Assembly: GCF_001941975.2 (NCBI RefSeq)
Contig: NZ_CP146991.1
Coordinates: forward strand, 3,531,001 to 3,595,000
DNA from: Sporomusa sphaeroides DSM 2875
Lineage (GTDB): Bacteria > Bacillota > Negativicutes > Sporomusales > Sporomusaceae
DNA length: 64,000 bases
Direction of reading: 5' to 3'
Part shown: piece after piece, positions 1 through 64,000 of the stretch
Layout of the letters: each line of letters begins with the position of its first letter
How positions within the stretch are numbered: position 1 is the first letter of the stretch
Notes under the pieces: generated by a model
Databases searched by the model: none
What the model saw: the letters and a program-made list of their open reading frames with translations, nothing else
Told to the model about the DNA's origin: nothing
Translations under genes and position numbers: made by a program

Positions 1-2087
1 CGTTCCGGGACGGTAAAGATACCTGTCAGCCGGGCCACTGTCCGGCGCCAACCGGTTGCAGGAACTTGTTGATTGAGCCGTTTGCGGCGGATAACGGTCA
101 TAATACCGGTATGGTCCAGTCCCAGGAACAGGATGGTGGCAATAATGGCCGTCATCCCGGCCAGAATGCTTTTTACTTCGGTAAGCACCTGGTACAACTC
201 ACCGCGCGGGTCGGGCTCGATGATTCCTAACGCCGTCGAATACAGGGAGGCATTGTTGTGGCCTGCCTGCTTGTGCACAACCGGTGCCACAGCATTAATG
301 TCAATATGGCCGGTAGTTAGAATCTGAATACGGGCGCCGGGAATTACCTGTCCGGCAATAAATTTATCCAGGATATTAATGGAATGGCTGATTTCCTCAT
401 CTTTAAGGTCTGGAACGGCACTGGCCAGATAGGCAATTTGGGCGGCAATCACCGGCACATCAATTTGCTGCAATTGTCCCAGATGGCTATTGGCGCTGGC
501 AAGGCTGGTTCTGGCCCCGTTAACGTCAAAGGCTTTCAGCGTATTGAGGCTGGTTTGACCATTAACAGCAATATTATCAAGAACAGATTTGGCGCGGCGG
601 GCATTGTCCGCCACACTGTCAAGCTGAGCTAGATTTGTGCTCAGTGTAATGAGATTTTGCTGCGCGCCGCTGACATTGTTGACCGTTTTATCCACATCGC
701 CATTGACCAACCGGACTACCTGCAGCGTATTGACCAAACTGCCTAACGTGTTGGACGAATTGTCAAGCTGGCTGCGAATATTGCTGGTATCAATACCGGC
801 AAGCGCGCTCGTGGCCGTCTGAATCGTGCCGCCGGCTGCCTGCAGGCCGGATAAGGTTTGTTCTAGAGCGTTAATCCCGCTGTCATAGTGTTCCAGAGTC
901 CCCAGGGCAATACCACTCATACTCTTAGCATCTTGCGCAAAGCCGGGAATTTGTCCGACCAGTTTGCCTGTTTCACCAAGCGCCTGGCCCAGCTCCTGGC
1001 GCGGATTCTTGTAGACGGCAGTCGCCGTTTGTCCGCTTACCATATTGTTCTCCAGCTTATAGCCCTGGATGCTGCCTGACGGATTAGCCAGCCAGGAAGC
1101 GTCCCCCTCGGTTATGCGGCCTTCCACTTTGCCGCCTGTGTCTGCTGCCGTAATCTCGGCCACAACATTTCCTTTGGCAGGCGTGCTGCCGGCCTGTGGC
1201 GGTTCGGCTGCAGTCCCCTGAAAGACAACAATATCCCCTTTGCCCAGTTCGGTACCGGCAGCCGGGGTAATGGTAATTTTCGACCCATAGGCCTGCAGGA
1301 AGCGTTTAAGCTCCAGCATGGTGCTCACCATGTACGTCATATCGTCATTGTTGCCGTCAACAGATACGTTCTGCGCATACGCTAGCTGCAGTTCCTGTTG
1401 TATCGCCCCGGCAATGCTTTCTCCCAGACGCAGCGGGTTGGCAGGTTCACTGCCTACCGGAAAGCTAATTTCAATTACCTGATAATCTGCCAGCAGCGAC
1501 TTAATCGCGGTATTGACAGCCGCCGATTTATCAAGCGAGTTTAAAATAACCCCGACAGAGGAGCCGTCGCGAAAGGTGAAGCGAACGCCGTCCATCTGTG
1601 AGATTTTATCTAAAAGCATATTTCTCGCTCCCTCCGGCACACCACGCACAGTCAGGCGCGGGTCAGTCATCACCCCGACACTTGCACCGCCGGGAATGCC
1701 GCCAAAGGTTTTCGACAGTTCCTCATATACGGTTTTGGTTTTAAAGGTCTCAGGCAAAGCAATGAAGAAGGGGGTCTTACCGGTAATGGTTGGTCCTTCT
1801 TTGATTTTGCCGCCTGGGAATACTTCATTGACAATCTTGGCAATATGAACAGCCGCATCCTCGCGGTTTTCTTCTCTGATCTGAAGTAATATGTCATATT
1901 CCCCATAGTCGCCCACAAGGCTGGCCAGGGTTTTCGAAAAGTACGTGTTGGCAGCCATGGAGACCGAACTGGCTAACAGGGTACCGATGAGTACACTGAT
2001 AACAAGCAGTATCAGAATATCGCGCACTATAGAATCCTTGAAGATACTTTTAAAAAATTTAAGGTTTTTTATACCTGATGTCAGCAT
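1..2087 (-). CDS. Large membrane protein with long extracytoplasmic helical domain (3' end cut by window edge)
   Basis: About 695 codons are visible and the frame stays open to base 1, so the C-terminus lies outside the window. Residues about 22-46 form a hydrophobic helix. A long domain follows that should lie outside the inner membrane; it has mixed alpha/beta sequence and then an Asn/Gln/Ala/Ser/Leu-rich helical, coiled-coil-like stretch (about residues 380-590). A second hydrophobic helix starts near residue 650, followed by a basic RRKR segment. This topology recalls YhgE/Pip or permease-like proteins, but I do not recognise the family with certainty. I chose the ATG at 2087 because GAGGTGA stands 8 bases upstream; an in-frame ATG at 2117 has no ribosome site. 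It is the last visible gene of the outer-membrane cluster, so an envelope export or lipid role is possible but unproven. Confidence 0.6.
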   Translation of the reverse strand, partial: MLTSGIKNLKFFKSIFKDSIVRDILILLVISVLIGTLLASSVSMAANTYFSKTLASLVGDYGEYDILLQIREENREDAAVHIAKIVNEVFPGGKIKEGPTITGKTPFFIALPETFKTKTVYEELSKTFGGIPGGASVGVMTDPRLTVRGVPEGARNMLLDKISQMDGVRFTFRDGSSVGVILNSLDKSAAVNTAIKSLLADYQVIEISFPVGSEPANPLRLGESIAGAIQQELQLAYAQNVSVDGNNDDMTYMVSTMLELKRFLQAYGSKITITPAAGTELGKGDIVVFQGTAAEPPQAGSTPAKGNVVAEITAADTGGKVEGRITEGDASWLANPSGSIQGYKLENNMVSGQTATAVYKNPRQELGQALGETGKLVGQIPGFAQDAKSMSGIALGTLEHYDSGINALEQTLSGLQAAGGTIQTATSALAGIDTSNIRSQLDNSSNTLGSLVNTLQVVRLVNGDVDKTVNNVSGAQQNLITLSTNLAQLDSVADNARRAKSVLDNIAVNGQTSLNTLKAFDVNGARTSLASANSHLGQLQQIDVPVIAAQIAYLASAVPDLKDEEISHSINILDKFIAGQVIPGARIQILTTGHIDINAVAPVVHKQAGHNNASLYSTALGIIEPDPRGELYQVLTEVKSILAGMTAIIATILFLGLDHTGIMTVIRRKRLNQQVPATGWRRTVARLTGIFTVPE

Positions 2088-2214
2088 CCCTTCAGTCACC
2101 TCACTCCCGGAGTCCATTATAGCACGTATATCATTTTATTGTCCATAAGTATATCAAAAAATCAATTTTTGTATATATTGTAAAAGTGCAAAAAAATAAG
2201 AGGGGGTTACCCTC

Positions 2215-3087
2215 CTATAGTTTCCCGGCAGGCGGCGGCGTTTTCCAGCGGTTATGCAGCCAAAACCATTCCTGCGGGTATTGTCTGATATGATTTTCAA
2301 TAATTTGGGTCAAATTCTGGGTTGTCACCAGAATATCGTGGTCACGGTCAGCGGTTTTTTCCGCCATCACCGGCGGGTGAATAATAGCCGTGTGGGTGCC
2401 GTCCGGATTGGTGGTAATAAATGCCGGCACAATCGGCGCATGATTCAGGCGTCCCAAAGCGGCAGCTCCCTGCGGCGTAGAAGCCGGCCGGGAAAAGAAT
2501 TCAACAAATACACCATGTCTGCGATTATCCTGATCCATCAGGAGGCCGATAATTTTGCCGCCGCAAAGCAGCTTAACCATTTCCCTGACCCCGGTTTTAT
2601 AGGTAACATGCATACCGGCTTTTGTCCGGTATTCATTAATAAATTTGTCCATGGCATGGCTTGTTTGACGCTGTACGACAGCCACCAGGGGAAAGCCATG
2701 CATGGCAAGAGCGGCACCTAAGAGCTCCCAATTGCCGCTATGGGCGGTGGCCAGTACTGCGCCGCGTCCCAGCTTCAGGGCATCTTCCAGATGCTCCTGG
2801 CCTGTCAGTTTAACATAATTTCCAATATTTTCAGGGGTAAGCCGGGGCATGTGGAGCACTTCCATGAACATAGGGCCAAAGCGTACGGCACTGGCCTTGG
2901 CCAGCAAGCTGGCCCGGTCTTCATCAACCCCCAGGCTGCGCTTAATATTAGCTGTTGCCATCTTCTTTCTTTTAGCCGGAACCAGCGGCCAGCACAGCCG
3001 CCCGATCAGAGTTCCCAGGCCGCGCCTGATGCCGGCCGGCAAACAGCACACGATGCGGCTTATGCATTTTACTAAATAATATTGCAT
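2215..3087 (-). CDS. LpxL/HtrB-type lysophospholipid (lipid A) acyltransferase
   Basis: This 290-residue protein belongs to the LpxL/LpxM/HtrB family, which adds secondary acyl chains to the lipid A precursor on the inner face of the cytoplasmic membrane. The catalytic HX4E pair is visible as HSGNWE (His116, Glu121), and the N-terminus carries a short hydrophobic, basic anchor (LVKCISRIVCCLPAGIRRG). The length is near that of E. coli LpxL (about 306). AGGAG stands 9 bases before the ATG. It lies just downstream of a small outer-membrane protein gene and close to lpxD. Which acyl chain and acceptor it uses cannot be read from the sequence, so I give no symbol. Confidence 0.88.
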   Translation of the reverse strand: MQYYLVKCISRIVCCLPAGIRRGLGTLIGRLCWPLVPAKRKKMATANIKRSLGVDEDRASLLAKASAVRFGPMFMEVLHMPRLTPENIGNYVKLTGQEHLEDALKLGRGAVLATAHSGNWELLGAALAMHGFPLVAVVQRQTSHAMDKFINEYRTKAGMHVTYKTGVREMVKLLCGGKIIGLLMDQDNRRHGVFVEFFSRPASTPQGAAALGRLNHAPIVPAFITTNPDGTHTAIIHPPVMAEKTADRDHDILVTTQNLTQIIENHIRQYPQEWFWLHNRWKTPPPAGKL

Positions 3088-3098
3088 CGGCGCTGCTC

Positions 3099-3731
3099 CT
3101 AGTAGGTGTAGCTTAAGCCAATGTAGGTTTCGCTGTGGCGCCAGCCGGCATCGATTTTCAGACCGGGAACAATGGCCATCCGTGCACCATAGTTCATGCG
3201 GTCACCATCCCACTCGGCAATCAGGGTCGTAGCCGGAAAGATGTTGTTGCCTGTAACCGCACCGATCGGGCTGATGGTCTTTTCAATAGCGGCAAATACG
3301 CCGTCATAGCGTCCGTCACCAACACCTGCATGAAGCCGGAAGCCAAAAGGCAGGGCTTTGCTGGCCGCAGCATAGTGAGTGCGTTTAGCATCATTGCCGA
3401 TATCTTCCACACCGACAGCCAGGCCGGGAGTCAGTACCGTCTCAGATAACAGACTGTACTTGAAATTAACCAGCGTCTCGTTATCTTTGCTCACATCACT
3501 GTCATAACGGAAGCCGGCCACACCCAGTTCCAGATTTTTTGCCAGATTGAGGTTAAGGGCGCCAACGCCGCCTTCTTTTAAATGATAATAGCCAAGTGAA
3601 AACTGTCCCTCTTGCAGAACATCGGCGGTCGGAGTGTTGATCAGGCCTGTTGAACCGTTAACGGATGGTGCGGCATATGCAGGAGCTGCGGCCAATAGTA
3701 CAACAGCCGCTGCGAGAATAGTTTTTTTCAT
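3099..3731 (-). CDS. Small YjbH-like outer-membrane beta-barrel protein
   Basis: The 210-residue product has a clear Sec signal peptide (MKKTILAAAVVLLAAAPAYA, cleaved near residue 20). The mature part begins with GSTGLINTPTADVLQEG, the motif at the front of YjbH-type outer-membrane proteins. The rest alternates polar and hydrophobic residues in short strands separated by turns, and the chain ends in an aromatic residue (YTY), as BamA-dependent barrels do. It is much shorter than E. coli YjbH (about 700 residues), so a single small barrel is likely. A strong AAGGAGAAAA site precedes the ATG. The function is unknown; its position between lpxD and an LpxL-type gene suggests an envelope role. Confidence 0.72.
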   Translation of the reverse strand: MKKTILAAAVVLLAAAPAYAAPSVNGSTGLINTPTADVLQEGQFSLGYYHLKEGGVGALNLNLAKNLELGVAGFRYDSDVSKDNETLVNFKYSLLSETVLTPGLAVGVEDIGNDAKRTHYAAASKALPFGFRLHAGVGDGRYDGVFAAIEKTISPIGAVTGNNIFPATTLIAEWDGDRMNYGARMAIVPGLKIDAGWRHSETYIGLSYTY

Positions 3732-3849
3732 GATTTTTCTCCTTACTTTTCCTTGTATAATGAATAATGGGCTACAAATATATAATAATTCCCCGCCCTG
3801 AACAAAAATCCTGCTAAAGCCCTTGCACCAATTTGTGGGCAGATGCCAT

Positions 3850-3885
3850 AAGATAACGAGGTATCTTGCGATACCTCGTTATCTT
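3850..3885 (-). terminator. Stem-loop at the 3' end of lpxD
   Basis: A perfect 16-bp inverted repeat (3850-3865 with 3870-3885) and a 4-base loop overlap the lpxD stop codon. There is no clear T-run on the minus-strand side, so it may act as an RNA 3' end or processing stem, or as a weak terminator before the barrel-protein gene. Confidence 0.5.
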
Positions 3886-4903
3886 ATTTCTTTTCTATAT
3901 CAGCCAGCCGCTGCTCAAGCTCACGGATTTTTTTGATGAGGTCAGGCAGCCTGCCGATAGCGGCTTCAGAACGCAGCCATTCTTTATGAGGACGGGCAGG
4001 AAAACCGGCATAAAAGGAGTTGGCGGGGATGTCGTTAATGGGTGCCGACCTGGCGGCAAACACGCAGTTGTCACCGATGGTCAAATGCCCGGCACTGCCT
4101 GCCTGGCCGGCAAAGGTTACATTATTGCCGATTTTGGCACTGCCGGCAATACCGGTCTGCGCTACAAAGAAGCAATTTTCGCCAACAACCACATTGTGTG
4201 CCAGGTGCACTAGATTGTCGATTTTGGTGCCTTGCTTGACAATCGTACTGCCGGTAGTAGCCCGGTCCAGACAGGTATTGGCACCGATTTCGACGTCATT
4301 TTCAATAATGACATTGCCCACCTGCGGTACTTTTTGGTGTCTGCCGTCAATGGTAACAAAACCAAAACCGTCACTGCCAATTACCGCACCGCTCTGAATA
4401 ATCACCCGGTCGCCGATATGACAGTTTTCTCTGACGGTAACATTGGGATAAATGAGTGAATGACTGCCGATAGTAGCTTCACGCCCAACATAGGTGTGCG
4501 GATAAATGATAGTATTATCACCGATTTCAGCATATTCATCAATGACAGCATGGGCCATAATGCTCACATTGGCACCCAGCCTTGCGGTAGCGCTTACCAC
4601 TGCTGCCGGGTGAATACCCGGCGGCACATCAGGCTTAGGGGTAAACAGGCTCAGCAGCGTGGTAAAGGCCATCCGGGGGTTAGCCACCCGGATGGCCGGT
4701 TTGGGAAAGGTTTCAATGGTATCAGGAATGATTACGGCAGCCGCCGCACATTTTCCTGCTTTGTCAAGGTGCGGCGGCACTGCAAAAGTAATATCACCCG
4801 GACCGGCGTCATCAATATTGGTGACGCCGGTAATTTCTATGCCGGCAGTATGGGTAGCCGTACCATGAATCAGGGCGGCAATCTCAACTAACGTCTTTTT
4901 CAC
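3884..4903 (-). CDS. lpxD: UDP-3-O-acylglucosamine N-acyltransferase LpxD
   Basis: LpxD transfers a 3-hydroxyacyl chain from acyl-ACP to the 2-amino group of UDP-3-O-acylglucosamine, the third step of lipid A synthesis in the cytoplasm. The 339-residue length is typical. An N-terminal uridine-binding domain (about 1-100) is followed by left-handed hexapeptide repeats (about 100-290) and a C-terminal helix (LPDLIKKIRELEQRLADIEKK). The expected catalytic histidine is in LAHNVV (His236, matching E. coli His239). The GTG start at 4903 has GGAGG 8 bases upstream. It follows three OmpH/Skp genes. lpxA, lpxB and lpxC are not in the window and must lie elsewhere. Confidence 0.96.
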   Translation of the reverse strand: MKKTLVEIAALIHGTATHTAGIEITGVTNIDDAGPGDITFAVPPHLDKAGKCAAAAVIIPDTIETFPKPAIRVANPRMAFTTLLSLFTPKPDVPPGIHPAAVVSATARLGANVSIMAHAVIDEYAEIGDNTIIYPHTYVGREATIGSHSLIYPNVTVRENCHIGDRVIIQSGAVIGSDGFGFVTIDGRHQKVPQVGNVIIENDVEIGANTCLDRATTGSTIVKQGTKIDNLVHLAHNVVVGENCFFVAQTGIAGSAKIGNNVTFAGQAGSAGHLTIGDNCVFAARSAPINDIPANSFYAGFPARPHKEWLRSEAAIGRLPDLIKKIRELEQRLADIEKK

Positions 4904-4919
4904 ACAAGCTGCCTCCCGC

Positions 4920-5342
4920 TTATTGCATTTTGCCGATTACAGCATCAGTGATATCGGTGCCGCCTTGCGCTACACTGTTTTTGTAGAGCACAACACTGAG
5001 CTTTTTCTCGGTGCTTACTTGCTCAACTGCCTGTTTGATGCTGGCGTCAATTTGGTTTTCCAGGTCTTGCTTTACCTTCAGGAAATCGCCATAAGCCGCT
5101 TCCTGACGTTTTTGGAATTCCTCGGCACTAAGGCCTGCTTTATCTTTTTCCAGTTGATCGCTCAATTCTTTGCCTTTGGTATTCAGCTGTTCTTGAAATT
5201 GTTTAATTTTCGGGCTGTCAGACATAACCTTGTTGACATCAAGAACGCCAATATTTCCCTGGCTGCTGCTGCAGCCGGCCAGTGCCAGAGCACCAACAAA
5301 GATGAGTACCAGTACTAATGCCATTTTAATCTGTTTGTTCAT
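4920..5342 (-). CDS. OmpH/Skp-family periplasmic chaperone, lipoprotein form (copy 1)
   Basis: The product is 140 residues. A signal peptide ends in the lipobox LALAGC, so the protein should be lipidated, unlike the soluble E. coli Skp. The mature part has the OmpH/Skp pattern: a short beta strand (IGVLDVNKVM), a charged coiled-coil hairpin (about residues 45-110), then a strand with VVLYKNSVAQGGTDITDAVI. Skp chaperones unfolded outer-membrane proteins between SecYEG and BamA. The ATG at 5342 was chosen because CCTAAGGAGG lies just upstream. It is the third of three tandem OmpH-type genes downstream of bamA. Confidence 0.87.
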   Translation of the reverse strand: MNKQIKMALVLVLIFVGALALAGCSSSQGNIGVLDVNKVMSDSPKIKQFQEQLNTKGKELSDQLEKDKAGLSAEEFQKRQEAAYGDFLKVKQDLENQIDASIKQAVEQVSTEKKLSVVLYKNSVAQGGTDITDAVIGKMQ

Positions 5343-5430
5343 CAGACAATCCTCCTTAGGAAGCTCTATGAGCACAAGCTCTCCCTGTGCTCATAGGCAT
5401 CTCATATTGCTCATAGTATATGCAGGCAAA

Positions 5431-6369
5431 TTATTTCTTAATCGCGTCAATCACGGCATCTGTCAGGTCTACCGCCCGAACATTGACCTGCTGTCCTGTC
5501 AGAACAGCCTCCAGGCCGCGTTCAACAGCTATTTTTGCCGTTTTATCCCGGATATCGTTCAGGATAAATTCTTCAAGAACCTTAATTTCCTGCTGTTTCA
5601 TGCCAAGCTGCTGCTGTAAGCTGCTGTCCGCGGCAGATGGCGCGGCTGCCGGCTGGGTCAGTTTTGCCGACAATTCAGCCGTTTGAGCCGACAGTTTATT
5701 ATCAAGCTCACGGTTAAGCTGGGCGGCATAAGCAGCCAGTTCCTGTTCCATAGCCGCTTTTTCCGGAGCCAGCGCCGCCTCCATTTGCTGAGCCATCTCC
5801 TGTTCTTTTGCCGACAGTTTAGCAGCCTGCTCCGCTTTTACGGCATTTATTTCCTGTTTAAGCGCAGTTGCCTGCTGTTCGTCCATACGCACAGTCTGCA
5901 ACTTTAGCTGCAGGTTAAAAAGCTGTGGCTGATATTGCTGGTTCAGTTCGCCGGCGTAAGCCTCAAGCTGTGCGGAAAGCTCCTGGCGCTTTTTCCCGGC
6001 CTGCTCCAGCAGCCGCGCCTGCAGCTCTTGCTGTTTTGCGGCAATTTTTACCTTGAATTCCTGCTCGACAGCTGATTGTATGCTGGCTGCCATATTGCCG
6101 GGTAAATTTATGGCCGCTTGTGACTGAGCAATACCTTTACCTGCCGTAGCAGCCAGCTGCTCTTTTATGGTGGCCGCCTGCTGTTTATTATTTTGCCATT
6201 CCTGGTATTTGGGATGAGACTGAACGGCTTTATCCACGCTGATAACACCCAGCTGCGGTGCTTCGGGCGGTTTGGTTTCAGGTGTTGAACGGGAGCAGCC
6301 TGCCAGCAGGACAGTGCTAAGCAGCAGAACTGCAAGAAACCTTACTGGTGTCAATTGAGAAGTAAACAC
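5431..6369 (-). CDS. OmpH/Skp-family lipoprotein with extended coiled coil (copy 2)
   Basis: This is about 312 residues, roughly twice the usual Skp length. A signal peptide ends in LLAGC, predicting a lipid-anchored cysteine, followed by a Pro-rich linker (TPETKPPEAPQ) and an OmpH-type strand (LGVISVDKAVQSHP). The middle, about residues 45-230, is almost entirely Ala/Gln/Glu/Lys/Leu coiled coil. The end matches the OmpH C-terminal strand (VERGLEAVLTGQ and AVDLTDAVIDAIKK). The GTG at 6369 has GAGGG 7 bases upstream; an overlapping TTG at 6372 is the alternative start. The long tentacle could reach across the periplasm, but this is inference. Confidence 0.8.
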   Translation of the reverse strand: MFTSQLTPVRFLAVLLLSTVLLAGCSRSTPETKPPEAPQLGVISVDKAVQSHPKYQEWQNNKQQAATIKEQLAATAGKGIAQSQAAINLPGNMAASIQSAVEQEFKVKIAAKQQELQARLLEQAGKKRQELSAQLEAYAGELNQQYQPQLFNLQLKLQTVRMDEQQATALKQEINAVKAEQAAKLSAKEQEMAQQMEAALAPEKAAMEQELAAYAAQLNRELDNKLSAQTAELSAKLTQPAAAPSAADSSLQQQLGMKQQEIKVLEEFILNDIRDKTAKIAVERGLEAVLTGQQVNVRAVDLTDAVIDAIKK

Positions 6370-6437
6370 CAAATCACCCTCTCTAGTTAAGGTTTGAGCC
6401 GAGCGCAGGCTAAAGCGGCTCGGCTCAATGATTGCAA

Positions 6438-6908
6438 TTATTTTCCGGTAAGTTTTTTCACAACATCGGCAGTCAGATCCTGACCACCATAAACTACATT
6501 ATTAACATCAAAGACCACGGCAACACCCTTCGCATCGGCAACCGATTTAATAGCGGCATCTATTTTGTCATGAATGGGCGCCAGCAGCTCTTGTTCCTTC
6601 AATTGAAGGCGTTGCATGGTTTGATTATAGTAATCTTGTTTTTCTTTAGCCGACATATTGGCTGTCTTGGCATCAAAGTCTTTTTGTGCTTGTGCTAGTT
6701 CAGCATCCAGGGTTTCTCTGGCTTGGGTCAGGTCAGGCAGCTGTTGCAGCACTAGCGCCCGGTTTACCTTGCCAATATTGGATGAGGTACCGGCCGAAGC
6801 AGCATAACCTGTAGCGCTTTGCGATATCGCCAGTCCAAATATTCCCAGTAGAAATACCGCCACTACAGCAACGGCAACCATTTTTGCAACCTTCTTATCT
6901 TTAAACAT
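6438..6908 (-). CDS. OmpH/Skp-family periplasmic chaperone (copy 3)
   Basis: The 156-residue protein begins with a basic stretch and one hydrophobic segment (about residues 10-30, VAVAVVAVFLLGIFGLAIS). It has no lipobox cysteine, so it is either a cleaved exported protein or N-terminally membrane-anchored. The OmpH pattern follows: IGKVNRALVLQQLPDL, a charged coiled coil containing SAKEKQDYYNQTMQRLQLKEQ, and the terminal strand VVFDVNNVVYGGQDLTADVV. It is the first of three OmpH-type genes in a row and lies closest to bamA, so a role in outer-membrane protein delivery is the natural reading. Confidence 0.85.
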   Translation of the reverse strand: MFKDKKVAKMVAVAVVAVFLLGIFGLAISQSATGYAASAGTSSNIGKVNRALVLQQLPDLTQARETLDAELAQAQKDFDAKTANMSAKEKQDYYNQTMQRLQLKEQELLAPIHDKIDAAIKSVADAKGVAVVFDVNNVVYGGQDLTADVVKKLTGK

Positions 6909-6993
6909 TCTTTACCCTTCTTTCCTGCCCTCTGGCAATAAAATTTCTCCTCTACCCTCCAATTATATCAGGAAGCACCTTATTCAGCAAGTC

Positions 6994-8274
6994 TTACAAA
7001 TTGGCGGTCAATCTCAGCCAATTCTCTTTTTCGGTGAAAACATACTCGGCACTGAGGAATTCATGCAGCTTATATCTGACCCCAACTTCATAGTAATCTA
7101 GCTTCGGCGTATCCTCAAGCCGGAGCATCCAGTCGCTGCCGATGTAGTGGTTAAGCCATAAGGTGCTATGGTGGTCTGAGACATTATATTTTAAACCGGC
7201 AAAAGTAGTTTCGGTAAATTTATGACCCCAGCCTGGCTCAAAGTCCCATTCCAGATTATCGGCAATAACTTTGATCTCCAAAAAGACTTCATCCCGGCTG
7301 CCTGTATATTTACCAAAATGTAATTTCGCGGAAGTAGTGTCGTCCTCGCGTCCCACATCCAGATTGCCTTCCAGCGTCAACCGGTATTTGTCAGTCTCGG
7401 CATTGAGAGTTACTTCGGTGACGACACCGGGCTCAACGACCGGCGTCAGAGTTATTCCATACCTGCTGACCAGCGATTGCTTGGCTGCCGCACTTTGCAC
7501 CACTCCGGCAAAATATTTTTGATGCCGTTCCACAAAGGCTACCGGTAAACCGCGCATCATACCCGCCGCTTCGCGGACAGCCGTACCGGCCTCGGCCAGC
7601 AGCAGGTTGGGGATAGTACGGGAGCGTAAGGAAAGCTGAACCGTATCAACAACCGGACCGCTGGGAATCAGTGATAGTTTGATGTGAGTCTCCTGCCCGG
7701 CAGTAATCTCCAGATTGCTGCGAAATTCCGGCAGCTGGTTTGCTAATAAATCGCGGATAACGACCTTGGATACTCCGCCTGCCCAGGCTACCGAGTCAAC
7801 CGGCAAGCCAATTAAGACATCGCCTACCTGCTCCTCCAGCTGCTCAATATCCCGGTTAATCAAGTTCATTACTTCCGGCGATAAACCGCCACTGTCAAGC
7901 TCAAGGGAAACGCTGCGCACCACCTCGCCCCAGGGTTCCAGCACCACTGCTATCCGGGTGGTAGTTCCCGGTGTAATGACCGCCTGTTCGACGCTGTAGC
8001 CGACAAGCACCCTGTCGAAAATCTCCCGGACAAGTTTTTCATAATTGGCCTGGTTTGTTTCCACATCGGCAACCGTTCGTCCGGCAAGCATTTCTTCCCC
8101 GACAGCCGTGATACTTGCCGTCATCCGTTTGGCAACCTTGTCCGGCGGCGGCTCAGCAGCCGTAATAGTCACCGCAATGTTATCCACCGTTGGGCCTGCG
8201 GCACTGCCGGTACCGGACCACAAGGCCAGCAGCAGGCCAAGCAGGCTGAGAACTATCAACCGGCGTGGATGCAT
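6994..8274 (-). CDS. Exported protein with three POTRA-like tandem repeats and a C-terminal barrel-like region (unrecognised family)
   Basis: This protein of about 426 residues has a signal peptide (MHPRRLIVLSLLGLLLALWSG). Three units of about 88 residues follow, each predicted beta-alpha-alpha-beta-beta. They start at TVDNIAVTI, VVRSVSLEL and VVDTVQLSL and share inner motifs GRTVADV, GLPVDSV and GLPVAFV. That topology is the one known for POTRA domains of Omp85 proteins. The last 130 residues alternate polar and aromatic residues, suggesting about 8-10 strands and an outer-membrane end (NWLRLTANL). The gene lies directly downstream of bamA and upstream of the OmpH genes, so a role in outer-membrane assembly is likely. 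I do not recognise the family. The start is unclear: the ATG at 8274 is 17 bases from a strong AGGAGG, and an ATT at 8283 is 8 bases from it. Confidence 0.78.
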   Translation of the reverse strand: MHPRRLIVLSLLGLLLALWSGTGSAAGPTVDNIAVTITAAEPPPDKVAKRMTASITAVGEEMLAGRTVADVETNQANYEKLVREIFDRVLVGYSVEQAVITPGTTTRIAVVLEPWGEVVRSVSLELDSGGLSPEVMNLINRDIEQLEEQVGDVLIGLPVDSVAWAGGVSKVVIRDLLANQLPEFRSNLEITAGQETHIKLSLIPSGPVVDTVQLSLRSRTIPNLLLAEAGTAVREAAGMMRGLPVAFVERHQKYFAGVVQSAAAKQSLVSRYGITLTPVVEPGVVTEVTLNAETDKYRLTLEGNLDVGREDDTTSAKLHFGKYTGSRDEVFLEIKVIADNLEWDFEPGWGHKFTETTFAGLKYNVSDHHSTLWLNHYIGSDWMLRLEDTPKLDYYEVGVRYKLHEFLSAEYVFTEKENWLRLTANL

Positions 8275-8342
8275 GATGCTAATGATGCACACCTCCTACT
8301 AAATGAGTCAGGCCGGCGGCCTGACTCATTAGTTACTGCTGT

Positions 8343-10076
8343 TTAGAACTGGCCGCCGAAACTGAAGTGGGTACGACCACCCTGCTCGCCTTGAGCATAA
8401 TCAATGCGGACAGGGCCTATTGGTGTGGTCAAACGGAGACCTACACCCACACTGTAGTTAAGGTCATCTAGTTTGTAGCTCCCGCCTTCCCAGGCGTTAG
8501 CGATATCGGTGAAAACAACGCCTTGCACTTTGCTAACAACCGGGAACCGGTATTCTGCCGTAGCGGCCAGCATTTTATCGCCTTCAAACTGGTCGTCCTT
8601 GTAACCGCGCAGCGTATCGGAACCACCGACAGAAAACTTGCCATTTTCCGGCATGCTGCCATCGGCATAACCGGCAGTAAGCCGGGTGGCAATTACATGA
8701 TCACGGCCAACCTTGTGGTATTGGCGGCCTTCGGCGGTATATTTGTTAAAGTTAAAGTCACCGCCAAGCGAGCCGCCGGCAAATTCGGCTGACAGGGAAT
8801 AACGGGCTCCTTCGGTAGGATTAAACACATTATCCCGGGAATCAAACACGCGCATCAGCGTAATACTGCGGGTCAGGCCAAAGTTATCTTCCAGATAGCC
8901 TTCATATGGCTGGCCTTTGGAGTAATCGTAAGGACCTTCAACATATTCAACATGCGTGTCTTTACGGTTTTTGAAAGTAATATAGTTGTGAATATATTCG
9001 CCATGCGGACGGCCAAGCGTAATATCAAAGCCTTTCCGTTTTTTATCATAGCTTGATTCCAAATGACCATCGGTATCATAATCGTCATATTCATTGGTCA
9101 TATCATAGTAGCTGAAGCTCAGCGAGGTTTGCTTGCTGTCCAGCCAGGGACGGGTATAGCTTACCTCATAGTTGGTGTCGTCGGCACCGCCAAATTCCCA
9201 GTGCAATTTGACTCTGTCGCCGGTGCCTCTAAAGTTGTTGTCACCCAGTTCGATAATGCCAACCATACCGTCGGCTTTGCTGTAACCGCCGCCAATGGAG
9301 AAGGTGCCTGTCTTTTGTTCAACAACACTGGCCTCAAGCACAACCGCATTCGGCTCTTTGCCGGGATTGAGCTTCATATTGACATCTTCAAAATGACCCA
9401 GGTTGTACACTTTTTGCATACTGCGACGGGCGTCCTTTACGTTGAAAGGCTCACCTGGCTTAAGTTTCATCTCACGGGTAATAACTTGTTCCTTGGTCTT
9501 TTCGTTGCCTTTGACCACAATGCCTTCCAGTACGCCTTCACTGATTGTCAGGGTCAGTTCCCCGCCCGGCGACATAGCTACATCACTTACTTTAGCTAAA
9601 ATATAGCCCTGGTCGTGATAGTACGACTCTATCGAGCGGACATTAGCGTTAAGGGTTCTGGTATTTAAAACGCCGTCTTTGCCTGTTGTCACCATTTCTT
9701 TAATCTTATCGGTAGATACCTTGCTATTGCCTTTAACGACAATGTCGGTTAATTTCGGGTTTTCCATAACGGTGTAAATGACTTTGACACCTTCAGGCAC
9801 TTCGCTGAAATTGGCAACAACATCAAAAAAGTAACCTAAATCATAGATTGCCTGCATGTCCTGTTTTACTTTCTCAGCCGTCAAAGCATCGCCCGGCCGG
9901 ATTGTCACCACACCCAGAATCGTACTTTCGGCAACCTGATGATTGCCTGTCACTGTTACCGCTGTAGCCGTCTTGCCTTCAATGTCTGCTGCATTAACAG
10001 GCAAGACTAAACTAACAGCCATGCTTAGCACAATCGCTGCAGCAATAAATATTTTAGACTTGTTAAGAATCTTCAT
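8343..10076 (-). CDS. bamA: BamA, outer-membrane protein assembly factor
   Basis: BamA folds and inserts beta-barrel proteins into the outer membrane. The 577-residue protein has a signal peptide (to about residue 30) and three POTRA domains, starting near residues 36, 108 and 182 (TVTGNHQV, VVKGNSKV, VVKGNEKT). Proteobacterial BamA has five. The 16-strand barrel occupies about 257-577, carries the loop-6 motif LRGY (in GGSDTLRGYKDDQFEGDKML) and ends in the Phe signal (HFSFGGQF). GAGGAGG lies before the ATG. It is flanked by a one-TM protein gene upstream and a repeat-plus-barrel gene downstream. No BamB-E lipoprotein gene is visible. Confidence 0.96.
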   Translation of the reverse strand: MKILNKSKIFIAAAIVLSMAVSLVLPVNAADIEGKTATAVTVTGNHQVAESTILGVVTIRPGDALTAEKVKQDMQAIYDLGYFFDVVANFSEVPEGVKVIYTVMENPKLTDIVVKGNSKVSTDKIKEMVTTGKDGVLNTRTLNANVRSIESYYHDQGYILAKVSDVAMSPGGELTLTISEGVLEGIVVKGNEKTKEQVITREMKLKPGEPFNVKDARRSMQKVYNLGHFEDVNMKLNPGKEPNAVVLEASVVEQKTGTFSIGGGYSKADGMVGIIELGDNNFRGTGDRVKLHWEFGGADDTNYEVSYTRPWLDSKQTSLSFSYYDMTNEYDDYDTDGHLESSYDKKRKGFDITLGRPHGEYIHNYITFKNRKDTHVEYVEGPYDYSKGQPYEGYLEDNFGLTRSITLMRVFDSRDNVFNPTEGARYSLSAEFAGGSLGGDFNFNKYTAEGRQYHKVGRDHVIATRLTAGYADGSMPENGKFSVGGSDTLRGYKDDQFEGDKMLAATAEYRFPVVSKVQGVVFTDIANAWEGGSYKLDDLNYSVGVGLRLTTPIGPVRIDYAQGEQGGRTHFSFGGQF

Positions 10077-10096
10077 GCATTACCTCCTCTGTAATT

Positions 10097-10693
10097 TCAT
10101 TGTCCACGCAAAGATTTCCCGGCTAAACGAATAAGGTTGTCAACCTCGTCAGGCGTCAAAGGCAATGCTTGCTCCTGCTGAGGTTTAGTCGATGGGTGAG
10201 ATTGTTTATCCGCTGCCGGCGGCGCAGACAACTGCGGTGAGGCAGTTGTTCGGTCTTTTTCGGCTACAGCCTTATAGGCATTGGATTCAGGTACGACTGT
10301 CTGTGGTGATGATGTTGTTGTCATTACCCCGGAAAATTCATCGACTTGACTGGCTCTGGTCTGGTATACCGGGGCCGGCGTGTCAGTGGTAAGCGGCGGT
10401 TTAGCTCCATGAGAGCCTGTTGCCCACAAATAGCTGGCAGTCATCCCGCCGGCAGCAATAACAAAGGCAAGGCCAATAGCTATGCTATGCCGGAAAACAG
10501 AATAACGATGCCGCCAATGCTGCGAACGGTTTGTCTCTTTCGCCCGGGTAAGTTCAGCCTGAGCTAAAAACAAGTTGAGCTCACCACGAATATCGCTGTC
10601 TTTCTCAAAGGCCTCTTCGGCCTCTGAAAGCCACTGCTGCGCTGAGGTTAAATGTTTATTGATATTTTGTTTACAATCCGTCACATCCACCAT
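10097..10693 (-). CDS. Single-pass membrane protein between a sigma-factor gene and bamA (possible anti-sigma factor)
   Basis: The 198-residue protein has a helical, charged N-terminal region of about 65 residues (probably cytosolic), one membrane helix near residues 69-91, and a Pro/Thr/Ser/Gln-rich extracytoplasmic tail ending in a small helical piece (LTPDEVDNLIRLAGKSLRG). I do not recognise the family. The layout (cytosolic domain, one TM, outer sensing tail) and the position immediately downstream of a sigma-factor gene resemble transmembrane anti-sigma factors such as RseA. No zinc-binding HXXXCXXC motif is present, so this is only a hypothesis. A start at the GTG at 10684 is possible. 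Confidence 0.6.
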   Translation of the reverse strand: MVDVTDCKQNINKHLTSAQQWLSEAEEAFEKDSDIRGELNLFLAQAELTRAKETNRSQHWRHRYSVFRHSIAIGLAFVIAAGGMTASYLWATGSHGAKPPLTTDTPAPVYQTRASQVDEFSGVMTTTSSPQTVVPESNAYKAVAEKDRTTASPQLSAPPAADKQSHPSTKPQQEQALPLTPDEVDNLIRLAGKSLRGQ

Positions 10694-10839
10694 CCCCTAT
10701 TATAAACACTAATTATACTCCTGGGAAGAGGCCAGATTCTGGTTAGTGACAAATACTTAAAAACGGGCAAATTTTGCGTTTAGCCCGCTGAGTGTAACTA
10801 TTTCATGGTATTTTGACTAGTTTTCTCGCTATTTCATTG

Positions 10840-10905
10840 TTACGGCGCGTTTGTGTAAAACACGCTGCCGTAATACCCGGAAACGGGCGTTTATCGCCCG
10901 TTTCC
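10840..10905 (-). terminator. Two stem-loops after the sigma-factor gene
   Basis: An 11-bp perfect stem (10879-10889 with 10895-10905) touches the sigma gene stop codon. A second hairpin follows, with arms TTACGGC (10840-10846) and GCCGTAA (10867-10873). Neither has a strong T-run on the minus strand, so attenuation rather than full termination before the downstream membrane-protein gene is possible. Confidence 0.45.
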
Positions 10906-11543
10906 TACCAGTTGCCCATCAGTTTGGACAGCATCCCCCTAAGCCGGCGAATTCCCTGCTTCTGCAGGCGATAAATATGGGACACGCTTAATTCCATGCT
11001 GGCGGCCAAATCTTTCGGTTCACAATTGTCAAGATAAACACCGCTTAACACCTGCTGCTCCTTGGCAGGCAGGCGTCCCATAGCCAGCCGCAATTCTTCC
11101 ACCAGGTAGTTTTGCTCAGCTTGCGCCGCTACTTCCGCCTGCGCATCAACCAGCGAGTCGGCAATTGATACCTGTCTGCCCTCAGTCGCCATCACACCGT
11201 CAATATGCAGCAGGCTGTCGTCTTCGCGGCTTAAATGATTCAGCATCCGCCCCCTGATACGGTGTACGGCAAATAAGCTGAAGGCAATGCCTCGGGTATG
11301 GTCATAGTTCTCCACAGCTTCGATCAGTCCGACCGTTCCTTCCTGAATCAGGTCCAGGATAACGGCCTCAGGCAGGCGCCAGCGCATGGCGGTTTTGAAA
11401 ACCAACGGCTGGTAACTTTCTATCAGGCGGCGACGGCAAGCCAAATCGCCACCTGCTTTGTACCCCTGCCATAACGCCAGTTCTTCGTCCGGCGTCAGTG
11501 TGCGGACTTTTTTCAGTTCAGTCAAGTATTCGCTGAGTAACAT
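10905..11543 (-). CDS. Sigma-70 family alternative sigma factor
   Basis: The 212-residue protein has sigma region 2 (about 40-110, including DLIQEGTVGLIEAVENYD and FSLFAVHRIRGRMLNHL), a short middle part, and a region 4 helix-turn-helix (LAASMELSVSHIYRLQKQGI) near the C-terminus. Region 1.1 is absent. The region 2 motif and size resemble group 3 factors (FliA/SigF-like) rather than ECF factors. AAGGA lies 8 bases before the ATG. Its place between tamB and bamA suggests it controls envelope genes, perhaps with the membrane protein encoded just downstream. The target promoters are unknown. Confidence 0.85.
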   Translation of the reverse strand: MLLSEYLTELKKVRTLTPDEELALWQGYKAGGDLACRRRLIESYQPLVFKTAMRWRLPEAVILDLIQEGTVGLIEAVENYDHTRGIAFSLFAVHRIRGRMLNHLSREDDSLLHIDGVMATEGRQVSIADSLVDAQAEVAAQAEQNYLVEELRLAMGRLPAKEQQVLSGVYLDNCEPKDLAASMELSVSHIYRLQKQGIRRLRGMLSKLMGNW

Positions 11544-11563
11544 GTTATCAATCCTTTATGTCA

Positions 11564-14500
11564 TCAGAAAGTAAACCTGGTCTCAACAGTAAGCAGATTG
11601 TTCTTCGAATCGCTGCCAAAGCTGCCGCCGATGCCAATATTTCTGGTCAAATCATAACGGAAACCGAAGCTGTTGTTATTATCCTGATCAAGACCCATAC
11701 TATAACTGATTAAAAATTTATCGGTAAGATATTTACCTACTTCAATATTATAGCCCTCTAACTGGCTGTCAGAGTCATTCCGGCGCGAGCGTCTGCCGCC
11801 ATAGTCAAACAGCGACGACCGTACCAGCCGCAATTCGTCAACCCCCAGCGTTTCCTGCAGGACGCTTTCCACCTCGGCAATAAACCGCAGCTGGAGGCCT
11901 GCATCCAGCAGGCTGACAAGCTCATCGCGTCCTAAAGTGCTGTCAGAGGCTCCCGAATCGGTCTTGGAAAAATAGCTGCCGCGCAAAGTTAAGAGTGACA
12001 GGATTTCCTCCTGGCTCATAGCCGGTTCGGCGGTCAGTTTAAGATCCATGGCGGAAACCGGGCCGTTAATTCCCAGGTTAATGGTTGTACGCGAAAGCCT
12101 GGTTTGGGCTTGCAGCCTGATTACCGGCTCAATGGAACGGAACTGGATGAAGTCGGCACTGCCGCTGATAATGTTAAACCGGTTGGTTAAATATCTGACC
12201 GTACCCCGCCTTGCTTCAATTCGTCCTGAAGCCGAAGGCCGCTGCAGGGTTCCGGCAAATTTAACCTTCCCTTCGGCCATGAAATCATACAGGTAGGGAT
12301 TATACAGCCGGACCTTATTGCCGACAGTAACTTCCACATCCAGACCGGCGTTAAAGGCAATCGCCTCACCGTCAGGCACTGCCGGAATATTGACAGTGGC
12401 ATTGTCAACTGTCAGCCGGCCATAAATATGAGGTCTGTTATTCTGGCTGGTTAATGTAAAAACGCCGTCAATAGGACCGGAAAAATAGTTGTGTTTTACA
12501 CCCAGCCGGTCCAGGGTAAGCATGATATCATACTGGTCCAATCCCAGGCCGTTCAGTCTGGCCGACCCATTCATGGAGTAAGAACCGCCCCCCATGTTCC
12601 CGTCAAAGGCATTTATATTTATTGTATCACCTTTAAACTGAATATCAACCCCCACATTTTCTATCGGGTCGGAAAGTGACTTAAGTTTTATTTTGCCATT
12701 AGCCACCGTCACCTTGCCGTCAAGCGTAGGCTGGGCCAGTGTGCCGCCGACAGCCAGCTCGCCTGTTGTCGGTCCGGCTGCCCAGGCCACTTCCTTGGTC
12801 AGCAGCGGCAATATGCTCAAATCGGCATTGTCCAGGCGTAAGATAAGGTCCATGGTGTCGGTAATATCGGCCTGACTGCGGCCCTGACTGTTCAGCGCCC
12901 GCAGCGGCACAACGCCATAGGCACTTGCTTTGTACGGTCCACGGGCCACATACAACTGGTTAACATGAATGCTGCCTTTGTCGAAAACCAACAACCCGTA
13001 CAGATTGTCAAATTCCGTGTGGGCCACACTGCCGTTTTGTACTTCCAGCGATACCGCAACATTCGGGTTCTGGGTCCGGCCGGTGGCTTGCGCATTAAAA
13101 CTAAACTGCCCTTTGGTTTCAACCGTGGTATCAAAGAGCGCCGTCAAAATGCCGATATCAATGGATCGTCCGCCTGCTTCCACTTCAATCTCACCGTTTA
13201 AATCCGCCTTGCCTTTAACAACCAGCAAGCCGTCGGCTCCCTGTTTAGCCGTGAAGGTATTGACTGTAATAATTTTATTTTCCATTTCGACGTCAATGTC
13301 AATGGTATCAAGCGGGTAATTTTTTATTTTGCCGTCATAGATGGCGCCGCGCAGCAGGATGTTGGGATTATGCATATTACCGTTTACGGCAATCTCACCG
13401 CTCAGCCTGCCGCGAATACCGCGGTCCGGCATGTTGGCAATGGTCATAATACTGACGAGTTCACCGCCTTCAGCGCGGAGCAGGCCGTCAATTTCCGCAG
13501 TTTTAAAGTTAACTCCGCCGCCGAAAACATAGTGCCCCTGGCCTTGGGAAAATCGCAATTCCCGGATATCGGCCTGACCGTCAGCGTAACTGAAACTGGC
13601 ATACATATCGCTGACTGCCTGACCATTAAGCAAGACGCCGCTTGCTCTCAATTGACCGGTAACCTCCGGGCTTGTTACCTTGCCTGTCACCTTACCGTTC
13701 AGACTGGCTATACCTGATACCGGATAAGGATATTCTGCTTTTAGCCTGGTAATATCGATATTCTCGGCCGCTACGGCAAAGTCCATGCTTTCATCGGCGG
13801 TTACCGTTCCTGATAGCCTGATTTTAGCAGTAAACGAATCTATATCCAGCTGGTTCACGGTTATCAGACCGTTCTGCCATTGGTAGGTGCCTTCAGCCTT
13901 GCCAATAAGATACCCTGCCAGACTGCCTTCCGATAATTTCACCCTGCCGCTCACGGCCGGATTAACCAAGGGACCGCGTATTGTCAGTTCATGCTCAATA
14001 TTACCTGTTAACGCGAGTTTGGGAATTAGCGGGCGGACAAAGGTTTCCGCCCTGGCAGCATGGGTTGTGAGGGTAAGGTTACATTCCGGCTGAATTCCGG
14101 CAAAAGTTATTGTTCCGGAAAAATCATGCAGGGCAGCACCATTGGTAAGGATAACTTTTTCAAAGGCCACCCTGTCCGGCGAAGCCGTAATGAGCCCACG
14201 GGCCTGGCCCCAGGGTTCCTGATTCAGGCTGAGACCGTCGGCGTCAAACGTGAGCGCAAGCTGCGGCTGGGTCAGCGTGCCTGTCAGCTGGCCCTGGAAG
14301 CCGGCTGTTCCGGCAAAGTGAATATCTTTTATAGCAAAGGGTAATTGTGCCAGTTCTATGCCTTGCCCCTCAATCGCCAGCTTGAGCTGTTCATCTTCCA
14401 TAACGCCAGCTGCCGTTATCAGACCTGAGGGCAGGATAAGATCATAGTGTTTAATCTCGGTAAGACTGCCGGTCCGCTCAACAAGTGCCGTCATTTTGGT

Positions 14501-15895
14501 GTAAGGCACACCGGCCAGCTGGCCGTCAGCCAGAGTTACCGCCACTAAGCCATTGATGGTTTGCCAGTCGGTTCCCTGACCGGTAACCGACAGGCTGATA
14601 TCCCCTCTGCCGCTAAGGGCAACAGGGAGGTCTTGGGCCTCGGCAGCATCCAGATTGCTGGCAGCCAGCTGTACCTGATACTGCCGGCTTGTCAGGTCCA
14701 GAGTTCCCTGGCCCTGCACCTGACCGCCAAGCATTTGTGCGGCAAACTGCTCTAACTGCAGTTGATTATCCGCAAAATTCACTTTGGCGCTGGCAGCCTG
14801 CAGCTGATAACCGGCAATAACAGCTTCTTTTGCCGAAAGCTCGGCTGTTGCTACCGGCATGGCCAGCGTCCCGGTGAGTTTGGCGGAAAATGCAATGATG
14901 CCGGCAACAGGCAGGTTATAGCTAATTGTCGCCACATCAAAATTAGCTGATTCCACACTGAGGTCAAAAACCGGCTGGTCACCGGCTATGGCAATTTTGC
15001 CGCGGGCAGCTACCGGCTGATTGTTAATAAGCGCACTGGTACCAAGCAGGTACACCGCGTTATTAGTAAAGCTCACACGACCGCGCGTTTCGGCAACAGG
15101 CACCCCCTGTACCTGTACCGATAAATCCTCTAATAAAAATTCTCCCGCATAGCTTAATCCGGCAGAATTGCTGACAACCGTTACTTCCAGCTCCGCCAGA
15201 GCACCATCGGTAAAAACCAGGCCGGCTTTGGCAGGTACCAGCGATTGGTAAGCAGCCGGGTGAAGCTTATCAGCCGCCACAGTGACTGACAGGCTTTTCC
15301 GGGCAGTGTTAACAAACCCCCGGGCAGTCACCGGCGAGCCGCCCAGGCTGGCACTTAGCTTGATATCGATAGACTGGCCGTTTTTAATAATAAGCTGACC
15401 GTCGGCACCGGTTAAATCCCAGGTTCCCTGCAAGGCTTGAATCCGGACAGCGGCCTCTTTAACCACAATCTTACCGGTAAAAGCCGAATCATCCGGCTTG
15501 CTCTCCTGGGCCAGGCAGGCAATATTCCAGACACTGTCCGATTCTTCCACCAACAGCACTTCCGGCCGGGTAAGGGTAATTTGACTGATGGCGTTTATTG
15601 CAGTTTGACCGCGCGCCAAACGGAGTATATTATAGTCTACCGTAACTTGCTCGATAACGGCCAGTTTCCGGCCTTGTTTATCAAATACGGTAACGCCGTC
15701 GACAGCCGCTGAAGAAAGTCCGGCTATGTGCAGCTGGCCAACCTCCACCTGGGTCCCCAGTGCCGCTGTCAGTTCGGTGGCAAGTGTTGCTTCAATCCGG
15801 GAAAACACTGCGGGGCTGTGAGCCGACCACCAGGCAAAAGCAGCCATGACCAGCACAAACAATATCAGGATTGCAGCAATAGCTTTGGTTCGCAT
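11564..15895 (-). CDS. tamB: TamB-like translocation/lipid-transport protein (DUF490, AsmA-like)
   Basis: The 1443-residue protein has an N-terminal membrane helix (MRTKAIAAILILFVLVMAAFAWW). A very long run of repeating beta strands follows, with the recurrent pattern of short hydrophobic strands and GxL/GxV turns seen in the beta-taco groove of AsmA-like proteins. The TamB/DUF490 domain fills the last 350 residues, which end in aromatic barrel-like strands (LLTVETRFTF). TamB-type proteins bridge inner and outer membranes and carry phospholipids or assist barrel assembly. The ATG at 15895 was chosen because AAGGAGGCG precedes it; a start 78 bases upstream lacks a site. No TamA gene is in the window, so its outer-membrane partner may be BamA (inference). 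Confidence 0.92.
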   Translation of the reverse strand: MRTKAIAAILILFVLVMAAFAWWSAHSPAVFSRIEATLATELTAALGTQVEVGQLHIAGLSSAAVDGVTVFDKQGRKLAVIEQVTVDYNILRLARGQTAINAISQITLTRPEVLLVEESDSVWNIACLAQESKPDDSAFTGKIVVKEAAVRIQALQGTWDLTGADGQLIIKNGQSIDIKLSASLGGSPVTARGFVNTARKSLSVTVAADKLHPAAYQSLVPAKAGLVFTDGALAELEVTVVSNSAGLSYAGEFLLEDLSVQVQGVPVAETRGRVSFTNNAVYLLGTSALINNQPVAARGKIAIAGDQPVFDLSVESANFDVATISYNLPVAGIIAFSAKLTGTLAMPVATAELSAKEAVIAGYQLQAASAKVNFADNQLQLEQFAAQMLGGQVQGQGTLDLTSRQYQVQLAASNLDAAEAQDLPVALSGRGDISLSVTGQGTDWQTINGLVAVTLADGQLAGVPYTKMTALVERTGSLTEIKHYDLILPSGLITAAGVMEDEQLKLAIEGQGIELAQLPFAIKDIHFAGTAGFQGQLTGTLTQPQLALTFDADGLSLNQEPWGQARGLITASPDRVAFEKVILTNGAALHDFSGTITFAGIQPECNLTLTTHAARAETFVRPLIPKLALTGNIEHELTIRGPLVNPAVSGRVKLSEGSLAGYLIGKAEGTYQWQNGLITVNQLDIDSFTAKIRLSGTVTADESMDFAVAAENIDITRLKAEYPYPVSGIASLNGKVTGKVTSPEVTGQLRASGVLLNGQAVSDMYASFSYADGQADIRELRFSQGQGHYVFGGGVNFKTAEIDGLLRAEGGELVSIMTIANMPDRGIRGRLSGEIAVNGNMHNPNILLRGAIYDGKIKNYPLDTIDIDVEMENKIITVNTFTAKQGADGLLVVKGKADLNGEIEVEAGGRSIDIGILTALFDTTVETKGQFSFNAQATGRTQNPNVAVSLEVQNGSVAHTEFDNLYGLLVFDKGSIHVNQLYVARGPYKASAYGVVPLRALNSQGRSQADITDTMDLILRLDNADLSILPLLTKEVAWAAGPTTGELAVGGTLAQPTLDGKVTVANGKIKLKSLSDPIENVGVDIQFKGDTININAFDGNMGGGSYSMNGSARLNGLGLDQYDIMLTLDRLGVKHNYFSGPIDGVFTLTSQNNRPHIYGRLTVDNATVNIPAVPDGEAIAFNAGLDVEVTVGNKVRLYNPYLYDFMAEGKVKFAGTLQRPSASGRIEARRGTVRYLTNRFNIISGSADFIQFRSIEPVIRLQAQTRLSRTTINLGINGPVSAMDLKLTAEPAMSQEEILSLLTLRGSYFSKTDSGASDSTLGRDELVSLLDAGLQLRFIAEVESVLQETLGVDELRLVRSSLFDYGGRRSRRNDSDSQLEGYNIEVGKYLTDKFLISYSMGLDQDNNNSFGFRYDLTRNIGIGGSFGSDSKNNLLTVETRFTF

Positions 15896-16071
15896 GGCAC
15901 GCCTCCTTGGCCTTGGATATTCCGCACTAAAAAAATACAGCAGGCGCAGGCGGGTAGTACTTGACGCCTGCACAAACAGCTAGCACGCTACATATGGCTA
16001 TCCGGTAAAATTCGACGTCATGAGGTTGTCTTCCTCTATGATATTCCTGGGAATTTGACTCAGAACCGAAG

Positions 16072-16112
16072 AAGAGGATTACTTTTCCTATTAACGGAAG
16101 AGCAATCCTCTT
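16072..16112 (-). terminator. Stem-loop downstream of tolC
   Basis: A 9-bp inverted repeat (AAGAGGATT at 16072-16080 with AATCCTCTT at 16104-16112) follows the tolC stop at 16128. There is only a short T-rich tail, so its strength is uncertain. Confidence 0.45.
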
Positions 16113-16127
16113 GCTTGAAAAAACCGG

Positions 16128-17477
16128 CTATTCTACTGCTATTCCCATAGCTTTGTCGAGTTTTGCCCGGCTGGTGTTATAGTCATACAGTGCCTGCACA
16201 TAATCAGTCTTGGCTGAAGTCAGAGCAACCTGTGAGTCAATAACGTCAAGGTTGGTACCCACGCCGGCGCTGTAACGCACCTGGGCAATTTTAAAATCTT
16301 CTTCGGCTTTTGTTACAGCCACCTTACTGGTATCAATGCGTTTTTCGGCCTCTTTCATATTAAGATAGGCCTGACGCACTTCCAGCTGGGCGGCATCCTG
16401 TGCCTGGCGCAGCTGCTCGGTGGCTTTATCCAGACCGGCTTCGGCGCCTTTGACCTGCGATCTGGTTAAGCCTGAATCAAACAGGTTGTAGTTGGCACTA
16501 ATACCGATAGTCCAATTATTGTTATCGGTGCCGGGAAAATCATTGTCACTCCATTGTTCGGAAGCAGAAGCCGCTATTACCGGCTTATTGCCGCTTTTCG
16601 CCACCTTAATATCGGCTTTGGCACTGGCGACGCTCGCCCTGACCTGCGCTAAATCCGGACGGTTGACAAGGGCAACTTCAATGCATTCTGCCAAAGTCTT
16701 ATCATATTGTTCATATGGCAAATCCTCTTGAACCGCGATCTCAGTCTCAAGCGGCAGGCCGATAATATTATTAAGGCCGGATACCGCAAGCTCGTAGGAA
16801 TTTTTAGCTCTAATCAGGCTTTGTTCCGCACTGGCTTTTTCCACTTCTGAACGCAATACGTCAGTTTTGGCTACCGTTCCGGCAGCATACTGGGCTTCAA
16901 CATTTTTCAAGTGACTATTGAGCTGGTCTAACGATTCTTCACTCAGTTTCACCAGGTTGCGGGTTTGCAGGATAGCATAATATCCGGTAGTGGCATCCAG
17001 TTTAATCTGCTGACGGGTCTTTTCCAGGCCAAAGGCAGCCGATTTATTCCCCAACTGGGCTTTTTCGATAGTGCCTTCCAGCTTGCCGCCAGTATATAAA
17101 GGCAGGGTCAGATCAACACTGTTGGTGTATCTGTTGCCAATACTTGACGGAATGGGTACTGAAAAAAGCTGTCCTGTCGTCGAATTATAGGCCGCCACAC
17201 TCGATTCGGCACTCTTAGACCGGATAGAGTTGTGAGAAAGATTCACCGACGGTGATTTAGCTGCTTTTGCGCCCTTTACATCCCATTCGGATTTTTTCAG
17301 ATCAGATTCAGACATTTTAATTGACGGGTTGGTTTTGAGGGCCATGTCGATGGCTTCATCAAGCGTAAGCTCTACCGGCGCGGCAAAGCCCGGAAGTGCA
17401 GCTGTCGCCAGCATGCCGCCGACAAGTAGTGCCGTGGCACGCTTAGCCAGGTTGCCGGATAAATTGAATGTTGTCAT
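16128..17477 (-). CDS. tolC: TolC-family outer-membrane efflux protein
   Basis: The product is 449 residues, with a signal peptide to about residue 32 (LPGFAAP). Two related halves follow, each with a long amphipathic helical pair and short barrel strands, as in the outer-membrane factor family (for example LDEAIDMALKTNPSI in the first and LAECIEVALVNRPDLAQVRA in the second). TolC trimers form the outer-membrane channel of tripartite efflux pumps and type I secretion systems. No inner-membrane pump or adaptor gene is adjacent, so it may serve several partners. Upstream, GGAGG lies 12 bases from the ATG, and an ATG-TAA pair stands in between. Confidence 0.92.
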   Translation of the reverse strand: MTTFNLSGNLAKRATALLVGGMLATAALPGFAAPVELTLDEAIDMALKTNPSIKMSESDLKKSEWDVKGAKAAKSPSVNLSHNSIRSKSAESSVAAYNSTTGQLFSVPIPSSIGNRYTNSVDLTLPLYTGGKLEGTIEKAQLGNKSAAFGLEKTRQQIKLDATTGYYAILQTRNLVKLSEESLDQLNSHLKNVEAQYAAGTVAKTDVLRSEVEKASAEQSLIRAKNSYELAVSGLNNIIGLPLETEIAVQEDLPYEQYDKTLAECIEVALVNRPDLAQVRASVASAKADIKVAKSGNKPVIAASASEQWSDNDFPGTDNNNWTIGISANYNLFDSGLTRSQVKGAEAGLDKATEQLRQAQDAAQLEVRQAYLNMKEAEKRIDTSKVAVTKAEEDFKIAQVRYSAGVGTNLDVIDSQVALTSAKTDYVQALYDYNTSRAKLDKAMGIAVE

Positions 17478-17613
17478 GGAATTACATGACCTCCTTGACT
17501 ATATATCTTTTGTCAAAGCATTGACTACTCAGTCAGACACATATAATTATAGGTCCAAGTTTTGAAAGTGTCAATATTTTTCCGCTGCCGGAATGGCCTG
17601 AAGAATATGCCTG

Positions 17614-18885
17614 TTAAAAGGCTCGCCGCACGCCGTAGTATGACGTTTTTTCATCGCTTTTGTTGATATTGCTGGTCTGGCCTACAAGAAAAGTATCTGG
17701 CGCCACCTCATACTGGGTACGCAGCTTGACCCGCACATCATTTGGATCATATACATCCAGCGACATGCGCAGTTGGCTGCCGAGTTTGGCATCCATGCCC
17801 ACTCCGGCTTTGCTTTCAATAAGACCTATCCGCTGGTCGAAGCCTGAGCCGCTCTTGCCTACCTGTAAGTTTACTTTATTGGCTTCGCCAATATCCGTAA
17901 CACCGATGACGGCAAAATCACGGGGCGAAGTATTGATAGTAAAATTGGCATTGCTTTGGTATTCATGCTTGTCCGGGTTGTATATGGCTTCAACACTGGC
18001 TTCGGTTTTAATCTCTGCCACCTTTGTCAGCATTTGGTTGGCCTTGGAGGTGGCATCTCTGGCATTCTTGAGAGTGTCCTTAAGATTGCTGGCAGTGTCC
18101 GGGTCTGTTACAACCCCTTCTAACGCGGCAGCCATTCTTTCCACCCGACTGCTGGTCTGCCGGAAGGCGGCAATGGTTTCCCGCAAATCTTCGGCAGTCT
18201 GCCCGTTGTTATCAACATCGGCAAGCATTTTATCTACCCGGGCTGCGGTAGAATTAAGGCTGACTGACATGTCCTTGAGATTACTGACCATGGCCGCGAC
18301 TTCGACCTGGTTAGTCTCGGCCATGCCGGCCAACGTGGCTGTCAGCCTTTCCAGGTTGGCGGTAACAGCCCTGGTGTTTAACGCCGTTTCCTTAAGCGCC
18401 GCCCGGACTTTTTCATCACCAACCACATCATTAAGGGCTGCCACCAGGATTTTAACTTCAGCCAGCACCTCATTGGCCGACACCATCAACTCATCCAGCC
18501 CCTGAGGATTCTCACCCAATACCTGCGCATTAGGGGCCAGAAAGCCGTTTACTTCCCGGGGCGGTACAATATTGATGAACTTTTCCCCCAATAGCCCGTC
18601 AGACCCAATGGTAATTTTTGAGCCAACCGGAATTTTCACGCCAGGGTTAAGTATAATATGGGCTGACACACCCTCAGGCAGCACCCGGACATCGGCAACT
18701 GTGCCAATTTCCACCCCGGCATAACGCACCAGATTGCCTGGCTTCAAACCATTTACCTGATTAAATACAGCCTGGACCGGATATCCCTTTTCGCCAAAAC
18801 TTATGCCGGTTAAATATACAATCATCCCGGCCAGCAGCATTAGGCCGGCCAGGGTTATCGCTCCCACTTTGGCTTCGGTATTCAC
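17614..18885 (-). CDS. mlaD: MlaD-like MCE protein with C-terminal barrel-like region
   Basis: The 423-residue protein has an N-terminal TM helix (about 8-30) and one MCE domain (about 38-118, with GNLVRYAGVEIGTVADV). A long helical segment follows (about 125-300), then a beta-strand-rich end of about 125 residues finishing in an aromatic residue (YYGVRRAF). E. coli MlaD is only about 183 residues. In Veillonella, MlaD with the same MCE-helix-barrel layout has been described as a one-protein transenvelope bridge for phospholipids, and this looks like the same type. The GTG start overlaps the mlaF stop by 4 bases (GTGA), so translation is probably coupled. Confidence 0.92.
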   Translation of the reverse strand: MNTEAKVGAITLAGLMLLAGMIVYLTGISFGEKGYPVQAVFNQVNGLKPGNLVRYAGVEIGTVADVRVLPEGVSAHIILNPGVKIPVGSKITIGSDGLLGEKFINIVPPREVNGFLAPNAQVLGENPQGLDELMVSANEVLAEVKILVAALNDVVGDEKVRAALKETALNTRAVTANLERLTATLAGMAETNQVEVAAMVSNLKDMSVSLNSTAARVDKMLADVDNNGQTAEDLRETIAAFRQTSSRVERMAAALEGVVTDPDTASNLKDTLKNARDATSKANQMLTKVAEIKTEASVEAIYNPDKHEYQSNANFTINTSPRDFAVIGVTDIGEANKVNLQVGKSGSGFDQRIGLIESKAGVGMDAKLGSQLRMSLDVYDPNDVRVKLRTQYEVAPDTFLVGQTSNINKSDEKTSYYGVRRAF

Positions 18886-19640
18886 GCTCTGGACCTCCCT
18901 CTATTTTCCGCTATCCCTGTGGCTCCCCGGATAAACTTCGCCACAATGGGATTTTCCGATTGTTTTATCATGGCCGGTGTGCCAATTTCCACAATGCCGC
19001 CGCCATAAATCATGGCAATCCGGTCGGCAATGCTAAAAGCGCTCGCCATATCATGGGTAACAACAACCGAAGTAGCGTCAATCATCCGTCTGGTGCTGAC
19101 AATTAACCGGTCAATCGTGTTGGACATGATGGGGTCAAGCCCGGCGGTGGGTTCATCATACAGCACAATATGCGGATTAATGGCAATAGCCCGGGCTAAG
19201 CTGACCCGTTTTTTCATACCGCCTGACAGTTCGTTCGGCATGGCATTTTCCTGGCCCCTGAGGCCCACCATGCGCAACTTGCGCCGCACCGTCCGGGCAA
19301 TTTCCTCCTCCGGCATGGCGGTATGCTGCCTGAGGCCGAAGGCTACATTCTCCCCCACCGACATGGAGTCAAACAGGGCTGAGTATTGGAATACCATCCC
19401 CATCTCCAGCCTGATTTTATTAAGCTCATCCTCATTCATATGGGAAATCTCCCGGCCATTAACCCAAACCTCACCGGCAGTGGGCTGCAAGAGACCGATG
19501 ATAAGTCTTAGCAGCGTACTTTTGCCGGAACCGCTGGGACCGATAATAACCATAATTTCCCCTTGTTCAATTGTCAGGCTAATGTCTTTCAGTATTTCTT
19601 TGCCGCGAAAATTCATATTGACATTAATAAGTTTAATCAC
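18882..19640 (-). CDS. mlaF: MlaF-type ABC ATPase of phospholipid transport
   Basis: The 252-residue protein contains Walker A (GPSGSGKST, about residue 36), the ABC signature (LSGGMKKRV) and Walker B (IVLYDEPTAGLDP), all typical of MlaF/Ttg2A. MlaF pairs with MlaE and powers phospholipid movement between the membranes. The GTG start has GAGGTG 5 bases before it. It lies 33 bases downstream of mlaE and overlaps mlaD by 4 bases, so mlaE-mlaF-mlaD form an operon. MlaA, MlaB and MlaC genes are absent here, consistent with the reduced system of diderm Firmicutes. Confidence 0.94.
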   Translation of the reverse strand: MIKLINVNMNFRGKEILKDISLTIEQGEIMVIIGPSGSGKSTLLRLIIGLLQPTAGEVWVNGREISHMNEDELNKIRLEMGMVFQYSALFDSMSVGENVAFGLRQHTAMPEEEIARTVRRKLRMVGLRGQENAMPNELSGGMKKRVSLARAIAINPHIVLYDEPTAGLDPIMSNTIDRLIVSTRRMIDATSVVVTHDMASAFSIADRIAMIYGGGIVEIGTPAMIKQSENPIVAKFIRGATGIAENRGRSRA

Positions 19641-19673
19641 GGCGGCACCTCATTTCTACAATTGGTAGTGTTA

Positions 19674-20444
19674 CTAGCGATAAAGTATAACTGATAAAAA
19701 ATAATTGCTGATAAAAATCAAAATAATGGACAGCACCACCGAGCCTGTTGTCGCCCGGCCTACCCCTTCCGCGCCCTGGGCGGTGGTCAGGCCTTTGTGG
19801 CAGCCGATAATGGCAATAATGGCACCAAAGAACATGGCTTTGATCAGACCGCCGGTAATGTCATGCGGCACGGCAAAAACCTTAATGGAATTAAAAAAAG
19901 TAAAAGAGGTAATGCCGGTATAGGTTGTGGCAATTATATAACTGCCAATGATACCAATACCATTGGCAAAGATAACCAGTACAGGCAGCATAAGCATACA
20001 GGCAAGCATCCTGGGCACGACCAGGTACGCTATCGGATTTACTGCCATAACCCGCAAGGCGTCAATTTGCTCTGTTACCTTCATCGAGCCAATTTCAGCC
20101 GTGATAGCAGCGCCTACCCGCCCGGCAAATACTACGCCGGTCAGGACCGGCGACAATTCACGGCCCATCGCCACCGCCACCAGCCCGCCGACCGACGACT
20201 GCGCCCCGTATTTGACAAATTCATGACCTGTCTGGACAGTCATAACCATACCGGTAAACAGCATGGTTAATAACACGATAGGCAGCGAATCCGCCCCCAG
20301 ATGAGCCATCTGCCGCACAAGCAGCGTGGTGCTCAACCCGCGCAAATGGTATATACTCTGACCTAACAGAATCAGGACCTGTCCTGCATTTTCCAGAATG
20401 CCAATAACCATTCTCCCTGTACGGGCGAAAAACTCAATAAGCAT
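19674..20444 (-). CDS. mlaE: MlaE-type ABC permease of phospholipid transport
   Basis: The 256-residue membrane protein has five to six hydrophobic segments. It also carries the MlaE family motif region GAAITAEIGSMKVTEQIDALRVM in the first half and a long loop with MLACMLMLPVLVIFANGIGI. It forms the membrane core of the MlaFED complex. AAGGAGC lies just before the ATG at 20444. It is the first gene of the mlaEFD group and the first of the whole leftward outer-membrane cluster, so the promoter should lie between it and the 20.57-kb repeat. Confidence 0.94.
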   Translation of the reverse strand: MLIEFFARTGRMVIGILENAGQVLILLGQSIYHLRGLSTTLLVRQMAHLGADSLPIVLLTMLFTGMVMTVQTGHEFVKYGAQSSVGGLVAVAMGRELSPVLTGVVFAGRVGAAITAEIGSMKVTEQIDALRVMAVNPIAYLVVPRMLACMLMLPVLVIFANGIGIIGSYIIATTYTGITSFTFFNSIKVFAVPHDITGGLIKAMFFGAIIAIIGCHKGLTTAQGAEGVGRATTGSVVLSIILIFISNYFLSVILYR

Positions 20445-20569
20445 ACATATGCTCCTTAAATCGGTTAAATGTTAGATAATCTTTAATACTATTCCATATT
20501 AATTTCTAATTCCCTGCCGTCACCCCCTATTTTAAATTCTGGGAAACGGCCGATATAAGAAAAACCACC

Positions 20570-20665
20570 GAGGCGAGGGCGGCCGTTGTGCAAAAGCGGA
20601 GGTTAAGCGCCAGCGGCGCAGCGTTGCATGACGGCCGCCCTCGCCGGGCCTTGTGCCGACACGCA
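20570..20665. repeat. GC-rich palindromic intergenic repeat, copy A
   Basis: Perfect 14-bp arms (20573-20586 and 20631-20644, GCGAGGGCGGCCGT and its complement) enclose a core with AAAAGCGGAGGTTAAGCGCC and CAGCGTTGCATGACGG. Part of the core recurs at 27.65 kb and, more weakly, at 56.45 and 52.13 kb. It sits between larA and mlaE and looks like a dispersed REP- or MITE-like element. Confidence 0.65.
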
Positions 20666-20670
20666 AAACT

Positions 20671-20704
20671 AAAGTAACTGCAGTCTTTCGCCTGCAGTTA
20701 CTTT
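20671..20704 (-). terminator. Terminator of larA
   Basis: Perfect 13-bp stem (20671-20683 with 20692-20704) directly after the larA stop, followed on the minus strand by AGTTTTGCG. It is a typical Rho-independent form. Confidence 0.75.
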
Positions 20705-20717
20705 TGCGGTTACGTAA

Positions 20718-22013
20718 TTATCCTTTCAACACAGGTACGGTGTTGGCTGCGTGGGGCATTACGGTAATTGTGTAATCTTTGCCGCCCAGCTTCTGTTCGG
20801 CAATAGCCATGGCTTCCTCCAGGGAGGTGGCAGGGATTATCCCGGCCTTGGCAATGAAATCCTTGTTTTGGGGCAGGGTAACCAGGATAAGAGATACCTG
20901 TTTTGCAATCAAGCCGCACTTTAGCGCAATAAAACCGGGAACAGTAAAACCTTTGCGCAGTTGCAGCTCCCGGTCCTGCAGGGACACAAAATCAAACCAG
21001 CCGCTAAAATCAGGCGGCTCCTTGATGTCCCGGCATTCCAGCAGCAGGATGATAACGCCGCCTTCCTTTACGGCCATATAGGCATTATCTATGGTTTTCG
21101 AGCCCTGGTACAGGTTAATGTCTTTGGGAAAACCACCGGCCGAGCCAATGACGAGATCAGCCTTGGCAGTGATGGGTACCCCGAAGATATCTTCCACCGT
21201 ACGGCAGCCTTCCAGCCAGGCATCATGCCAGTGCCCGGCAACAAATCCGGCAAACTTCCCTGCCGGTGTTAACACGGCGTTAAGCAGGAAGGCAGGCCCA
21301 AGCATCGCCGCCATTTCCGTCATGTCCTCGTGCATATTGTTGCCGCTGAGTTTGCCGGAAATGCAGTGGGGACTGATGCCTTGCCCCACCGTGTCATGCA
21401 GGCAGAAGCTGTGATTGCCCTGAATGCTGCTATAGCCTGAGATGCCGGGCATAATCGATTTGCGGCCCCCTCCGAAGCCGGCCATCAGGTGATAAGCAAT
21501 ACCGCCGGTCAGAATGACTTTATCAGCCTGGGCCACCGTCTTATAAATGTAGCTATCCACGCCGCGGCTGGTGGTGCCAATTTTTACGAAATCCGCGGCA
21601 ACAGGAGCATGACTTTGCTTAATCGTAATTCGCTCAACCACTTCCTGACCATAGGTGGTGATGTTTTCCTCTGCAGTATGATGACGATGGGCGCCGAGGG
21701 CCACGACCAGGGTAATATCGCTATCCGGTATATCGGCTGCATTAAGTTCGTCCAGCAGCGGCGGCAGGAACAGGTCGTGCCGTACCCAGGCACGGGTGAT
21801 GTCACTGGCGATGAGACATACTTTATCACCGGTTTTAACAATTTGGTTAAGCGGCGGAGTACCGATGGGGTTGGCAAGGGCTGCTTTGACGGCGGCGGGA
21901 ATATCTGCCACCGCCTCGGCATGTTTGCCTTCAATGACATGCAAAATTTGCTGTTGGGGAAGACTGATCTTAATTTCTTCGCTCCCATACCCCAAGTGAA
22001 ATTCAGTGAACAT
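20718..22013 (-). CDS. larA: LarA-family nickel-dependent lactate (2-hydroxyacid) racemase
   Basis: The 431-residue protein has the key residues of Lactiplantibacillus LarA at almost identical positions. They are Arg74 in SDITR, His109 in LGAHRHH, His175 in IAYH, Lys185 in GGRKSIMPG (which carries the nickel-pincer cofactor) and His201 in GNHSF. The family interconverts D and L forms of lactate or other 2-hydroxyacids in the cytoplasm. The cofactor-making genes larB, larC and larE are not nearby. It is transcribed divergently from an MFS carrier, so its substrate may be the acid that carrier imports. AGGAGG precedes the ATG. Confidence 0.85.
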   Translation of the reverse strand: MFTEFHLGYGSEEIKISLPQQQILHVIEGKHAEAVADIPAAVKAALANPIGTPPLNQIVKTGDKVCLIASDITRAWVRHDLFLPPLLDELNAADIPDSDITLVVALGAHRHHTAEENITTYGQEVVERITIKQSHAPVAADFVKIGTTSRGVDSYIYKTVAQADKVILTGGIAYHLMAGFGGGRKSIMPGISGYSSIQGNHSFCLHDTVGQGISPHCISGKLSGNNMHEDMTEMAAMLGPAFLLNAVLTPAGKFAGFVAGHWHDAWLEGCRTVEDIFGVPITAKADLVIGSAGGFPKDINLYQGSKTIDNAYMAVKEGGVIILLLECRDIKEPPDFSGWFDFVSLQDRELQLRKGFTVPGFIALKCGLIAKQVSLILVTLPQNKDFIAKAGIIPATSLEEAMAIAEQKLGGKDYTITVMPHAANTVPVLKG

Positions 22014-22022
22014 AGCTAATTC

Positions 22023-22419
22023 CTCCTTCGTAAAGAAAGCGTACGGTCGCCTTATGAAAGTATCAGGCAGGTATGTGTAAATTAAACTCAGTATTGGTTA
22101 TAGAATAAACCAAGAAAGAAAATATAACAAGCATTTCCAACACAGAGTATTTTTTCCATAAATGCAATTTAACTCTATAATTAGTGTATTTTTAATAAAA
22201 ATACAAATAAATCCTGCCAAAATTATATAAATTTAGCAGGATTTTGTATTTATGTAAGAAATAATATAACATGGTATCCTGCAAAAACACATTATTATGC
22301 CGGTTGTTGTTAACTTGTTTACACGAATAACACAGTTAGCAGCAACCGGCAATTCCCGGGAGGTGATATCAACTTTCGGATTACAGTAACTAAGGGCATT
22401 TTAAAAAGAGGTGAATCAT
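22023..22419. promoter_or_regulatory. Divergent regulatory region between larA and the MFS gene
   Basis: This AT-rich stretch of about 400 bases has no gene. It holds two inverted repeats. One pairs AATCCTGC (22210-22217) with GCAGGATT (22237-22244), extended by imperfect outer arms near 22198 and 22252. The other pairs GCCGGTTGTTGTTAAC (near 22299-22314) with GTTAGCAGCAACCGGC (near 22335-22350). After the second, GGGAGGTGATATC near 22360 looks like a ribosome site with no ATG after it. The hairpins may be operator sites or a 5' leader of the rightward transcript; no known riboswitch was recognised. Confidence 0.5.
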
Positions 22420-23706
22420 TTGAAGAGAACAAATTTTCGTTGGTTTATGGCTGTACTCATTTTTTCAATTACTTTTATGTCATACATGGATCGGGTTAAT
22501 CTATCGGTGGCCACTCCCACAATAATGCAGGAATTTGGGTTTACTAAAGTCGATATAGGTTTTTTGCAGACTGCATTTTTTTTGGGCTATGCATTAATGC
22601 AAATTCCGGGTGGGATGATGGCGGAATATTTTGGACAACGAATAGCCTCAACCGTGGCGGTCAGCTGGTGGTCGCTCTTTACTGCTCTTACCGCCTTGGG
22701 ATCAAGCTTTACGTCCTTTGTTGTTATTCGTGGTTTGTTTGGACTCGGGGAAGGGCCCATCTTCCCGGCTATGAATAATTTTATCTACCGTTGGTTTAAT
22801 CGGGCCGAGAAGGCCACTGCATCGTCGTTTATGCTGGGCGGTGCTTTTGTCGGCCCGGTGTTTGGCCCGGCAATAACAGTTGGCTTGATGCTGGCTTTTG
22901 GCTGGCGGTCGGTATTTATCATTTTCGGGGCAGTGGGCTTTGTTCTGGCATTGGCTTGGTGGTGCCTGGCCAAGAATGATCCGCGCCAAAGTCCGTTTGT
23001 CAACAAGGCTGAGGCCGATCATATTGAGAGCGGAATGGTCCTTAGCGATCCGAAAGCTGCTAAAGAGATTGCTCCCTGGAAAAGCTTCATCACTTCCATC
23101 CAGTTTTGGGCTATCGGGTTGCAGTATTTTATCACCGATTACATTATGTATGTTTTTCTTGCCTGGCTTCCTCTTTATCTGATGGAAGCCCAAGGGTTCT
23201 CGCTGGCCAAAATGGGGCTTGCCGCCTCGTTCCCCTGGGCGGCTTTGTGTTTTGTCACCTTTTTTACAGGCTTTGTCAGTGATAAGCTTATTGCTGCCGG
23301 AGTATCGAAGCACCGGGCACGCACCTTTTTCGGATCGGCCGGACTGCTGTTATCCGGAGCAGCCCTGTATATGGCTGCAGTTGCGTCTACTCCTGGTGCA
23401 AATGTGCTCTGGCTCACCATATCGTTGGGGTCTCTGGGATTTACCTTTAATGCGTCATGGGCGGCTTCTATGGATATTGGCGGCAAGTTCTGCGGTACCG
23501 TTTCCGGCTGGATGAACTTCTGGGGTAATATTGGCGGGGTCGTCGCTCCGGTTGCAACCGCCTGGATAGCTACGCATTACGGCTGGCAGGCGGCTATTTT
23601 GGTAACTGCGTTTTCTTCCATTATTGGCGTGGTGTGCTGGATTGCCGTCAAACCGGACCAGGAGATTCAACGAAAGGATATACCGGCCGGTAAGGTTTCG
23701 GCCTAA
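22420..23706 (+). CDS. MFS transporter of the anion:cation symporter type (hexuronate/galactonate-like)
   Basis: The 428-residue protein has about twelve hydrophobic helices and the MFS loop signature after helix 2 (GGMMAEYFGQRIAS). Its first helix resembles ACS-family carriers for sugar acids (MSYMDRVNLSVATPTIMQEFG). These carriers import organic anions such as hexuronates, galactonate or glucarate with protons. The TTG at 22420 was chosen because AGAGGTGA lies 5 bases upstream; the GTG at 22411 is the alternative. It is one of only two plus-strand genes here and is divergent from larA, hinting at a shared 2-hydroxyacid substrate. Confidence 0.85.
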   Translation: MKRTNFRWFMAVLIFSITFMSYMDRVNLSVATPTIMQEFGFTKVDIGFLQTAFFLGYALMQIPGGMMAEYFGQRIASTVAVSWWSLFTALTALGSSFTSFVVIRGLFGLGEGPIFPAMNNFIYRWFNRAEKATASSFMLGGAFVGPVFGPAITVGLMLAFGWRSVFIIFGAVGFVLALAWWCLAKNDPRQSPFVNKAEADHIESGMVLSDPKAAKEIAPWKSFITSIQFWAIGLQYFITDYIMYVFLAWLPLYLMEAQGFSLAKMGLAASFPWAALCFVTFFTGFVSDKLIAAGVSKHRARTFFGSAGLLLSGAALYMAAVASTPGANVLWLTISLGSLGFTFNASWAASMDIGGKFCGTVSGWMNFWGNIGGVVAPVATAWIATHYGWQAAILVTAFSSIIGVVCWIAVKPDQEIQRKDIPAGKVSA

Positions 23707-23733
23707 CTTAGGAACTCTGCTGTAATACTATTT

Positions 23734-23771
23734 AAGGGTCTGACTCAATTTGTTTATTGAGTCAGACCCTT
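23734..23771. terminator. Bidirectional terminator between convergent genes
   Basis: A perfect stem of about 15 bp (AAGGGTCTGACTCAA with its complement, 8-base loop) lies between the stop of the MFS gene and the convergent stop of the S55 protease gene at 23808, so it can serve both. Confidence 0.8.
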
Positions 23772-23807
23772 AGTTTACAGCTTGCAAAATGCTTTGCTTA
23801 TCTTAAG

Positions 23808-25763
23808 CTATTTAGTTATGTTTAACACGACTTGAGCATCACCGTCAATGATGTAGTCTGTTGTTAGATGAACTTTGCGTTTATCGGCATCATTCTTGGC
23901 ATTTTTTGCTTTTTGGGCAAACGAACTGCCAAGTTTTGCTGTTAGTTTGGCATTGTCCGGCTGAACCGGTGTGGGTGCGGGTTCAAACTTTTTCTCAGCT
24001 GCCGGCTTGGCATTCTTGCCTGTGCCGCCGCCAGGGCTGTTAGGCATGCCCATTTCAATAGCTTCCACCACGATGTCGTTGTTGCGGTCACGATTGACCA
24101 GTTCTTTAACTGCTTCCTCCAGGGACTTGGCTTTCGGTTTGGCCAAAAACAGTTTCGTGATGTCTTCTTCAGTAACCTGATTTTTACCCAGGAGTTGTGC
24201 CAGCGAAATCATACCGCCGCCGCGTACGGCCAGCATAAGGGTTCCTGGCTGCTGGTCCTGGGGTACTGTATAGGTAACTTGTCTGGTGATGGGTTCACTG
24301 CGAAAGGGCTTGAGCTTAACCTCAATATTCACTTTGTCTCCCGGTTTTGCCTCAGCGGTATTGGCTTTGGCTTCGACAATAGTGGCTGTCTTGCGCTCGT
24401 TATCGATTGTGACATCTACTTTTACATCCATTACCGTTACCGGTGAAAACTGGTTGCCGGCTAAGAGCGCCAGCGCTTCATGCACCTCGGCTATCGCCAG
24501 TTCCCCGATATTGCCCTGTGTGTAAAACATATTTTCACGTTTCAGCACGCCGCCGGGAATACCGGCAGCACTGATTTCAAAACCGACCCGGGCAGAGCCG
24601 GAACCTATACGGTCGGTGGTTTTTTCAATGGCATTAAAGACACTGACTGCCGCAAGCGTAGGCGCCAGTTCCTCATCTTGTACCACTTGTGCCCACAGGT
24701 CATTGGTGCGGCTGAGGGTGTTGTCGGTAACACTGATTCTTAAGGGAACCACGCTGGGGAAATGTCCCAGCTTACCGGCAATACCGGCTCCCCGGTCCTG
24801 GGTAACCATGCCAATGGCTTCGGTTGAGTTCCCCACTTTGAAAGAGTTCTCCAAGCCATTCACGGTAGTATATACTTTGGCATCTGTCAGAAAATAGTTG
24901 GCTTGGCCCCGCTTAAGGAAAGGATGGCCAAAAGCCAGGATTTTATCGCCTTCCACATAGGTTACTGTCCCTAAGGCCCCGACGCTGACATCACCGCGAA
25001 CCAACTGCACACCAATGGTACTGCCAGGTTCCACGGTTCTATAAGCAATGCCATTGTTAGTGTCAGCCATGCTGCTGTTGACAGCATAAGGGGTAAGATT
25101 GTATGGTTTCAGCTTGTCTGCCAGCATTTTGAGGGACTGTTCCCCAAAGCCTGATACCATTAACGGTGTAGCGGCCTGATTGGCAGACAGGTCCGGTTGC
25201 TCGGCAGGCGTTTCCGGTTCTTCCGGTATTGCAGGCTGCTCGGCAGGCACTTCCGGTTCTTCCGGTATTGCCGGTTGTTCTGCAGGCATTTGCAGTTCTG
25301 CAGGTACTTTCAGCTCTGCCGGTAGCTTGGGTTCAGGCTGCCCCCCCTTATTAATATCCCAAAGTGCCAGCATATCGGCAATCGGGGTTACCATGCCAAT
25401 TTTGTGGTCGGTTAATGCCCAGCCATAGGCGATAGCCCCTACCAGCTTGCCGTCAATGTATACCGGGCTGCCGCTCATTCCCTGGGCAATACCACCGGTA
25501 CGGTCAATAACGTCACCATAAGTACGCACCAGCAGCAAATCGCCGGACGGGCCTTTTTGCTCCATGACACCTAACACTTCTACGCCAAATTCCTCAATCT
25601 TGTTGCCGGAAACAACTGTTTTAGCAATCCCATGCATGCCTTTGGTTACCTGATCAACAGGCATAAACTCAGGCGCTGCCTGGACTTTGACAAATGGCAG
25701 CAGCAAAAATACCGCTACCAGCGCTGTCAGGCAGCGCCTTATAATTATAGACAATATCTTCAT
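23808..25763 (-). CDS. Exported SpoIVB-type S55 serine peptidase domain protein
   Basis: The protein of about 651 residues has a signal peptide and then an S55 (SpoIVB) peptidase domain at its N-terminal end. The expected catalytic His is in KGMHGIAKT (near residue 44) and the Ser in AQGMSGSPVYIDG (near residue 97). A Pro/Glu-rich linker with repeats of EQPAIPEEPE follows (about 145-195), then a large C-terminal part with a second conserved domain. SpoIVB itself has a PDZ domain before S55; here no PDZ domain is seen and the C-terminal part is unknown. The ATG at 25763 or a TTG at 25772 could start it, and both are within 12 bases of the preceding stop, so translation is probably coupled. Confidence 0.78.
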   Translation of the reverse strand: MKILSIIIRRCLTALVAVFLLLPFVKVQAAPEFMPVDQVTKGMHGIAKTVVSGNKIEEFGVEVLGVMEQKGPSGDLLLVRTYGDVIDRTGGIAQGMSGSPVYIDGKLVGAIAYGWALTDHKIGMVTPIADMLALWDINKGGQPEPKLPAELKVPAELQMPAEQPAIPEEPEVPAEQPAIPEEPETPAEQPDLSANQAATPLMVSGFGEQSLKMLADKLKPYNLTPYAVNSSMADTNNGIAYRTVEPGSTIGVQLVRGDVSVGALGTVTYVEGDKILAFGHPFLKRGQANYFLTDAKVYTTVNGLENSFKVGNSTEAIGMVTQDRGAGIAGKLGHFPSVVPLRISVTDNTLSRTNDLWAQVVQDEELAPTLAAVSVFNAIEKTTDRIGSGSARVGFEISAAGIPGGVLKRENMFYTQGNIGELAIAEVHEALALLAGNQFSPVTVMDVKVDVTIDNERKTATIVEAKANTAEAKPGDKVNIEVKLKPFRSEPITRQVTYTVPQDQQPGTLMLAVRGGGMISLAQLLGKNQVTEEDITKLFLAKPKAKSLEEAVKELVNRDRNNDIVVEAIEMGMPNSPGGGTGKNAKPAAEKKFEPAPTPVQPDNAKLTAKLGSSFAQKAKNAKNDADKRKVHLTTDYIIDGDAQVVLNITK

Positions 25764-25774
25764 CCTTCCCAAAA

Positions 25775-26089
25775 CTATCTTTTAGATGGTTCAATTCTTA
25801 CTAAAATATCGCCTGTTTTAACCTTGTCGCCAGGTTTAACCAATACTTCCTTGACTGTACCGTCAACGGTGGCGCGAACTGCGGCAGCCGGACCGGTAAT
25901 TGTTTGAACATATACCAGAATATCGCCTTCACGGGCCGTGGCGCCAGGAGTGGTTAGACCATTGGCCATAACGCTGCCTGCCAATACGCCGCGCTGGTCT
26001 ACCGTCTGTCCGGCAGCCAAAGCCCAGGCTACAGCGCCAATAACCAGCAGCACCGTAATAATGATGATACTTCTTTTGTGAGCCATCAT
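25775..26089 (-). CDS. Small membrane-anchored barrel-sandwich (lipoyl/HlyD-like) domain protein
   Basis: The 104-residue protein has one N-terminal membrane helix (about 7-27) and one barrel-sandwich hybrid domain (about 45-101, ending GTVKEVLVKPGDKVKTGDILVRIE in part). The hairpin where biotinyl or lipoyl proteins carry the modified lysine reads QTITGPAAA, so it should not be modified. It resembles the half-domain of HlyD-type adaptors. The ATG at 26089 has AGGTG 6 bases upstream. It lies between an AMIN-glycosidase gene and the S55 peptidase gene in the same direction and may bind one of them outside the membrane (inference). Confidence 0.72.
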   Translation of the reverse strand: MMAHKRSIIIITVLLVIGAVAWALAAGQTVDQRGVLAGSVMANGLTTPGATAREGDILVYVQTITGPAAAVRATVDGTVKEVLVKPGDKVKTGDILVRIEPSKR

Positions 26090-26156
26090 GTGCAACACCT
26101 GCCTTTTTATTTTATGGTAAAGGCTCTATCTATATTTTTATTATATCGCATTTTCT

Positions 26157-27584
26157 CTAATTAGCAACACGGGATGGAATAATTACCAGCGCATTCCCCA
26201 CCCGGCGTTCCCGTTTATCCGAAGGTTTATTGACGATTTTGCCTTGGATTACCATCTCACTGGAGCCGCCGCCATCTAAGTTCATGGCATCGCGAGCCCC
26301 CAGTTCCTGCATAAAGAGAGCCAGTTCCAGCAGGGACATGCCAATGCTGCTGTCCTGCCGTCCGTCCACGACAACTGCCAGAATATGTCCGTCATCCTTA
26401 AGTCCGATGGCTGTCCGCGGGGCCCGGCCTCCGGCTACATCCGGACCGAATTCTTCCATCTTGGTGGTCAAAAAGACACTATTGTTCTTAATCAGCATCG
26501 GACCTGCCCCTAAGGCATGCTGCGTCTTATCCCATTCGGAGCCAAGGGTTTGCCGCACAGTAACGGTATCTCCCACCTTCAGGCCGGCAAGCGGCCGGGC
26601 TGCCGTACCATGCGCCGACAGCACCACCCCGTCCGGCGGTATGGGGGAATTGCCGGTGTTAATGGCGGTGACCTTGTCGTTTACTATAATATACTCCATA
26701 CCATGCTGATTGCAGCCAGTCGCAGGAGCATATAAACCATTGTACAATACAAGCTCGTTCTCACCGCGTTCACGGTTTACGGCCTGAATGGCTGCGGTTT
26801 TGCCGCCAGGCAGCTCAATTTTCCCCTCATAGCTTACTTGGTCGATAAACAAGTCGCCGGTTGGCAAGATACCAAGCGCCGTACGCGGCAGTTCCGGCGT
26901 ACTGGCAATTTCACCATCGATTTTTAACAGGCCGATAATAGAACCGTCAAGACCGAAGTAAGAGCCGTTAACCGCCGCTATGGCGCCACTGCGCTGCGCC
27001 ATAGGCAGAAGCGGTTCAAGACCTTGTATCATTTCATTAGACAGTACCGGCTTTACGGCAAAGCCTGCCTTAGGATCAATATCAAGAATATGGGCCCATA
27101 CCGGCCCATTGGCGGCATGCCGCAGCCAGGAGGTGTAGGTAATGCCGGGAACCACTTCATCAACCAGCTTGTGCTCATAATCTTTTATAATATCAACAAC
27201 CAGACGGTTGGGGTTAGGCAAGGTAAATATCTTGTACATATAGACTGTTTTAAGATCAACAACAGCCCGCAATTTTCCGGGCTCGAATTGCGCCAGCCGC
27301 AGCCCCTTCACTGTAGGGTCATTCAAATTATATTGAGCAGCCGCCTTATTGACAGTTCCCGGCATGTCGATGACCAGTCTGAGCGGATTTTCCAGCGTCA
27401 TCACTTTATACTGGGGGAGGTCTGTCACATCAAAGACGAAACGTACGGCTTCCGCTGTCTGGCTTACCCTGACGTTATTCACAACTATGTTAGGTGCCGC
27501 CTGTACCATGTTTTGGATAGAAAAGACCAGCACAGCTGTAATTACTAAAAATAAGGGTAACCGTTGCTTCCATTGTTTCAACAT
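26157..27584 (-). CDS. AMIN domain / phosphodiester glycosidase (NAGPA-like) exported protein
   Basis: The 475-residue protein has a signal or anchor segment (to about residue 30) and an N-terminal AMIN domain (about 30-125, with VRFVFDVTDLPQYKV and PLRLVIDMPGTV) that binds peptidoglycan or the envelope. A C-terminal phosphodiester glycosidase (NAGPA) domain (about 190-470) carries the hallmark MNLDGGGSSEMV. Such proteins are thought to cleave sugar-phosphodiester links at the cell surface. It is the first gene of a three-gene exported set with the lipoyl-like and S55 genes. The substrate is unknown. Confidence 0.85.
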   Translation of the reverse strand: MLKQWKQRLPLFLVITAVLVFSIQNMVQAAPNIVVNNVRVSQTAEAVRFVFDVTDLPQYKVMTLENPLRLVIDMPGTVNKAAAQYNLNDPTVKGLRLAQFEPGKLRAVVDLKTVYMYKIFTLPNPNRLVVDIIKDYEHKLVDEVVPGITYTSWLRHAANGPVWAHILDIDPKAGFAVKPVLSNEMIQGLEPLLPMAQRSGAIAAVNGSYFGLDGSIIGLLKIDGEIASTPELPRTALGILPTGDLFIDQVSYEGKIELPGGKTAAIQAVNRERGENELVLYNGLYAPATGCNQHGMEYIIVNDKVTAINTGNSPIPPDGVVLSAHGTAARPLAGLKVGDTVTVRQTLGSEWDKTQHALGAGPMLIKNNSVFLTTKMEEFGPDVAGGRAPRTAIGLKDDGHILAVVVDGRQDSSIGMSLLELALFMQELGARDAMNLDGGGSSEMVIQGKIVNKPSDKRERRVGNALVIIPSRVAN

Positions 27585-27627
27585 AATACAATAACTCCTT
27601 TATATATTCCGGTTAAAGCATCTGACC

Positions 27628-27707
27628 GCACAGGCGGGTGGTGTGTTGGCAAAAGCGGAAGTCAAACGCCAGTGGTGGAGCGTTATCAATGCACCACCCG
27701 CCTGTGC
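27628..27707. repeat. GC-rich palindromic intergenic repeat, copy B
   Basis: Perfect 16-bp arms (27628-27643 and 27692-27707) enclose a core with GCAAAAGCGGAAGTCAAACG, CCAGTGG and AGCGTT, which matches copy A at 20.6 kb at most positions although the arms differ. The conserved core with changing, self-complementary arms points to a structured dispersed element. Confidence 0.62.
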
Positions 27708-27759
27708 CTGGACAAAAGCATCAGCAATATTAGCCGGTGCTGCTGCCAGGATGGGGAAA

Positions 27760-27782
27760 GCCAGGCTAACGGAGAGCCTGGC
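27760..27782 (-). terminator. Short stem-loop at the flgJ stop
   Basis: An 8-bp stem (GCCAGGCT 27760-27767 with AGCCTGGC 27775-27782) overlaps the stop codon of the rod-binding protein gene. There is no T-run on the minus strand, so it is probably a weak terminator or an RNA 3'-end stem. Confidence 0.4.
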
Positions 27783-28179
27783 CTTTTACATCATTTTTCT
27801 TTAACTGACGGTATAACATATCGGCCAGCCCCATACCACCGGCTTGTGCCATATTTTTTGTTAACTCGGTATCCAATAAGGATGTCAACATTTGCTCTTC
27901 CGAGCTGTTGCCCAGCAAGTTTCCTTTAGGCACTGTGGCCCGCATTCTTGTTAACATCATGTTGAGAAAAACAGCTTCCATTTCTTTGCAGGTTGCTTTG
28001 AGCTTGGCATCCTCAGCCGCCTGGGCTGCCGCGTCGGCTGCTCCCGGAGCTGTCCGTCCGGCCGCTTTAGCGGCCTTTTCCAGCTGTTCGGCAAAGGACG
28101 CTCCCTGGTCAACCACCGGAGTACCGCCTGTTCGGGAAACAGGACTGGGCTGTATAAAATTGTTAGAATCGATACGCAT
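27766..28179 (-). CDS. flgJ: FlgJ-like flagellar rod-binding protein (no hydrolase domain)
   Basis: The 137-residue protein contains the rod-binding (FlgJ N-terminal) domain. The stretch with KEMEAVFLNMMLTRMRATVP, EQMLTSLLDTELTKNMAQAG and GLADMLYRQL is diagnostic. The C-terminal glucosaminidase domain of enterobacterial FlgJ is missing, as in many bacteria, so it should act as a rod cap or scaffold only. The ATG at 28179 has GGGCAGGTG 6 bases upstream. It closes the flgA-flgH-flgI-flgJ series. Confidence 0.88.
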   Translation of the reverse strand: MRIDSNNFIQPSPVSRTGGTPVVDQGASFAEQLEKAAKAAGRTAPGAADAAAQAAEDAKLKATCKEMEAVFLNMMLTRMRATVPKGNLLGNSSEEQMLTSLLDTELTKNMAQAGGMGLADMLYRQLKKNDVKGQALR

Positions 28180-28196
28180 TACACTCACCTGCCCAC

Positions 28197-29318
28197 CTAC
28201 ATGATTTGGAGCTCGGCATGCAAGGCTCCTGCCGCCTTGATAGCCTGCAGAATGGAAATGATATCACGCGGTGTTGCGCCCACTGCATTAAGAGCAGCCA
28301 CCACATCTCCCACATTGGCGGAAGCAGGCAGGACGATCAATCCGGCCGGTTCTTCTTTCGCTTCTACCGTAGTCTCGGTTGTCACCACTGTGCGGCCGTC
28401 GGAGAAGGACGGAGGCTGGGAGACATCGGTAGTTCGACCAATTTTTATCGTAAGACCGCCTTGGGCAACGGCTACCTCGTCAATGGCAACATTGCTGCCG
28501 ATAACAACCGTACCGGTGCGTTCGTTTATGACCACTCTAGCCACACTATCGGGAGTGATGGCCAGTTCTTCCATCGAAGCAACAAAGCCGACAATATTAT
28601 CACTATAATAATAAGGGATATTGACAAGCACCGTACCCGGGTCTTTGGCCGTGGTTATCTGGCCAAAGCGCTGGTCAATGGCTTCACTAATCCTGCTGGC
28701 CGTAGTAAAGTCAGGCCGGTTAAGCGTCAAGGTAAGCTTCTCATTATTTTTGTCGGTGAACGGCATGGGTACTTCCCGTTCGACCATTGCGCCACTGGGA
28801 ATATTGCCTACCGTAGGAAAATTTTTCTGCTGGCTGGCACCACCGGCACCAACAGCAAAGCCACCGGTTGATAACGGTCCCTGGCCAACGGCATAAACCT
28901 GGCCGTTAGCTGCCCGCAGCGGGGTTTGCAACAGGGTTCCCCCCTGCAAACTCTTAGCGTCGCCCATTGATGAAACGGTAATATCAACGGCATCGCCAGA
29001 TTTGGCAAAAGGCGGCAATGTGGCGGTAACCATCACGGCAGCTATATTTTTAGGCTTGAGCTGCGAAGTGTTAATCATAACACCAAAGGTTTTGAGCATG
29101 TTAACAATCGATTGGACGGTAAAGGTGCTTTTATCTGAGTCACCGGTGCCTGCCAGTCCAACTACCAGACCATAGCCTACCAATTGGTTGCTGCGTACGC
29201 CCTGCACCTTGGCCACATCCTTAATCCGGGTGCTGACCTGTGCCGGCGCGGCTATCGCAGGAATTGCCATACCAACAGCCAGCATGGCGACCAGAAACAT
29301 TGCTATTAATTTTCGCAT
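28197..29318 (-). CDS. flgI: Flagellar P-ring protein FlgI
   Basis: The 373-residue protein has a signal peptide (cleaved near residue 24, IPAIAAPAQ) and the conserved FlgI body with IKDVAKVQGVRSNQLVGYGLVVGLAGTGD split over the start, and GAVVVTATLPPFAKSGDAVD-like motifs. FlgI forms the periplasmic P ring around the rod in peptidoglycan. Length and motifs are as expected. GGAGG stands 4 bases before the ATG. Its presence shows that the flagellum passes through an outer membrane. Confidence 0.96.
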   Translation of the reverse strand: MRKLIAMFLVAMLAVGMAIPAIAAPAQVSTRIKDVAKVQGVRSNQLVGYGLVVGLAGTGDSDKSTFTVQSIVNMLKTFGVMINTSQLKPKNIAAVMVTATLPPFAKSGDAVDITVSSMGDAKSLQGGTLLQTPLRAANGQVYAVGQGPLSTGGFAVGAGGASQQKNFPTVGNIPSGAMVEREVPMPFTDKNNEKLTLTLNRPDFTTASRISEAIDQRFGQITTAKDPGTVLVNIPYYYSDNIVGFVASMEELAITPDSVARVVINERTGTVVIGSNVAIDEVAVAQGGLTIKIGRTTDVSQPPSFSDGRTVVTTETTVEAKEEPAGLIVLPASANVGDVVAALNAVGATPRDIISILQAIKAAGALHAELQIM

Positions 29319-29357
29319 ATGTCCTCCGCTAGTCTTTATTCAGGCAATGCCCGGGCA

Positions 29358-29945
29358 TTAAAATAAGAAGTCAAATACCTGAGTCAGTATTCCCTGACGT
29401 TGTTTTCTGGTTAACGGGCCTTTGCCCTCGATTTTGAGTTGAGCATCAGCTATTTTGTTTGACAATATGGTATTGTCGGCAGCTACGTCTTCCGGACGAA
29501 TCATACCGGTAATGGTAATTTTCTGTTCATCCGAGTTTTGTTTAATTGTCTGGGTGCCGGAAACAACCATTTGTCCGTTTGGTTTAATTTCGGTTACCGT
29601 GACGGTAAGCCGTCCTGTTACTTTGTTGGTATTGGATATGGAGCCCTGCGCTTTAAAGCTGTCCGAGCTGCTGCCGCTCACCGGCTCAATAAAGGTAAAC
29701 AAACCAACACCGGCATCCAGACTGGTGCTGGCCGATTTGGAGTTGGCTGCATTGCCTGAACGGCTGGCACTGGAAGTTTCACTGATAATGATGGTAAGGA
29801 CATCGCCAACCGCATGGGCCCGGCGATCATAAAACATGGTGGCGGCCGGTGAGTTGTCCACCCAGAGCGACTGAGCCTGCACACCGGGAACAGAAGCTAT
29901 CGCAAAGGTAAGCACCAGTAGAAGAATTATAGATTTGCGGATCAT
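29358..29945 (-). CDS. flgH: Flagellar L-ring protein FlgH without a lipobox
   Basis: The protein is 195 residues from the ATG at 29945 (GGCAGGGGAAAAC upstream). It has a signal peptide ending VQAQS and FlgH motifs such as SLWVDNSPAATMFYDRRAHA, VGDVLTIIISETSSASRSG and VTGRLTVTVTEIKPNGQMVV. FlgH forms the L ring in the outer membrane. The E. coli protein is a lipoprotein; here no cysteine follows the signal peptide, so anchoring must be by the ring fold alone. It lies between flgA and flgI. Confidence 0.95.
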   Translation of the reverse strand: MIRKSIILLLVLTFAIASVPGVQAQSLWVDNSPAATMFYDRRAHAVGDVLTIIISETSSASRSGNAANSKSASTSLDAGVGLFTFIEPVSGSSSDSFKAQGSISNTNKVTGRLTVTVTEIKPNGQMVVSGTQTIKQNSDEQKITITGMIRPEDVAADNTILSNKIADAQLKIEGKGPLTRKQRQGILTQVFDFLF

Positions 29946-29981
29946 GTTTTCCCCTGCCTTTCCGCTATAAAGTAGACTTAG

Positions 29982-30075
29982 CTTCAGGGGGGATTTTAAT
30001 CCCATCTGAAGGTTAGTCGCCCTTATCCTAAGACTTAGCTGGTCTAACTCCCCCTTGTAAAGCTGGGAGTCTTAG
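29982..30075. repeat. Two hairpins in the flgA-flgH gap
   Basis: The 141-base gap between flgA and flgH holds two inverted repeats. One is at 29982-29995 with 29998-30011 (two mismatches), the other pairs CTAAGACT (30028-30035) with AGTCTTAG (30068-30075). The word AGACTTAGCT occurs at both. They may modulate flgH expression within the operon. Confidence 0.5.
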
Positions 30076-30086
30076 AGCAGTTAGTC

Positions 30087-31064
30087 TCAGGGTAAATGAA
30101 CCTGGACTGTCGTTTCATCAACAACCTGGCCGATAATTATTTTATTAGAACTGGTATTTTTCACCCGGATAAACTGGCTTTCACTGCCGCTTTGCAAGGC
30201 GGTGCCCGGAACACTTACTTCAATACCGCCAATTTTGGCAACAATAGTAACGGTTTTGCCCCGTGTAATAAGTACCGGCTTGGCGACCATGCTGTCAGTT
30301 ATGGCTGTTCCGGGGGCCAATTGACGTTTGACCGCCAAACCCAATAATTTGTCAGGATTGGTGAAATAGCCTGGCGGCATCCGCCCGATATCCCGCCGTT
30401 CAAAGCTTATACTGTCGGCAGTTATCAGTTCTCCGCCAGCTAATACCCGGGTGGCGACAGCCACCTGCTCATATCTATTGATGTTAAACCGCAGCTGGGC
30501 AACCGTAAAAGGCTGGCCTGCCACCTGTATCCCGATACTCATAGTAGTGGGAGAATTATATTTTACCCCATAGGGCAGTTCCATATTATAGGTTATGGCA
30601 CCAGGGGGCAGTAAAACTTCCCCCAGCTGACTTATTGGCGTAATAACCACATCAGCGCCAGCAAGCTGCTTTTGCAGAAATTGCTCAGCTTCAGCAATCA
30701 GCAGCTGCCCGTTAAGCACCTGCGAGGCAGCCGTTATTCTAAACTGTGGTGGAATTTTCCAGGCAGTACCGGTTAAATCAGCCCGGGCGGCCTGTAGCCT
30801 TATCCCTAATATTTCCTGGGAAAAGACAAAGCTCCGGCCAGGCGAAGGCGTGTTTCCCAGCCTGATTTGACGCAATCGGGTTATCCGGTCAATATCATTG
30901 CCGCTGATGTCAGCGATATCGCCAAGCGTAAAATGCTGGCCGCTGACTATGGATTCCGGGGCAACTACAATTGTCAGTCCCTGGGCCTGTACTCTGTTGC
31001 CGGTAAATAAGATACCGGCAACACACAGAATTACCATGGTAAGCCGGTAAAATTTATGTCTCAT
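30087..31064 (-). CDS. flgA: Flagellar basal body P-ring formation protein FlgA
   Basis: The 325-residue exported protein has a signal peptide (to about residue 28, NRVQAQG) and a C-terminal SAF/FlgA domain (about 190-325, with VATRVLAGGELITADSISF and RDIGRMPPGYFTNPDKLLG). FlgA is the periplasmic chaperone for assembly of the FlgI P ring. It is longer than enterobacterial FlgA (about 219) because of an extra N-terminal domain. It starts 10 bases after the flgG stop, with AGGAAAT upstream of the ATG. Confidence 0.92.
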   Translation of the reverse strand: MRHKFYRLTMVILCVAGILFTGNRVQAQGLTIVVAPESIVSGQHFTLGDIADISGNDIDRITRLRQIRLGNTPSPGRSFVFSQEILGIRLQAARADLTGTAWKIPPQFRITAASQVLNGQLLIAEAEQFLQKQLAGADVVITPISQLGEVLLPPGAITYNMELPYGVKYNSPTTMSIGIQVAGQPFTVAQLRFNINRYEQVAVATRVLAGGELITADSISFERRDIGRMPPGYFTNPDKLLGLAVKRQLAPGTAITDSMVAKPVLITRGKTVTIVAKIGGIEVSVPGTALQSGSESQFIRVKNTSSNKIIIGQVVDETTVQVHLP

Positions 31065-31074
31065 GAGTTATTTC

Positions 31075-31857
31075 CTAACGTTTTAAGTTAGCGGCTCTTT
31101 CCAACATGTCATCAGCCGTTTGGATGGCTTTGGAATTGACTTCATAGGCCCGCTGGGCAACAATCATATTGACCATTTCTTCCACGACTTGTACATTGGA
31201 CATTTCAACATATTGCTGAGCGAGAGTGCCGGCGCCGTCTTCCCCCGGATTGCCGATAACCGGCGCGCCGGAGGCGGTTGTTTCCTCCAGCAGGTTACGG
31301 CCTATGCTTGACAGACCGGCGGGATTGACAAACCGGGCAATGGTGATTTGACCAAGATCTTCGTCACCGCCCGGTGTTGAGGCGGTAACGCGGCCATCGG
31401 CAGACACAGTAATACCGGTGGCATTATCCGGCACTGTTATTGCCGGCTCCAGCAGATAACCGTCCGAGGTCGTCAGCCGTCCCTGGCCGTCTTTTTTGAA
31501 GGCGCCGTCACGCGTATAGGCGATGTCACCGTCAGGCATGGTGATTTGGAAGAAGCCATCCCCTTCGATAGCCAAATCAAAATCATTGCCTGTATTTTGG
31601 AAATTGCCTTGTCCATGCAGTTTCTGGGTAGCTACCAGGCGTACGCCATGACCCATTTGAATACCGCTTGGTACTTCGGTGTCAGGACCACTGGCAGCGC
31701 CTGCCTGACGCAGGGTCTGGTACATAAGATCCTGAAAATCAGCACGGCTTTTTTTGAAGCCGGTAGTATTTACGTTAGCCAGGTTATTGGATATAACATC
31801 AAGGTTGGCTTGCTGGGCTTTCATGCCTGTGCTGGCAGTCCATAAGGCTCTAATCAT
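31075..31857 (-). CDS. flgG: Flagellar distal rod protein FlgG
   Basis: The 260-residue protein shows the rod/hook N-terminal motif ([36 protein letters not shown]), the central FlgG domain ([26 protein letters not shown]) and the C-terminal rod motif ([31 protein letters not shown]). FlgG forms the distal rod. GGGGG lies 8 bases before the ATG. It corresponds to flhP in the B. subtilis order mbl-flhO-flhP. Confidence 0.96.
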
Positions 31858-32026
31858 TGTTTCTACCCCCGATTTTTTTTAGCACATCGCTTCTGTCATT
31901 CAGCAATGCTCGTGCCATGCCGGCCATGGTAAGGCAGTCACAGCACCAGGGCTTCCCTCAGGTCCAGCCCTCTATAGTATGTATCGAATGTTTTTGCCAA
32001 AAGTTAAGCAACAATTGCGCCGCCGA

Positions 32027-32764
32027 TTAGACTTTTCCCACTTCATTTACGGCTTTGTCCAGCAGCTGATCATGGGCCTGCACAGTTTTGGCATTGACCT
32101 CATAGGCCCGGTAGCCGCTGATCATGTTGACCATTTCTGCAACAATATTAACATTGGAGCGTTCTAAAAAGCCCTGTACCACTTTGCCGGTTGCCTGCTG
32201 TCCATTGTCCGGGGCCCGGAATAAGCTGTTGCCTTCTTTCAGCAATTCGCGTTCGTTGGCAAATTCCACCACACGCATTTGCCCGACTTCAACACCATCA
32301 ACGGTTATTCTGCCGGATTCCTCTACTGTCAGCGTACCGTCTGGAATGGTAATGGCTCCGTTTTGCCCCATCACCCGCTGGCCTTCCCCGGTCACCAGTT
32401 GGCCCTGGCCATTACGGCTAAAGGCCCCGTTTCTGGTAAAGCGCTCTCCCGCCGGGGTCTCGACAACAAAATAGCCTTTGCCTTCAATGGCAAAATCCAG
32501 TGAGTTGCCGCTGGGATTCATCGCGCCGCCGGTATGAATGGTAGCTATTTCGTCAATCATGGTACCTATGCCCAGTGTACCGATAGCCGGCGCCTCCTTG
32601 CCGTCATTAATGCGGCGAATTAACAAACTGGCAAAATCCTTGGATATGGCAATGTCTTTCTTATAACCGGTAGTATTGCCGTTTGCCAGGTTATTGGCAA
32701 CAGTATCGGCTCTGGTGGTTTCTGCCAGCATACCGGAACCTGCTGTATAAATACCTCGAATCAA
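32027..32764 (-). CDS. flgF: Flagellar rod protein FlgF/FlhO-like
   Basis: The 245-residue protein is a second rod/hook family member, with the N-terminal motif GIYTAGSGMLAETTRADTVANNLAN, the central motif DFAIEGKGYFVVETPAGERFTRNGAF and the C-terminal motif NVNIVAEMVNMISGYRAYEVNAKTVQ. It is probably the proximal-rod protein FlgF (FlhO in Bacillus). The TTG at 32764 has GAGGTG 6 bases upstream and gives the usual MIRGIYTAGSGML start. It lies between mbl and flgG. Confidence 0.88.
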   Translation of the reverse strand: MIRGIYTAGSGMLAETTRADTVANNLANGNTTGYKKDIAISKDFASLLIRRINDGKEAPAIGTLGIGTMIDEIATIHTGGAMNPSGNSLDFAIEGKGYFVVETPAGERFTRNGAFSRNGQGQLVTGEGQRVMGQNGAITIPDGTLTVEESGRITVDGVEVGQMRVVEFANERELLKEGNSLFRAPDNGQQATGKVVQGFLERSNVNIVAEMVNMISGYRAYEVNAKTVQAHDQLLDKAVNEVGKV

Positions 32765-32802
32765 CGGAATCACCTCAATAAATTTTTATCCCATGACTAC
32801 CC

Positions 32803-32827
32803 GCACTCCCGCAAGCGGCGGGAGTGC
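32803..32827 (-). terminator. Stem-loop after mbl
   Basis: A perfect 10-bp GC-rich stem (GCACTCCCGC 32803-32812 with GCGGGAGTGC 32818-32827) lies between mbl and the flgF-like gene. There is no T-run on the minus strand; it may only partly stop transcription. Confidence 0.45.
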
Positions 32828-32861
32828 AGGGCTATGTCTTTTGCTCACAGTTATCACAGTG

Positions 32862-33890
32862 CTAGCCGGCCAGGGTGCCTTTTTTCAGGGTTGTCAGCGT
32901 ATCCTGCAGACTCTCCAGTGAATCGAGGGCCTTGCCTGTTCCCAGGGCAACACAGGATAAAGGATCTTCCGCCAGGTAGGTGGGAATGCCTGTCTCCTGG
33001 TTAATCAGCTTGTCCAGCCCATGAATCAACGCTCCCCCGCCTGTCATTACAATGCCGCGGTCAACAATATCGGCTGCCAGTTCGGGCGGCGTCTTTTCCA
33101 GTACCGACTTGACGCATTCGACGATCAGCGATACCGGTTCAATGAGCGCTTCCCGGGTTTCAGCCGAATTCACCCGCAGGGTTTTGGGCAAGCCTGATAC
33201 CAAATCCCGGCCGCGGATTTCCAGGGTTTCGTTGCGGCCATTGGGATAGGCGGTAGCGATAGCAACTTTAATTTCTTCGGCGGTACGTTCACCAATTAAT
33301 ATATTATATTCCTTTTTGACATGGCGGATAAGCGCTTCATCAAACTTATCGCCGCCGATCCGGAGCGATTCACTGACAACAATCCCGCCCAGACTCAGCA
33401 CAGCCACATCGGTAGTGCCGCCGCCGATATCTACCACCATAGCCCCGCAGGGCTCGGCAATCTCCAGACCGGCCCCCAGCGCCGCTGCCAACGGTTCTTC
33501 GATAAGATAGGTCTTACTGGCTCCTGCCTGCACGGCAGCTTCCAATACCGCCCGTTTTTCCACGGTAGTCACACCGGAAGGAATACATACCATGATTCTG
33601 GGTTTGAAAAAGAAACTCTTGCCGGCCACTTTCTGGATAAAGTGTCTGAGCATAATTTCAGTGGTGTCATAATCGGCAATTACCCCTTCGCTTAACGGAC
33701 GGATGGCAATAATGTTGCCCGGTGTCCGGCCAAGCATCCGGCGCGCTTCTTCACCGATAGCCAGAATACGGTTAGTGTCACGGTCAATAGCCACCACCGA
33801 CGGCTCCCTCAATACAATACCTTTTCCTTTTATGTATACTAAAACGTTGGCTGTTCCCAAATCGACGCCAATATCCATTGTCCCAAACAT
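32862..33890 (-). CDS. mbl: MreB/Mbl actin-like cell-shape protein
   Basis: The 342-residue protein has the actin-type phosphate-1 motif (MDIGVDLGTANVLVYIKG), the phosphate-2 region (GGAMVVDIGGGTTDVAVLSLG, shown in part) and the adenosine motif (DRGIVMTGGGALIHGLD). It forms membrane-bound filaments that guide cell-wall synthesis. The order spoIIID-mbl-rod genes matches B. subtilis mbl rather than mreB, hence the name. The ribosome site is weak (GGGG 13 bases upstream). Confidence 0.93.
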   Translation of the reverse strand: MFGTMDIGVDLGTANVLVYIKGKGIVLREPSVVAIDRDTNRILAIGEEARRMLGRTPGNIIAIRPLSEGVIADYDTTEIMLRHFIQKVAGKSFFFKPRIMVCIPSGVTTVEKRAVLEAAVQAGASKTYLIEEPLAAALGAGLEIAEPCGAMVVDIGGGTTDVAVLSLGGIVVSESLRIGGDKFDEALIRHVKKEYNILIGERTAEEIKVAIATAYPNGRNETLEIRGRDLVSGLPKTLRVNSAETREALIEPVSLIVECVKSVLEKTPPELAADIVDRGIVMTGGGALIHGLDKLINQETGIPTYLAEDPLSCVALGTGKALDSLESLQDTLTTLKKGTLAG

Positions 33891-34086
33891 GTAGAATCTT
33901 AATCCCCTTTCACGTTATCTTCCTTATTCCCCGGGCTTGTCTTACCTTGCGGTAAAGAAAAAGGAGGAAACAATAAGATAATCACAAGTGATTTAATTAT
34001 TCTACAAATAAATTAAAAGTCCTCTATTTTCTGCCATCTATCATTACGGCCTGACAGATTTTTTCTCCTTGTTCTTTGCTCTTTGT

Positions 34087-34344
34087 TTATTCTTCTTTTT
34101 CTTCCTGGTATTTCTTCCGGGTAGCCTCACCGCCGCGTATATGCCGCTCGGCCTTATTCAGTTCCAAAATGTTTTTTACCTTGGCTGCCAGCCGTTTATT
34201 AATTTCAGGGAGACGTTCAATCATGTCCTTGTGAACAGTACTTTTACTTACCCCGAAAACAGTGGCTGTTTGACGCACGGTGTGCTTGGTTTCCATGATG
34301 TGGTTACAGATATCCAGCACCCGTTTGCGAATATATTCTTTCAT
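34087..34344 (-). CDS. spoIIID: SpoIIID, mother-cell sporulation transcription factor
   Basis: The 85-residue protein has the SpoIIID sequence from its N-terminus (MKEYIRKRVLDICNHIMETK) through the helix-turn-helix (TVRQTATVFGVSKSTVHKDM, about 22-41) to a basic tail (RATRKKYQEEKEE-like). In B. subtilis SpoIIID acts with sigma-E in the mother cell, activating or repressing many genes. Size and neighbours (spoIIQ-like upstream, mbl downstream) match. It shows that this diderm lineage keeps the endospore program. Confidence 0.95.
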   Translation of the reverse strand: MKEYIRKRVLDICNHIMETKHTVRQTATVFGVSKSTVHKDMIERLPEINKRLAAKVKNILELNKAERHIRGGEATRKKYQEEKEE

Positions 34345-34403
34345 CCAGTCTTTCCCCCCCGCGCCCGTCCTTTTAACCCTTTGCTAACATGTATATGCGG
34401 AGG

Positions 34404-34435
34404 AAAAGAAAAAATGACCCTGCATGAGGGCCATT
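34404..34435 (-). terminator. Terminator of the SpoIIQ-like gene
   Basis: A 9-bp stem (AATGACCCT with AGGGCCATT, one mismatch) is followed on the minus strand by TTTTTTCTTTTCC. It is a good Rho-independent terminator between the M23 gene and spoIIID. Confidence 0.75.
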
Positions 34436-34497
34436 CTTATACCTAAGTTAAATTAATCTTAGTATGCGGTTCAAGACTCCTGCGCTGCATGCATCAG

Positions 34498-35208
34498 TCA
34501 GTTCTGCTGAAGCGCTCTGGCCGGAATATCCGGAAATAGTTCCTGAGGATTGACTGCCTTTTGTCCGTCATTGGTTTTAACGGCCAGATGCAGGTGAGGT
34601 TCAGGCTCACCACCGCAAATCCCCATAGAGCCAATAGGCGTGCCTGGTTTAAGCATAGCATTTTTTTGCACCGCAGCACTGGCCAGCGAACTGTAATACA
34701 CCGTATATTTGCCGCTGCGGACGGCTACTGTCAAACCATATGCCTTGTCAGTATACACATCAACAACTTCACCACTTAGCAGCGCCGGCACGATTTGTCC
34801 TTCGCCGCCGCCGATATCTACGCCATTATGGTACCGCCAGTCCCCATATAATGGATGGAGCTGCCAGCCAAAGGCATGGGTAATACCACCACGCCACAAC
34901 GCTTGAATAGCTTCATTCACGGCACTATTGTCCTCGGCAACCACCGCCTCCGGTATGGTTGGCGCAGTTGTCGCTTCCTGAATGCTGCCGGTGTTCACAG
35001 GTTCAGGCAAATTAGCAGTTGCAGCGGCTTCTGGCAAGGGTACTGTCTCGGAAACCGGTGCTGTGTTAGGCGGCAGCGGCGCGGCCTGCTGTAATGCACT
35101 AATAACACCCAACAGCATAACTGAGGCTACTGCCAGCAGCACCCCGGCTGTCATTGCTTGTCTGCCATAACGGCAGCCTGCAACCTTGCCCCAAATTCTT
35201 CTGGGCAT
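34498..35208 (-). CDS. spoIIQ: SpoIIQ-like M23 (LytM) metallopeptidase
   Basis: The 236-residue protein has one N-terminal TM helix (about 19-39), a Pro/Ala/Thr-rich linker and a C-terminal M23 domain (about 105-230). Both zinc motifs are intact: HNGVD (HxxxD) and HLH (in PHLHLAVKTNDG). B. subtilis SpoIIQ has lost one of these; clostridial SpoIIQ keeps them. SpoIIQ sits in the forespore membrane and binds SpoIIIAH across the septum during engulfment. Gene order (spoIID upstream, spoIIID downstream) supports the name. GAGGTG precedes the ATG. Confidence 0.85.
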   Translation of the reverse strand: MPRRIWGKVAGCRYGRQAMTAGVLLAVASVMLLGVISALQQAAPLPPNTAPVSETVPLPEAAATANLPEPVNTGSIQEATTAPTIPEAVVAEDNSAVNEAIQALWRGGITHAFGWQLHPLYGDWRYHNGVDIGGGEGQIVPALLSGEVVDVYTDKAYGLTVAVRSGKYTVYYSSLASAAVQKNAMLKPGTPIGSMGICGGEPEPHLHLAVKTNDGQKAVNPQELFPDIPARALQQN

Positions 35209-35277
35209 ACTATCACCTCATAGATAGTATGCCCAGAAAATGCCTGCTTGACACCTTACAGTCGATACGGCAGTTCC

Positions 35278-36282
35278 CTATGACCCAAAAATATTCCTGA
35301 TGCCGGCGCCGGTGTAATAATAAGTCAAAATCTGACGGAAATCCCGGTTTTCTTTGGCCTGGCCATTGGCTCCGTACTGGCATAAACCAACCCCATGCCC
35401 ATAGCCGATAGTTTTAAATACCAGCTTATCTGCCGCCGGCTCCACTGTAAAGTTAGTAGAACGCAGCTCTAATTTCTGCCGTATTTCCTGACCTGTCAGC
35501 GTTTTGGCACCGATCCGCACTTTATTCACCCTGCCGGAATCGGTTCTGTCAATAATCCCGGCAATAGCGGTACTGTCGCCGCTCTGGAGCGCCGCCATGA
35601 TTCCGGCATCCGCCCCCAGCCGGCCTTCTAATTCGGCAAAGGTTATTTCTTTCGTTTCCTGATATCGCGGCGATTGCCGGTCCCAGGTACAAGCAACACT
35701 TTGCAAATAGGGATAATCAAAACCCCACACTTCTTTGGCACTGGCTGTCCGTTCCCCGCTGGTAGAGTGAAATACGGCATTAATCGGCTCGCCATTATAC
35801 GTAAGTATCAGTCCTCGTGTTTGGTCCACCGCCTGGTTGATCTTGCGCCAATACTTGCCGTAATTTGCACCCCATTTGACTCTGAGCCGGGTTTCATCAA
35901 GCCAGGCCTGACTGTCTTTATAATCAGTAGTTACGTCGGCACCCGGGTGTTCTGCCGAGCCGGTACCGCCAAAAATTGCCATATGCTTTACGGCATAAGT
36001 CCGGGCAGCCACCGCCTGGGCCTTAAGCGCCTCCAGTTCAAATTCGGCCGGCATTTCGGCGGCTATAACCCCTTTTATATAATCCTCCAGGTTCATGGAA
36101 ACAATTTGATTAATTTCGTGCATATACACTTTAATCGTAATATCTTCCCCCCGGTAAGCAAAAGGCTGGTTTATGGCCGCCTTTTCCTTATTCCAGTCAT
36201 ACAGCCCCAATACTACCACCGACGGAATAGCGACAACCGACAGGATTACCAATACGATGCCATAAAGCACCACATATCTCAC
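35278..36282 (-). CDS. spoIID: SpoIID, sporulation lytic transglycosylase
   Basis: The protein is about 334 residues from the GTG at 36282 (AGGGGTGA 5 bases upstream); ATG 36303 and a far upstream start at 36444 are alternatives. An N-terminal TM helix is followed by the SpoIID domain with the diagnostic DYIKGVIAAEMPAEF, in which the Glu of AAEMP is the expected catalytic residue, and EALKAQAVAARTYA. A C-terminal GHGVGLCQYGANGQA motif completes it. SpoIID cuts septal peptidoglycan during engulfment with SpoIIM and SpoIIP. It is next to the spoIIQ-like gene, as in Bacillus. Confidence 0.92.
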   Translation of the reverse strand: MRYVVLYGIVLVILSVVAIPSVVVLGLYDWNKEKAAINQPFAYRGEDITIKVYMHEINQIVSMNLEDYIKGVIAAEMPAEFELEALKAQAVAARTYAVKHMAIFGGTGSAEHPGADVTTDYKDSQAWLDETRLRVKWGANYGKYWRKINQAVDQTRGLILTYNGEPINAVFHSTSGERTASAKEVWGFDYPYLQSVACTWDRQSPRYQETKEITFAELEGRLGADAGIMAALQSGDSTAIAGIIDRTDSGRVNKVRIGAKTLTGQEIRQKLELRSTNFTVEPAADKLVFKTIGYGHGVGLCQYGANGQAKENRDFRQILTYYYTGAGIRNIFGS

Positions 36283-36414
36283 GCTGCTCACCCCTGGCGC
36301 CATTTTGCCCTTGTTTTCAGCATTGTCCGGTGACTCACCCGCGCCACCTGAAGCTAAGTCTACTTTAATAATATGCAAACAAGCTTTGAGGTATGAGCAA
36401 ATACGGAAAACAAA

Positions 36415-36491
36415 GAGATTGCCACGCTGTGTCCGCCGCGACAAAGGCGTAAGGCCCCTCCGTTCAGGGTGAACATAGGCGAAGCAATCTC
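36415..36491. repeat. Imperfect hairpin repeat with GAGATTGC ends
   Basis: GAGATTGC (36415-36422) and GCAATCTC (36484-36491) flank about 60 bases containing GACAAAGGCGTAAGG. The ends resemble a widespread class of small bacterial hairpin elements that begin GAGATTGCTTCG and end GGCAATCTC. It lies between the phosphatase and spoIID genes, just upstream of the likely spoIID start. It may be an old MITE-like insertion. Confidence 0.5.
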
Positions 36492-36571
36492 CAATTTACG
36501 GGAAGCTGCACACTGTATTTAGGCCGGAAGAATATCATCCATGGGCCAAAGTAAGATTAGCAAGGTTTCTC

Positions 36572-38605
36572 TTACATGATTATTTTAATGCACATCGCCG
36601 TACAATCATCTCGCAGGACACCGATGCCTGCCGCATTTCTAACACCTTCTACCACTTCATCAAAGGCAGCGTTTACCGGCAGACTGCCCGCTTCTACAAA
36701 CTGGTCGGCAATGCCGTCACTGTAGAAACAAATAATGTCCCCTGCGGCTATCGGCATGGTCAGGACTTCAAATTCCGGCTGATCGGATAACCCTAAAAAT
36801 GAGCCGAAGGTTTTGAGCCGGCCTTTGACCAAAGCCGAGCTGATGAAAAATTCCGTAATGCCTGCCGCTATATAGCTGAGTTCCTGGCGTTTAAAATCCA
36901 GTTGAAAGCAGCACGCCGCCACCATGGTATCGTCTCTGAGATATGAACCTATTCGCTTATTTAGCTCAACCATGCCTTCGGCTAACGAGAAGCCGGCATG
37001 CAAATTTTCCTGAATCATCACATTGATTGCCGCCGTCTGCAGCGCTGATGCCGCACCATGGCCGGTAACATCGATGATATAGCCAAAAAGAATGTCGCCT
37101 TTTTCCAGCCAGTGATACCCGCAGAAGTCCCCGCTGACATGCATGCTGGGCTCATAAATTATCCTTAAGGCTAGACGCTCCTGCTCGATATCCGGCGGTA
37201 GCATGGACCGCTGCTCCTTGCCTGCCTTCATCAGTTCAGCGTGCAAACTCTCGCGCAGTTTTTGCTCCCGCTCGGTTATTTCCTCCAGCGCCTTGGTCCG
37301 TTCCGCAACCTTCTGCTCTAAGCCTTCCACCAGGCCGGTAATTTGCTGGGCCATCGCATTGAAAGAGCGTGCCAGCTGTCCAAGTTCATCCTGCCTGTCC
37401 GTATCCGGCACCGCCTGCAATCGTCCTTCGGCAAGTTCGTGAGCTGCCGAGTTAAGCCTGAGTATCGGGCGCGCTATCCACCCGGCTGTCCAAACCGCCA
37501 TAAAGGAGGCACCAATTACCGCAAGTATTGTTATTACCACAGTCCAGGTGACTGTCCTTTTCATATCTCCGAGAAAATCATCATTTGCCAGGACCACATA
37601 GATGTTCCAATTGATTCCGCTCGCCTGGAACCCTTTCACGCCTACCAGGAAGGAACGGTTATCATACTCAATCTCGCGTGATTCGCCCCCGCTTTCACTC
37701 GCTAAGGACTGCACGGCTGTCCTCAGCACCGGGTTTCTGGCCTCACTGGCCTGGACCCGGCTAACCTGACCGTCCTTTTCCACAAAAAGCGCATTCGATG
37801 TTGATGTGGCAACCAGCAATCCTTCGGCATCGGTGATAAAGATCTGTCCGGAGGTGCCTACCGGTATTTCCCTCAGAACATCTCCCACCCAGGACAAAAG
37901 ATAATCCACACCGAAGACGCCAACCACCTTCCCACCGGCATCAAATACAGGATGAGCGGCAGTAACGGTCGGCTCATGAAACACGAAATGCCGGTATACG
38001 CCGCTAAAGGTCGGTCTGCCAAGCTTTGCCGCACCTTCGTACCAGGGCCGGGTCCGCGCATCAAACCGCTGGAAAATTTCCTCACGGTCAACGGCGTCAC
38101 CCTGCGGTGAAACAGAATAATACCAGGAATCCCCGCCGGTCTCCCGGTTGTTCCGCACCACCTGGATTTCACCGGTGGCTTTGCGCCGGGCACCGTAAAA
38201 CGCGCCGTCATGCAGGCCGGCAAATGTCATGGCCGCACCCGGGAAAGCCCGGATATGGCTGGTGAAATACCGTTCCCTGGCAGTTGTATCAGCTAAATCC
38301 AGTATCCCGACGCGCCAGGCGTCGACATTCAGGCGGTTAAGCTTCACCGGTTCTTCCATATAACGGCTTAGCTGTTCGTAAACCCGTTCCAGAACTTCGC
38401 GCTGCATTTCTTTAAGAACGGCATTTACAGCCTGTTGGCCGCCATAGACGCAAATGCCTGCTATCAGCCCGAACAGCACCATAAACTGGAACACAAAAGC
38501 AACCGAGAACACCTTTTGCAGCGAAAGTTTTGCCGCCATATTCCGCAAAACCGTCTCTAGCGTGCCGGCTGCCTGCTTTTCTCCCGAATTATCTCCCGCG
38601 CGCAT
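36572..38605 (-). CDS. Membrane PP2C (RsbU/SpoIIE-like) phosphatase with dCache and HAMP domains
   Basis: The 677-residue protein has a TM helix near residues 35-58, an extracytoplasmic dCache sensor (about 60-345), a second TM (about 350-372), a HAMP domain (about 373-425) and a short coiled coil. It ends in a PP2C-type serine phosphatase domain (about 465-677, with HVSGDFCGYHWLEKGDILF, DVTGHGAASALQT and DIICFYSDGIADQ). Such proteins dephosphorylate anti-anti-sigma factors in partner-switching pathways. Directly upstream in the operon is an RsbW-like ATPase gene. The signal sensed is unknown. AAGGTG stands 6 bases before the ATG. Confidence 0.88.
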   Translation of the reverse strand: MRAGDNSGEKQAAGTLETVLRNMAAKLSLQKVFSVAFVFQFMVLFGLIAGICVYGGQQAVNAVLKEMQREVLERVYEQLSRYMEEPVKLNRLNVDAWRVGILDLADTTARERYFTSHIRAFPGAAMTFAGLHDGAFYGARRKATGEIQVVRNNRETGGDSWYYSVSPQGDAVDREEIFQRFDARTRPWYEGAAKLGRPTFSGVYRHFVFHEPTVTAAHPVFDAGGKVVGVFGVDYLLSWVGDVLREIPVGTSGQIFITDAEGLLVATSTSNALFVEKDGQVSRVQASEARNPVLRTAVQSLASESGGESREIEYDNRSFLVGVKGFQASGINWNIYVVLANDDFLGDMKRTVTWTVVITILAVIGASFMAVWTAGWIARPILRLNSAAHELAEGRLQAVPDTDRQDELGQLARSFNAMAQQITGLVEGLEQKVAERTKALEEITEREQKLRESLHAELMKAGKEQRSMLPPDIEQERLALRIIYEPSMHVSGDFCGYHWLEKGDILFGYIIDVTGHGAASALQTAAINVMIQENLHAGFSLAEGMVELNKRIGSYLRDDTMVAACCFQLDFKRQELSYIAAGITEFFISSALVKGRLKTFGSFLGLSDQPEFEVLTMPIAAGDIICFYSDGIADQFVEAGSLPVNAAFDEVVEGVRNAAGIGVLRDDCTAMCIKIIM

Positions 38606-38644
38606 TCATAACACCTTCTATACTGAGATTGGATCTTTACGAAT

Positions 38645-39103
38645 TCATCCGGCTTTTTCCCGAAGCCGCTTGACCATCATGATTTCTCTGCCATTTCGGC
38701 TGTAGCATACTTTGTCAAAAATGGCGTCAATCAACAGAAGCCCCCGCTGAGACTCCTTGTCCACCACCGTCTCAAAGGGGTCTCCCCTGATGGTCCGGAT
38801 AGCTGTCAGTAACTGGTTGCCAGAAAACCCGCCCTGTTGGTGTTTTATCCGGATAATTATGATTTTACCTTTGATAATGACCAATTTGACCAATATTGGC
38901 TGTACCGGATTATTCAATGCCTGCGAATGGGCAATCGCATTATTCAGCGCTTCGTTGAAGCCGACATACAGCAACCCGGCATCGCTTTCCCCCAGCACTT
39001 CGCGAACCTGTTCCCGAAATGCCGGTATTTGCTCTTTGTCATATATTTTGAACCGGGTAATAAAGGTTTGTAGTTTCGCACCTTGATGAAATAATCCAGA
39101 CAA
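38645..39103 (-). CDS. RsbW-like ATP-binding (anti-sigma/serine kinase) protein
   Basis: The protein is about 152 residues from the TTG at 39103 (GGGG 8 bases upstream); an ATG at 39154 lacks a site. It has a HATPase_c fold with the N-box NEALNNAIAHS and a glycine motif near KESQRGLLLIDAIFDKVCY. Proteins of this family (RsbW, SpoIIAB) phosphorylate an anti-anti-sigma protein or hold a sigma factor. It precedes the PP2C phosphatase gene by 40 bases. No STAS anti-anti-sigma or cognate sigma gene is in the same cluster, so the target is unknown. Confidence 0.82.
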   Translation of the reverse strand: MSGLFHQGAKLQTFITRFKIYDKEQIPAFREQVREVLGESDAGLLYVGFNEALNNAIAHSQALNNPVQPILVKLVIIKGKIIIIRIKHQQGGFSGNQLLTAIRTIRGDPFETVVDKESQRGLLLIDAIFDKVCYSRNGREIMMVKRLREKAG

Positions 39104-39195
39104 ATTGTCATCCCCTTTTTGAACCGTTCGCCGGTTATGTGTAAAGGTAGGCAATGGTTGTCATAAAGCCGCTCTACTGCCTAATATCGAAAACC

Positions 39196-39279
39196 CTAAT
39201 CAGCCTCGAGAAAGATGGCAGTCACCGCAATCAGAGTCATCAGCTTGGTAAAAATTTTCATATCCCTAAGTACATTCAT
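39196..39279 (-). pseudogene. 27-codon hydrophobic ORF with strong ribosome site (gene remnant or small peptide)
   Basis: ATG at 39279 is preceded by GGAGGAGGGG and opens a 27-residue reading frame, MNVLRDMKIFTKLMTLIAVT followed by AIFLEAD and TAG. It looks like the first membrane helix of a chemoreceptor or sensor cut off by a stop. It could equally be a real small membrane peptide. The flanking sequence shows no continuation of a receptor that I can recognise. Confidence 0.35.
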
Positions 39280-39548
39280 AATACCCCTCCTCCACACAGC
39301 CCATAATATTACTATATATTGTAAGAAATCTTGTCAGCATGCTCAGTTGCCAACATGAAACACATATTTTTTGGCGCGAAACGCAACAATTTTGCAAATG
39401 TATATAGGAAATCTAATTAACTGTCATTATATAGGGCTGTACCATAATTATCTAGTACCCATGAAGATAAAAATAAAGCGCCAGAACAGGTTTATTTTAT
39501 CTTCACGCGATACCGCCCAGTGATCAAGCCTGGAAAGATATAAAGAAA
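39280..39548. other. Non-coding stretch between the mini-ORF and the murA terminator
   Basis: With the mini-ORF and the 39.55-kb terminator it makes up about 520 bases without a normal gene between murA and the RsbW-like gene. It is AT-rich; the promoter for the RsbW-PP2C pair should lie in it. I see no conserved RNA or repeat. Confidence 0.4.
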
Positions 39549-39594
39549 AATAAAGTAAGGCGGCCGGGCGTGAGCGCGGCCGCCTTACTTTATT
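39549..39594 (-). terminator. Strong terminator of murA
   Basis: A perfect 18-bp stem (39549-39566 with 39577-39594), GC-rich at the loop end, lies 30 bases after the murA stop and is followed on the minus strand by TTTCTTTATATC. It separates murA from the RsbW-PP2C operon. Confidence 0.85.
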
Positions 39595-39624
39595 GCTTTC
39601 TGGCATTATAATTAATTAGTTCAG

Positions 39625-40878
39625 TTAACCGACACGTTCAATATCTGCACCAATACCACGGAATTTCTCTACCAAATTGTCATAACCGCGATCAATATGG
39701 TGAATATAGCTGATCTCAGTTTGACCTTCGGCCACCAGTCCGGCTAATACCATAGCTGCACCGGCCCTAAGATCGGTGGCTTTCACCTGGCAGCCGGTAA
39801 GCTTGGCCACCCCTTCCACCACGGCGCTGCGTCCGTCAATTTTGATCGAGGCACCCATGCGCTTGAGTTCATCAACATGCATAAACCGGTTTTCAAATAC
39901 TGTTTCAGTAACTATGCTGGTACCCTGGGCAATGGTCATAAGGGCCATAAGCTGGGCCTGCATATCGGTCGGAAAACCGGGATAGGGCAGAGTTTTAATA
40001 TCCACAGACCGGATCATACCGGTTCCGCGTACTCTGACACCATTGATATCTTCTTCAATAACAACGCCGGCTTCCTTTAGCTTGGCGATAACCGGTTTTA
40101 AGTGCTCTATCAGGGCATTTTCCACATAAACATCGCCACCGGTCATGGCGGCAGCCACCATGTAAGTGCCGGCCTCAATTCTGTCAGGGATGACTGCGTG
40201 GCAAGCCCCTTTCAGTTCGCTTACGCCTTCAATCCGGATTAGATTAGTACCGGCGCCGCGGATGTTAGCCCCCATGTGATTAAGCATATTGGCTAAATCA
40301 ACAATTTCAGGCTCTTCGGCCGGGTTTTCGATAATGGTCTGGCCTTTTGCCATACTGGCTGCCATCATGATATTTTCAGTAGCGCCGACACTGGGAAAAT
40401 CCAGGTAAATTCTTGCGCCTGTCAGTCCCTGCGGTGCTCTGGCTTCAATGAAGCCATGGCCGGTAATGATTTCAGCCCCTAAAGCCTCAAAGCCTTTAAG
40501 ATGCAAATCAATAGGCCTGGTACCAATGGCACAGCCGCCAGGCAGCGAAATTTTCGCGCATCCTTCGCGCGCCAGGAGCGGTCCCATGACTAAAAAAGAT
40601 GCCCGCATTTTGCGTACAAGCTCATAAGGAGCCTCAAGGGCCGTTATTTTCGTGCAATCGATATATAGCGTACCTGGTTCGATTCTTACCGACGCGCCTA
40701 AATGCTCAAGCACTTCAGCAATTGTGCGGACATCCTCCAGATCCGGTATGTCTTCTAACGTGCTGGGAGTTGTCCCCAACAATGTTGCCGCAATGACCGG
40801 CAGCACAGCATTCTTGGCTCCACTGACTCTGACTGTGCCAAAAAGACGCCTGCCTCCACGAACAATTAATTTTTCCAC
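39625..40878 (-). CDS. murA: UDP-N-acetylglucosamine 1-carboxyvinyltransferase MurA
   Basis: MurA transfers enolpyruvate from PEP to UDP-GlcNAc, the first committed step of peptidoglycan synthesis. The protein is 417 residues from the GTG at 40878 (GGGAGG 7 bases upstream; an earlier start at 40896 is unlikely). It has Lys22/Asn23 in GAKNAVLP and the active-site Cys116 in [18 protein letters not shown], so it should be fosfomycin-sensitive by family logic. Its position between atpC and spoIID corresponds to B. subtilis murAA. Confidence 0.96.
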
Positions 40879-41046
40879 AAGATTTCCTCCCACCACAGCG
40901 GTAAGTACATTTTTCCTAGACTAGTTTATCATTACCGTAGTAGCTAAGCAAGAGCCCGAGTCCAAAAATTACATTTAACTGCAAATGTCATCTTTATTTT
41001 TTCCAGTATTTAGGCAGGTTATCCATGTAAATTATGGTGAAATAAA

Positions 41047-41098
41047 AAAATGAGATTGCTTCCATCTGCCGGCAGGCATGATGAAGCAATCTCATTTT
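41047..41098 (-). terminator. Terminator of the ATP synthase operon
   Basis: A perfect 16-bp stem (AAAATGAGATTGCTTC 41047-41062 with its complement 41083-41098) directly after the atpC stop, followed on the minus strand by TTTTTTTATTTC. The arms share GAGATTGCTTC with the repeat near 36.4 kb. Confidence 0.88.
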
Positions 41099-41100
41099 AT

Positions 41101-41502
41101 TTATTTACTTCCGGCAACCCTTAGACGGGTCATAGCACGTCTCAGAGCCATTTCAGCCCGTTCGACATCTACATCCTGGCCGCCTTTTAAGCGGGATTCA
41201 GCCCGCTCTTTTGCAGCTTCCGCCCGTTTAATATCGATTTCTTCCGGTAATTCCGCACAAGTAGCCAAAATGGTTACTTTCTCAGGACGGACTTCGATGA
41301 AGCCGCCGCATACAGACAGCTGCTGCTCACCTTCCTCGTTCTTTATCCGCAGCGGCCAAACAGTAAGGCCGGCAATGAGCGGGGCATGTCCGGGAAGAAT
41401 ACCCAGATCACCGTCTGTGGCTCTGGCAATAACCATAGTAACGTCTTCGGAATAAACCATCCGATCAGGAGTAACAATATCCAGCCGCATCTTATTGGCC
41501 AT
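41101..41502 (-). CDS. atpC: F1 ATP synthase epsilon subunit
   Basis: The 133-residue protein has the beta-sandwich N-terminal domain (MRLDIVTPDRMVYSEDVTMV, with GDLGILPGHAPLIAGL) and the C-terminal two-helix domain (RAEAAKERAESRL and ERAEMALRRAMTRL) that can inhibit ATP hydrolysis. It is the last gene of the atp operon, 3 bases after atpD. Confidence 0.96.
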   Translation of the reverse strand: MANKMRLDIVTPDRMVYSEDVTMVIARATDGDLGILPGHAPLIAGLTVWPLRIKNEEGEQQLSVCGGFIEVRPEKVTILATCAELPEEIDIKRAEAAKERAESRLKGGQDVDVERAEMALRRAMTRLRVAGSK

Positions 41503-41505
41503 ATA

Positions 41506-43799
<2,294 letters not shown>

Positions 43800-43805
43800 A
43801 TATTA

Positions 43806-45953
<2,148 letters not shown>

Positions 45954-45960
<7 letters not shown>

Positions 45961-46457
45961 GGCAAACCACCAATTTTCTTGCCATCCAAATTGTTAATGA
46001 AATCATCAACAATTTTAGCATTGGCTGTGTCATTCATATTTTGAGCAATAATTTTGGAAGCCGCGGCAACAGCCAATGTCACCACTTCGCCTTTAAGCTC
46101 GGCAACAGCGCGCTCACGCTCCCGGGCAATTTCCTCCTGGGTGGCTTTTAACAGCCGTGCGCTTTCTTCACGGGCTTCCTTAAGGATTTCGTCTTTGGTT
46201 TGTTCAGCCAGCTTGGCAGCCTTATCAACAATAGTTTGCGCCTGTACACGGGCTTCGGTCAATTGGGCAAGATATTCCTGCTTGAGTTTTTCAGCAGCTT
46301 GCTTTTCCTGTTCAGCCGTTGCCAGGCTATCTGCGATTTTGGCCTGCCGGTCAGCCAGCGCCTTCATTAGCGGTTTATATGCCACTTTTGTTAAAATAGC
46401 CACAAGTATAAGAAAATTTATAATTTGCGCTATAAGCGTCGCATTCAAATCAACCAA
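45954..46457 (-). CDS. atpF: Fo ATP synthase b subunit
   Basis: The protein is 167 residues from the TTG at 46457 (AGAGGAGGGG 7 bases upstream); an ATG at 46496 has no site. One N-terminal TM helix (LIAQIINFLILVAILTKVAY) is followed by a long charged coiled coil. It forms the peripheral stalk. A single b gene implies a homodimer. Confidence 0.94.
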
Positions 46458-46544
46458 CTGAGGGCCCCTCCTCTTTCCGGCGTATAAGGGGAACAAAAGG
46501 CAGAAGGCATAGTCCGTTCTGCCAGTTGCCCGATAACGCTTAGA

Positions 46545-46820
<276 letters not shown>

Positions 46821-46849
46821 TCAATATGAGTATTTCTGAGTAAGTAATT

Positions 46850-47503
46850 TTAATGGTGTCCATCCTGTAATGAGTTGGACAAATACGACATGGACAGCAT
46901 GGTAAAAATAAACGCCTGTACAACGCCGACAAACACACTGAAAGCCAACCATGCTGTTGGAATAACATACGGTACGAGCATTCCCAAAATGATGAGCAAT
47001 ATCTCACCAGCCAGAATGTTGCCGAATAAACGGAAGGATAAGGTAATCGGCTTAGCCACTTCTTCAATAATGTTGATAATAACAAAGGGGATGTAAGGTT
47101 CAAAAAAATGTTTAAGATACCTGACAGGACCTTTGTTTACAGCCCCGAGAATATGTACCATAACAACAATCATCAGCGCTAGGCCCAGTGTGGTGTTAAT
47201 GTCATTGGTCGGCGAGGTAAACCCAGGTACCAGACCCAATTCATTACCAACAAGCAGGAACAAAAACAGCGTGATAATAAGTGGTGCTAATTTTCTCCCC
47301 TTGGGCCCCATGGTATTATCAATCTGATCTAACAAAGCAGTAACTGCCATCTCCAGGAAGTTTTGCCAGCCGCGGGGAATAATTTCTACCCGGCGGGTGG
47401 CAACTATTGCCAGAGCAATGACAATCGCCATGGTTAGCCATGTCATGTATAAGGTGTCGAGATTGAACGTCAGTCCGGCAAAATGTGCCAGCTTATGTCC
47501 CAT
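46850..47503 (-). CDS. atpB: Fo ATP synthase a subunit
   Basis: The protein is 217 residues from the ATG at 47503, which has GGAGGAGG 7 bases upstream; the ATG at 47530 would add nine Gly/His-rich residues. It contains five to six TM helices and the essential arginine helix (ITLSFRLFGNILAGEILLI), whose Arg faces the c ring. It forms the ion half-channels of the motor. Confidence 0.95.
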   Translation of the reverse strand: MGHKLAHFAGLTFNLDTLYMTWLTMAIVIALAIVATRRVEIIPRGWQNFLEMAVTALLDQIDNTMGPKGRKLAPLIITLFLFLLVGNELGLVPGFTSPTNDINTTLGLALMIVVMVHILGAVNKGPVRYLKHFFEPYIPFVIINIIEEVAKPITLSFRLFGNILAGEILLIILGMLVPYVIPTAWLAFSVFVGVVQAFIFTMLSMSYLSNSLQDGHH

Positions 47504-47540
47504 CTCATGGCCTCCTCCACCATGTCCCATACTTTCATTT

Positions 47541-47987
47541 TCACTCCCTTCCTGAATTATTTTGCTTGCCGAAATTTGCTATAAGTCCGCAAACCACGAT
47601 ATACACGGCATTTATCAGTAATACTATATGAAGTGAGAATAAACCCACTACTGCCGCCAAAAAATCAATACCGGGTACTTGGACTGATAAGACAAGTATG
47701 GCTATGATAAACCCCAAGCGTATTAGCCACCCTGCCCGCATAGAAGCCAGCGCCTGGCCGGGTGGTAATTCAGCGCTCTGTTTTACCCGGCGGCACATCA
47801 GCAGAAAATAGATTACACTGCTTGTCCAACCGGTCAACAGGCCGGGTATCACAAAAGTTTGGCCTGCCGCTAACGCACTCAGGGTCATAAACAACCCCAG
47901 TGCCACTAACTGCAGTAACGTCCGCCGTACTTGAACGACGTAGTTGTCAGCAAAACCTGCTTTAAACACTATAACATCCTTTATCAC
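47541..47987 (-). CDS. atpI: ATP synthase subunit I (AtpI-like)
   Basis: The 148-residue protein has four hydrophobic helices and lies immediately before atpB, the usual place of AtpI, which aids c-ring assembly. The GTG start overlaps the stop of the gene before it (GTGA), so translation is probably coupled. Sequence similarity within this family is low, so the name rests on size, topology and position. Confidence 0.8.
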   Translation of the reverse strand: MIKDVIVFKAGFADNYVVQVRRTLLQLVALGLFMTLSALAAGQTFVIPGLLTGWTSSVIYFLLMCRRVKQSAELPPGQALASMRAGWLIRLGFIIAILVLSVQVPGIDFLAAVVGLFSLHIVLLINAVYIVVCGLIANFGKQNNSGRE

Positions 47988-48190
47988 TTAACAATTTTTT
48001 TGTAGGTAGACCACAGCCCGCCCGCCATGCCAAAGACAATACCTGACACGGTAAACCAGGGAAAGGTGTTGAAATACTTGTCAGCCCATTTGCCGCAGAA
48101 CAGCCCTACTGCTACCATGGCAGCCATATTAAGACCAATCGTTCCCACCAGGCTCAGAGCCGCCCACATCCCATCCTGTTTTTTCGGCAT
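47984..48190 (-). CDS. atpZ: AtpZ-like small Fo-associated membrane protein
   Basis: The 68-residue protein has two TM helices (about 10-30 and 42-60) and the family pattern GxxGLxMAAxVxxGLFxGxxxDxxF. AtpZ-type proteins precede atpI in many atp operons and are linked to ATP synthase assembly or ion supply. It is the first gene of the operon, with AAGAGGTG before the ATG. Confidence 0.85.
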   Translation of the reverse strand: MPKKQDGMWAALSLVGTIGLNMAAMVAVGLFCGKWADKYFNTFPWFTVSGIVFGMAGGLWSTYKKIVK

Positions 48191-48325
48191 ATCTGCACCT
48201 CTTGTTAAGCCAAACGCAAATTTCTACAAATTTCTACAAATTAACGCAGCTCAACTTTATAGCCTATTCTCCATCATCCTCTGAAATTCCTGCTGATTAC
48301 AGAAAAGAATAAAAATTTGGCCATA

Positions 48326-48342
48326 TTTACACTAAATGTAAA
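48326..48342. promoter_or_regulatory. 17-bp palindrome upstream of the ATP synthase operon
   Basis: TTTACA-CTAAA-TGTAAA is a perfect 6-bp-arm palindrome in the gap between wecB and atpZ. It has the form of a dimer operator, but no regulator is identified and chance is possible in AT-rich DNA. Confidence 0.3.
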
Positions 48343-48353
48343 CTTTGGTAGTT

Positions 48354-49514
48354 TTATAGGCATACTTCGAATTCACCGGGGCGGCTGGCAGTCAGCCCAT
48401 ATTTGTGTAAAATGGCTGCCACAATGCGGCTGGAAGCCATGCCATCCCCGTAAGGATTGACGGCATTGGCCATACGCCGGTATTCTGCTTTGTTAACAAG
48501 TAATTCCTTGGTCTCTTTATATACAAGCTCCCGGTCTGTGCCGATGAGTTTAACCGTACCGGCGGTTACCGCTTCAGGCCGTTCGGTGGTATCACGCAAA
48601 ACCAGCACCGGTTTACCAAGGGCCGGCGCTTCTTCCTGAATCCCGCCCGAATCGGTCAGCACCAGGTAAGACCTGGCCATGAGATTGGCAAAGGGCTGGT
48701 AGTCCAGCGGATCAATCAGGTGAACACGCGGGGCTGAGCCCAATTCTTCCTGCACCACCTGCCGGACTAACGGATTCTTATGTACCGGAAAAACAATCTC
48801 AACATCGGTAAAGGCGGTAACAATATCCCTTAACGCCTGATATACATGGCGCATAGGCTCGCCTAAATTTTCACGGCGGTGGGTTGTAACCAGGATAACT
48901 TTACGGTTAGCATAATCAATCCCCTGCAATAATATATCGGTAAATTGGTAGGCTGGGTCCACAGTAGCTTTTAATGCATCAATTACCGTGTTGCCTGTCA
49001 CCAAAATGCTTTCACCGGCGATATTTTCCCTGAGCAGATTTTGCCTGGCCGTAGCTGTCGGGGCAAAATGGACATCGGTAAAGGACCCTGTCAGCTTGCG
49101 GTTCATTTCCTCAGGAAAGGGTGAGTATTTGTCGCCGGTACGCAGTCCGGCTTCCACATGGCCAATCGGGATCTGGTGATAAAAAGCAGCCAGCCCACCG
49201 GCAAAAGTGGTGGTGGTATCGCCATGAACCAGCACCATATCAGGCTTTTCTGCAGCAAACACCTGATTGAGTCCCTGCATGGCCCGGCAGGTAATGTCAA
49301 ACAGCGTCTGCCCCTGACTCATAATATCAAGATCATGATCAGGCGTAATGGCAAACAGCCGCAGCACCTGGTCAAGCATTTCCCGGTGCTGGGCGGTTAC
49401 CGTCACAACCGGGGTTATGTATTCAGGATGCTTGGCCAGTTCCAGAACAACAGGCGCCATTTTTATAGCTTCAGGCCGGGTGCCGAAAACCGTCATAACT
49501 TTAATACGGGACAT
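48354..49514 (-). CDS. wecB: UDP-N-acetylglucosamine 2-epimerase (non-hydrolysing)
   Basis: The 386-residue protein matches WecB/MnaA, with the N-terminal [18 protein letters not shown], the motif [17 protein letters not shown] and the C-terminal [22 protein letters not shown] (in part). It interconverts UDP-GlcNAc and UDP-ManNAc for surface glycans. It lies downstream of the tagO/wecA-like gene, and both touch UDP-GlcNAc-based polymer synthesis. GGAAGGAG precedes the ATG. Confidence 0.95.
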
Positions 49515-49572
49515 GTATATTGCTCCTTCCGCAACAATAAGTGCGCACTTTCACTTTCTACCTTTATAAACA

Positions 49573-49599
49573 CAAGGCGGGCACCAAATGCCCGCCTTG
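49573..49599 (-). terminator. Terminator after the tagO/wecA-like gene
   Basis: A perfect 11-bp GC-rich stem (CAAGGCGGGCA 49573-49583 with TGCCCGCCTTG 49589-49599) is followed on the minus strand by TGTTTATAAAGG. It lies between the phosphotransferase gene and wecB. Confidence 0.65.
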
Positions 49600-49637
49600 C
49601 CATTGTGTGAAATACGGTATGAGGTCTGTGCTGAAAA

Positions 49638-50687
49638 TTAATGACTCTTAAGCGAATCAGTGCTTTTCAGGACACCGTCATTATTATTTAATACACCAAT
49701 TTTCTTGGCGCCAAAAAAGGCCACTAAAATGATAGCAAGCAAAATTAAGGCAGCATATACTTTACTTACCTCCGTCAGGGCAATCGCGCTTATCCCCAGA
49801 CAGCCACTGATTACATACATCAGCAAAACAGCCTGTTTTTGGCTTAGCCCCATGGCCAGCAGCCGGTGATGCAAATGACCTTTGTCCGGTTTAAAAATCG
49901 GCCGGCCGCTCATATACCGGCGGATAATGGCAAACGCCGTATCCATGATTGGCAGCCCTAAGGCGATAATGGGTACAAATAACGCAATGGTGGCAGCACT
50001 TTTAACCGTTCCCAGCACAGAAACAGCCGCCAGCATGTACCCTAAAAACATACTGCCGGTATCACCCATGAAGATTTTCGCCGGATTAAAATTATGCTGT
50101 AAGAAACCAAGCGCACTGCCGGCCAGCGCTGCCGTCAAAATAGCCACCGTCCAAAAGTTCTGCTCCAGTGCCACCAACAGAATGGTAATCGAGGCAATGG
50201 TAGATACCCCGGCTGCCAGTCCGTCCAGACCGTCAATCAGGTTTACCGTGTTTGTCAGGCTGACTACCCACAAAATAGTAAGCGGGATAGATAAATAATT
50301 GACATAAATCATTTCACCAAACGGATTTGTCAGCCATTCAATGCGGATGTCAAATAAAATAAGGACAATGGCGGCCGCAATCTGTCCCAGCAATTTGACT
50401 TTTGCCGACAACTGTTTCAGGTCGTCGATAATGCCAACAGCCAAAATGACGGTACCGCCCAGCAGCAAGCCCAGAATTTCATGATTGACATGCATGCTTG
50501 ACAGCACGGCCAGCACAAAGCCAAAATATATTGCCAACCCGCCCATGCGGGGAATCGGGCTGGTATGCACTTTACGGGCATCCGGAGCATCAAGCGCACC
50601 GGCTTTAATGGCCAAATCTTTAACACGCGGCGTGATAAAGTAAGCTGCAGCCAAGGCAACAGTAAAAGCCACTATATAGGTTTGCAT
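49638..50687 (-). CDS. tagO: Undecaprenyl-phosphate GlcNAc-1-phosphate transferase (TagO/WecA family)
   Basis: The 349-residue membrane protein has about ten TM helices and the MraY/WecA family motifs: an Asp-Asp pair in VGIIDDLKQLSAKVKLLGQ, NLIDGLDGLAAG and FMGDTGSMFLGY, and the basic HLHHRLL loop. It transfers GlcNAc-1-phosphate onto undecaprenyl phosphate to start surface glycan synthesis. Whether the product is a teichoic-acid-like polymer or an O-antigen cannot be told from the sequence. GAGGTG precedes the ATG. Confidence 0.93.
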   Translation of the reverse strand: MQTYIVAFTVALAAAYFITPRVKDLAIKAGALDAPDARKVHTSPIPRMGGLAIYFGFVLAVLSSMHVNHEILGLLLGGTVILAVGIIDDLKQLSAKVKLLGQIAAAIVLILFDIRIEWLTNPFGEMIYVNYLSIPLTILWVVSLTNTVNLIDGLDGLAAGVSTIASITILLVALEQNFWTVAILTAALAGSALGFLQHNFNPAKIFMGDTGSMFLGYMLAAVSVLGTVKSAATIALFVPIIALGLPIMDTAFAIIRRYMSGRPIFKPDKGHLHHRLLAMGLSQKQAVLLMYVISGCLGISAIALTEVSKVYAALILLAIILVAFFGAKKIGVLNNNDGVLKSTDSLKSH

Positions 50688-50873
50688 ATTATAACACCTC
50701 TTTTTCTACGCAACACTCATTTTACCTTACTTGTGCAAAAGTTGTCAATCTGCAGCAAGCAGGCAATTCGTCCCGTATTCCTATTATTTTCACTACCAAT
50801 AACAATATGCATGAAATACACTCACTATACCTTAATTTAGCTCAGCCGGATACCGTCCTGGAACGGCTGCCAT

Positions 50874-51545
50874 TTAGCAATAACCCCGCCGCTGCAGCTT
50901 GTTCACATGTCCGGCAACCAATTCAGCAATATTTACGGCATACCGTCCGGCCAAAATATACATCATCGTAAAACAGCATTGCGCAATATCCAATAATTCC
51001 AAAGCCGCTCCCCGGTTGACTTCGTCAGGATCAAGCCGGGCCTGTTCGCCGGATGCTCCGGCATGCTTGCCCAGAAACTGGGTCAGTTCGCCTATTTCCT
51101 CCTGAATCTTGCACACAGTAGTCAATAAGGTAACATTATCAAGCCTCAGGTGCGGGAGGCTGATATATTTATAGTTGCCATCCTGCCGGTTTGGGGTTGT
51201 GGTAATGCGGTAATTTTGACTGGTATCATAAGCATAACCTTTATCTGCCAGTTTGGCGAGGTGTTCACCAATCAGACTGTCGGCGTCAATGCCGAAGGAA
51301 TCCTCCATAACAAAAATCATGGTAACACAGGTCTGAGCCACATCCAGGAGTTCTTCCTTGACATCGGCAAGCAGGGCAATGGCCTCAGTCTGTTCTTTCA
51401 ATTCAGCCGGGCTCAGTTTTTCCCAAGGCATAAAATTCAGTACCGCCCGGGCTAATTCCCCCGCCTCTTCCATGGCTTTCAGCAGCGTGGAATCAAGGGT
51501 GGGAGTGAGATATCTCAGTTTAGGTAAATAAATGGCTTCCAGCAT
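50874..51545 (-). CDS. Protein with two MazG-like nucleotide pyrophosphohydrolase domains
   Basis: The protein is 223 residues from the ATG at 51545 (AGAGGAG 7 bases upstream). It has two tandem all-alpha MazG-like repeats. The first is at about 15-85 with KAMEEAGELARA and VKEELLDVAQTC, the second at about 125-223 with KIQEEIGELTQF and LELLDIAQCC. EExGEL and ExxD are the metal-binding pattern of MazG/dUTPase-like enzymes, which hydrolyse NTPs or dNTPs. The exact substrate is unknown. A fused duplication is unusual, since most relatives form dimers of single domains. Confidence 0.75.
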   Translation of the reverse strand: MLEAIYLPKLRYLTPTLDSTLLKAMEEAGELARAVLNFMPWEKLSPAELKEQTEAIALLADVKEELLDVAQTCVTMIFVMEDSFGIDADSLIGEHLAKLADKGYAYDTSQNYRITTTPNRQDGNYKYISLPHLRLDNVTLLTTVCKIQEEIGELTQFLGKHAGASGEQARLDPDEVNRGAALELLDIAQCCFTMMYILAGRYAVNIAELVAGHVNKLQRRGYC

Positions 51546-51960
51546 GCAAAAACTCCTCTGTAAAAAAGCTGGTTGAGTATTGGGAAACCCAGATACCAAA
51601 CCAGCTCTATAGTTAAGAAAAATACGGCTTGCGCCAGGAACGGCAAATAGCTGCCAACAGCAAAAAAAGTGATCCTGGCAATCATTTAATTGCCAAATGA
51701 TTATATTCGCCAAGCTTGCCATAAATCCTTCTTAACTTTATCATAAACCGGAATTTTCTGTCAGATAAGAAAGCGCCAACGTGATTCTTTTGCTTTAGTC
51801 CTAGTCAATAATCGAATACAAGGGAAGGGTCTTACTTTTGGCATTGCCCCATAAGCAGAGAACCAAGTTATTAGGAGCAATGCGACGCTAGAACTTGTGT
51901 GAATCGCTTAGTTCCAAGCGGAGCGCGGAACTTCCTTTAGCCATGTTCTAGGCCTGAAGC
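51546..51960. other. Non-coding stretch between the MazG-like and deaminase genes
   Basis: With the hairpins and terminator to its right (to 52267), this is a gap of about 720 bases without a supported gene. Some short inverted words occur near 51890-51930 (GTTCC and GGAAC). I see no RNA gene here. Confidence 0.4.
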
Positions 51961-51971
51961 CTCCAAAAGCT

Positions 51972-52058
51972 GAAAAGCCGGGCAGTATTCCTAAAATCCG
52001 TAAACTCGCTTACGCTCAAACAGTACGGATTTCTTAACGGAATACCGCCCGGCTTTTC
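51972..52058. repeat. Two-stem hairpin repeat
   Basis: The outer stem is 20 bp (GAAAAGCCGGGCAGTATTCC 51972-51991 with 52039-52058, one mismatch). The inner 9-bp stem pairs AAATCCGTA (51994-52002) with TACGGATTT (52024-52032) around AACTCGCTTACGCTC. The regular nested structure suggests a mobile REP/MITE-like element or structured RNA. Confidence 0.6.
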
Positions 52059-52099
52059 TCCTGCGGAACGCTTTTTTTTCCGGCAATGGCCGGGTAGGT

Positions 52100-52185
52100 T
52101 ACGGGGGTTACGGGGGGTACGGGGTACGAAGAAGCCCCAGCGACGCGGCGTTGGATGACGGTGTTTTGTGCCGGGTCTGTGTTGG
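52100..52185. repeat. Possible weak member of the palindromic repeat family (copy D)
   Basis: It contains CCCCAGCGACGCGGCGTTGG followed by ATGACGG and GCCGGGTCTGTG, a degenerate match to the core and right end of copies A and C. The flanking arms are poorly paired. Confidence 0.35.
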
Positions 52186-52220
52186 CACACAGAGCTTATG
52201 TATTCTGGCAGCTTTAAAAA

Positions 52221-52256
52221 AACTGCCTAACACTCCAGACAGAGTATTAGGCAGTT
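52221..52256 (-). terminator. Terminator of the deaminase gene
   Basis: A 15-bp stem (AACTGCCTAACACTC 52221-52235 with 52242-52256, one mismatch) is followed on the minus strand by TTTTTAAAG, just after the stop at 52268. Confidence 0.85.
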
Positions 52257-52267
52257 ATATTATTCAC

Positions 52268-52729
52268 TTAGGTAAAACAAACATATTCGATTCCGGCTTC
52301 GGCAATTAATTGCTCGGCCAGTTTATCCGGATAACTGTACTGGTAAACGATACGTTTGATACCAGCGTTTATTAGAATCTTGGTACAGGCTGAACAAGGC
52401 TGATGGGTGGAATAAATGGTGGCATCACGAATGGATACCCCGTACATGGCTGCCTGAACGACAGCGCTTTGTTCGGCATGAAGCCCCCGGCACAATTCCT
52501 GACGTTCGCCGGACGGTACCTGATTGTTCGCGCGAATACAGCCGGTTTCGCCACAGTGGGTCAAACCGCAGGGTGCACCATTATAGCCTGAACTTAAAAG
52601 CCGTTGCTCCTTGACAATAACAGCGCCGATTTGCCGGCGAAGACAGGTTGAACGGGTAGCAACCACCTTGGTAATATCCATGAAATATTCATCCCACGAT
52701 GGCCGGTCAAGCCCTTTGTTGTCATTCAT
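52268..52729 (-). CDS. Deoxycytidylate (dCMP) deaminase, ComEB-like
   Basis: The 153-residue protein has the zinc-dependent deaminase motifs HAEQ (catalytic Glu) and PCSAC (zinc cysteines) plus a second metal-site region with CGETGCIR. dCMP deaminases convert dCMP to dUMP for thymidylate synthesis. The length and the WDEYFMDITKVVATRSTC start match the ComEB/dCMP deaminase family. GGGGG precedes the ATG. It lies downstream of upp, both in pyrimidine metabolism. Confidence 0.92.
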   Translation of the reverse strand: MNDNKGLDRPSWDEYFMDITKVVATRSTCLRRQIGAVIVKEQRLLSSGYNGAPCGLTHCGETGCIRANNQVPSGERQELCRGLHAEQSAVVQAAMYGVSIRDATIYSTHQPCSACTKILINAGIKRIVYQYSYPDKLAEQLIAEAGIEYVCFT

Positions 52730-52818
52730 ACTATTCCCCCTTGACCAAACGGTGTATTACCAATGTATGCACAGCCCAGGTACACAGTGATTTATCGAAA
52801 CAGATAATTTTCTTCCAA

Positions 52819-53445
52819 TTACTTTGTGCCGAAAATCCGGTCACCGGCATCTCCCAAACCGGGCACAATATAGCCACGTTCATTCAGATGGCTGTCGACA
52901 GCGGCAACATACACCTCTACATCCGGATGGTGTGCGTTCATCACGGCAACACCTTCCGGTGCCGCTACCAGACACATTAATTTAATCTGTTTGGCACCTT
53001 TGGCTTTCAGCATCTCAATGGCCGCCACCGCCGAGCCGCCGGTCGCCAGCATGGGATCAACAACAATCAATTCACGTTCTGCCACATCGGTAGGCAGTTT
53101 GCAAAAATACTCGACAGGCTTCAAGGTCTCATGATCACGATATACCCCGATATGTCCCACCTTGGCGGCAGGAATCAGTTTGACGATACCGTTTACCATC
53201 CCCAAACCGGCGCGCAAAATGGGCACTATGGCAATTTTTTTGCCTGACAGCATCTTGCAGGTGCAGGTGGTAAGCGGCGTTTCTACCTGCGTTTCTTCCA
53301 GGGGCAGATTCCGGGTCAGTTCAAAAGCCATAAGTGTTGAGATTTCTTCCAAAAGCTCGCGAAACTCTTTGGTTCCGGTTTTAACATCACGAACAAGTGA
53401 CAATTTATGCTGAATCAAGGGATGGTCGATTATTTTTACTTGCAT
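52819..53445 (-). CDS. upp: Uracil phosphoribosyltransferase
   Basis: The 208-residue protein has the PRPP-binding loop [20 protein letters not shown] (in part), [13 protein letters not shown] and the C-terminal uracil-binding [17 protein letters not shown]. It makes UMP from uracil and PRPP in pyrimidine salvage. The order glyA-upp matches B. subtilis. GAGGAG precedes the ATG. Confidence 0.97.
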
Positions 53446-53493
53446 GCATTCATCTCCTCATACTTCATATGTTATGCCCAAAGCAACAGCCTT

Positions 53494-54729
53494 TTAAGCA
53501 TACAACGGATATTTGCGGCACAGCTGGGCCACCATGGAGCGGGCCTTATCCCGGGCAGCGCCGTCCTCCAGCTTAGTCAGGGTCATGGTGATAATGTCGC
53601 CGATTGCCACCATATCCTCTTCAACCATACCGCGCGAAGTGACGGCAGGGACACCTATGCGGATACCGCTGGTAATAAACGGACTGGCCGGGTCGTTGGG
53701 AATGGCATTTTTATTGACAGTAACGCCAATCTCATCCAAAAGTTCCTCAGCCTGCTTGCCGGTAATATGCTGCGCGCGCAGGTCAACCAACATCAAATGA
53801 TTATCCGTACCGCCGGATACCAACGTAAAGCCATTTTGCTTAAGGCGTTCAGCCAGAGCTTGCGCATTTTTGATAATTTGTCCCTGATACAGGCGGAATT
53901 CCTCGCTGAGAGCTTCCTTAAAGGATACAGCCTTGGCGGCAATAACATGCATTAACGGGCCGCCCTGGATGCCGGGGAAGATGGCTTTGTCAATGGCCTT
54001 GGCATACTGGGACCGGCAAAGGATCATGCCGCCGCGCGGACCGCGCAGGGTTTTGTGGGTGGTTGTAGTAACAATATCCGCATGCGGCACCGGGCTGGGA
54101 TGATAACCGGCAGCCACCAGACCGGCGATATGCGCCATATCAACCATGAACATGGCACCGGCTTCACGGGCAATTTGTCCCAGGCGGGCAAAGTCAATAA
54201 TCCGGGAGTAGGCACTGGCACCGGCTACCAGCATTTTCGGCTTGTGTGTCATAGCCAGCTCGGCAACCTGATCATAGTCAATCCGGTGGGTAACCTCATC
54301 AACACCATAGGCCACAATATTGAAGTATTGCCCGGAAATATTTACAGGGCTGCCATGGGTCAGATGGCCGCCATGGGCAAGATTCATGCCTAAAATGGTA
54401 TCGCCAGGCTTCAGAAAGGCAAAATATACAGCGGTGTTGGCCTGCGCTCCCGAATGGGCCTGAACATTTACATGTTCTGCGCCAAATAACTTTTTGGCCC
54501 GGTCAATAGCCAGTTTCTCGACAATATCAACATATTCACAGCCGCCATAATACCGGTGCTCAGGGTACCCTTCGGCATATTTATTAGTCAATACTGAGCC
54601 TTGCGCCTCCATTACCGCTTTGCTGACAAAGTTCTCTGAGGCAATAAGCTCCAGTTTGGTTTGCTGACGGGTGCGTTCGAGCTCAACGGCTCGTGCTACC
54701 TCGGGGTCTACTCCTGCAAGTATTGTCAT
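53494..54729 (-). CDS. glyA: Serine hydroxymethyltransferase
   Basis: The 411-residue protein has the PLP-lysine motif [14 protein letters not shown] and the conserved N-terminal [18 protein letters not shown]. It converts serine and tetrahydrofolate to glycine and 5,10-methylene-THF. GAGGAGG precedes the ATG. It lies between ywlG and upp. Confidence 0.97.
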
Positions 54730-54776
54730 GTTCTATTCCTCCTCAAATTACATGTAAATATATATTTAAAAGCACA

Positions 54777-55331
54777 TTAACAGAGCTCATAAACAGCGCG
54801 TGCCCCGCCAATCAGTTTAGGCCTGGTGCGGGCGGCTGTCAAATAGGCTTGTCCGATATACTTTTGCGTCAGACGTACCGGAATGGCGACTTTTTTAATA
54901 TGCATGCCAATGAGTGTGCTGCCAATGTCCAGACCGGCCTGAGCCGTAATGCTTTCCACCACCGCCGGATTGTCAAAGGCACGCATCGCCTCGGCGGCCA
55001 GTGCACCACCGGCTTTAGGCACCGGAATAACCTGAACCACTTCGAGGTTATGTGTGTCGGCTACAGCCTGTTCAACAACCAGCGCCCGGTTAAGGTGCTC
55101 ACAACACTGTATGGCCAGCAAAACCTGATACCTGGAGCAAACTTTAAAAAGACTCGACAAAAGTCGAGCAGCTATTACTTCAGAGCCATAGGAGCCGATA
55201 CGCGCCCCTTGCACCTCACTGGTACTGCAGCCCACTACCAGAATATTCCCTGGTTTTAAACGGGCTGTTTTTATCAGTTCTTCCGCCGCCTGTGTTATCT
55301 GGCGTCCAATGGTTGCCAAATCTGTCTCCAC
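54777..55331 (-). CDS. ywlG: YwlG-like TIGR01440 family protein (DUF436)
   Basis: The 184-residue protein fits the TIGR01440/YwlG family (GNILVVGCSTSEVQGARIGSYG, QCCEHLNRALVVE, VPKAGGALAAEAM). The function is unknown. The GTG start has GGGAG 9 bases upstream. In B. subtilis ywlG also lies between glyA and rpiB (ywlF), so the order is conserved. Confidence 0.85.
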   Translation of the reverse strand: METDLATIGRQITQAAEELIKTARLKPGNILVVGCSTSEVQGARIGSYGSEVIAARLLSSLFKVCSRYQVLLAIQCCEHLNRALVVEQAVADTHNLEVVQVIPVPKAGGALAAEAMRAFDNPAVVESITAQAGLDIGSTLIGMHIKKVAIPVRLTQKYIGQAYLTAARTRPKLIGGARAVYELC

Positions 55332-55344
55332 AGTTCTTCACTCC

Positions 55345-55785
55345 CTACACCTTTTCGAGGGCCATTATCTTTTCTACCCGGCAGGCATGCCGGCCGCCGG
55401 CAAACGCAGTTTTGAGCCAGACCTCAACAATCATCCGGGCCAGACCGGGACCAATCACCCGTTCACCCAGTGTCAGGATATTGGCATCATTATGTTCACG
55501 CGACATTTGCGCGGAAAAGACATCATTACAAAGCGCGGCTCTAATGCCGTTAATTTTATTGGCGGCAATACTTACCCCAATACCTGTGCCACAAACAATA
55601 ATGCCCCGTTCATATTCACCCTTGGCCACAGCTTCGGCTACCTGCCGGGAAATGTCGGGGTAATCAACCGAGTCCGCCGTATGGGTGCCAAAATCGTCGG
55701 CCTCCACACCAAGCTCTGCCAGCAGAGCTTTAAGTTCTTCTTTCAGGCAAAAACCGCCATGATCGCTGCCAATAGCTACCTTCAT
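55345..55785 (-). CDS. rpiB: Ribose-5-phosphate isomerase B
   Basis: The protein is 146 residues from the ATG at 55785 (AGGAAGTG 7 bases upstream); earlier in-frame starts run into the ywlE gene and lack sites. It shows MKVAIGSDHGGFCLKEEL, the catalytic Cys in GIIVCGTGIGVSIAANKI and HNDANILTLGERVIG. It interconverts ribose-5-phosphate and ribulose-5-phosphate (or allose-6-phosphate). Confidence 0.95.
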   Translation of the reverse strand: MKVAIGSDHGGFCLKEELKALLAELGVEADDFGTHTADSVDYPDISRQVAEAVAKGEYERGIIVCGTGIGVSIAANKINGIRAALCNDVFSAQMSREHNDANILTLGERVIGPGLARMIVEVWLKTAFAGGRHACRVEKIMALEKV

Positions 55786-55841
55786 GCAAGTACACTTCCT
55801 ATATTTCATATTTAACGTCTTTTCATCTTTTTCCACGCCGA

Positions 55842-56306
55842 TTAATTTTTTCCTGCCAAACCGACAATTTTTACCCAGGCCTGGGTAAGCAGCTGCCGGA
55901 TTTGCCCGGCACATTCCCGGTATACAGCCTCACTGCCGCCGAAAGGATCGCTTACATCCCTGGTTTCACCGGCAAATTCGGCCAGCGTGTACAGTTTTCC
56001 CTCCAGGCCGGCCGCCATCCCGGTCAGTGCCTGTTTATGCGCCGCCGTCATGGTTAGTATTAAATCTGCTGCTGTCAGCAGTGGCAGCGTCAGTTGCCGG
56101 GAACAATGGTTGTCCACATTCAGGCCAGCCTGCCGCATGACACTCCGCGCCTGCGCCGAGGCCGGCTGCCGCCCGGCGGCAAGGCCTGCCGATGCAATAC
56201 TTATGCGGCCGGCCATCCCGGCTTTTTCGGCCATATCGGCGAGAAGAGCGGCCGCCATCGGACTGCGGCAGGTATTGCCTGTACACACAAACAAAATTTT
56301 GAACAT
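55842..56306 (-). CDS. ywlE: Low-molecular-weight protein tyrosine/arginine phosphatase (YwlE-like)
   Basis: The 154-residue protein has the P-loop VCTGNTCRSP (Cys8, Arg14) and the general-acid Asp in DVSDPFGG. In B. subtilis YwlE removes phosphate from protein arginines. The Thr in the P-loop (CTGNTCR) matches the arginine-phosphatase type, whereas tyrosine phosphatases usually have Ile there; this hint is inference. The neighbours rpiB and mntP match the ywl cluster. Confidence 0.92.
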   Translation of the reverse strand: MFKILFVCTGNTCRSPMAAALLADMAEKAGMAGRISIASAGLAAGRQPASAQARSVMRQAGLNVDNHCSRQLTLPLLTAADLILTMTAAHKQALTGMAAGLEGKLYTLAEFAGETRDVSDPFGGSEAVYRECAGQIRQLLTQAWVKIVGLAGKN

Positions 56307-56420
56307 GGTTCGCTCAACTCCTTTATATTTTGTGTCCGGAAAAAATATCTCATACCTGTTACTCTGCTTTTATACTGGGCGAAAAGCCGCTGACGGAGTT
56401 CTTTCAATTACCGGCATCTG

Positions 56421-56483
56421 AGGCGCGGGCGACTGTTATACAAAGCGCCAGCATCGTAGCATTGTATGATGGTCACCCGCGCC
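56421..56483. repeat. GC-rich palindromic intergenic repeat, copy C
   Basis: Twelve-base arms (GGCGCGGGCGAC 56422-56433 with 56472-56483, one mismatch) enclose a core with CAAAGCGCCAGC, GTAGCATTG and ATGATGG, related to copies A and B. It lies between mntP and ywlE. Confidence 0.55.
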
Positions 56484-56518
56484 GGGTCTTGTATAGTCGT
56501 TATGCTAAACAGCAACTT

Positions 56519-57112
56519 TTAAATCGTTGACCAGATGATATGTATGCCTAACAGCAGCAGGACCAGGCCACCCAGCAATTCAGCCCTGCTCCCGATATAC
56601 TGCCCCAGTTTGCGGCCCAGCCCCAAGCCCAGGAGGGCAATGACGAAGATGACCAGACCAAGAATCATACTCAGCTGCAGCAAATCCACATCCATCATCC
56701 CCAGGCTGAACCCGGCTGCCAGGGCATCAATACTGACACTGGCGGCCAGCACAAAAAGCGCGCTGCCCCTTAGCGGACTGACCAGTGAAGCCGCTTCCTG
56801 CCCACGCACAGTATCCTTAATCATATTAAGACCCAGGCCTGCCAATACCAATGCGCCAATAATGGCGGCAATGTTTTGTACATTAGCTGCCGGCCAGTCA
56901 ATATGGTAAGCGCCAATGTGCTCCACAACGCCGCCCAGCCAATGGCCAATATGATAACCTGTTAAAATCATAATAATATGGAACAGAGCGAATACAATTG
57001 CTGACCGGATAATAATCAGCCGGCGCACTTTGTTCATGCCAAGCGGCACGGCTACGGAAAACAAATCGGTTCCTAAGGCCGCACTCAGGACGAAGAGTTC
57101 AAAAACACTCAT
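56519..57112 (-). CDS. mntP: Manganese efflux pump MntP
   Basis: The protein is 197 residues from the ATG at 57112 (GGAGGTGGG upstream), with six TM helices and the MntP/DUF204 motifs SAALGTDLFSVAVPLGM and ASVSIDALAAGFSLGMM, each with a membrane Asp. It exports Mn2+. It corresponds to ywlD in the Bacillus order. A Mn-responsive (yybP-type) riboswitch was looked for upstream and not recognised. Confidence 0.9.
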   Translation of the reverse strand: MSVFELFVLSAALGTDLFSVAVPLGMNKVRRLIIIRSAIVFALFHIIMILTGYHIGHWLGGVVEHIGAYHIDWPAANVQNIAAIIGALVLAGLGLNMIKDTVRGQEAASLVSPLRGSALFVLAASVSIDALAAGFSLGMMDVDLLQLSMILGLVIFVIALLGLGLGRKLGQYIGSRAELLGGLVLLLLGIHIIWSTI

Positions 57113-57200
57113 ATTCCCCACCTCCGCCGTAATATATATGTACCGGCAGAAGGCAATATGAAGCATTCCTCAGACTCTCATTCCCGATTTCCAAACTTAA

Positions 57201-58244
57201 TTAGCGGAGAATGCGGTAACCGGCGGCTTTGCGCAGGCGGTTCATCACCGCTAAGCCTAAGCCCTGCTCGGCAATGCCTTCGGCATAAATAACGTCCACC
57301 GCCTTATCGTCAAAGCTGCGCAGCACCGTATATAAATTAGCGGCCACAGCGGCGGCGTCAGCCCGTGAACCATAGACCGCAGTCATAACTGCCGGCGGCA
57401 CACTGTCCGCCAATTCGGCAGATACGATGGCGCCTACCGTTTTACCGGCTGTCAGGGCCTTGTTGATTTCCCCGATTAGCAAACCGGCACTGCGGACAGG
57501 TTCGGCTTCAATCAAAGTCAGGGGAGCAGCCGGCGCATAATGAGTATACTTCATGCCGGGAGACTTAGGGACAGTCTTAGCCCCGTCCAACGCGGGATCA
57601 ACTTCGATATCGCCCAGCACGGCTATCAGCATCTCGTAAGTAATCCCTCCCGGCCTGAGCAGGGTCGGCACCGGCGTGGTACAGTCAATTACGGTGGATT
57701 CTACGCCGATGTCACAAGGTCCGGCATCGATCACCGCGGCAATCTTACCTTCAAGATCTGCCAGCACATCCTGCGCTGTGGTCGGGCTTGGCCTGCCGGA
57801 GGTATTGGCACTGGGCGCAGCCACCGGGATACCGGCCAAACGGATTAACTCCCTGGCAACAGGCGATGACGGCAAACGCACCGCCACCGTATTCAACCCG
57901 CCGGTCACGGCATCAGGCACATGCCCCTGACGCTCAACCACAACAGTAAGCGGGCCCGGCCAATAGCATTCAACCAGCGCCCTGGCACTGGCCGGAACAG
58001 CAGCTGCCAGCTCAGCAAGCTTATCCGCGTCAGCAATATGCAAAATCAGCGGATTATCTGCCGGCCGCCCTTTAGCCTGGAAAATGCGTTTTACCGCTGC
58101 GGCATCCAGCCCGTTAGCCCCCAGCCCATACACCGTCTCTGTCGGGAACGCCACCAATTCTCCCTGCCTGAGCAGTGCTGCCGCCTCTGCCAGCATGGCA
58201 GCATCCGGACAAACGGGGTCAACTCTATAATATTTCGTATACAT
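57201..58244 (-). CDS. tsaC: L-threonylcarbamoyladenylate synthase (TsaC/Sua5 type)
   Basis: The 347-residue protein has the YrdC domain (about 10-205, with VAFPTETVYGLGANG, KGRPADNPLILHI and SANTSGRPSPTTAQDV) and a C-terminal Sua5 domain (about 230-345). It makes threonylcarbamoyl-AMP for the t6A modification of tRNA. The two-domain length is typical of Sua5 (ywlC in Bacillus). The ribosome site is weak (GGAG 13 bases upstream). Confidence 0.95.
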   Translation of the reverse strand: MYTKYYRVDPVCPDAAMLAEAAALLRQGELVAFPTETVYGLGANGLDAAAVKRIFQAKGRPADNPLILHIADADKLAELAAAVPASARALVECYWPGPLTVVVERQGHVPDAVTGGLNTVAVRLPSSPVARELIRLAGIPVAAPSANTSGRPSPTTAQDVLADLEGKIAAVIDAGPCDIGVESTVIDCTTPVPTLLRPGGITYEMLIAVLGDIEVDPALDGAKTVPKSPGMKYTHYAPAAPLTLIEAEPVRSAGLLIGEINKALTAGKTVGAIVSAELADSVPPAVMTAVYGSRADAAAVAANLYTVLRSFDDKAVDVIYAEGIAEQGLGLAVMNRLRKAAGYRILR

Positions 58245-58322
58245 AATATCTAATCAGCTCCAGCGGATAATAAAATTGCCACAAGTGGCTGCAAGGGGAG
58301 GTCCAGTGTAACCCTCAGCCAC

Positions 58323-59183
58323 TCAGTGGCGCAGGCGAAAGACCAGCACGCGGTCAATTCCCGCGTAATCCTTGATAATAGCTTCCAGGTTCAGACCGCT
58401 GGCTGCATCGGCCAGCATACCCACCAGGCCGGCTTGCTCAATGCCCACTTCTACGGCAAGGAAACCTGCAGGTTTAAGATACCCGGCAGCCTGAGCCACA
58501 ATACGCCGGTAAAAATGCAAGCCGTCATTGCCGCCCGCCAGTGCCTGATACGGCTCCTGCCGCACCTCGGCACTCAACCCGGCGATATCGGCATCCGGAA
58601 TATAGGGAGGGTTTGACAGTATGGCGTCAAACTTTTTCCCGGTGAGCGGTGCAAACAGGTCGCCTTGGCAAAATTCCAAACGGGCGCCGACCTCATGTCT
58701 GGCGGCATTTTCCCTGGCAACTGCCAAGGCAGCGGCCGAGACATCCACAGCCATACCGGAGGCGGCCGCCAGTTTGGTCAGCATGCTGACAATGATGGCA
58801 CCACTGCCTGTCCCCAGATCAGCAACTGCCGGCTCCGGCTTATCTGCCAGCCGGTCAAGAGCGGCCTCCACTAAAATCTCAGTATCAGGACGGGGAATGA
58901 GTACTGCCGGACTAACAGCAAAATCCAGCCCCATAAATTCTTTACAGCCCGTAATATAGGCCACCGGCGCCCGCAGCGCCCGCCGTTTGACAGCTTCGCG
59001 GAAGGAGGCTAATTCCTCAGGAGTCAGCGGCTGGTCAAAATTAGTGTACAGATACAGTCTGTCCTTGCCTAGGATATGGGAAAGCAGTATCTCGGCATCC
59101 AAGCGGGGATTATCAATCCCCTTGGAGCCGAAATACTGCCTAGTCCAATGTAAAATTGAAGATATGGTCCATTGCTCACTCAT
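58323..59183 (-). CDS. prmC: Release factor glutamine methyltransferase PrmC
   Basis: The 286-residue protein has an N-terminal helical domain and a SAM methyltransferase domain with DLGTGSGAI and the substrate motif LSNPPYIP. PrmC methylates the GGQ glutamine of release factors. The ATG at 59183 is one base after the prfA stop, so the two genes are coupled. Confidence 0.96.
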   Translation of the reverse strand: MSEQWTISSILHWTRQYFGSKGIDNPRLDAEILLSHILGKDRLYLYTNFDQPLTPEELASFREAVKRRALRAPVAYITGCKEFMGLDFAVSPAVLIPRPDTEILVEAALDRLADKPEPAVADLGTGSGAIIVSMLTKLAAASGMAVDVSAAALAVARENAARHEVGARLEFCQGDLFAPLTGKKFDAILSNPPYIPDADIAGLSAEVRQEPYQALAGGNDGLHFYRRIVAQAAGYLKPAGFLAVEVGIEQAGLVGMLADAASGLNLEAIIKDYAGIDRVLVFRLRH

Positions 59184-59184
59184 A

Positions 59185-60252
59185 TTATTCAACGTCTTTC
59201 AGTTTATCACTCTGTCCGGCAGTTACCAGCGCCGAAATCATTTCATCCAAATCACCGTTTAACACGAAATCCAGTTTATGCAGCGTTAACCCAATCCGGT
59301 GGTCGGTAACCCGGCCTTGCGGGAAGTTATAGGTCCGAATTCGCTCACTGCGGTCACCGGTGCCAACCTGGCTTTTGCGGGTTCCGGCCAGTTCAGCGGC
59401 CTGCTCCGCCTCCGCCATCTCCAGGATTTTGGCTCTCAGAACGCGCATAGCTTTATCACGGTTTTTAAGCTGTGATTTTTCGTCCTGGCATTGCACTACC
59501 ACCCCTGTGGGCAAATGTGTAATCCGCACAGCCGATTCGGTTTTGTTAACATGCTGCCCGCCTGCGCCGCTGGCGCAATAGGTATCAATCCTCAGATCAT
59601 TCGGATTGATTTCAATATCCACCTCTTCGGCCTCCGGCAACACGGCTACGGTCACGGTGGAGGTATGAATACGGCCGCTCGACTCGGTGGTCGGCACCCG
59701 CTGCACCCGGTGCACGCCGCTCTCGTATTTGAGTTTGGAGTAAGCGCCATCTCCCTCAATGGAAAATACCACTTCTTTAAACCCGCCCAGATCCGGGGCA
59801 TTGGCGTCAAGCATCTCTACCCGCCAGCCCTGGGTTTCCGCATAACGGGTATACATGCGGAACAAATCACCGGCAAACAGCGCCGCTTCATCGCCGCCTG
59901 CACCGCCACGAATCTCGACAATGACGTTTTTATCATCATTAGGATCTTTGGGCAGCAAGAGGATTCTGAGTTCCTGTTCCAATGTCACTTTTTTCGCCTT
60001 AGCTTCCTCATACTCAGCTTCCACCATTTCATGGAATTCATCATCCAGTTTGTCTTTAAGCATTTCACTGGCATCATCAAGGGCCTGAAGCGTCTTTTTG
60101 TATTCACGGAACTTTTCCACGACAGCACTCATCTTGCTGTGGGCTTTGGTCAGTTTCTGCCATTCGCTCATGTCAGCCATAACCGCCGGATCGCTGATCC
60201 GGCCTTCCAGTTCCTGAAATTTATCTTCAAGCGCCTGCAGTTTATCACGCAT
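59185..60252 (-). CDS. prfA: Peptide chain release factor 1
   Basis: The 355-residue protein has the GGQ motif ([20 protein letters not shown]) and the stop-codon reading motif in [18 protein letters not shown], where the usual PxT tripeptide reads PTT. It ends translation at UAA and UAG. The ATG overlaps the end of the upstream DUF1385 gene, with GAGGTG 7 bases before it. Confidence 0.97.
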
Positions 60253-61135
60253 CTGTTTTCACCTCTACATCTTGGTCCGGCCGCACGGCCTGTAAAGCCG
60301 CGATGGCAACTTCAATTTGATCGTCACTGGGTTCACGGGTAGTTAATTTTTGCAGCCACAGACCGGGAGTAATCGCACAGGCCACCCATTTGGCCTTGCT
60401 CCTGCCGGCAAAACGGATAATCTCATAGGCAATGCCTGCCACCACCGGCAAGAGTACAATCCGGGACAAAATCCGGAGCCAGAGATCAGGCCAGCCCAAA
60501 AAGGCAAACATAACAATACTTACCACCATGACAATGAGCAAAAAATTTGTACCGCAGCGCGGATGCAGGCAGCTGTACTTCCGGATGTTTTCCACCGTCA
60601 GCTCCTCGCCGGCTTCATAAGCATGGATGGTCTTGTGCTCAGCGCCATGATACTGAAACACGCGCTGAATATCTTTCATTAAAGATATTCCCCAAACATA
60701 CAGGAAAAATATAACCAGGCGCAATATGCCCTCAAAGGTATTCAACAGCCGGGAGTCTGTTACAGCACTATGGATATATTTGGCCGCATACGTGGGAATG
60801 ATGACAAAGAGCACGATGGCTAATCCCAGAGAAAATAACATGGTCACGGCAATCTCTTTGTTGGACAAGGTCTCTTCTTCTTCTTCACCGGCAGCCTGGG
60901 CCGAAAATGACAAAGCTTTCATGCCATAAATCAACGATTCCGCCAAAGCCACCACACCGCGAATCATGGGTTTCTTCAAAATAGGATAACGGTCGGTAAT
61001 GGAGGTCAGCCGCTCTTTCTGAACAATAATATTGCCGGACGGTTCGCGAACGGCAGTGGCGATAAACTCCGGACCACGCATCATAACGCCTTCGATTACA
61101 GCTTGCCCGCCGACAAAAGGTCTTTTCTCACTCAC
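60245..61135 (-). CDS. YqhQ-like DUF1385 membrane protein
   Basis: The protein is 296 residues from the GTG at 61135 (GGGGCGGGG 4 bases upstream). It has the DUF1385 pattern: [14 protein letters not shown] near the N-terminus, two to four TM helices, [15 protein letters not shown] and [12 protein letters not shown] with possible metal-binding His/Cys. The function is unknown. It commonly lies beside rpmE and prfA in Firmicutes, as here. Confidence 0.88.
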
Positions 61136-61221
61136 GCTACCCCGCCCCTTTCTCAATATAATTACAGCAGAGCATGCCTGCCCTGCTGCAGTGTTTCCGA
61201 TTATGACATCATATAGTGTAA

Positions 61222-61245
61222 CAGCAGAGCATCACTGCTCTGCTG
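61222..61245 (-). terminator. Stem-loop after rpmE
   Basis: A 9-bp stem (AGCAGAGCA 61223-61231 with TGCTCTGCT 61236-61244) sits between rpmE and the DUF1385 gene. The word ACAGCAGAGCAT is repeated at about 61165. There is no clear T-run, so termination is uncertain. Confidence 0.45.
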
Positions 61246-61253
61246 CTTGCTAA

Positions 61254-61463
61254 TTAGCCTTGGCTTTGGCTGCCGTAACGCTTGTTGAATCTTTCTACAC
61301 GGCCGCCTGCAGCTATTTGACGCTGTTGACCGGTATAGAACGGATGGCATTTTGAGCATACATCTACACGCAGTTCTTTTTTAACCGAACCGGTCATGAA
61401 TGTATTGCCACAGCCGCAGACTACTTTGGCTTCACCGAATTTGGGATGAATTTTTTCTTGCAT
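61254..61463 (-). CDS. rpmE: Ribosomal protein L31 (zinc-binding form)
   Basis: The protein is 69 residues from the ATG at 61463 (AGAGGTG 6 bases upstream). The four cysteines in VVCGCGNTF and [10 protein letters not shown] mark the zinc-containing C+ type. It is part of the large ribosomal subunit. The final [16 protein letters not shown] is typical. Confidence 0.96.
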
Positions 61464-61598
61464 ATCTTGCACCTCTCTTTATAAAGCCACTTTAAATTAC
61501 GCGTGATAATTATAGCACATAGGCCAATGCCGCGCAAGCTATCTTATATGGCAACTTTACTAATATCGCGATAAATGCAAAGCCACCGTTCCCGGCCG

Positions 61599-62261
61599 CT
61601 ATCGTTGCAGGGCTATTCTGATCCCCAGGCCAACTAATATGGTTCCTGTAATTGCCTTTAACCACTTTTGCGTTTCACTGCGTACCAAAAAATGGCGTAA
61701 TTTTCCCATGAAGATGACAAGCAGGCCATACCAGGTTACCGATACCAGCGAATAAAGGATGGTAAGTATCAACGATTGAATAACAATATTGCCACCCGGG
61801 TGTATGAACTGAGGGAAAAATGCCAGAAAGAAAAGTGCTGACTTAGGATTGAGAACCCCTGTCAATACACCTTTAGAGTAGAACGTAAAGCCGCTTTCCC
61901 GCATAACCACGTCCGGTGCCTGACTGCTGCTATTGTTGGTGCAGGTGGACTCCTTTTGTCTATGCAGCTTATAGGCATTCACTAAGCTGGTTACTCCCAA
62001 ATAGGCAATATAGGCCGCGCCCAGCATTTTTATCAGGTTATATATCTCGGCCGACTGCATGATAATCAGCGTCAAGCCCAGGCCGGACAGCAGGGCATTC
62101 AGATAAACTGCCGTAACAATGCCAAATACATTGAAAAGGCCGGCCCGCTGGCCGCTAATGCCGACCGATTGCATCACCAATACGGTATTTGGCCCCGGAA
62201 TCACAACAAGTAAGGCCACAATGCCAATATACGCATAAAGCTCGGCAAAAGAAAATGGCAA
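61599..62261 (-). CDS. LysE/RhtB-family amino-acid exporter
   Basis: The 220-residue protein has six hydrophobic helices and the LysE N-terminal signature (VIPGPNTVLVMQSVGISGQRAG). Family members export basic amino acids, threonine or homoserine lactones. The TTG start has GGAG 10 bases upstream. The substrate is unknown. Confidence 0.9.
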   Translation of the reverse strand: MPFSFAELYAYIGIVALLVVIPGPNTVLVMQSVGISGQRAGLFNVFGIVTAVYLNALLSGLGLTLIIMQSAEIYNLIKMLGAAYIAYLGVTSLVNAYKLHRQKESTCTNNSSSQAPDVVMRESGFTFYSKGVLTGVLNPKSALFFLAFFPQFIHPGGNIVIQSLILTILYSLVSVTWYGLLVIFMGKLRHFLVRSETQKWLKAITGTILVGLGIRIALQR

Positions 62262-62304
62262 AACGCATCATCTCCTTTCACATTAAATGGGGCTCTTATG
62301 CGGC

Positions 62305-63126
62305 TTACCCCTCATATAACTCCGGACGGCGGTGCTTTAAGAGCGGCAGTTCTTCCCGCACCCGGTCCACTATCTGCAGGTCAATTGTGCCAAAGATTAC
62401 GGTCTCGGCTTCATCAGCCATTGCCATGATTCTGGCCCAGGGATCAACAATAGCCGAGTGGCCGTAGGCCTTATACTCTGCCGCGGCATTAAGGGCCGGA
62501 GCGGCGCCGATGACAAAGGCCTGATTATCGACAGCCCGCGACCGCAGCAATAGCTCCCAATGCGCCGGTCCGGTTACCGGTCCGAAAAGTGCCGGATAAA
62601 CCAGGATATCGGCGCCTTTAAGCACCATCGTCCGGGCCAGTTCGGGAAAGCGCACATCATAACAAATGGCCACACCAATGGTGCCAAGCGAAGTCTTTAC
62701 CACTGTCACATCACTGCCGGCCGCTAAGGTTTGCGATTCCTGAAACACAGTACCCCCTTTAATATTCACATCAAACAGGTGGGTTTTACGGTGACGCGCC
62801 AGCAGCTTGCCGTCTTCATCAAAGATAAAACAGGTGTTATAAATCTTGCCGTCGTCATCCCTTTCCGGAATAGAGCCGCCAATCAGGATTATTTTGTGCT
62901 CGGCAGCACACTCGGCAAGCATGGTAATGGTTGGTCCGTCCGGATAGCACTCCGCATACCGGGCAAACAAATCTGACTGATAAGGGCAGTTAAACATCTC
63001 CGGCAGTACTACAAGACGGCTGCCGCCAGCTGCCGCCTCACCAATCATCCGGCGGGCTTTATTAATATTCGCCTGTTTGTCAGGCACAACACCCTGTTGG
63101 CAAATACCGACAGTAAAGGTTGACAT
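62305..63126 (-). CDS. Carbon-nitrogen hydrolase (nitrilase/omega-amidase-like)
   Basis: The 273-residue protein has the catalytic triad Glu in VVLPEMFNCPY, Lys in RHRKTHLFDV and Cys in GVAICYDVRFPEL. The fold and length match the Nit2/YafV omega-amidase branch, which hydrolyses 2-oxo-acid amides, although other amides are possible. GGAGG precedes the ATG. It stands 43 bases upstream of the LysE-type exporter gene. Confidence 0.88.
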   Translation of the reverse strand: MSTFTVGICQQGVVPDKQANINKARRMIGEAAAGGSRLVVLPEMFNCPYQSDLFARYAECYPDGPTITMLAECAAEHKIILIGGSIPERDDDGKIYNTCFIFDEDGKLLARHRKTHLFDVNIKGGTVFQESQTLAAGSDVTVVKTSLGTIGVAICYDVRFPELARTMVLKGADILVYPALFGPVTGPAHWELLLRSRAVDNQAFVIGAAPALNAAAEYKAYGHSAIVDPWARIMAMADEAETVIFGTIDLQIVDRVREELPLLKHRRPELYEG

Positions 63127-63332
63127 GGCTTCTCCTCCTAAATAGTAATTTGCTTAATTGCTAAAGTCAGGACTTCCGCTTTTCCCGGCGGCGCCGGTTC
63201 AGTTGGAACAGACACTTCGCCCAGCGCCAACAGCCCATTTTTAGCTCAAATAACCGGTGCCATTTAAAGGATTCATAGTATGGTTTGTCGAATAAATTTC
63301 GCATCAAAATACCGGAAGGATATTTCGCCGTT

Positions 63333-64000
63333 ATGCAAAAAGTTTCCACCAAACATCTACACCCGGGAATGGTGCTTGCCCGCAATATTTTCAGCACCGA
63401 TGGCATATTGCTGTTAAGTGCCGATACTGTTTTAAACAGTACGCAGATTGAACGTCTCCAGCATTTTAACCTGCCAAGTGTCTATATCAGAAATCCTCTG
63501 ACAGACCAGTTAACCGACAAGGATATGCTTGACACCATCCCGGAAGTCGTTCGTGAGGAAACGCGGGTGCAGGCCGTTCAGGTTGTCCAGACAGCCTTCC
63601 AAAACTTTTCAGCCAACCATAGGCTGGAATCACAGCCCTTTAAAGATACGGCTGAGTTTCTAATGAAGGAAGTTATTGAAAACCCCGGTGCCATGGTTCA
63701 TCTGACCGATATCCGGACCTGCGACGGGTATACCTTCGGCCACTCTGTCAATGTCTGCGTCCTGTCTACCCTTACCGGTATTCAGTTAGGGTATAACCGG
63801 TTTCAGCTCAAGGAGCTGTCCTTAGGCGCTTTGCTCCATGATGCCGGCAAGATGCTTATTCCTAAAGAAATTTTAACCAAAGCCGGGCCACTCACAGTCA
63901 GTGAGCGCAAGTCAATGGAACAGCATCCTACCCTTGGCTTTGATCTTCTCCGCCGCCAGAGAGACATTCCCTTAGTTTCCGCCCATGTCGCCTTTCAGCA
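63333..64000 (+). CDS. HD-GYP domain protein, probable cyclic-di-GMP phosphodiesterase (3' end cut by window edge)
   Basis: About 222 residues are visible. The N-terminal region (VSTKHLHPGMVLARNIF, about 1-70) is the domain often found before HD-GYP. The HD domain begins near residue 130, with GHSVNV, the metal motif LLHDAGKMLIPKEIL and QHPTLGFDLL; the GYP motif lies past the edge. Such enzymes degrade cyclic-di-GMP and affect motility and biofilm. It is one of two plus-strand genes in the window. The ATG at 63333 is chosen from the family start; GGAAGGA is 12 bases upstream. Confidence 0.85.
   Translation, partial: MQKVSTKHLHPGMVLARNIFSTDGILLLSADTVLNSTQIERLQHFNLPSVYIRNPLTDQLTDKDMLDTIPEVVREETRVQAVQVVQTAFQNFSANHRLESQPFKDTAEFLMKEVIENPGAMVHLTDIRTCDGYTFGHSVNVCVLSTLTGIQLGYNRFQLKELSLGALLHDAGKMLIPKEILTKAGPLTVSERKSMEQHPTLGFDLLRRQRDIPLVSAHVAFQ

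Follow-up and report, generated by a model that had tools for sequence, protein, structure and literature searches.

What does a protein that joins POTRA-like repeats to a small C-terminal beta domain do in the middle of an operon of bamA and skp genes? We met this question in a window of 64,000 nucleotides (the whole stretch of DNA analysed) from Sporomusa sphaeroides DSM 2875. An earlier note on this DNA had proposed an Omp85-like protein of three tandem POTRA-like repeats and a small barrel, filling the place of TamA or of the Bam lipoproteins in diderm Firmicutes, and had suggested structure prediction, profile searches and a survey of gene order in Negativicutes as checks. The genes of the locus, from tamB downwards, are:

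11564..15973 (-), tamB, by family profile match
10905..11543 (-), sigma-70 family factor, with Pfam regions 2 and 4 and an ECF-like make-up
10097..10693 (-), hyp198, a candidate membrane anti-sigma factor
8343..10076 (-), bamA, by family profile match
6994..8274 (-), the POTRA gene, 426 aa from the ATG at 8274, with three predicted POTRA domains and a small C-terminal beta domain
6438..6908 (-), skp-like 1 (OmpH, Pfam)
5431..6372 (-), skp-like 2, long, with an OmpH match below the cut-off
4920..5375 (-), skp-like 3 (OmpH, Pfam)

An alternative GTG start at 8292 would give the POTRA protein 432 aa (open reading frame 8292-6994(-)). Upstream of tamB, at 16128-20444(-), we labelled by eye one gene as TolC-like, a long one as MlaD-like and its companions as MlaF- and MlaE-like. 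Adjoining lpxD, at 3099-3731(-), there is a short (210 aa) YjbH-like protein, which occupies the same place in many loci and matches positions 6-132 only of the 658-position Pfam YjbH model.

The POTRA protein itself can be divided as follows:

8200..8274 (-), signal-peptide-like N-terminus, residues 1-25, read by eye
7930..8187 (-), POTRA domain 1, residues ~30-115, by AlphaFold2, VIA and hhalign
7660..7920 (-), POTRA domain 2, residues ~119-205, by AlphaFold2, VIA and hhalign
7393..7650 (-), POTRA domain 3, residues ~209-294, by AlphaFold2, VIA and hhalign
6997..7389 (-), C-terminal beta domain, residues 296-426, with ~10 short amphipathic antiparallel strands predicted
6997..7020 (-), beta-signal-like C-terminal end WLRLTANL, by terminal-residue alignment

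AlphaFold2, given three sequences (those of the window and of loci L001 and L002), predicted three beta-alpha-alpha-beta-beta units (residues 32-114, 121-204 and 211-294), with pLDDT mostly 70-90 but lower where unit 2 passes into unit 3. The motif on which the repeats had been recognised (GRTVADV, GLPVDSV, GLPVAFV) occupies a corresponding place in every unit, and the family profiles of the units find one another in hhalign (E 1.8e-10 for units 1 and 2, 4.2e-10 for units 2 and 3, and 8.3e-8 for units 1 and 3). A Foldseek search with the model of the POTRA part returned 55 matches at E <= 0.001, with E from 2e-7, and the best 50 of these 55 are all BamA, TamA, Toc75 or other Omp85 chains. VIA gave Z up to 7.4, and while a Z below 8 may mean merely a common arrangement, here nearly every match has the same fold: 49 of the 50 among the matches listed are POTRA-bearing proteins (BamA, TamA, CdiB, Toc75, FtsQ), the exception being a protein from a phage. 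From the predicted units, the Foldseek and VIA matches and the mutual profile homology we therefore conclude that the three repeats are, at the level of the predicted fold, POTRA-type domains, and no credible match to an unrelated family emerged. Comparing the units with the POTRAs of BamA proteins encoded at loci of this kind, hhalign found no similarity (prob 0.2, the BamA alignment being shallow), so the kinship rests on the fold. The profile searches did not bear out a relation to the Pfam POTRA families by sequence: none matched the protein or any of the 47 members of alignment A1 searched singly. The single sequence found nothing credible in Pfam, NCBIfam, PHROG or PDB sequence searches, nor did the profile of A1 against PDB. 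We judged to be chance both a match of the protein to NF002291 (E 0.0067, far under its cut-off) and single-member Pfam matches such as DUF5594 (E 0.0018).

The position of the gene between bamA and the Skp-like genes, pointed out before, proved to be fixed. Among 59 fetched loci, with a few genomes represented twice, bamA is directly upstream in all 58 that encode the POTRA protein, and skp lies downstream in all 55 encoding loci that reach so far. The survey of gene order also uncovered two upstream neighbours, the sigma factor and hyp198, which stand between tamB and bamA in 25/25 encoding loci reaching two genes above bamA. Outside the class, 12 loci carry the POTRA gene; the 10 that reach upstream all have the sigma factor and hyp198 (in L118 with an extra open reading frame between the two), and in the other two the contig begins at the POTRA gene.

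We followed the gene through samples of relatives, of the class and of the phylum, all within the window's phylum. Of 60 relatives, 57 gave a match at E <= 1, 56 of them a clear one; the weak match is that of G047 (E 0.008), whose locus L058 contains no POTRA-gene match. It is present in 204 of 252 class genomes (>= 90% completeness) and in 24 of 398 phylum genomes (>= 80% completeness), 12 of these 24 being outside the class. All 24 belong to the 102 phylum genomes with an Omp85 protein (Fisher 7e-16), which, within the phylum sample, agrees with the proposed link to diderm Firmicutes, though a sample from one phylum does not establish that the protein is unique to them. BamA is present in 46 of the 47 searched class genomes without the POTRA gene; among individual cases, G041 and G034 have BamA without the gene, and G002 and G047 gave no BamA match. 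We examined 25 class bamA loci without the gene, two of which (L224 and L233) start inside bamA, leaving 23 readable upstream: in 21 of these tamB immediately precedes bamA (it was not recognised there in L217 and L219), and skp is directly downstream in 19 of the 25.

Some side observations concern BamA itself and one genus. In Negativicutes without the POTRA gene (L126-L133, L215-L228, L231, L232) the BamA open reading frames have 611-752 aa, partial ones aside, and that of L130 has a low-complexity N-terminal stretch; the window BamA has 577 aa, and some carriers of the POTRA gene also have long BamA frames. In genus g65 (L130, L218, L223, L224, L225, L231) the sigma factor, hyp198 and the POTRA gene (hereafter the trio) are absent as far as readable and skp does not follow bamA; the operon seems to be broken up there.

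The three genes of the trio largely come and go together. A profile of the N-terminal part of hyp198 (alignment A3) matches 203 of the 252 class genomes, 201 of which share the POTRA gene; the other two matches are marginal (G147, E 0.0072; G157, E 0.0066) and no hyp198 was found at their bamA loci as far as readable. A clear hyp198 occurs in 0/48 class genomes without the POTRA gene, and neither hyp198 nor the sigma factor was found upstream of bamA in any of the 23 readable class loci lacking it. Three carriers gave no hyp198 match (G097, G172, G197), all at contig ends: in G097 hyp198 is cut by the contig end with its C-terminal motif still visible, and in G172 and G197 the contigs end before or inside bamA. 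Since the regular expression used to gather A3 missed L056 and L125, we did not use the conserved columns of that alignment as evidence. In the phylum sample hyp198 accompanies the POTRA gene in 24/24 carriers. It matches six further phylum genomes, marginally in G325 and G461 and clearly in G275, G470, G582 and G636. In these last four, all outgroups, sigma factor and hyp198 are present and the POTRA gene is absent, so the pair can exist without it; at the 21 bamA loci of Omp85 carriers outside the class that lack the gene, 4 have both sigma factor and hyp198 and 17 have neither.

In order to count independent events we made a BamA tree by a quick method with SH-aLRT support only; of its 80 loci, 35 have the POTRA gene and 39 have hyp198. 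It took the longer-flanked loci, left out those with BamA missing or < 400 residues, and scored L224, unreadable upstream, as without hyp198. On this tree the POTRA gene changes 12 times, 11 of them forced by supported branches, and hyp198 changes the same way in a mean of 10.1 of 11 independent pairs and the opposite way in none (median p 0.002). As the POTRA gene lies below bamA and the pair above it, a single simple deletion would not remove the trio and spare bamA. Whole-operon replacement by transfer could have this effect, but on the tree loci with and without the trio are sisters of the same genus or family (L055/L215, L057/L127).

As read from the sequence, hyp198 begins with a part of ~55-65 residues that would be cytoplasmic and, by eye, helical, followed by a single transmembrane stretch, a linker, rich in Pro in most members (not in L038), and a C-terminal motif. 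It gave no Pfam match at E <= 0.01, FecR included, and therefore matches no known anti-sigma family. In the window the motif lies at:

10100..10159 (-), C-terminal stretch of hyp198 with [DE]xxxLxxxAxxxL, by tail pattern search

This pattern was written after the tails had been inspected. In its strict form it occurs in 27/37 hyp198 tails that accompany a POTRA gene, with ~0.1 expected by shuffling, and in a loose form in 34/37, with ~2.1 expected; the three Negativicutes carriers L052, L053 and L054 have not even the loose motif. Neither form occurs in the four hyp198 proteins without a POTRA gene (L202, L206, L209, L214), which occupy three places on the BamA tree. The association of loose motif and POTRA gene gives a Fisher value of 3e-4, and within the outgroups alone the contrast is 10/10 against 0/4 (p 0.001). 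A profile of the Negativicutes tails works weakly on outgroup tails: it misplaces or misses the carriers L114, L115 and L118, gives L119 -4.8 bits, and scores the four proteins without a POTRA gene no better than -2.0 bits. Because the pattern is post hoc and the profile weak on outgroups, it is a small number of outgroup cases that carries the contrast. What the genomes display is thus a fixed place in the operon, a presence and absence shared with hyp198 over the BamA tree, and a link between tail motif and POTRA gene; given the joint inheritance and the motif link, the simplest account is that the hyp198 tail docks on the POTRA protein.

An accessory factor of the BAM or TAM machinery could also be envisaged, whose POTRA domains take clients from Skp or TamB and hand them to BamA, the sigma factor and hyp198 merely regulating. 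In Omp85 proteins the POTRA domains serve for docking, and both the fixed place after bamA in 58/58 encoding loci and the Omp85 protein found in 24/24 phylum carriers would agree with such a role. Yet BamA, TamB and Skp persist without the POTRA gene, the gene tracks hyp198 instead, and the link to the C-terminal tail of hyp198 would be left unexplained, so that we think this reading unlikely.

We then come to the C-terminal domain, analysed in an alignment of 136 distinct family sequences (Neff 109). Hydrophobicity alternates along the ~130 residues with a z of 4.6 against shuffled columns, compared with 2.4 in the POTRA part, on a scale in which we had raised W and Y, and about ten short strands would fit this length. 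Residue couplings were computed for 45 antiparallel strand pairs in a test that was not blind, because a first run of couplings had preceded the choice of strand limits. The top five pairs (3.93-3.15) are all sequence-adjacent hairpins, although a control in parallel register scored up to 3.36 and so exceeded the fifth of these pairs; two adjacent pairs, 8-9 and 6-7, had low ranks, and the barrel-closing pair 1-10 came 17th of 45. The chain ends in an aromatic or hydrophobic beta signal, as outer-membrane proteins do: of the 126 aligned POTRA proteins reaching the end (136 examined), 125 finish with L or F, and 12 outgroup ends comprise 10 L/F, one I and one W. AlphaFold2 gave the domain a pLDDT of ~30 within the whole protein and a mean of 44.7 when modelled alone, for which reason the latter model was kept out of the fold search. 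Pfam OMP_b-brl matched weakly in 4/47 members, the best at E 0.05, and hhalign found weak profile similarity to the C-terminus of TamB (prob 32) and to the small YjbH-like neighbour (prob 28). The protein therefore combines, by computation, a POTRA-type fold with an amphipathic, strand-rich C-terminal domain that has an outer-membrane-type end. The small barrel that had been proposed stands as a small beta domain of ~10 predicted strands; judged from sequence, that it closes into an outer-membrane barrel is likely.

Alternatively, the C-terminal domain may be a beta sheet docking on BamA or another barrel, leaving the protein periplasmic or peripheral. The closure not seen in the couplings, the poor AlphaFold2 models and the weak similarity to the TamB C-terminus would all suit such a sheet, but the strong strand alternation and the terminal L/F are those of integral outer-membrane proteins, and we consider it improbable.

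The protein resembles the Omp85 superfamily (BamA, TamA, FhaC/CdiB, Toc75) in carrying tandem POTRA-type domains followed by an outer-membrane-type beta domain. It differs in that this domain has only ~130 residues and ~10 strands, with no match to Omp85 (PF01103) or ShlB (PF03865) at E <= 1 among the 47 members, and in that hhalign found no profile similarity of its POTRA units to the BamA POTRAs of such loci. It is thus not an Omp85 protein: what had been called Omp85-like holds for the POTRA part, by fold, and fails for the 16-stranded barrel. A survey of the superfamily distinguishes ten bacterial subfamilies and, in the parts consulted, including the legend of its Figure 1, no small-barrel class (PMC4104836).

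A tether across the envelope, in which hyp198 in the inner and the POTRA protein in the outer membrane join the two in the manner of TonB or TolA, with the sigma factor as an independent regulator, would make use of the same parts. The architecture of hyp198, in which a single transmembrane stretch is followed by a Pro-rich linker and a conserved end, and the tie of its motif to the POTRA gene could be expected of such a device; however, hyp198 stands beside the sigma factor also where the POTRA gene is absent, then without the motif (4 loci), as fits regulation as the older role, and a tether appears quite improbable. That the protein takes the place of TamA or of the Bam lipoproteins we reject as the main reading: genomes without the gene retain bamA, tamB and skp, and a TamA should be present where TamB is, yet 21 of the 23 readable class loci lacking the gene have tamB directly ahead of bamA.

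Sigma factors with regions 2 and 4, such as the one found here, are often paired with a membrane anti-sigma factor. The gap between sigma gene and hyp198 measures ~130-210 nt in most Negativicutes and is nearly absent in the outgroups L114, L117 and L121. In the window it contains:

10714..10735 (-), promoter-like element ahead of hyp198, with a KGANTRTA core, within the gap 10694-10904(-)

With three near-duplicates left out, and with a pattern written after the sequences had been inspected, the core occurs in 21/23 Negativicutes gaps (shuffled mean 1.4, largest 7) and 1/11 outgroup gaps. Gibbs sampling of the gaps reached 10.6 bits against 8.2-8.7 in shuffles but converged on sequence that close relatives have in common, and for this reason we report only the short core, which could be a housekeeping -10 box. 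We found no second good copy of the element in the genome (two further matches with 3 mismatches, against 11 control matches), and therefore no wider regulon is shown.

Given these observations, we hold it moderately probable that the bam operon contains a sigma/anti-sigma circuit of its own, with the POTRA protein as its outer-membrane arm. The protein would be secreted, and its small C-terminal beta domain, presumably a closed barrel, would insert it in the outer membrane, with the three POTRA domains left in the periplasm. From the inner membrane, hyp198 would restrain the neighbouring sigma factor as an anti-sigma factor through its cytoplasmic N-terminal part, while its Pro-rich linker would take the C-terminal helix across the periplasm, where the tail may bind the POTRA domains directly. 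Failed outer-membrane assembly, or unfolded clients occupying the POTRA domains, might be the trigger sensed; a change in docking would then free the sigma factor and raise the operon (hyp198, bamA, the POTRA gene and skp), though the signal may be of another nature or run in the other direction. Evidence against this circuit comes from the four outgroup genomes with sigma factor and hyp198 but no POTRA gene, and further from the missing Pfam match of hyp198, the post hoc tail pattern with its three Negativicutes exceptions, the promoter-like element without a good second copy and the low-confidence models of the beta domain.

Such a protein would work like Fec- or Cnr-type signalling with different parts. 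In the FecA-FecR-FecI system of cell-surface signalling, an outer-membrane protein with a periplasmic domain acts through a single-pass inner-membrane regulator on a sigma factor. The locus described here likewise encodes a putative outer-membrane protein with a periplasmic domain, a predicted single-pass inner-membrane protein and a sigma factor, but with POTRA domains for the STN domain, a small beta domain for the TonB-dependent receptor, and hyp198 without a FecR match. A TonB-dependent transducer with an STN domain found no Pfam support at E <= 1 in the protein and the 47 members, and the beta domain is too short for one. In sigmaE-RseA and CnrH-CnrY-CnrX, a single-pass membrane protein, which has a partner in the periplasm, restrains the sigma factor; the same three roles are proposed here, with the difference that the partner would be an outer-membrane POTRA protein and that the circuit would lie within the tamB-bamA-skp operon.

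In the parts consulted, work on diderm Firmicutes describes BamA, TamB and Skp without Bam lipoproteins and names no regulator (PMC5007114, PMC5491611, PMC10665443). One of these papers names BamA, TamB and Skp at the locus; its three conserved unknowns are others, and the word sigma does not occur in the text consulted (PMC5007114). In Veillonella parvula, TamB (Vpar_0526), BamA (Vpar_0527) and three Skp (Vpar_0528-0530) are consecutive (PMC5491611), and as consecutive locus numbers leave no room for it there, work in that species, going by the parts consulted, would not meet the trio. Among the papers listed, chiefly openly accessible journal articles, on sigma and anti-sigma factors, POTRA domains or envelope stress in Negativicutes, on combinations of diderm Firmicutes, BamA and anti-sigma factors, and on anti-sigma factors with POTRA domains, we found none that, judged by title and the start of its abstract, treats this system.

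More broadly, and with rather less than even confidence, we propose that diderm Firmicutes possess a self-reporting outer-membrane assembly circuit within the bam operon, in which the POTRA protein would be both a client of BamA and a sensor that, via the hyp198 tail, sets the operon's own sigma factor. If true, an ECF-like sigma factor would receive its signal across the periplasm from POTRA domains carried by a small barrel, and there would have been many losses of the trio as a unit, one of them in Veillonella, a model organism of the field. As to how diderm Firmicutes monitor the building of their outer membrane, for which the parts of the literature consulted name no regulator, the trio of sigma factor, membrane protein and POTRA protein, co-inherited in one operon, is a directly testable regulator candidate.
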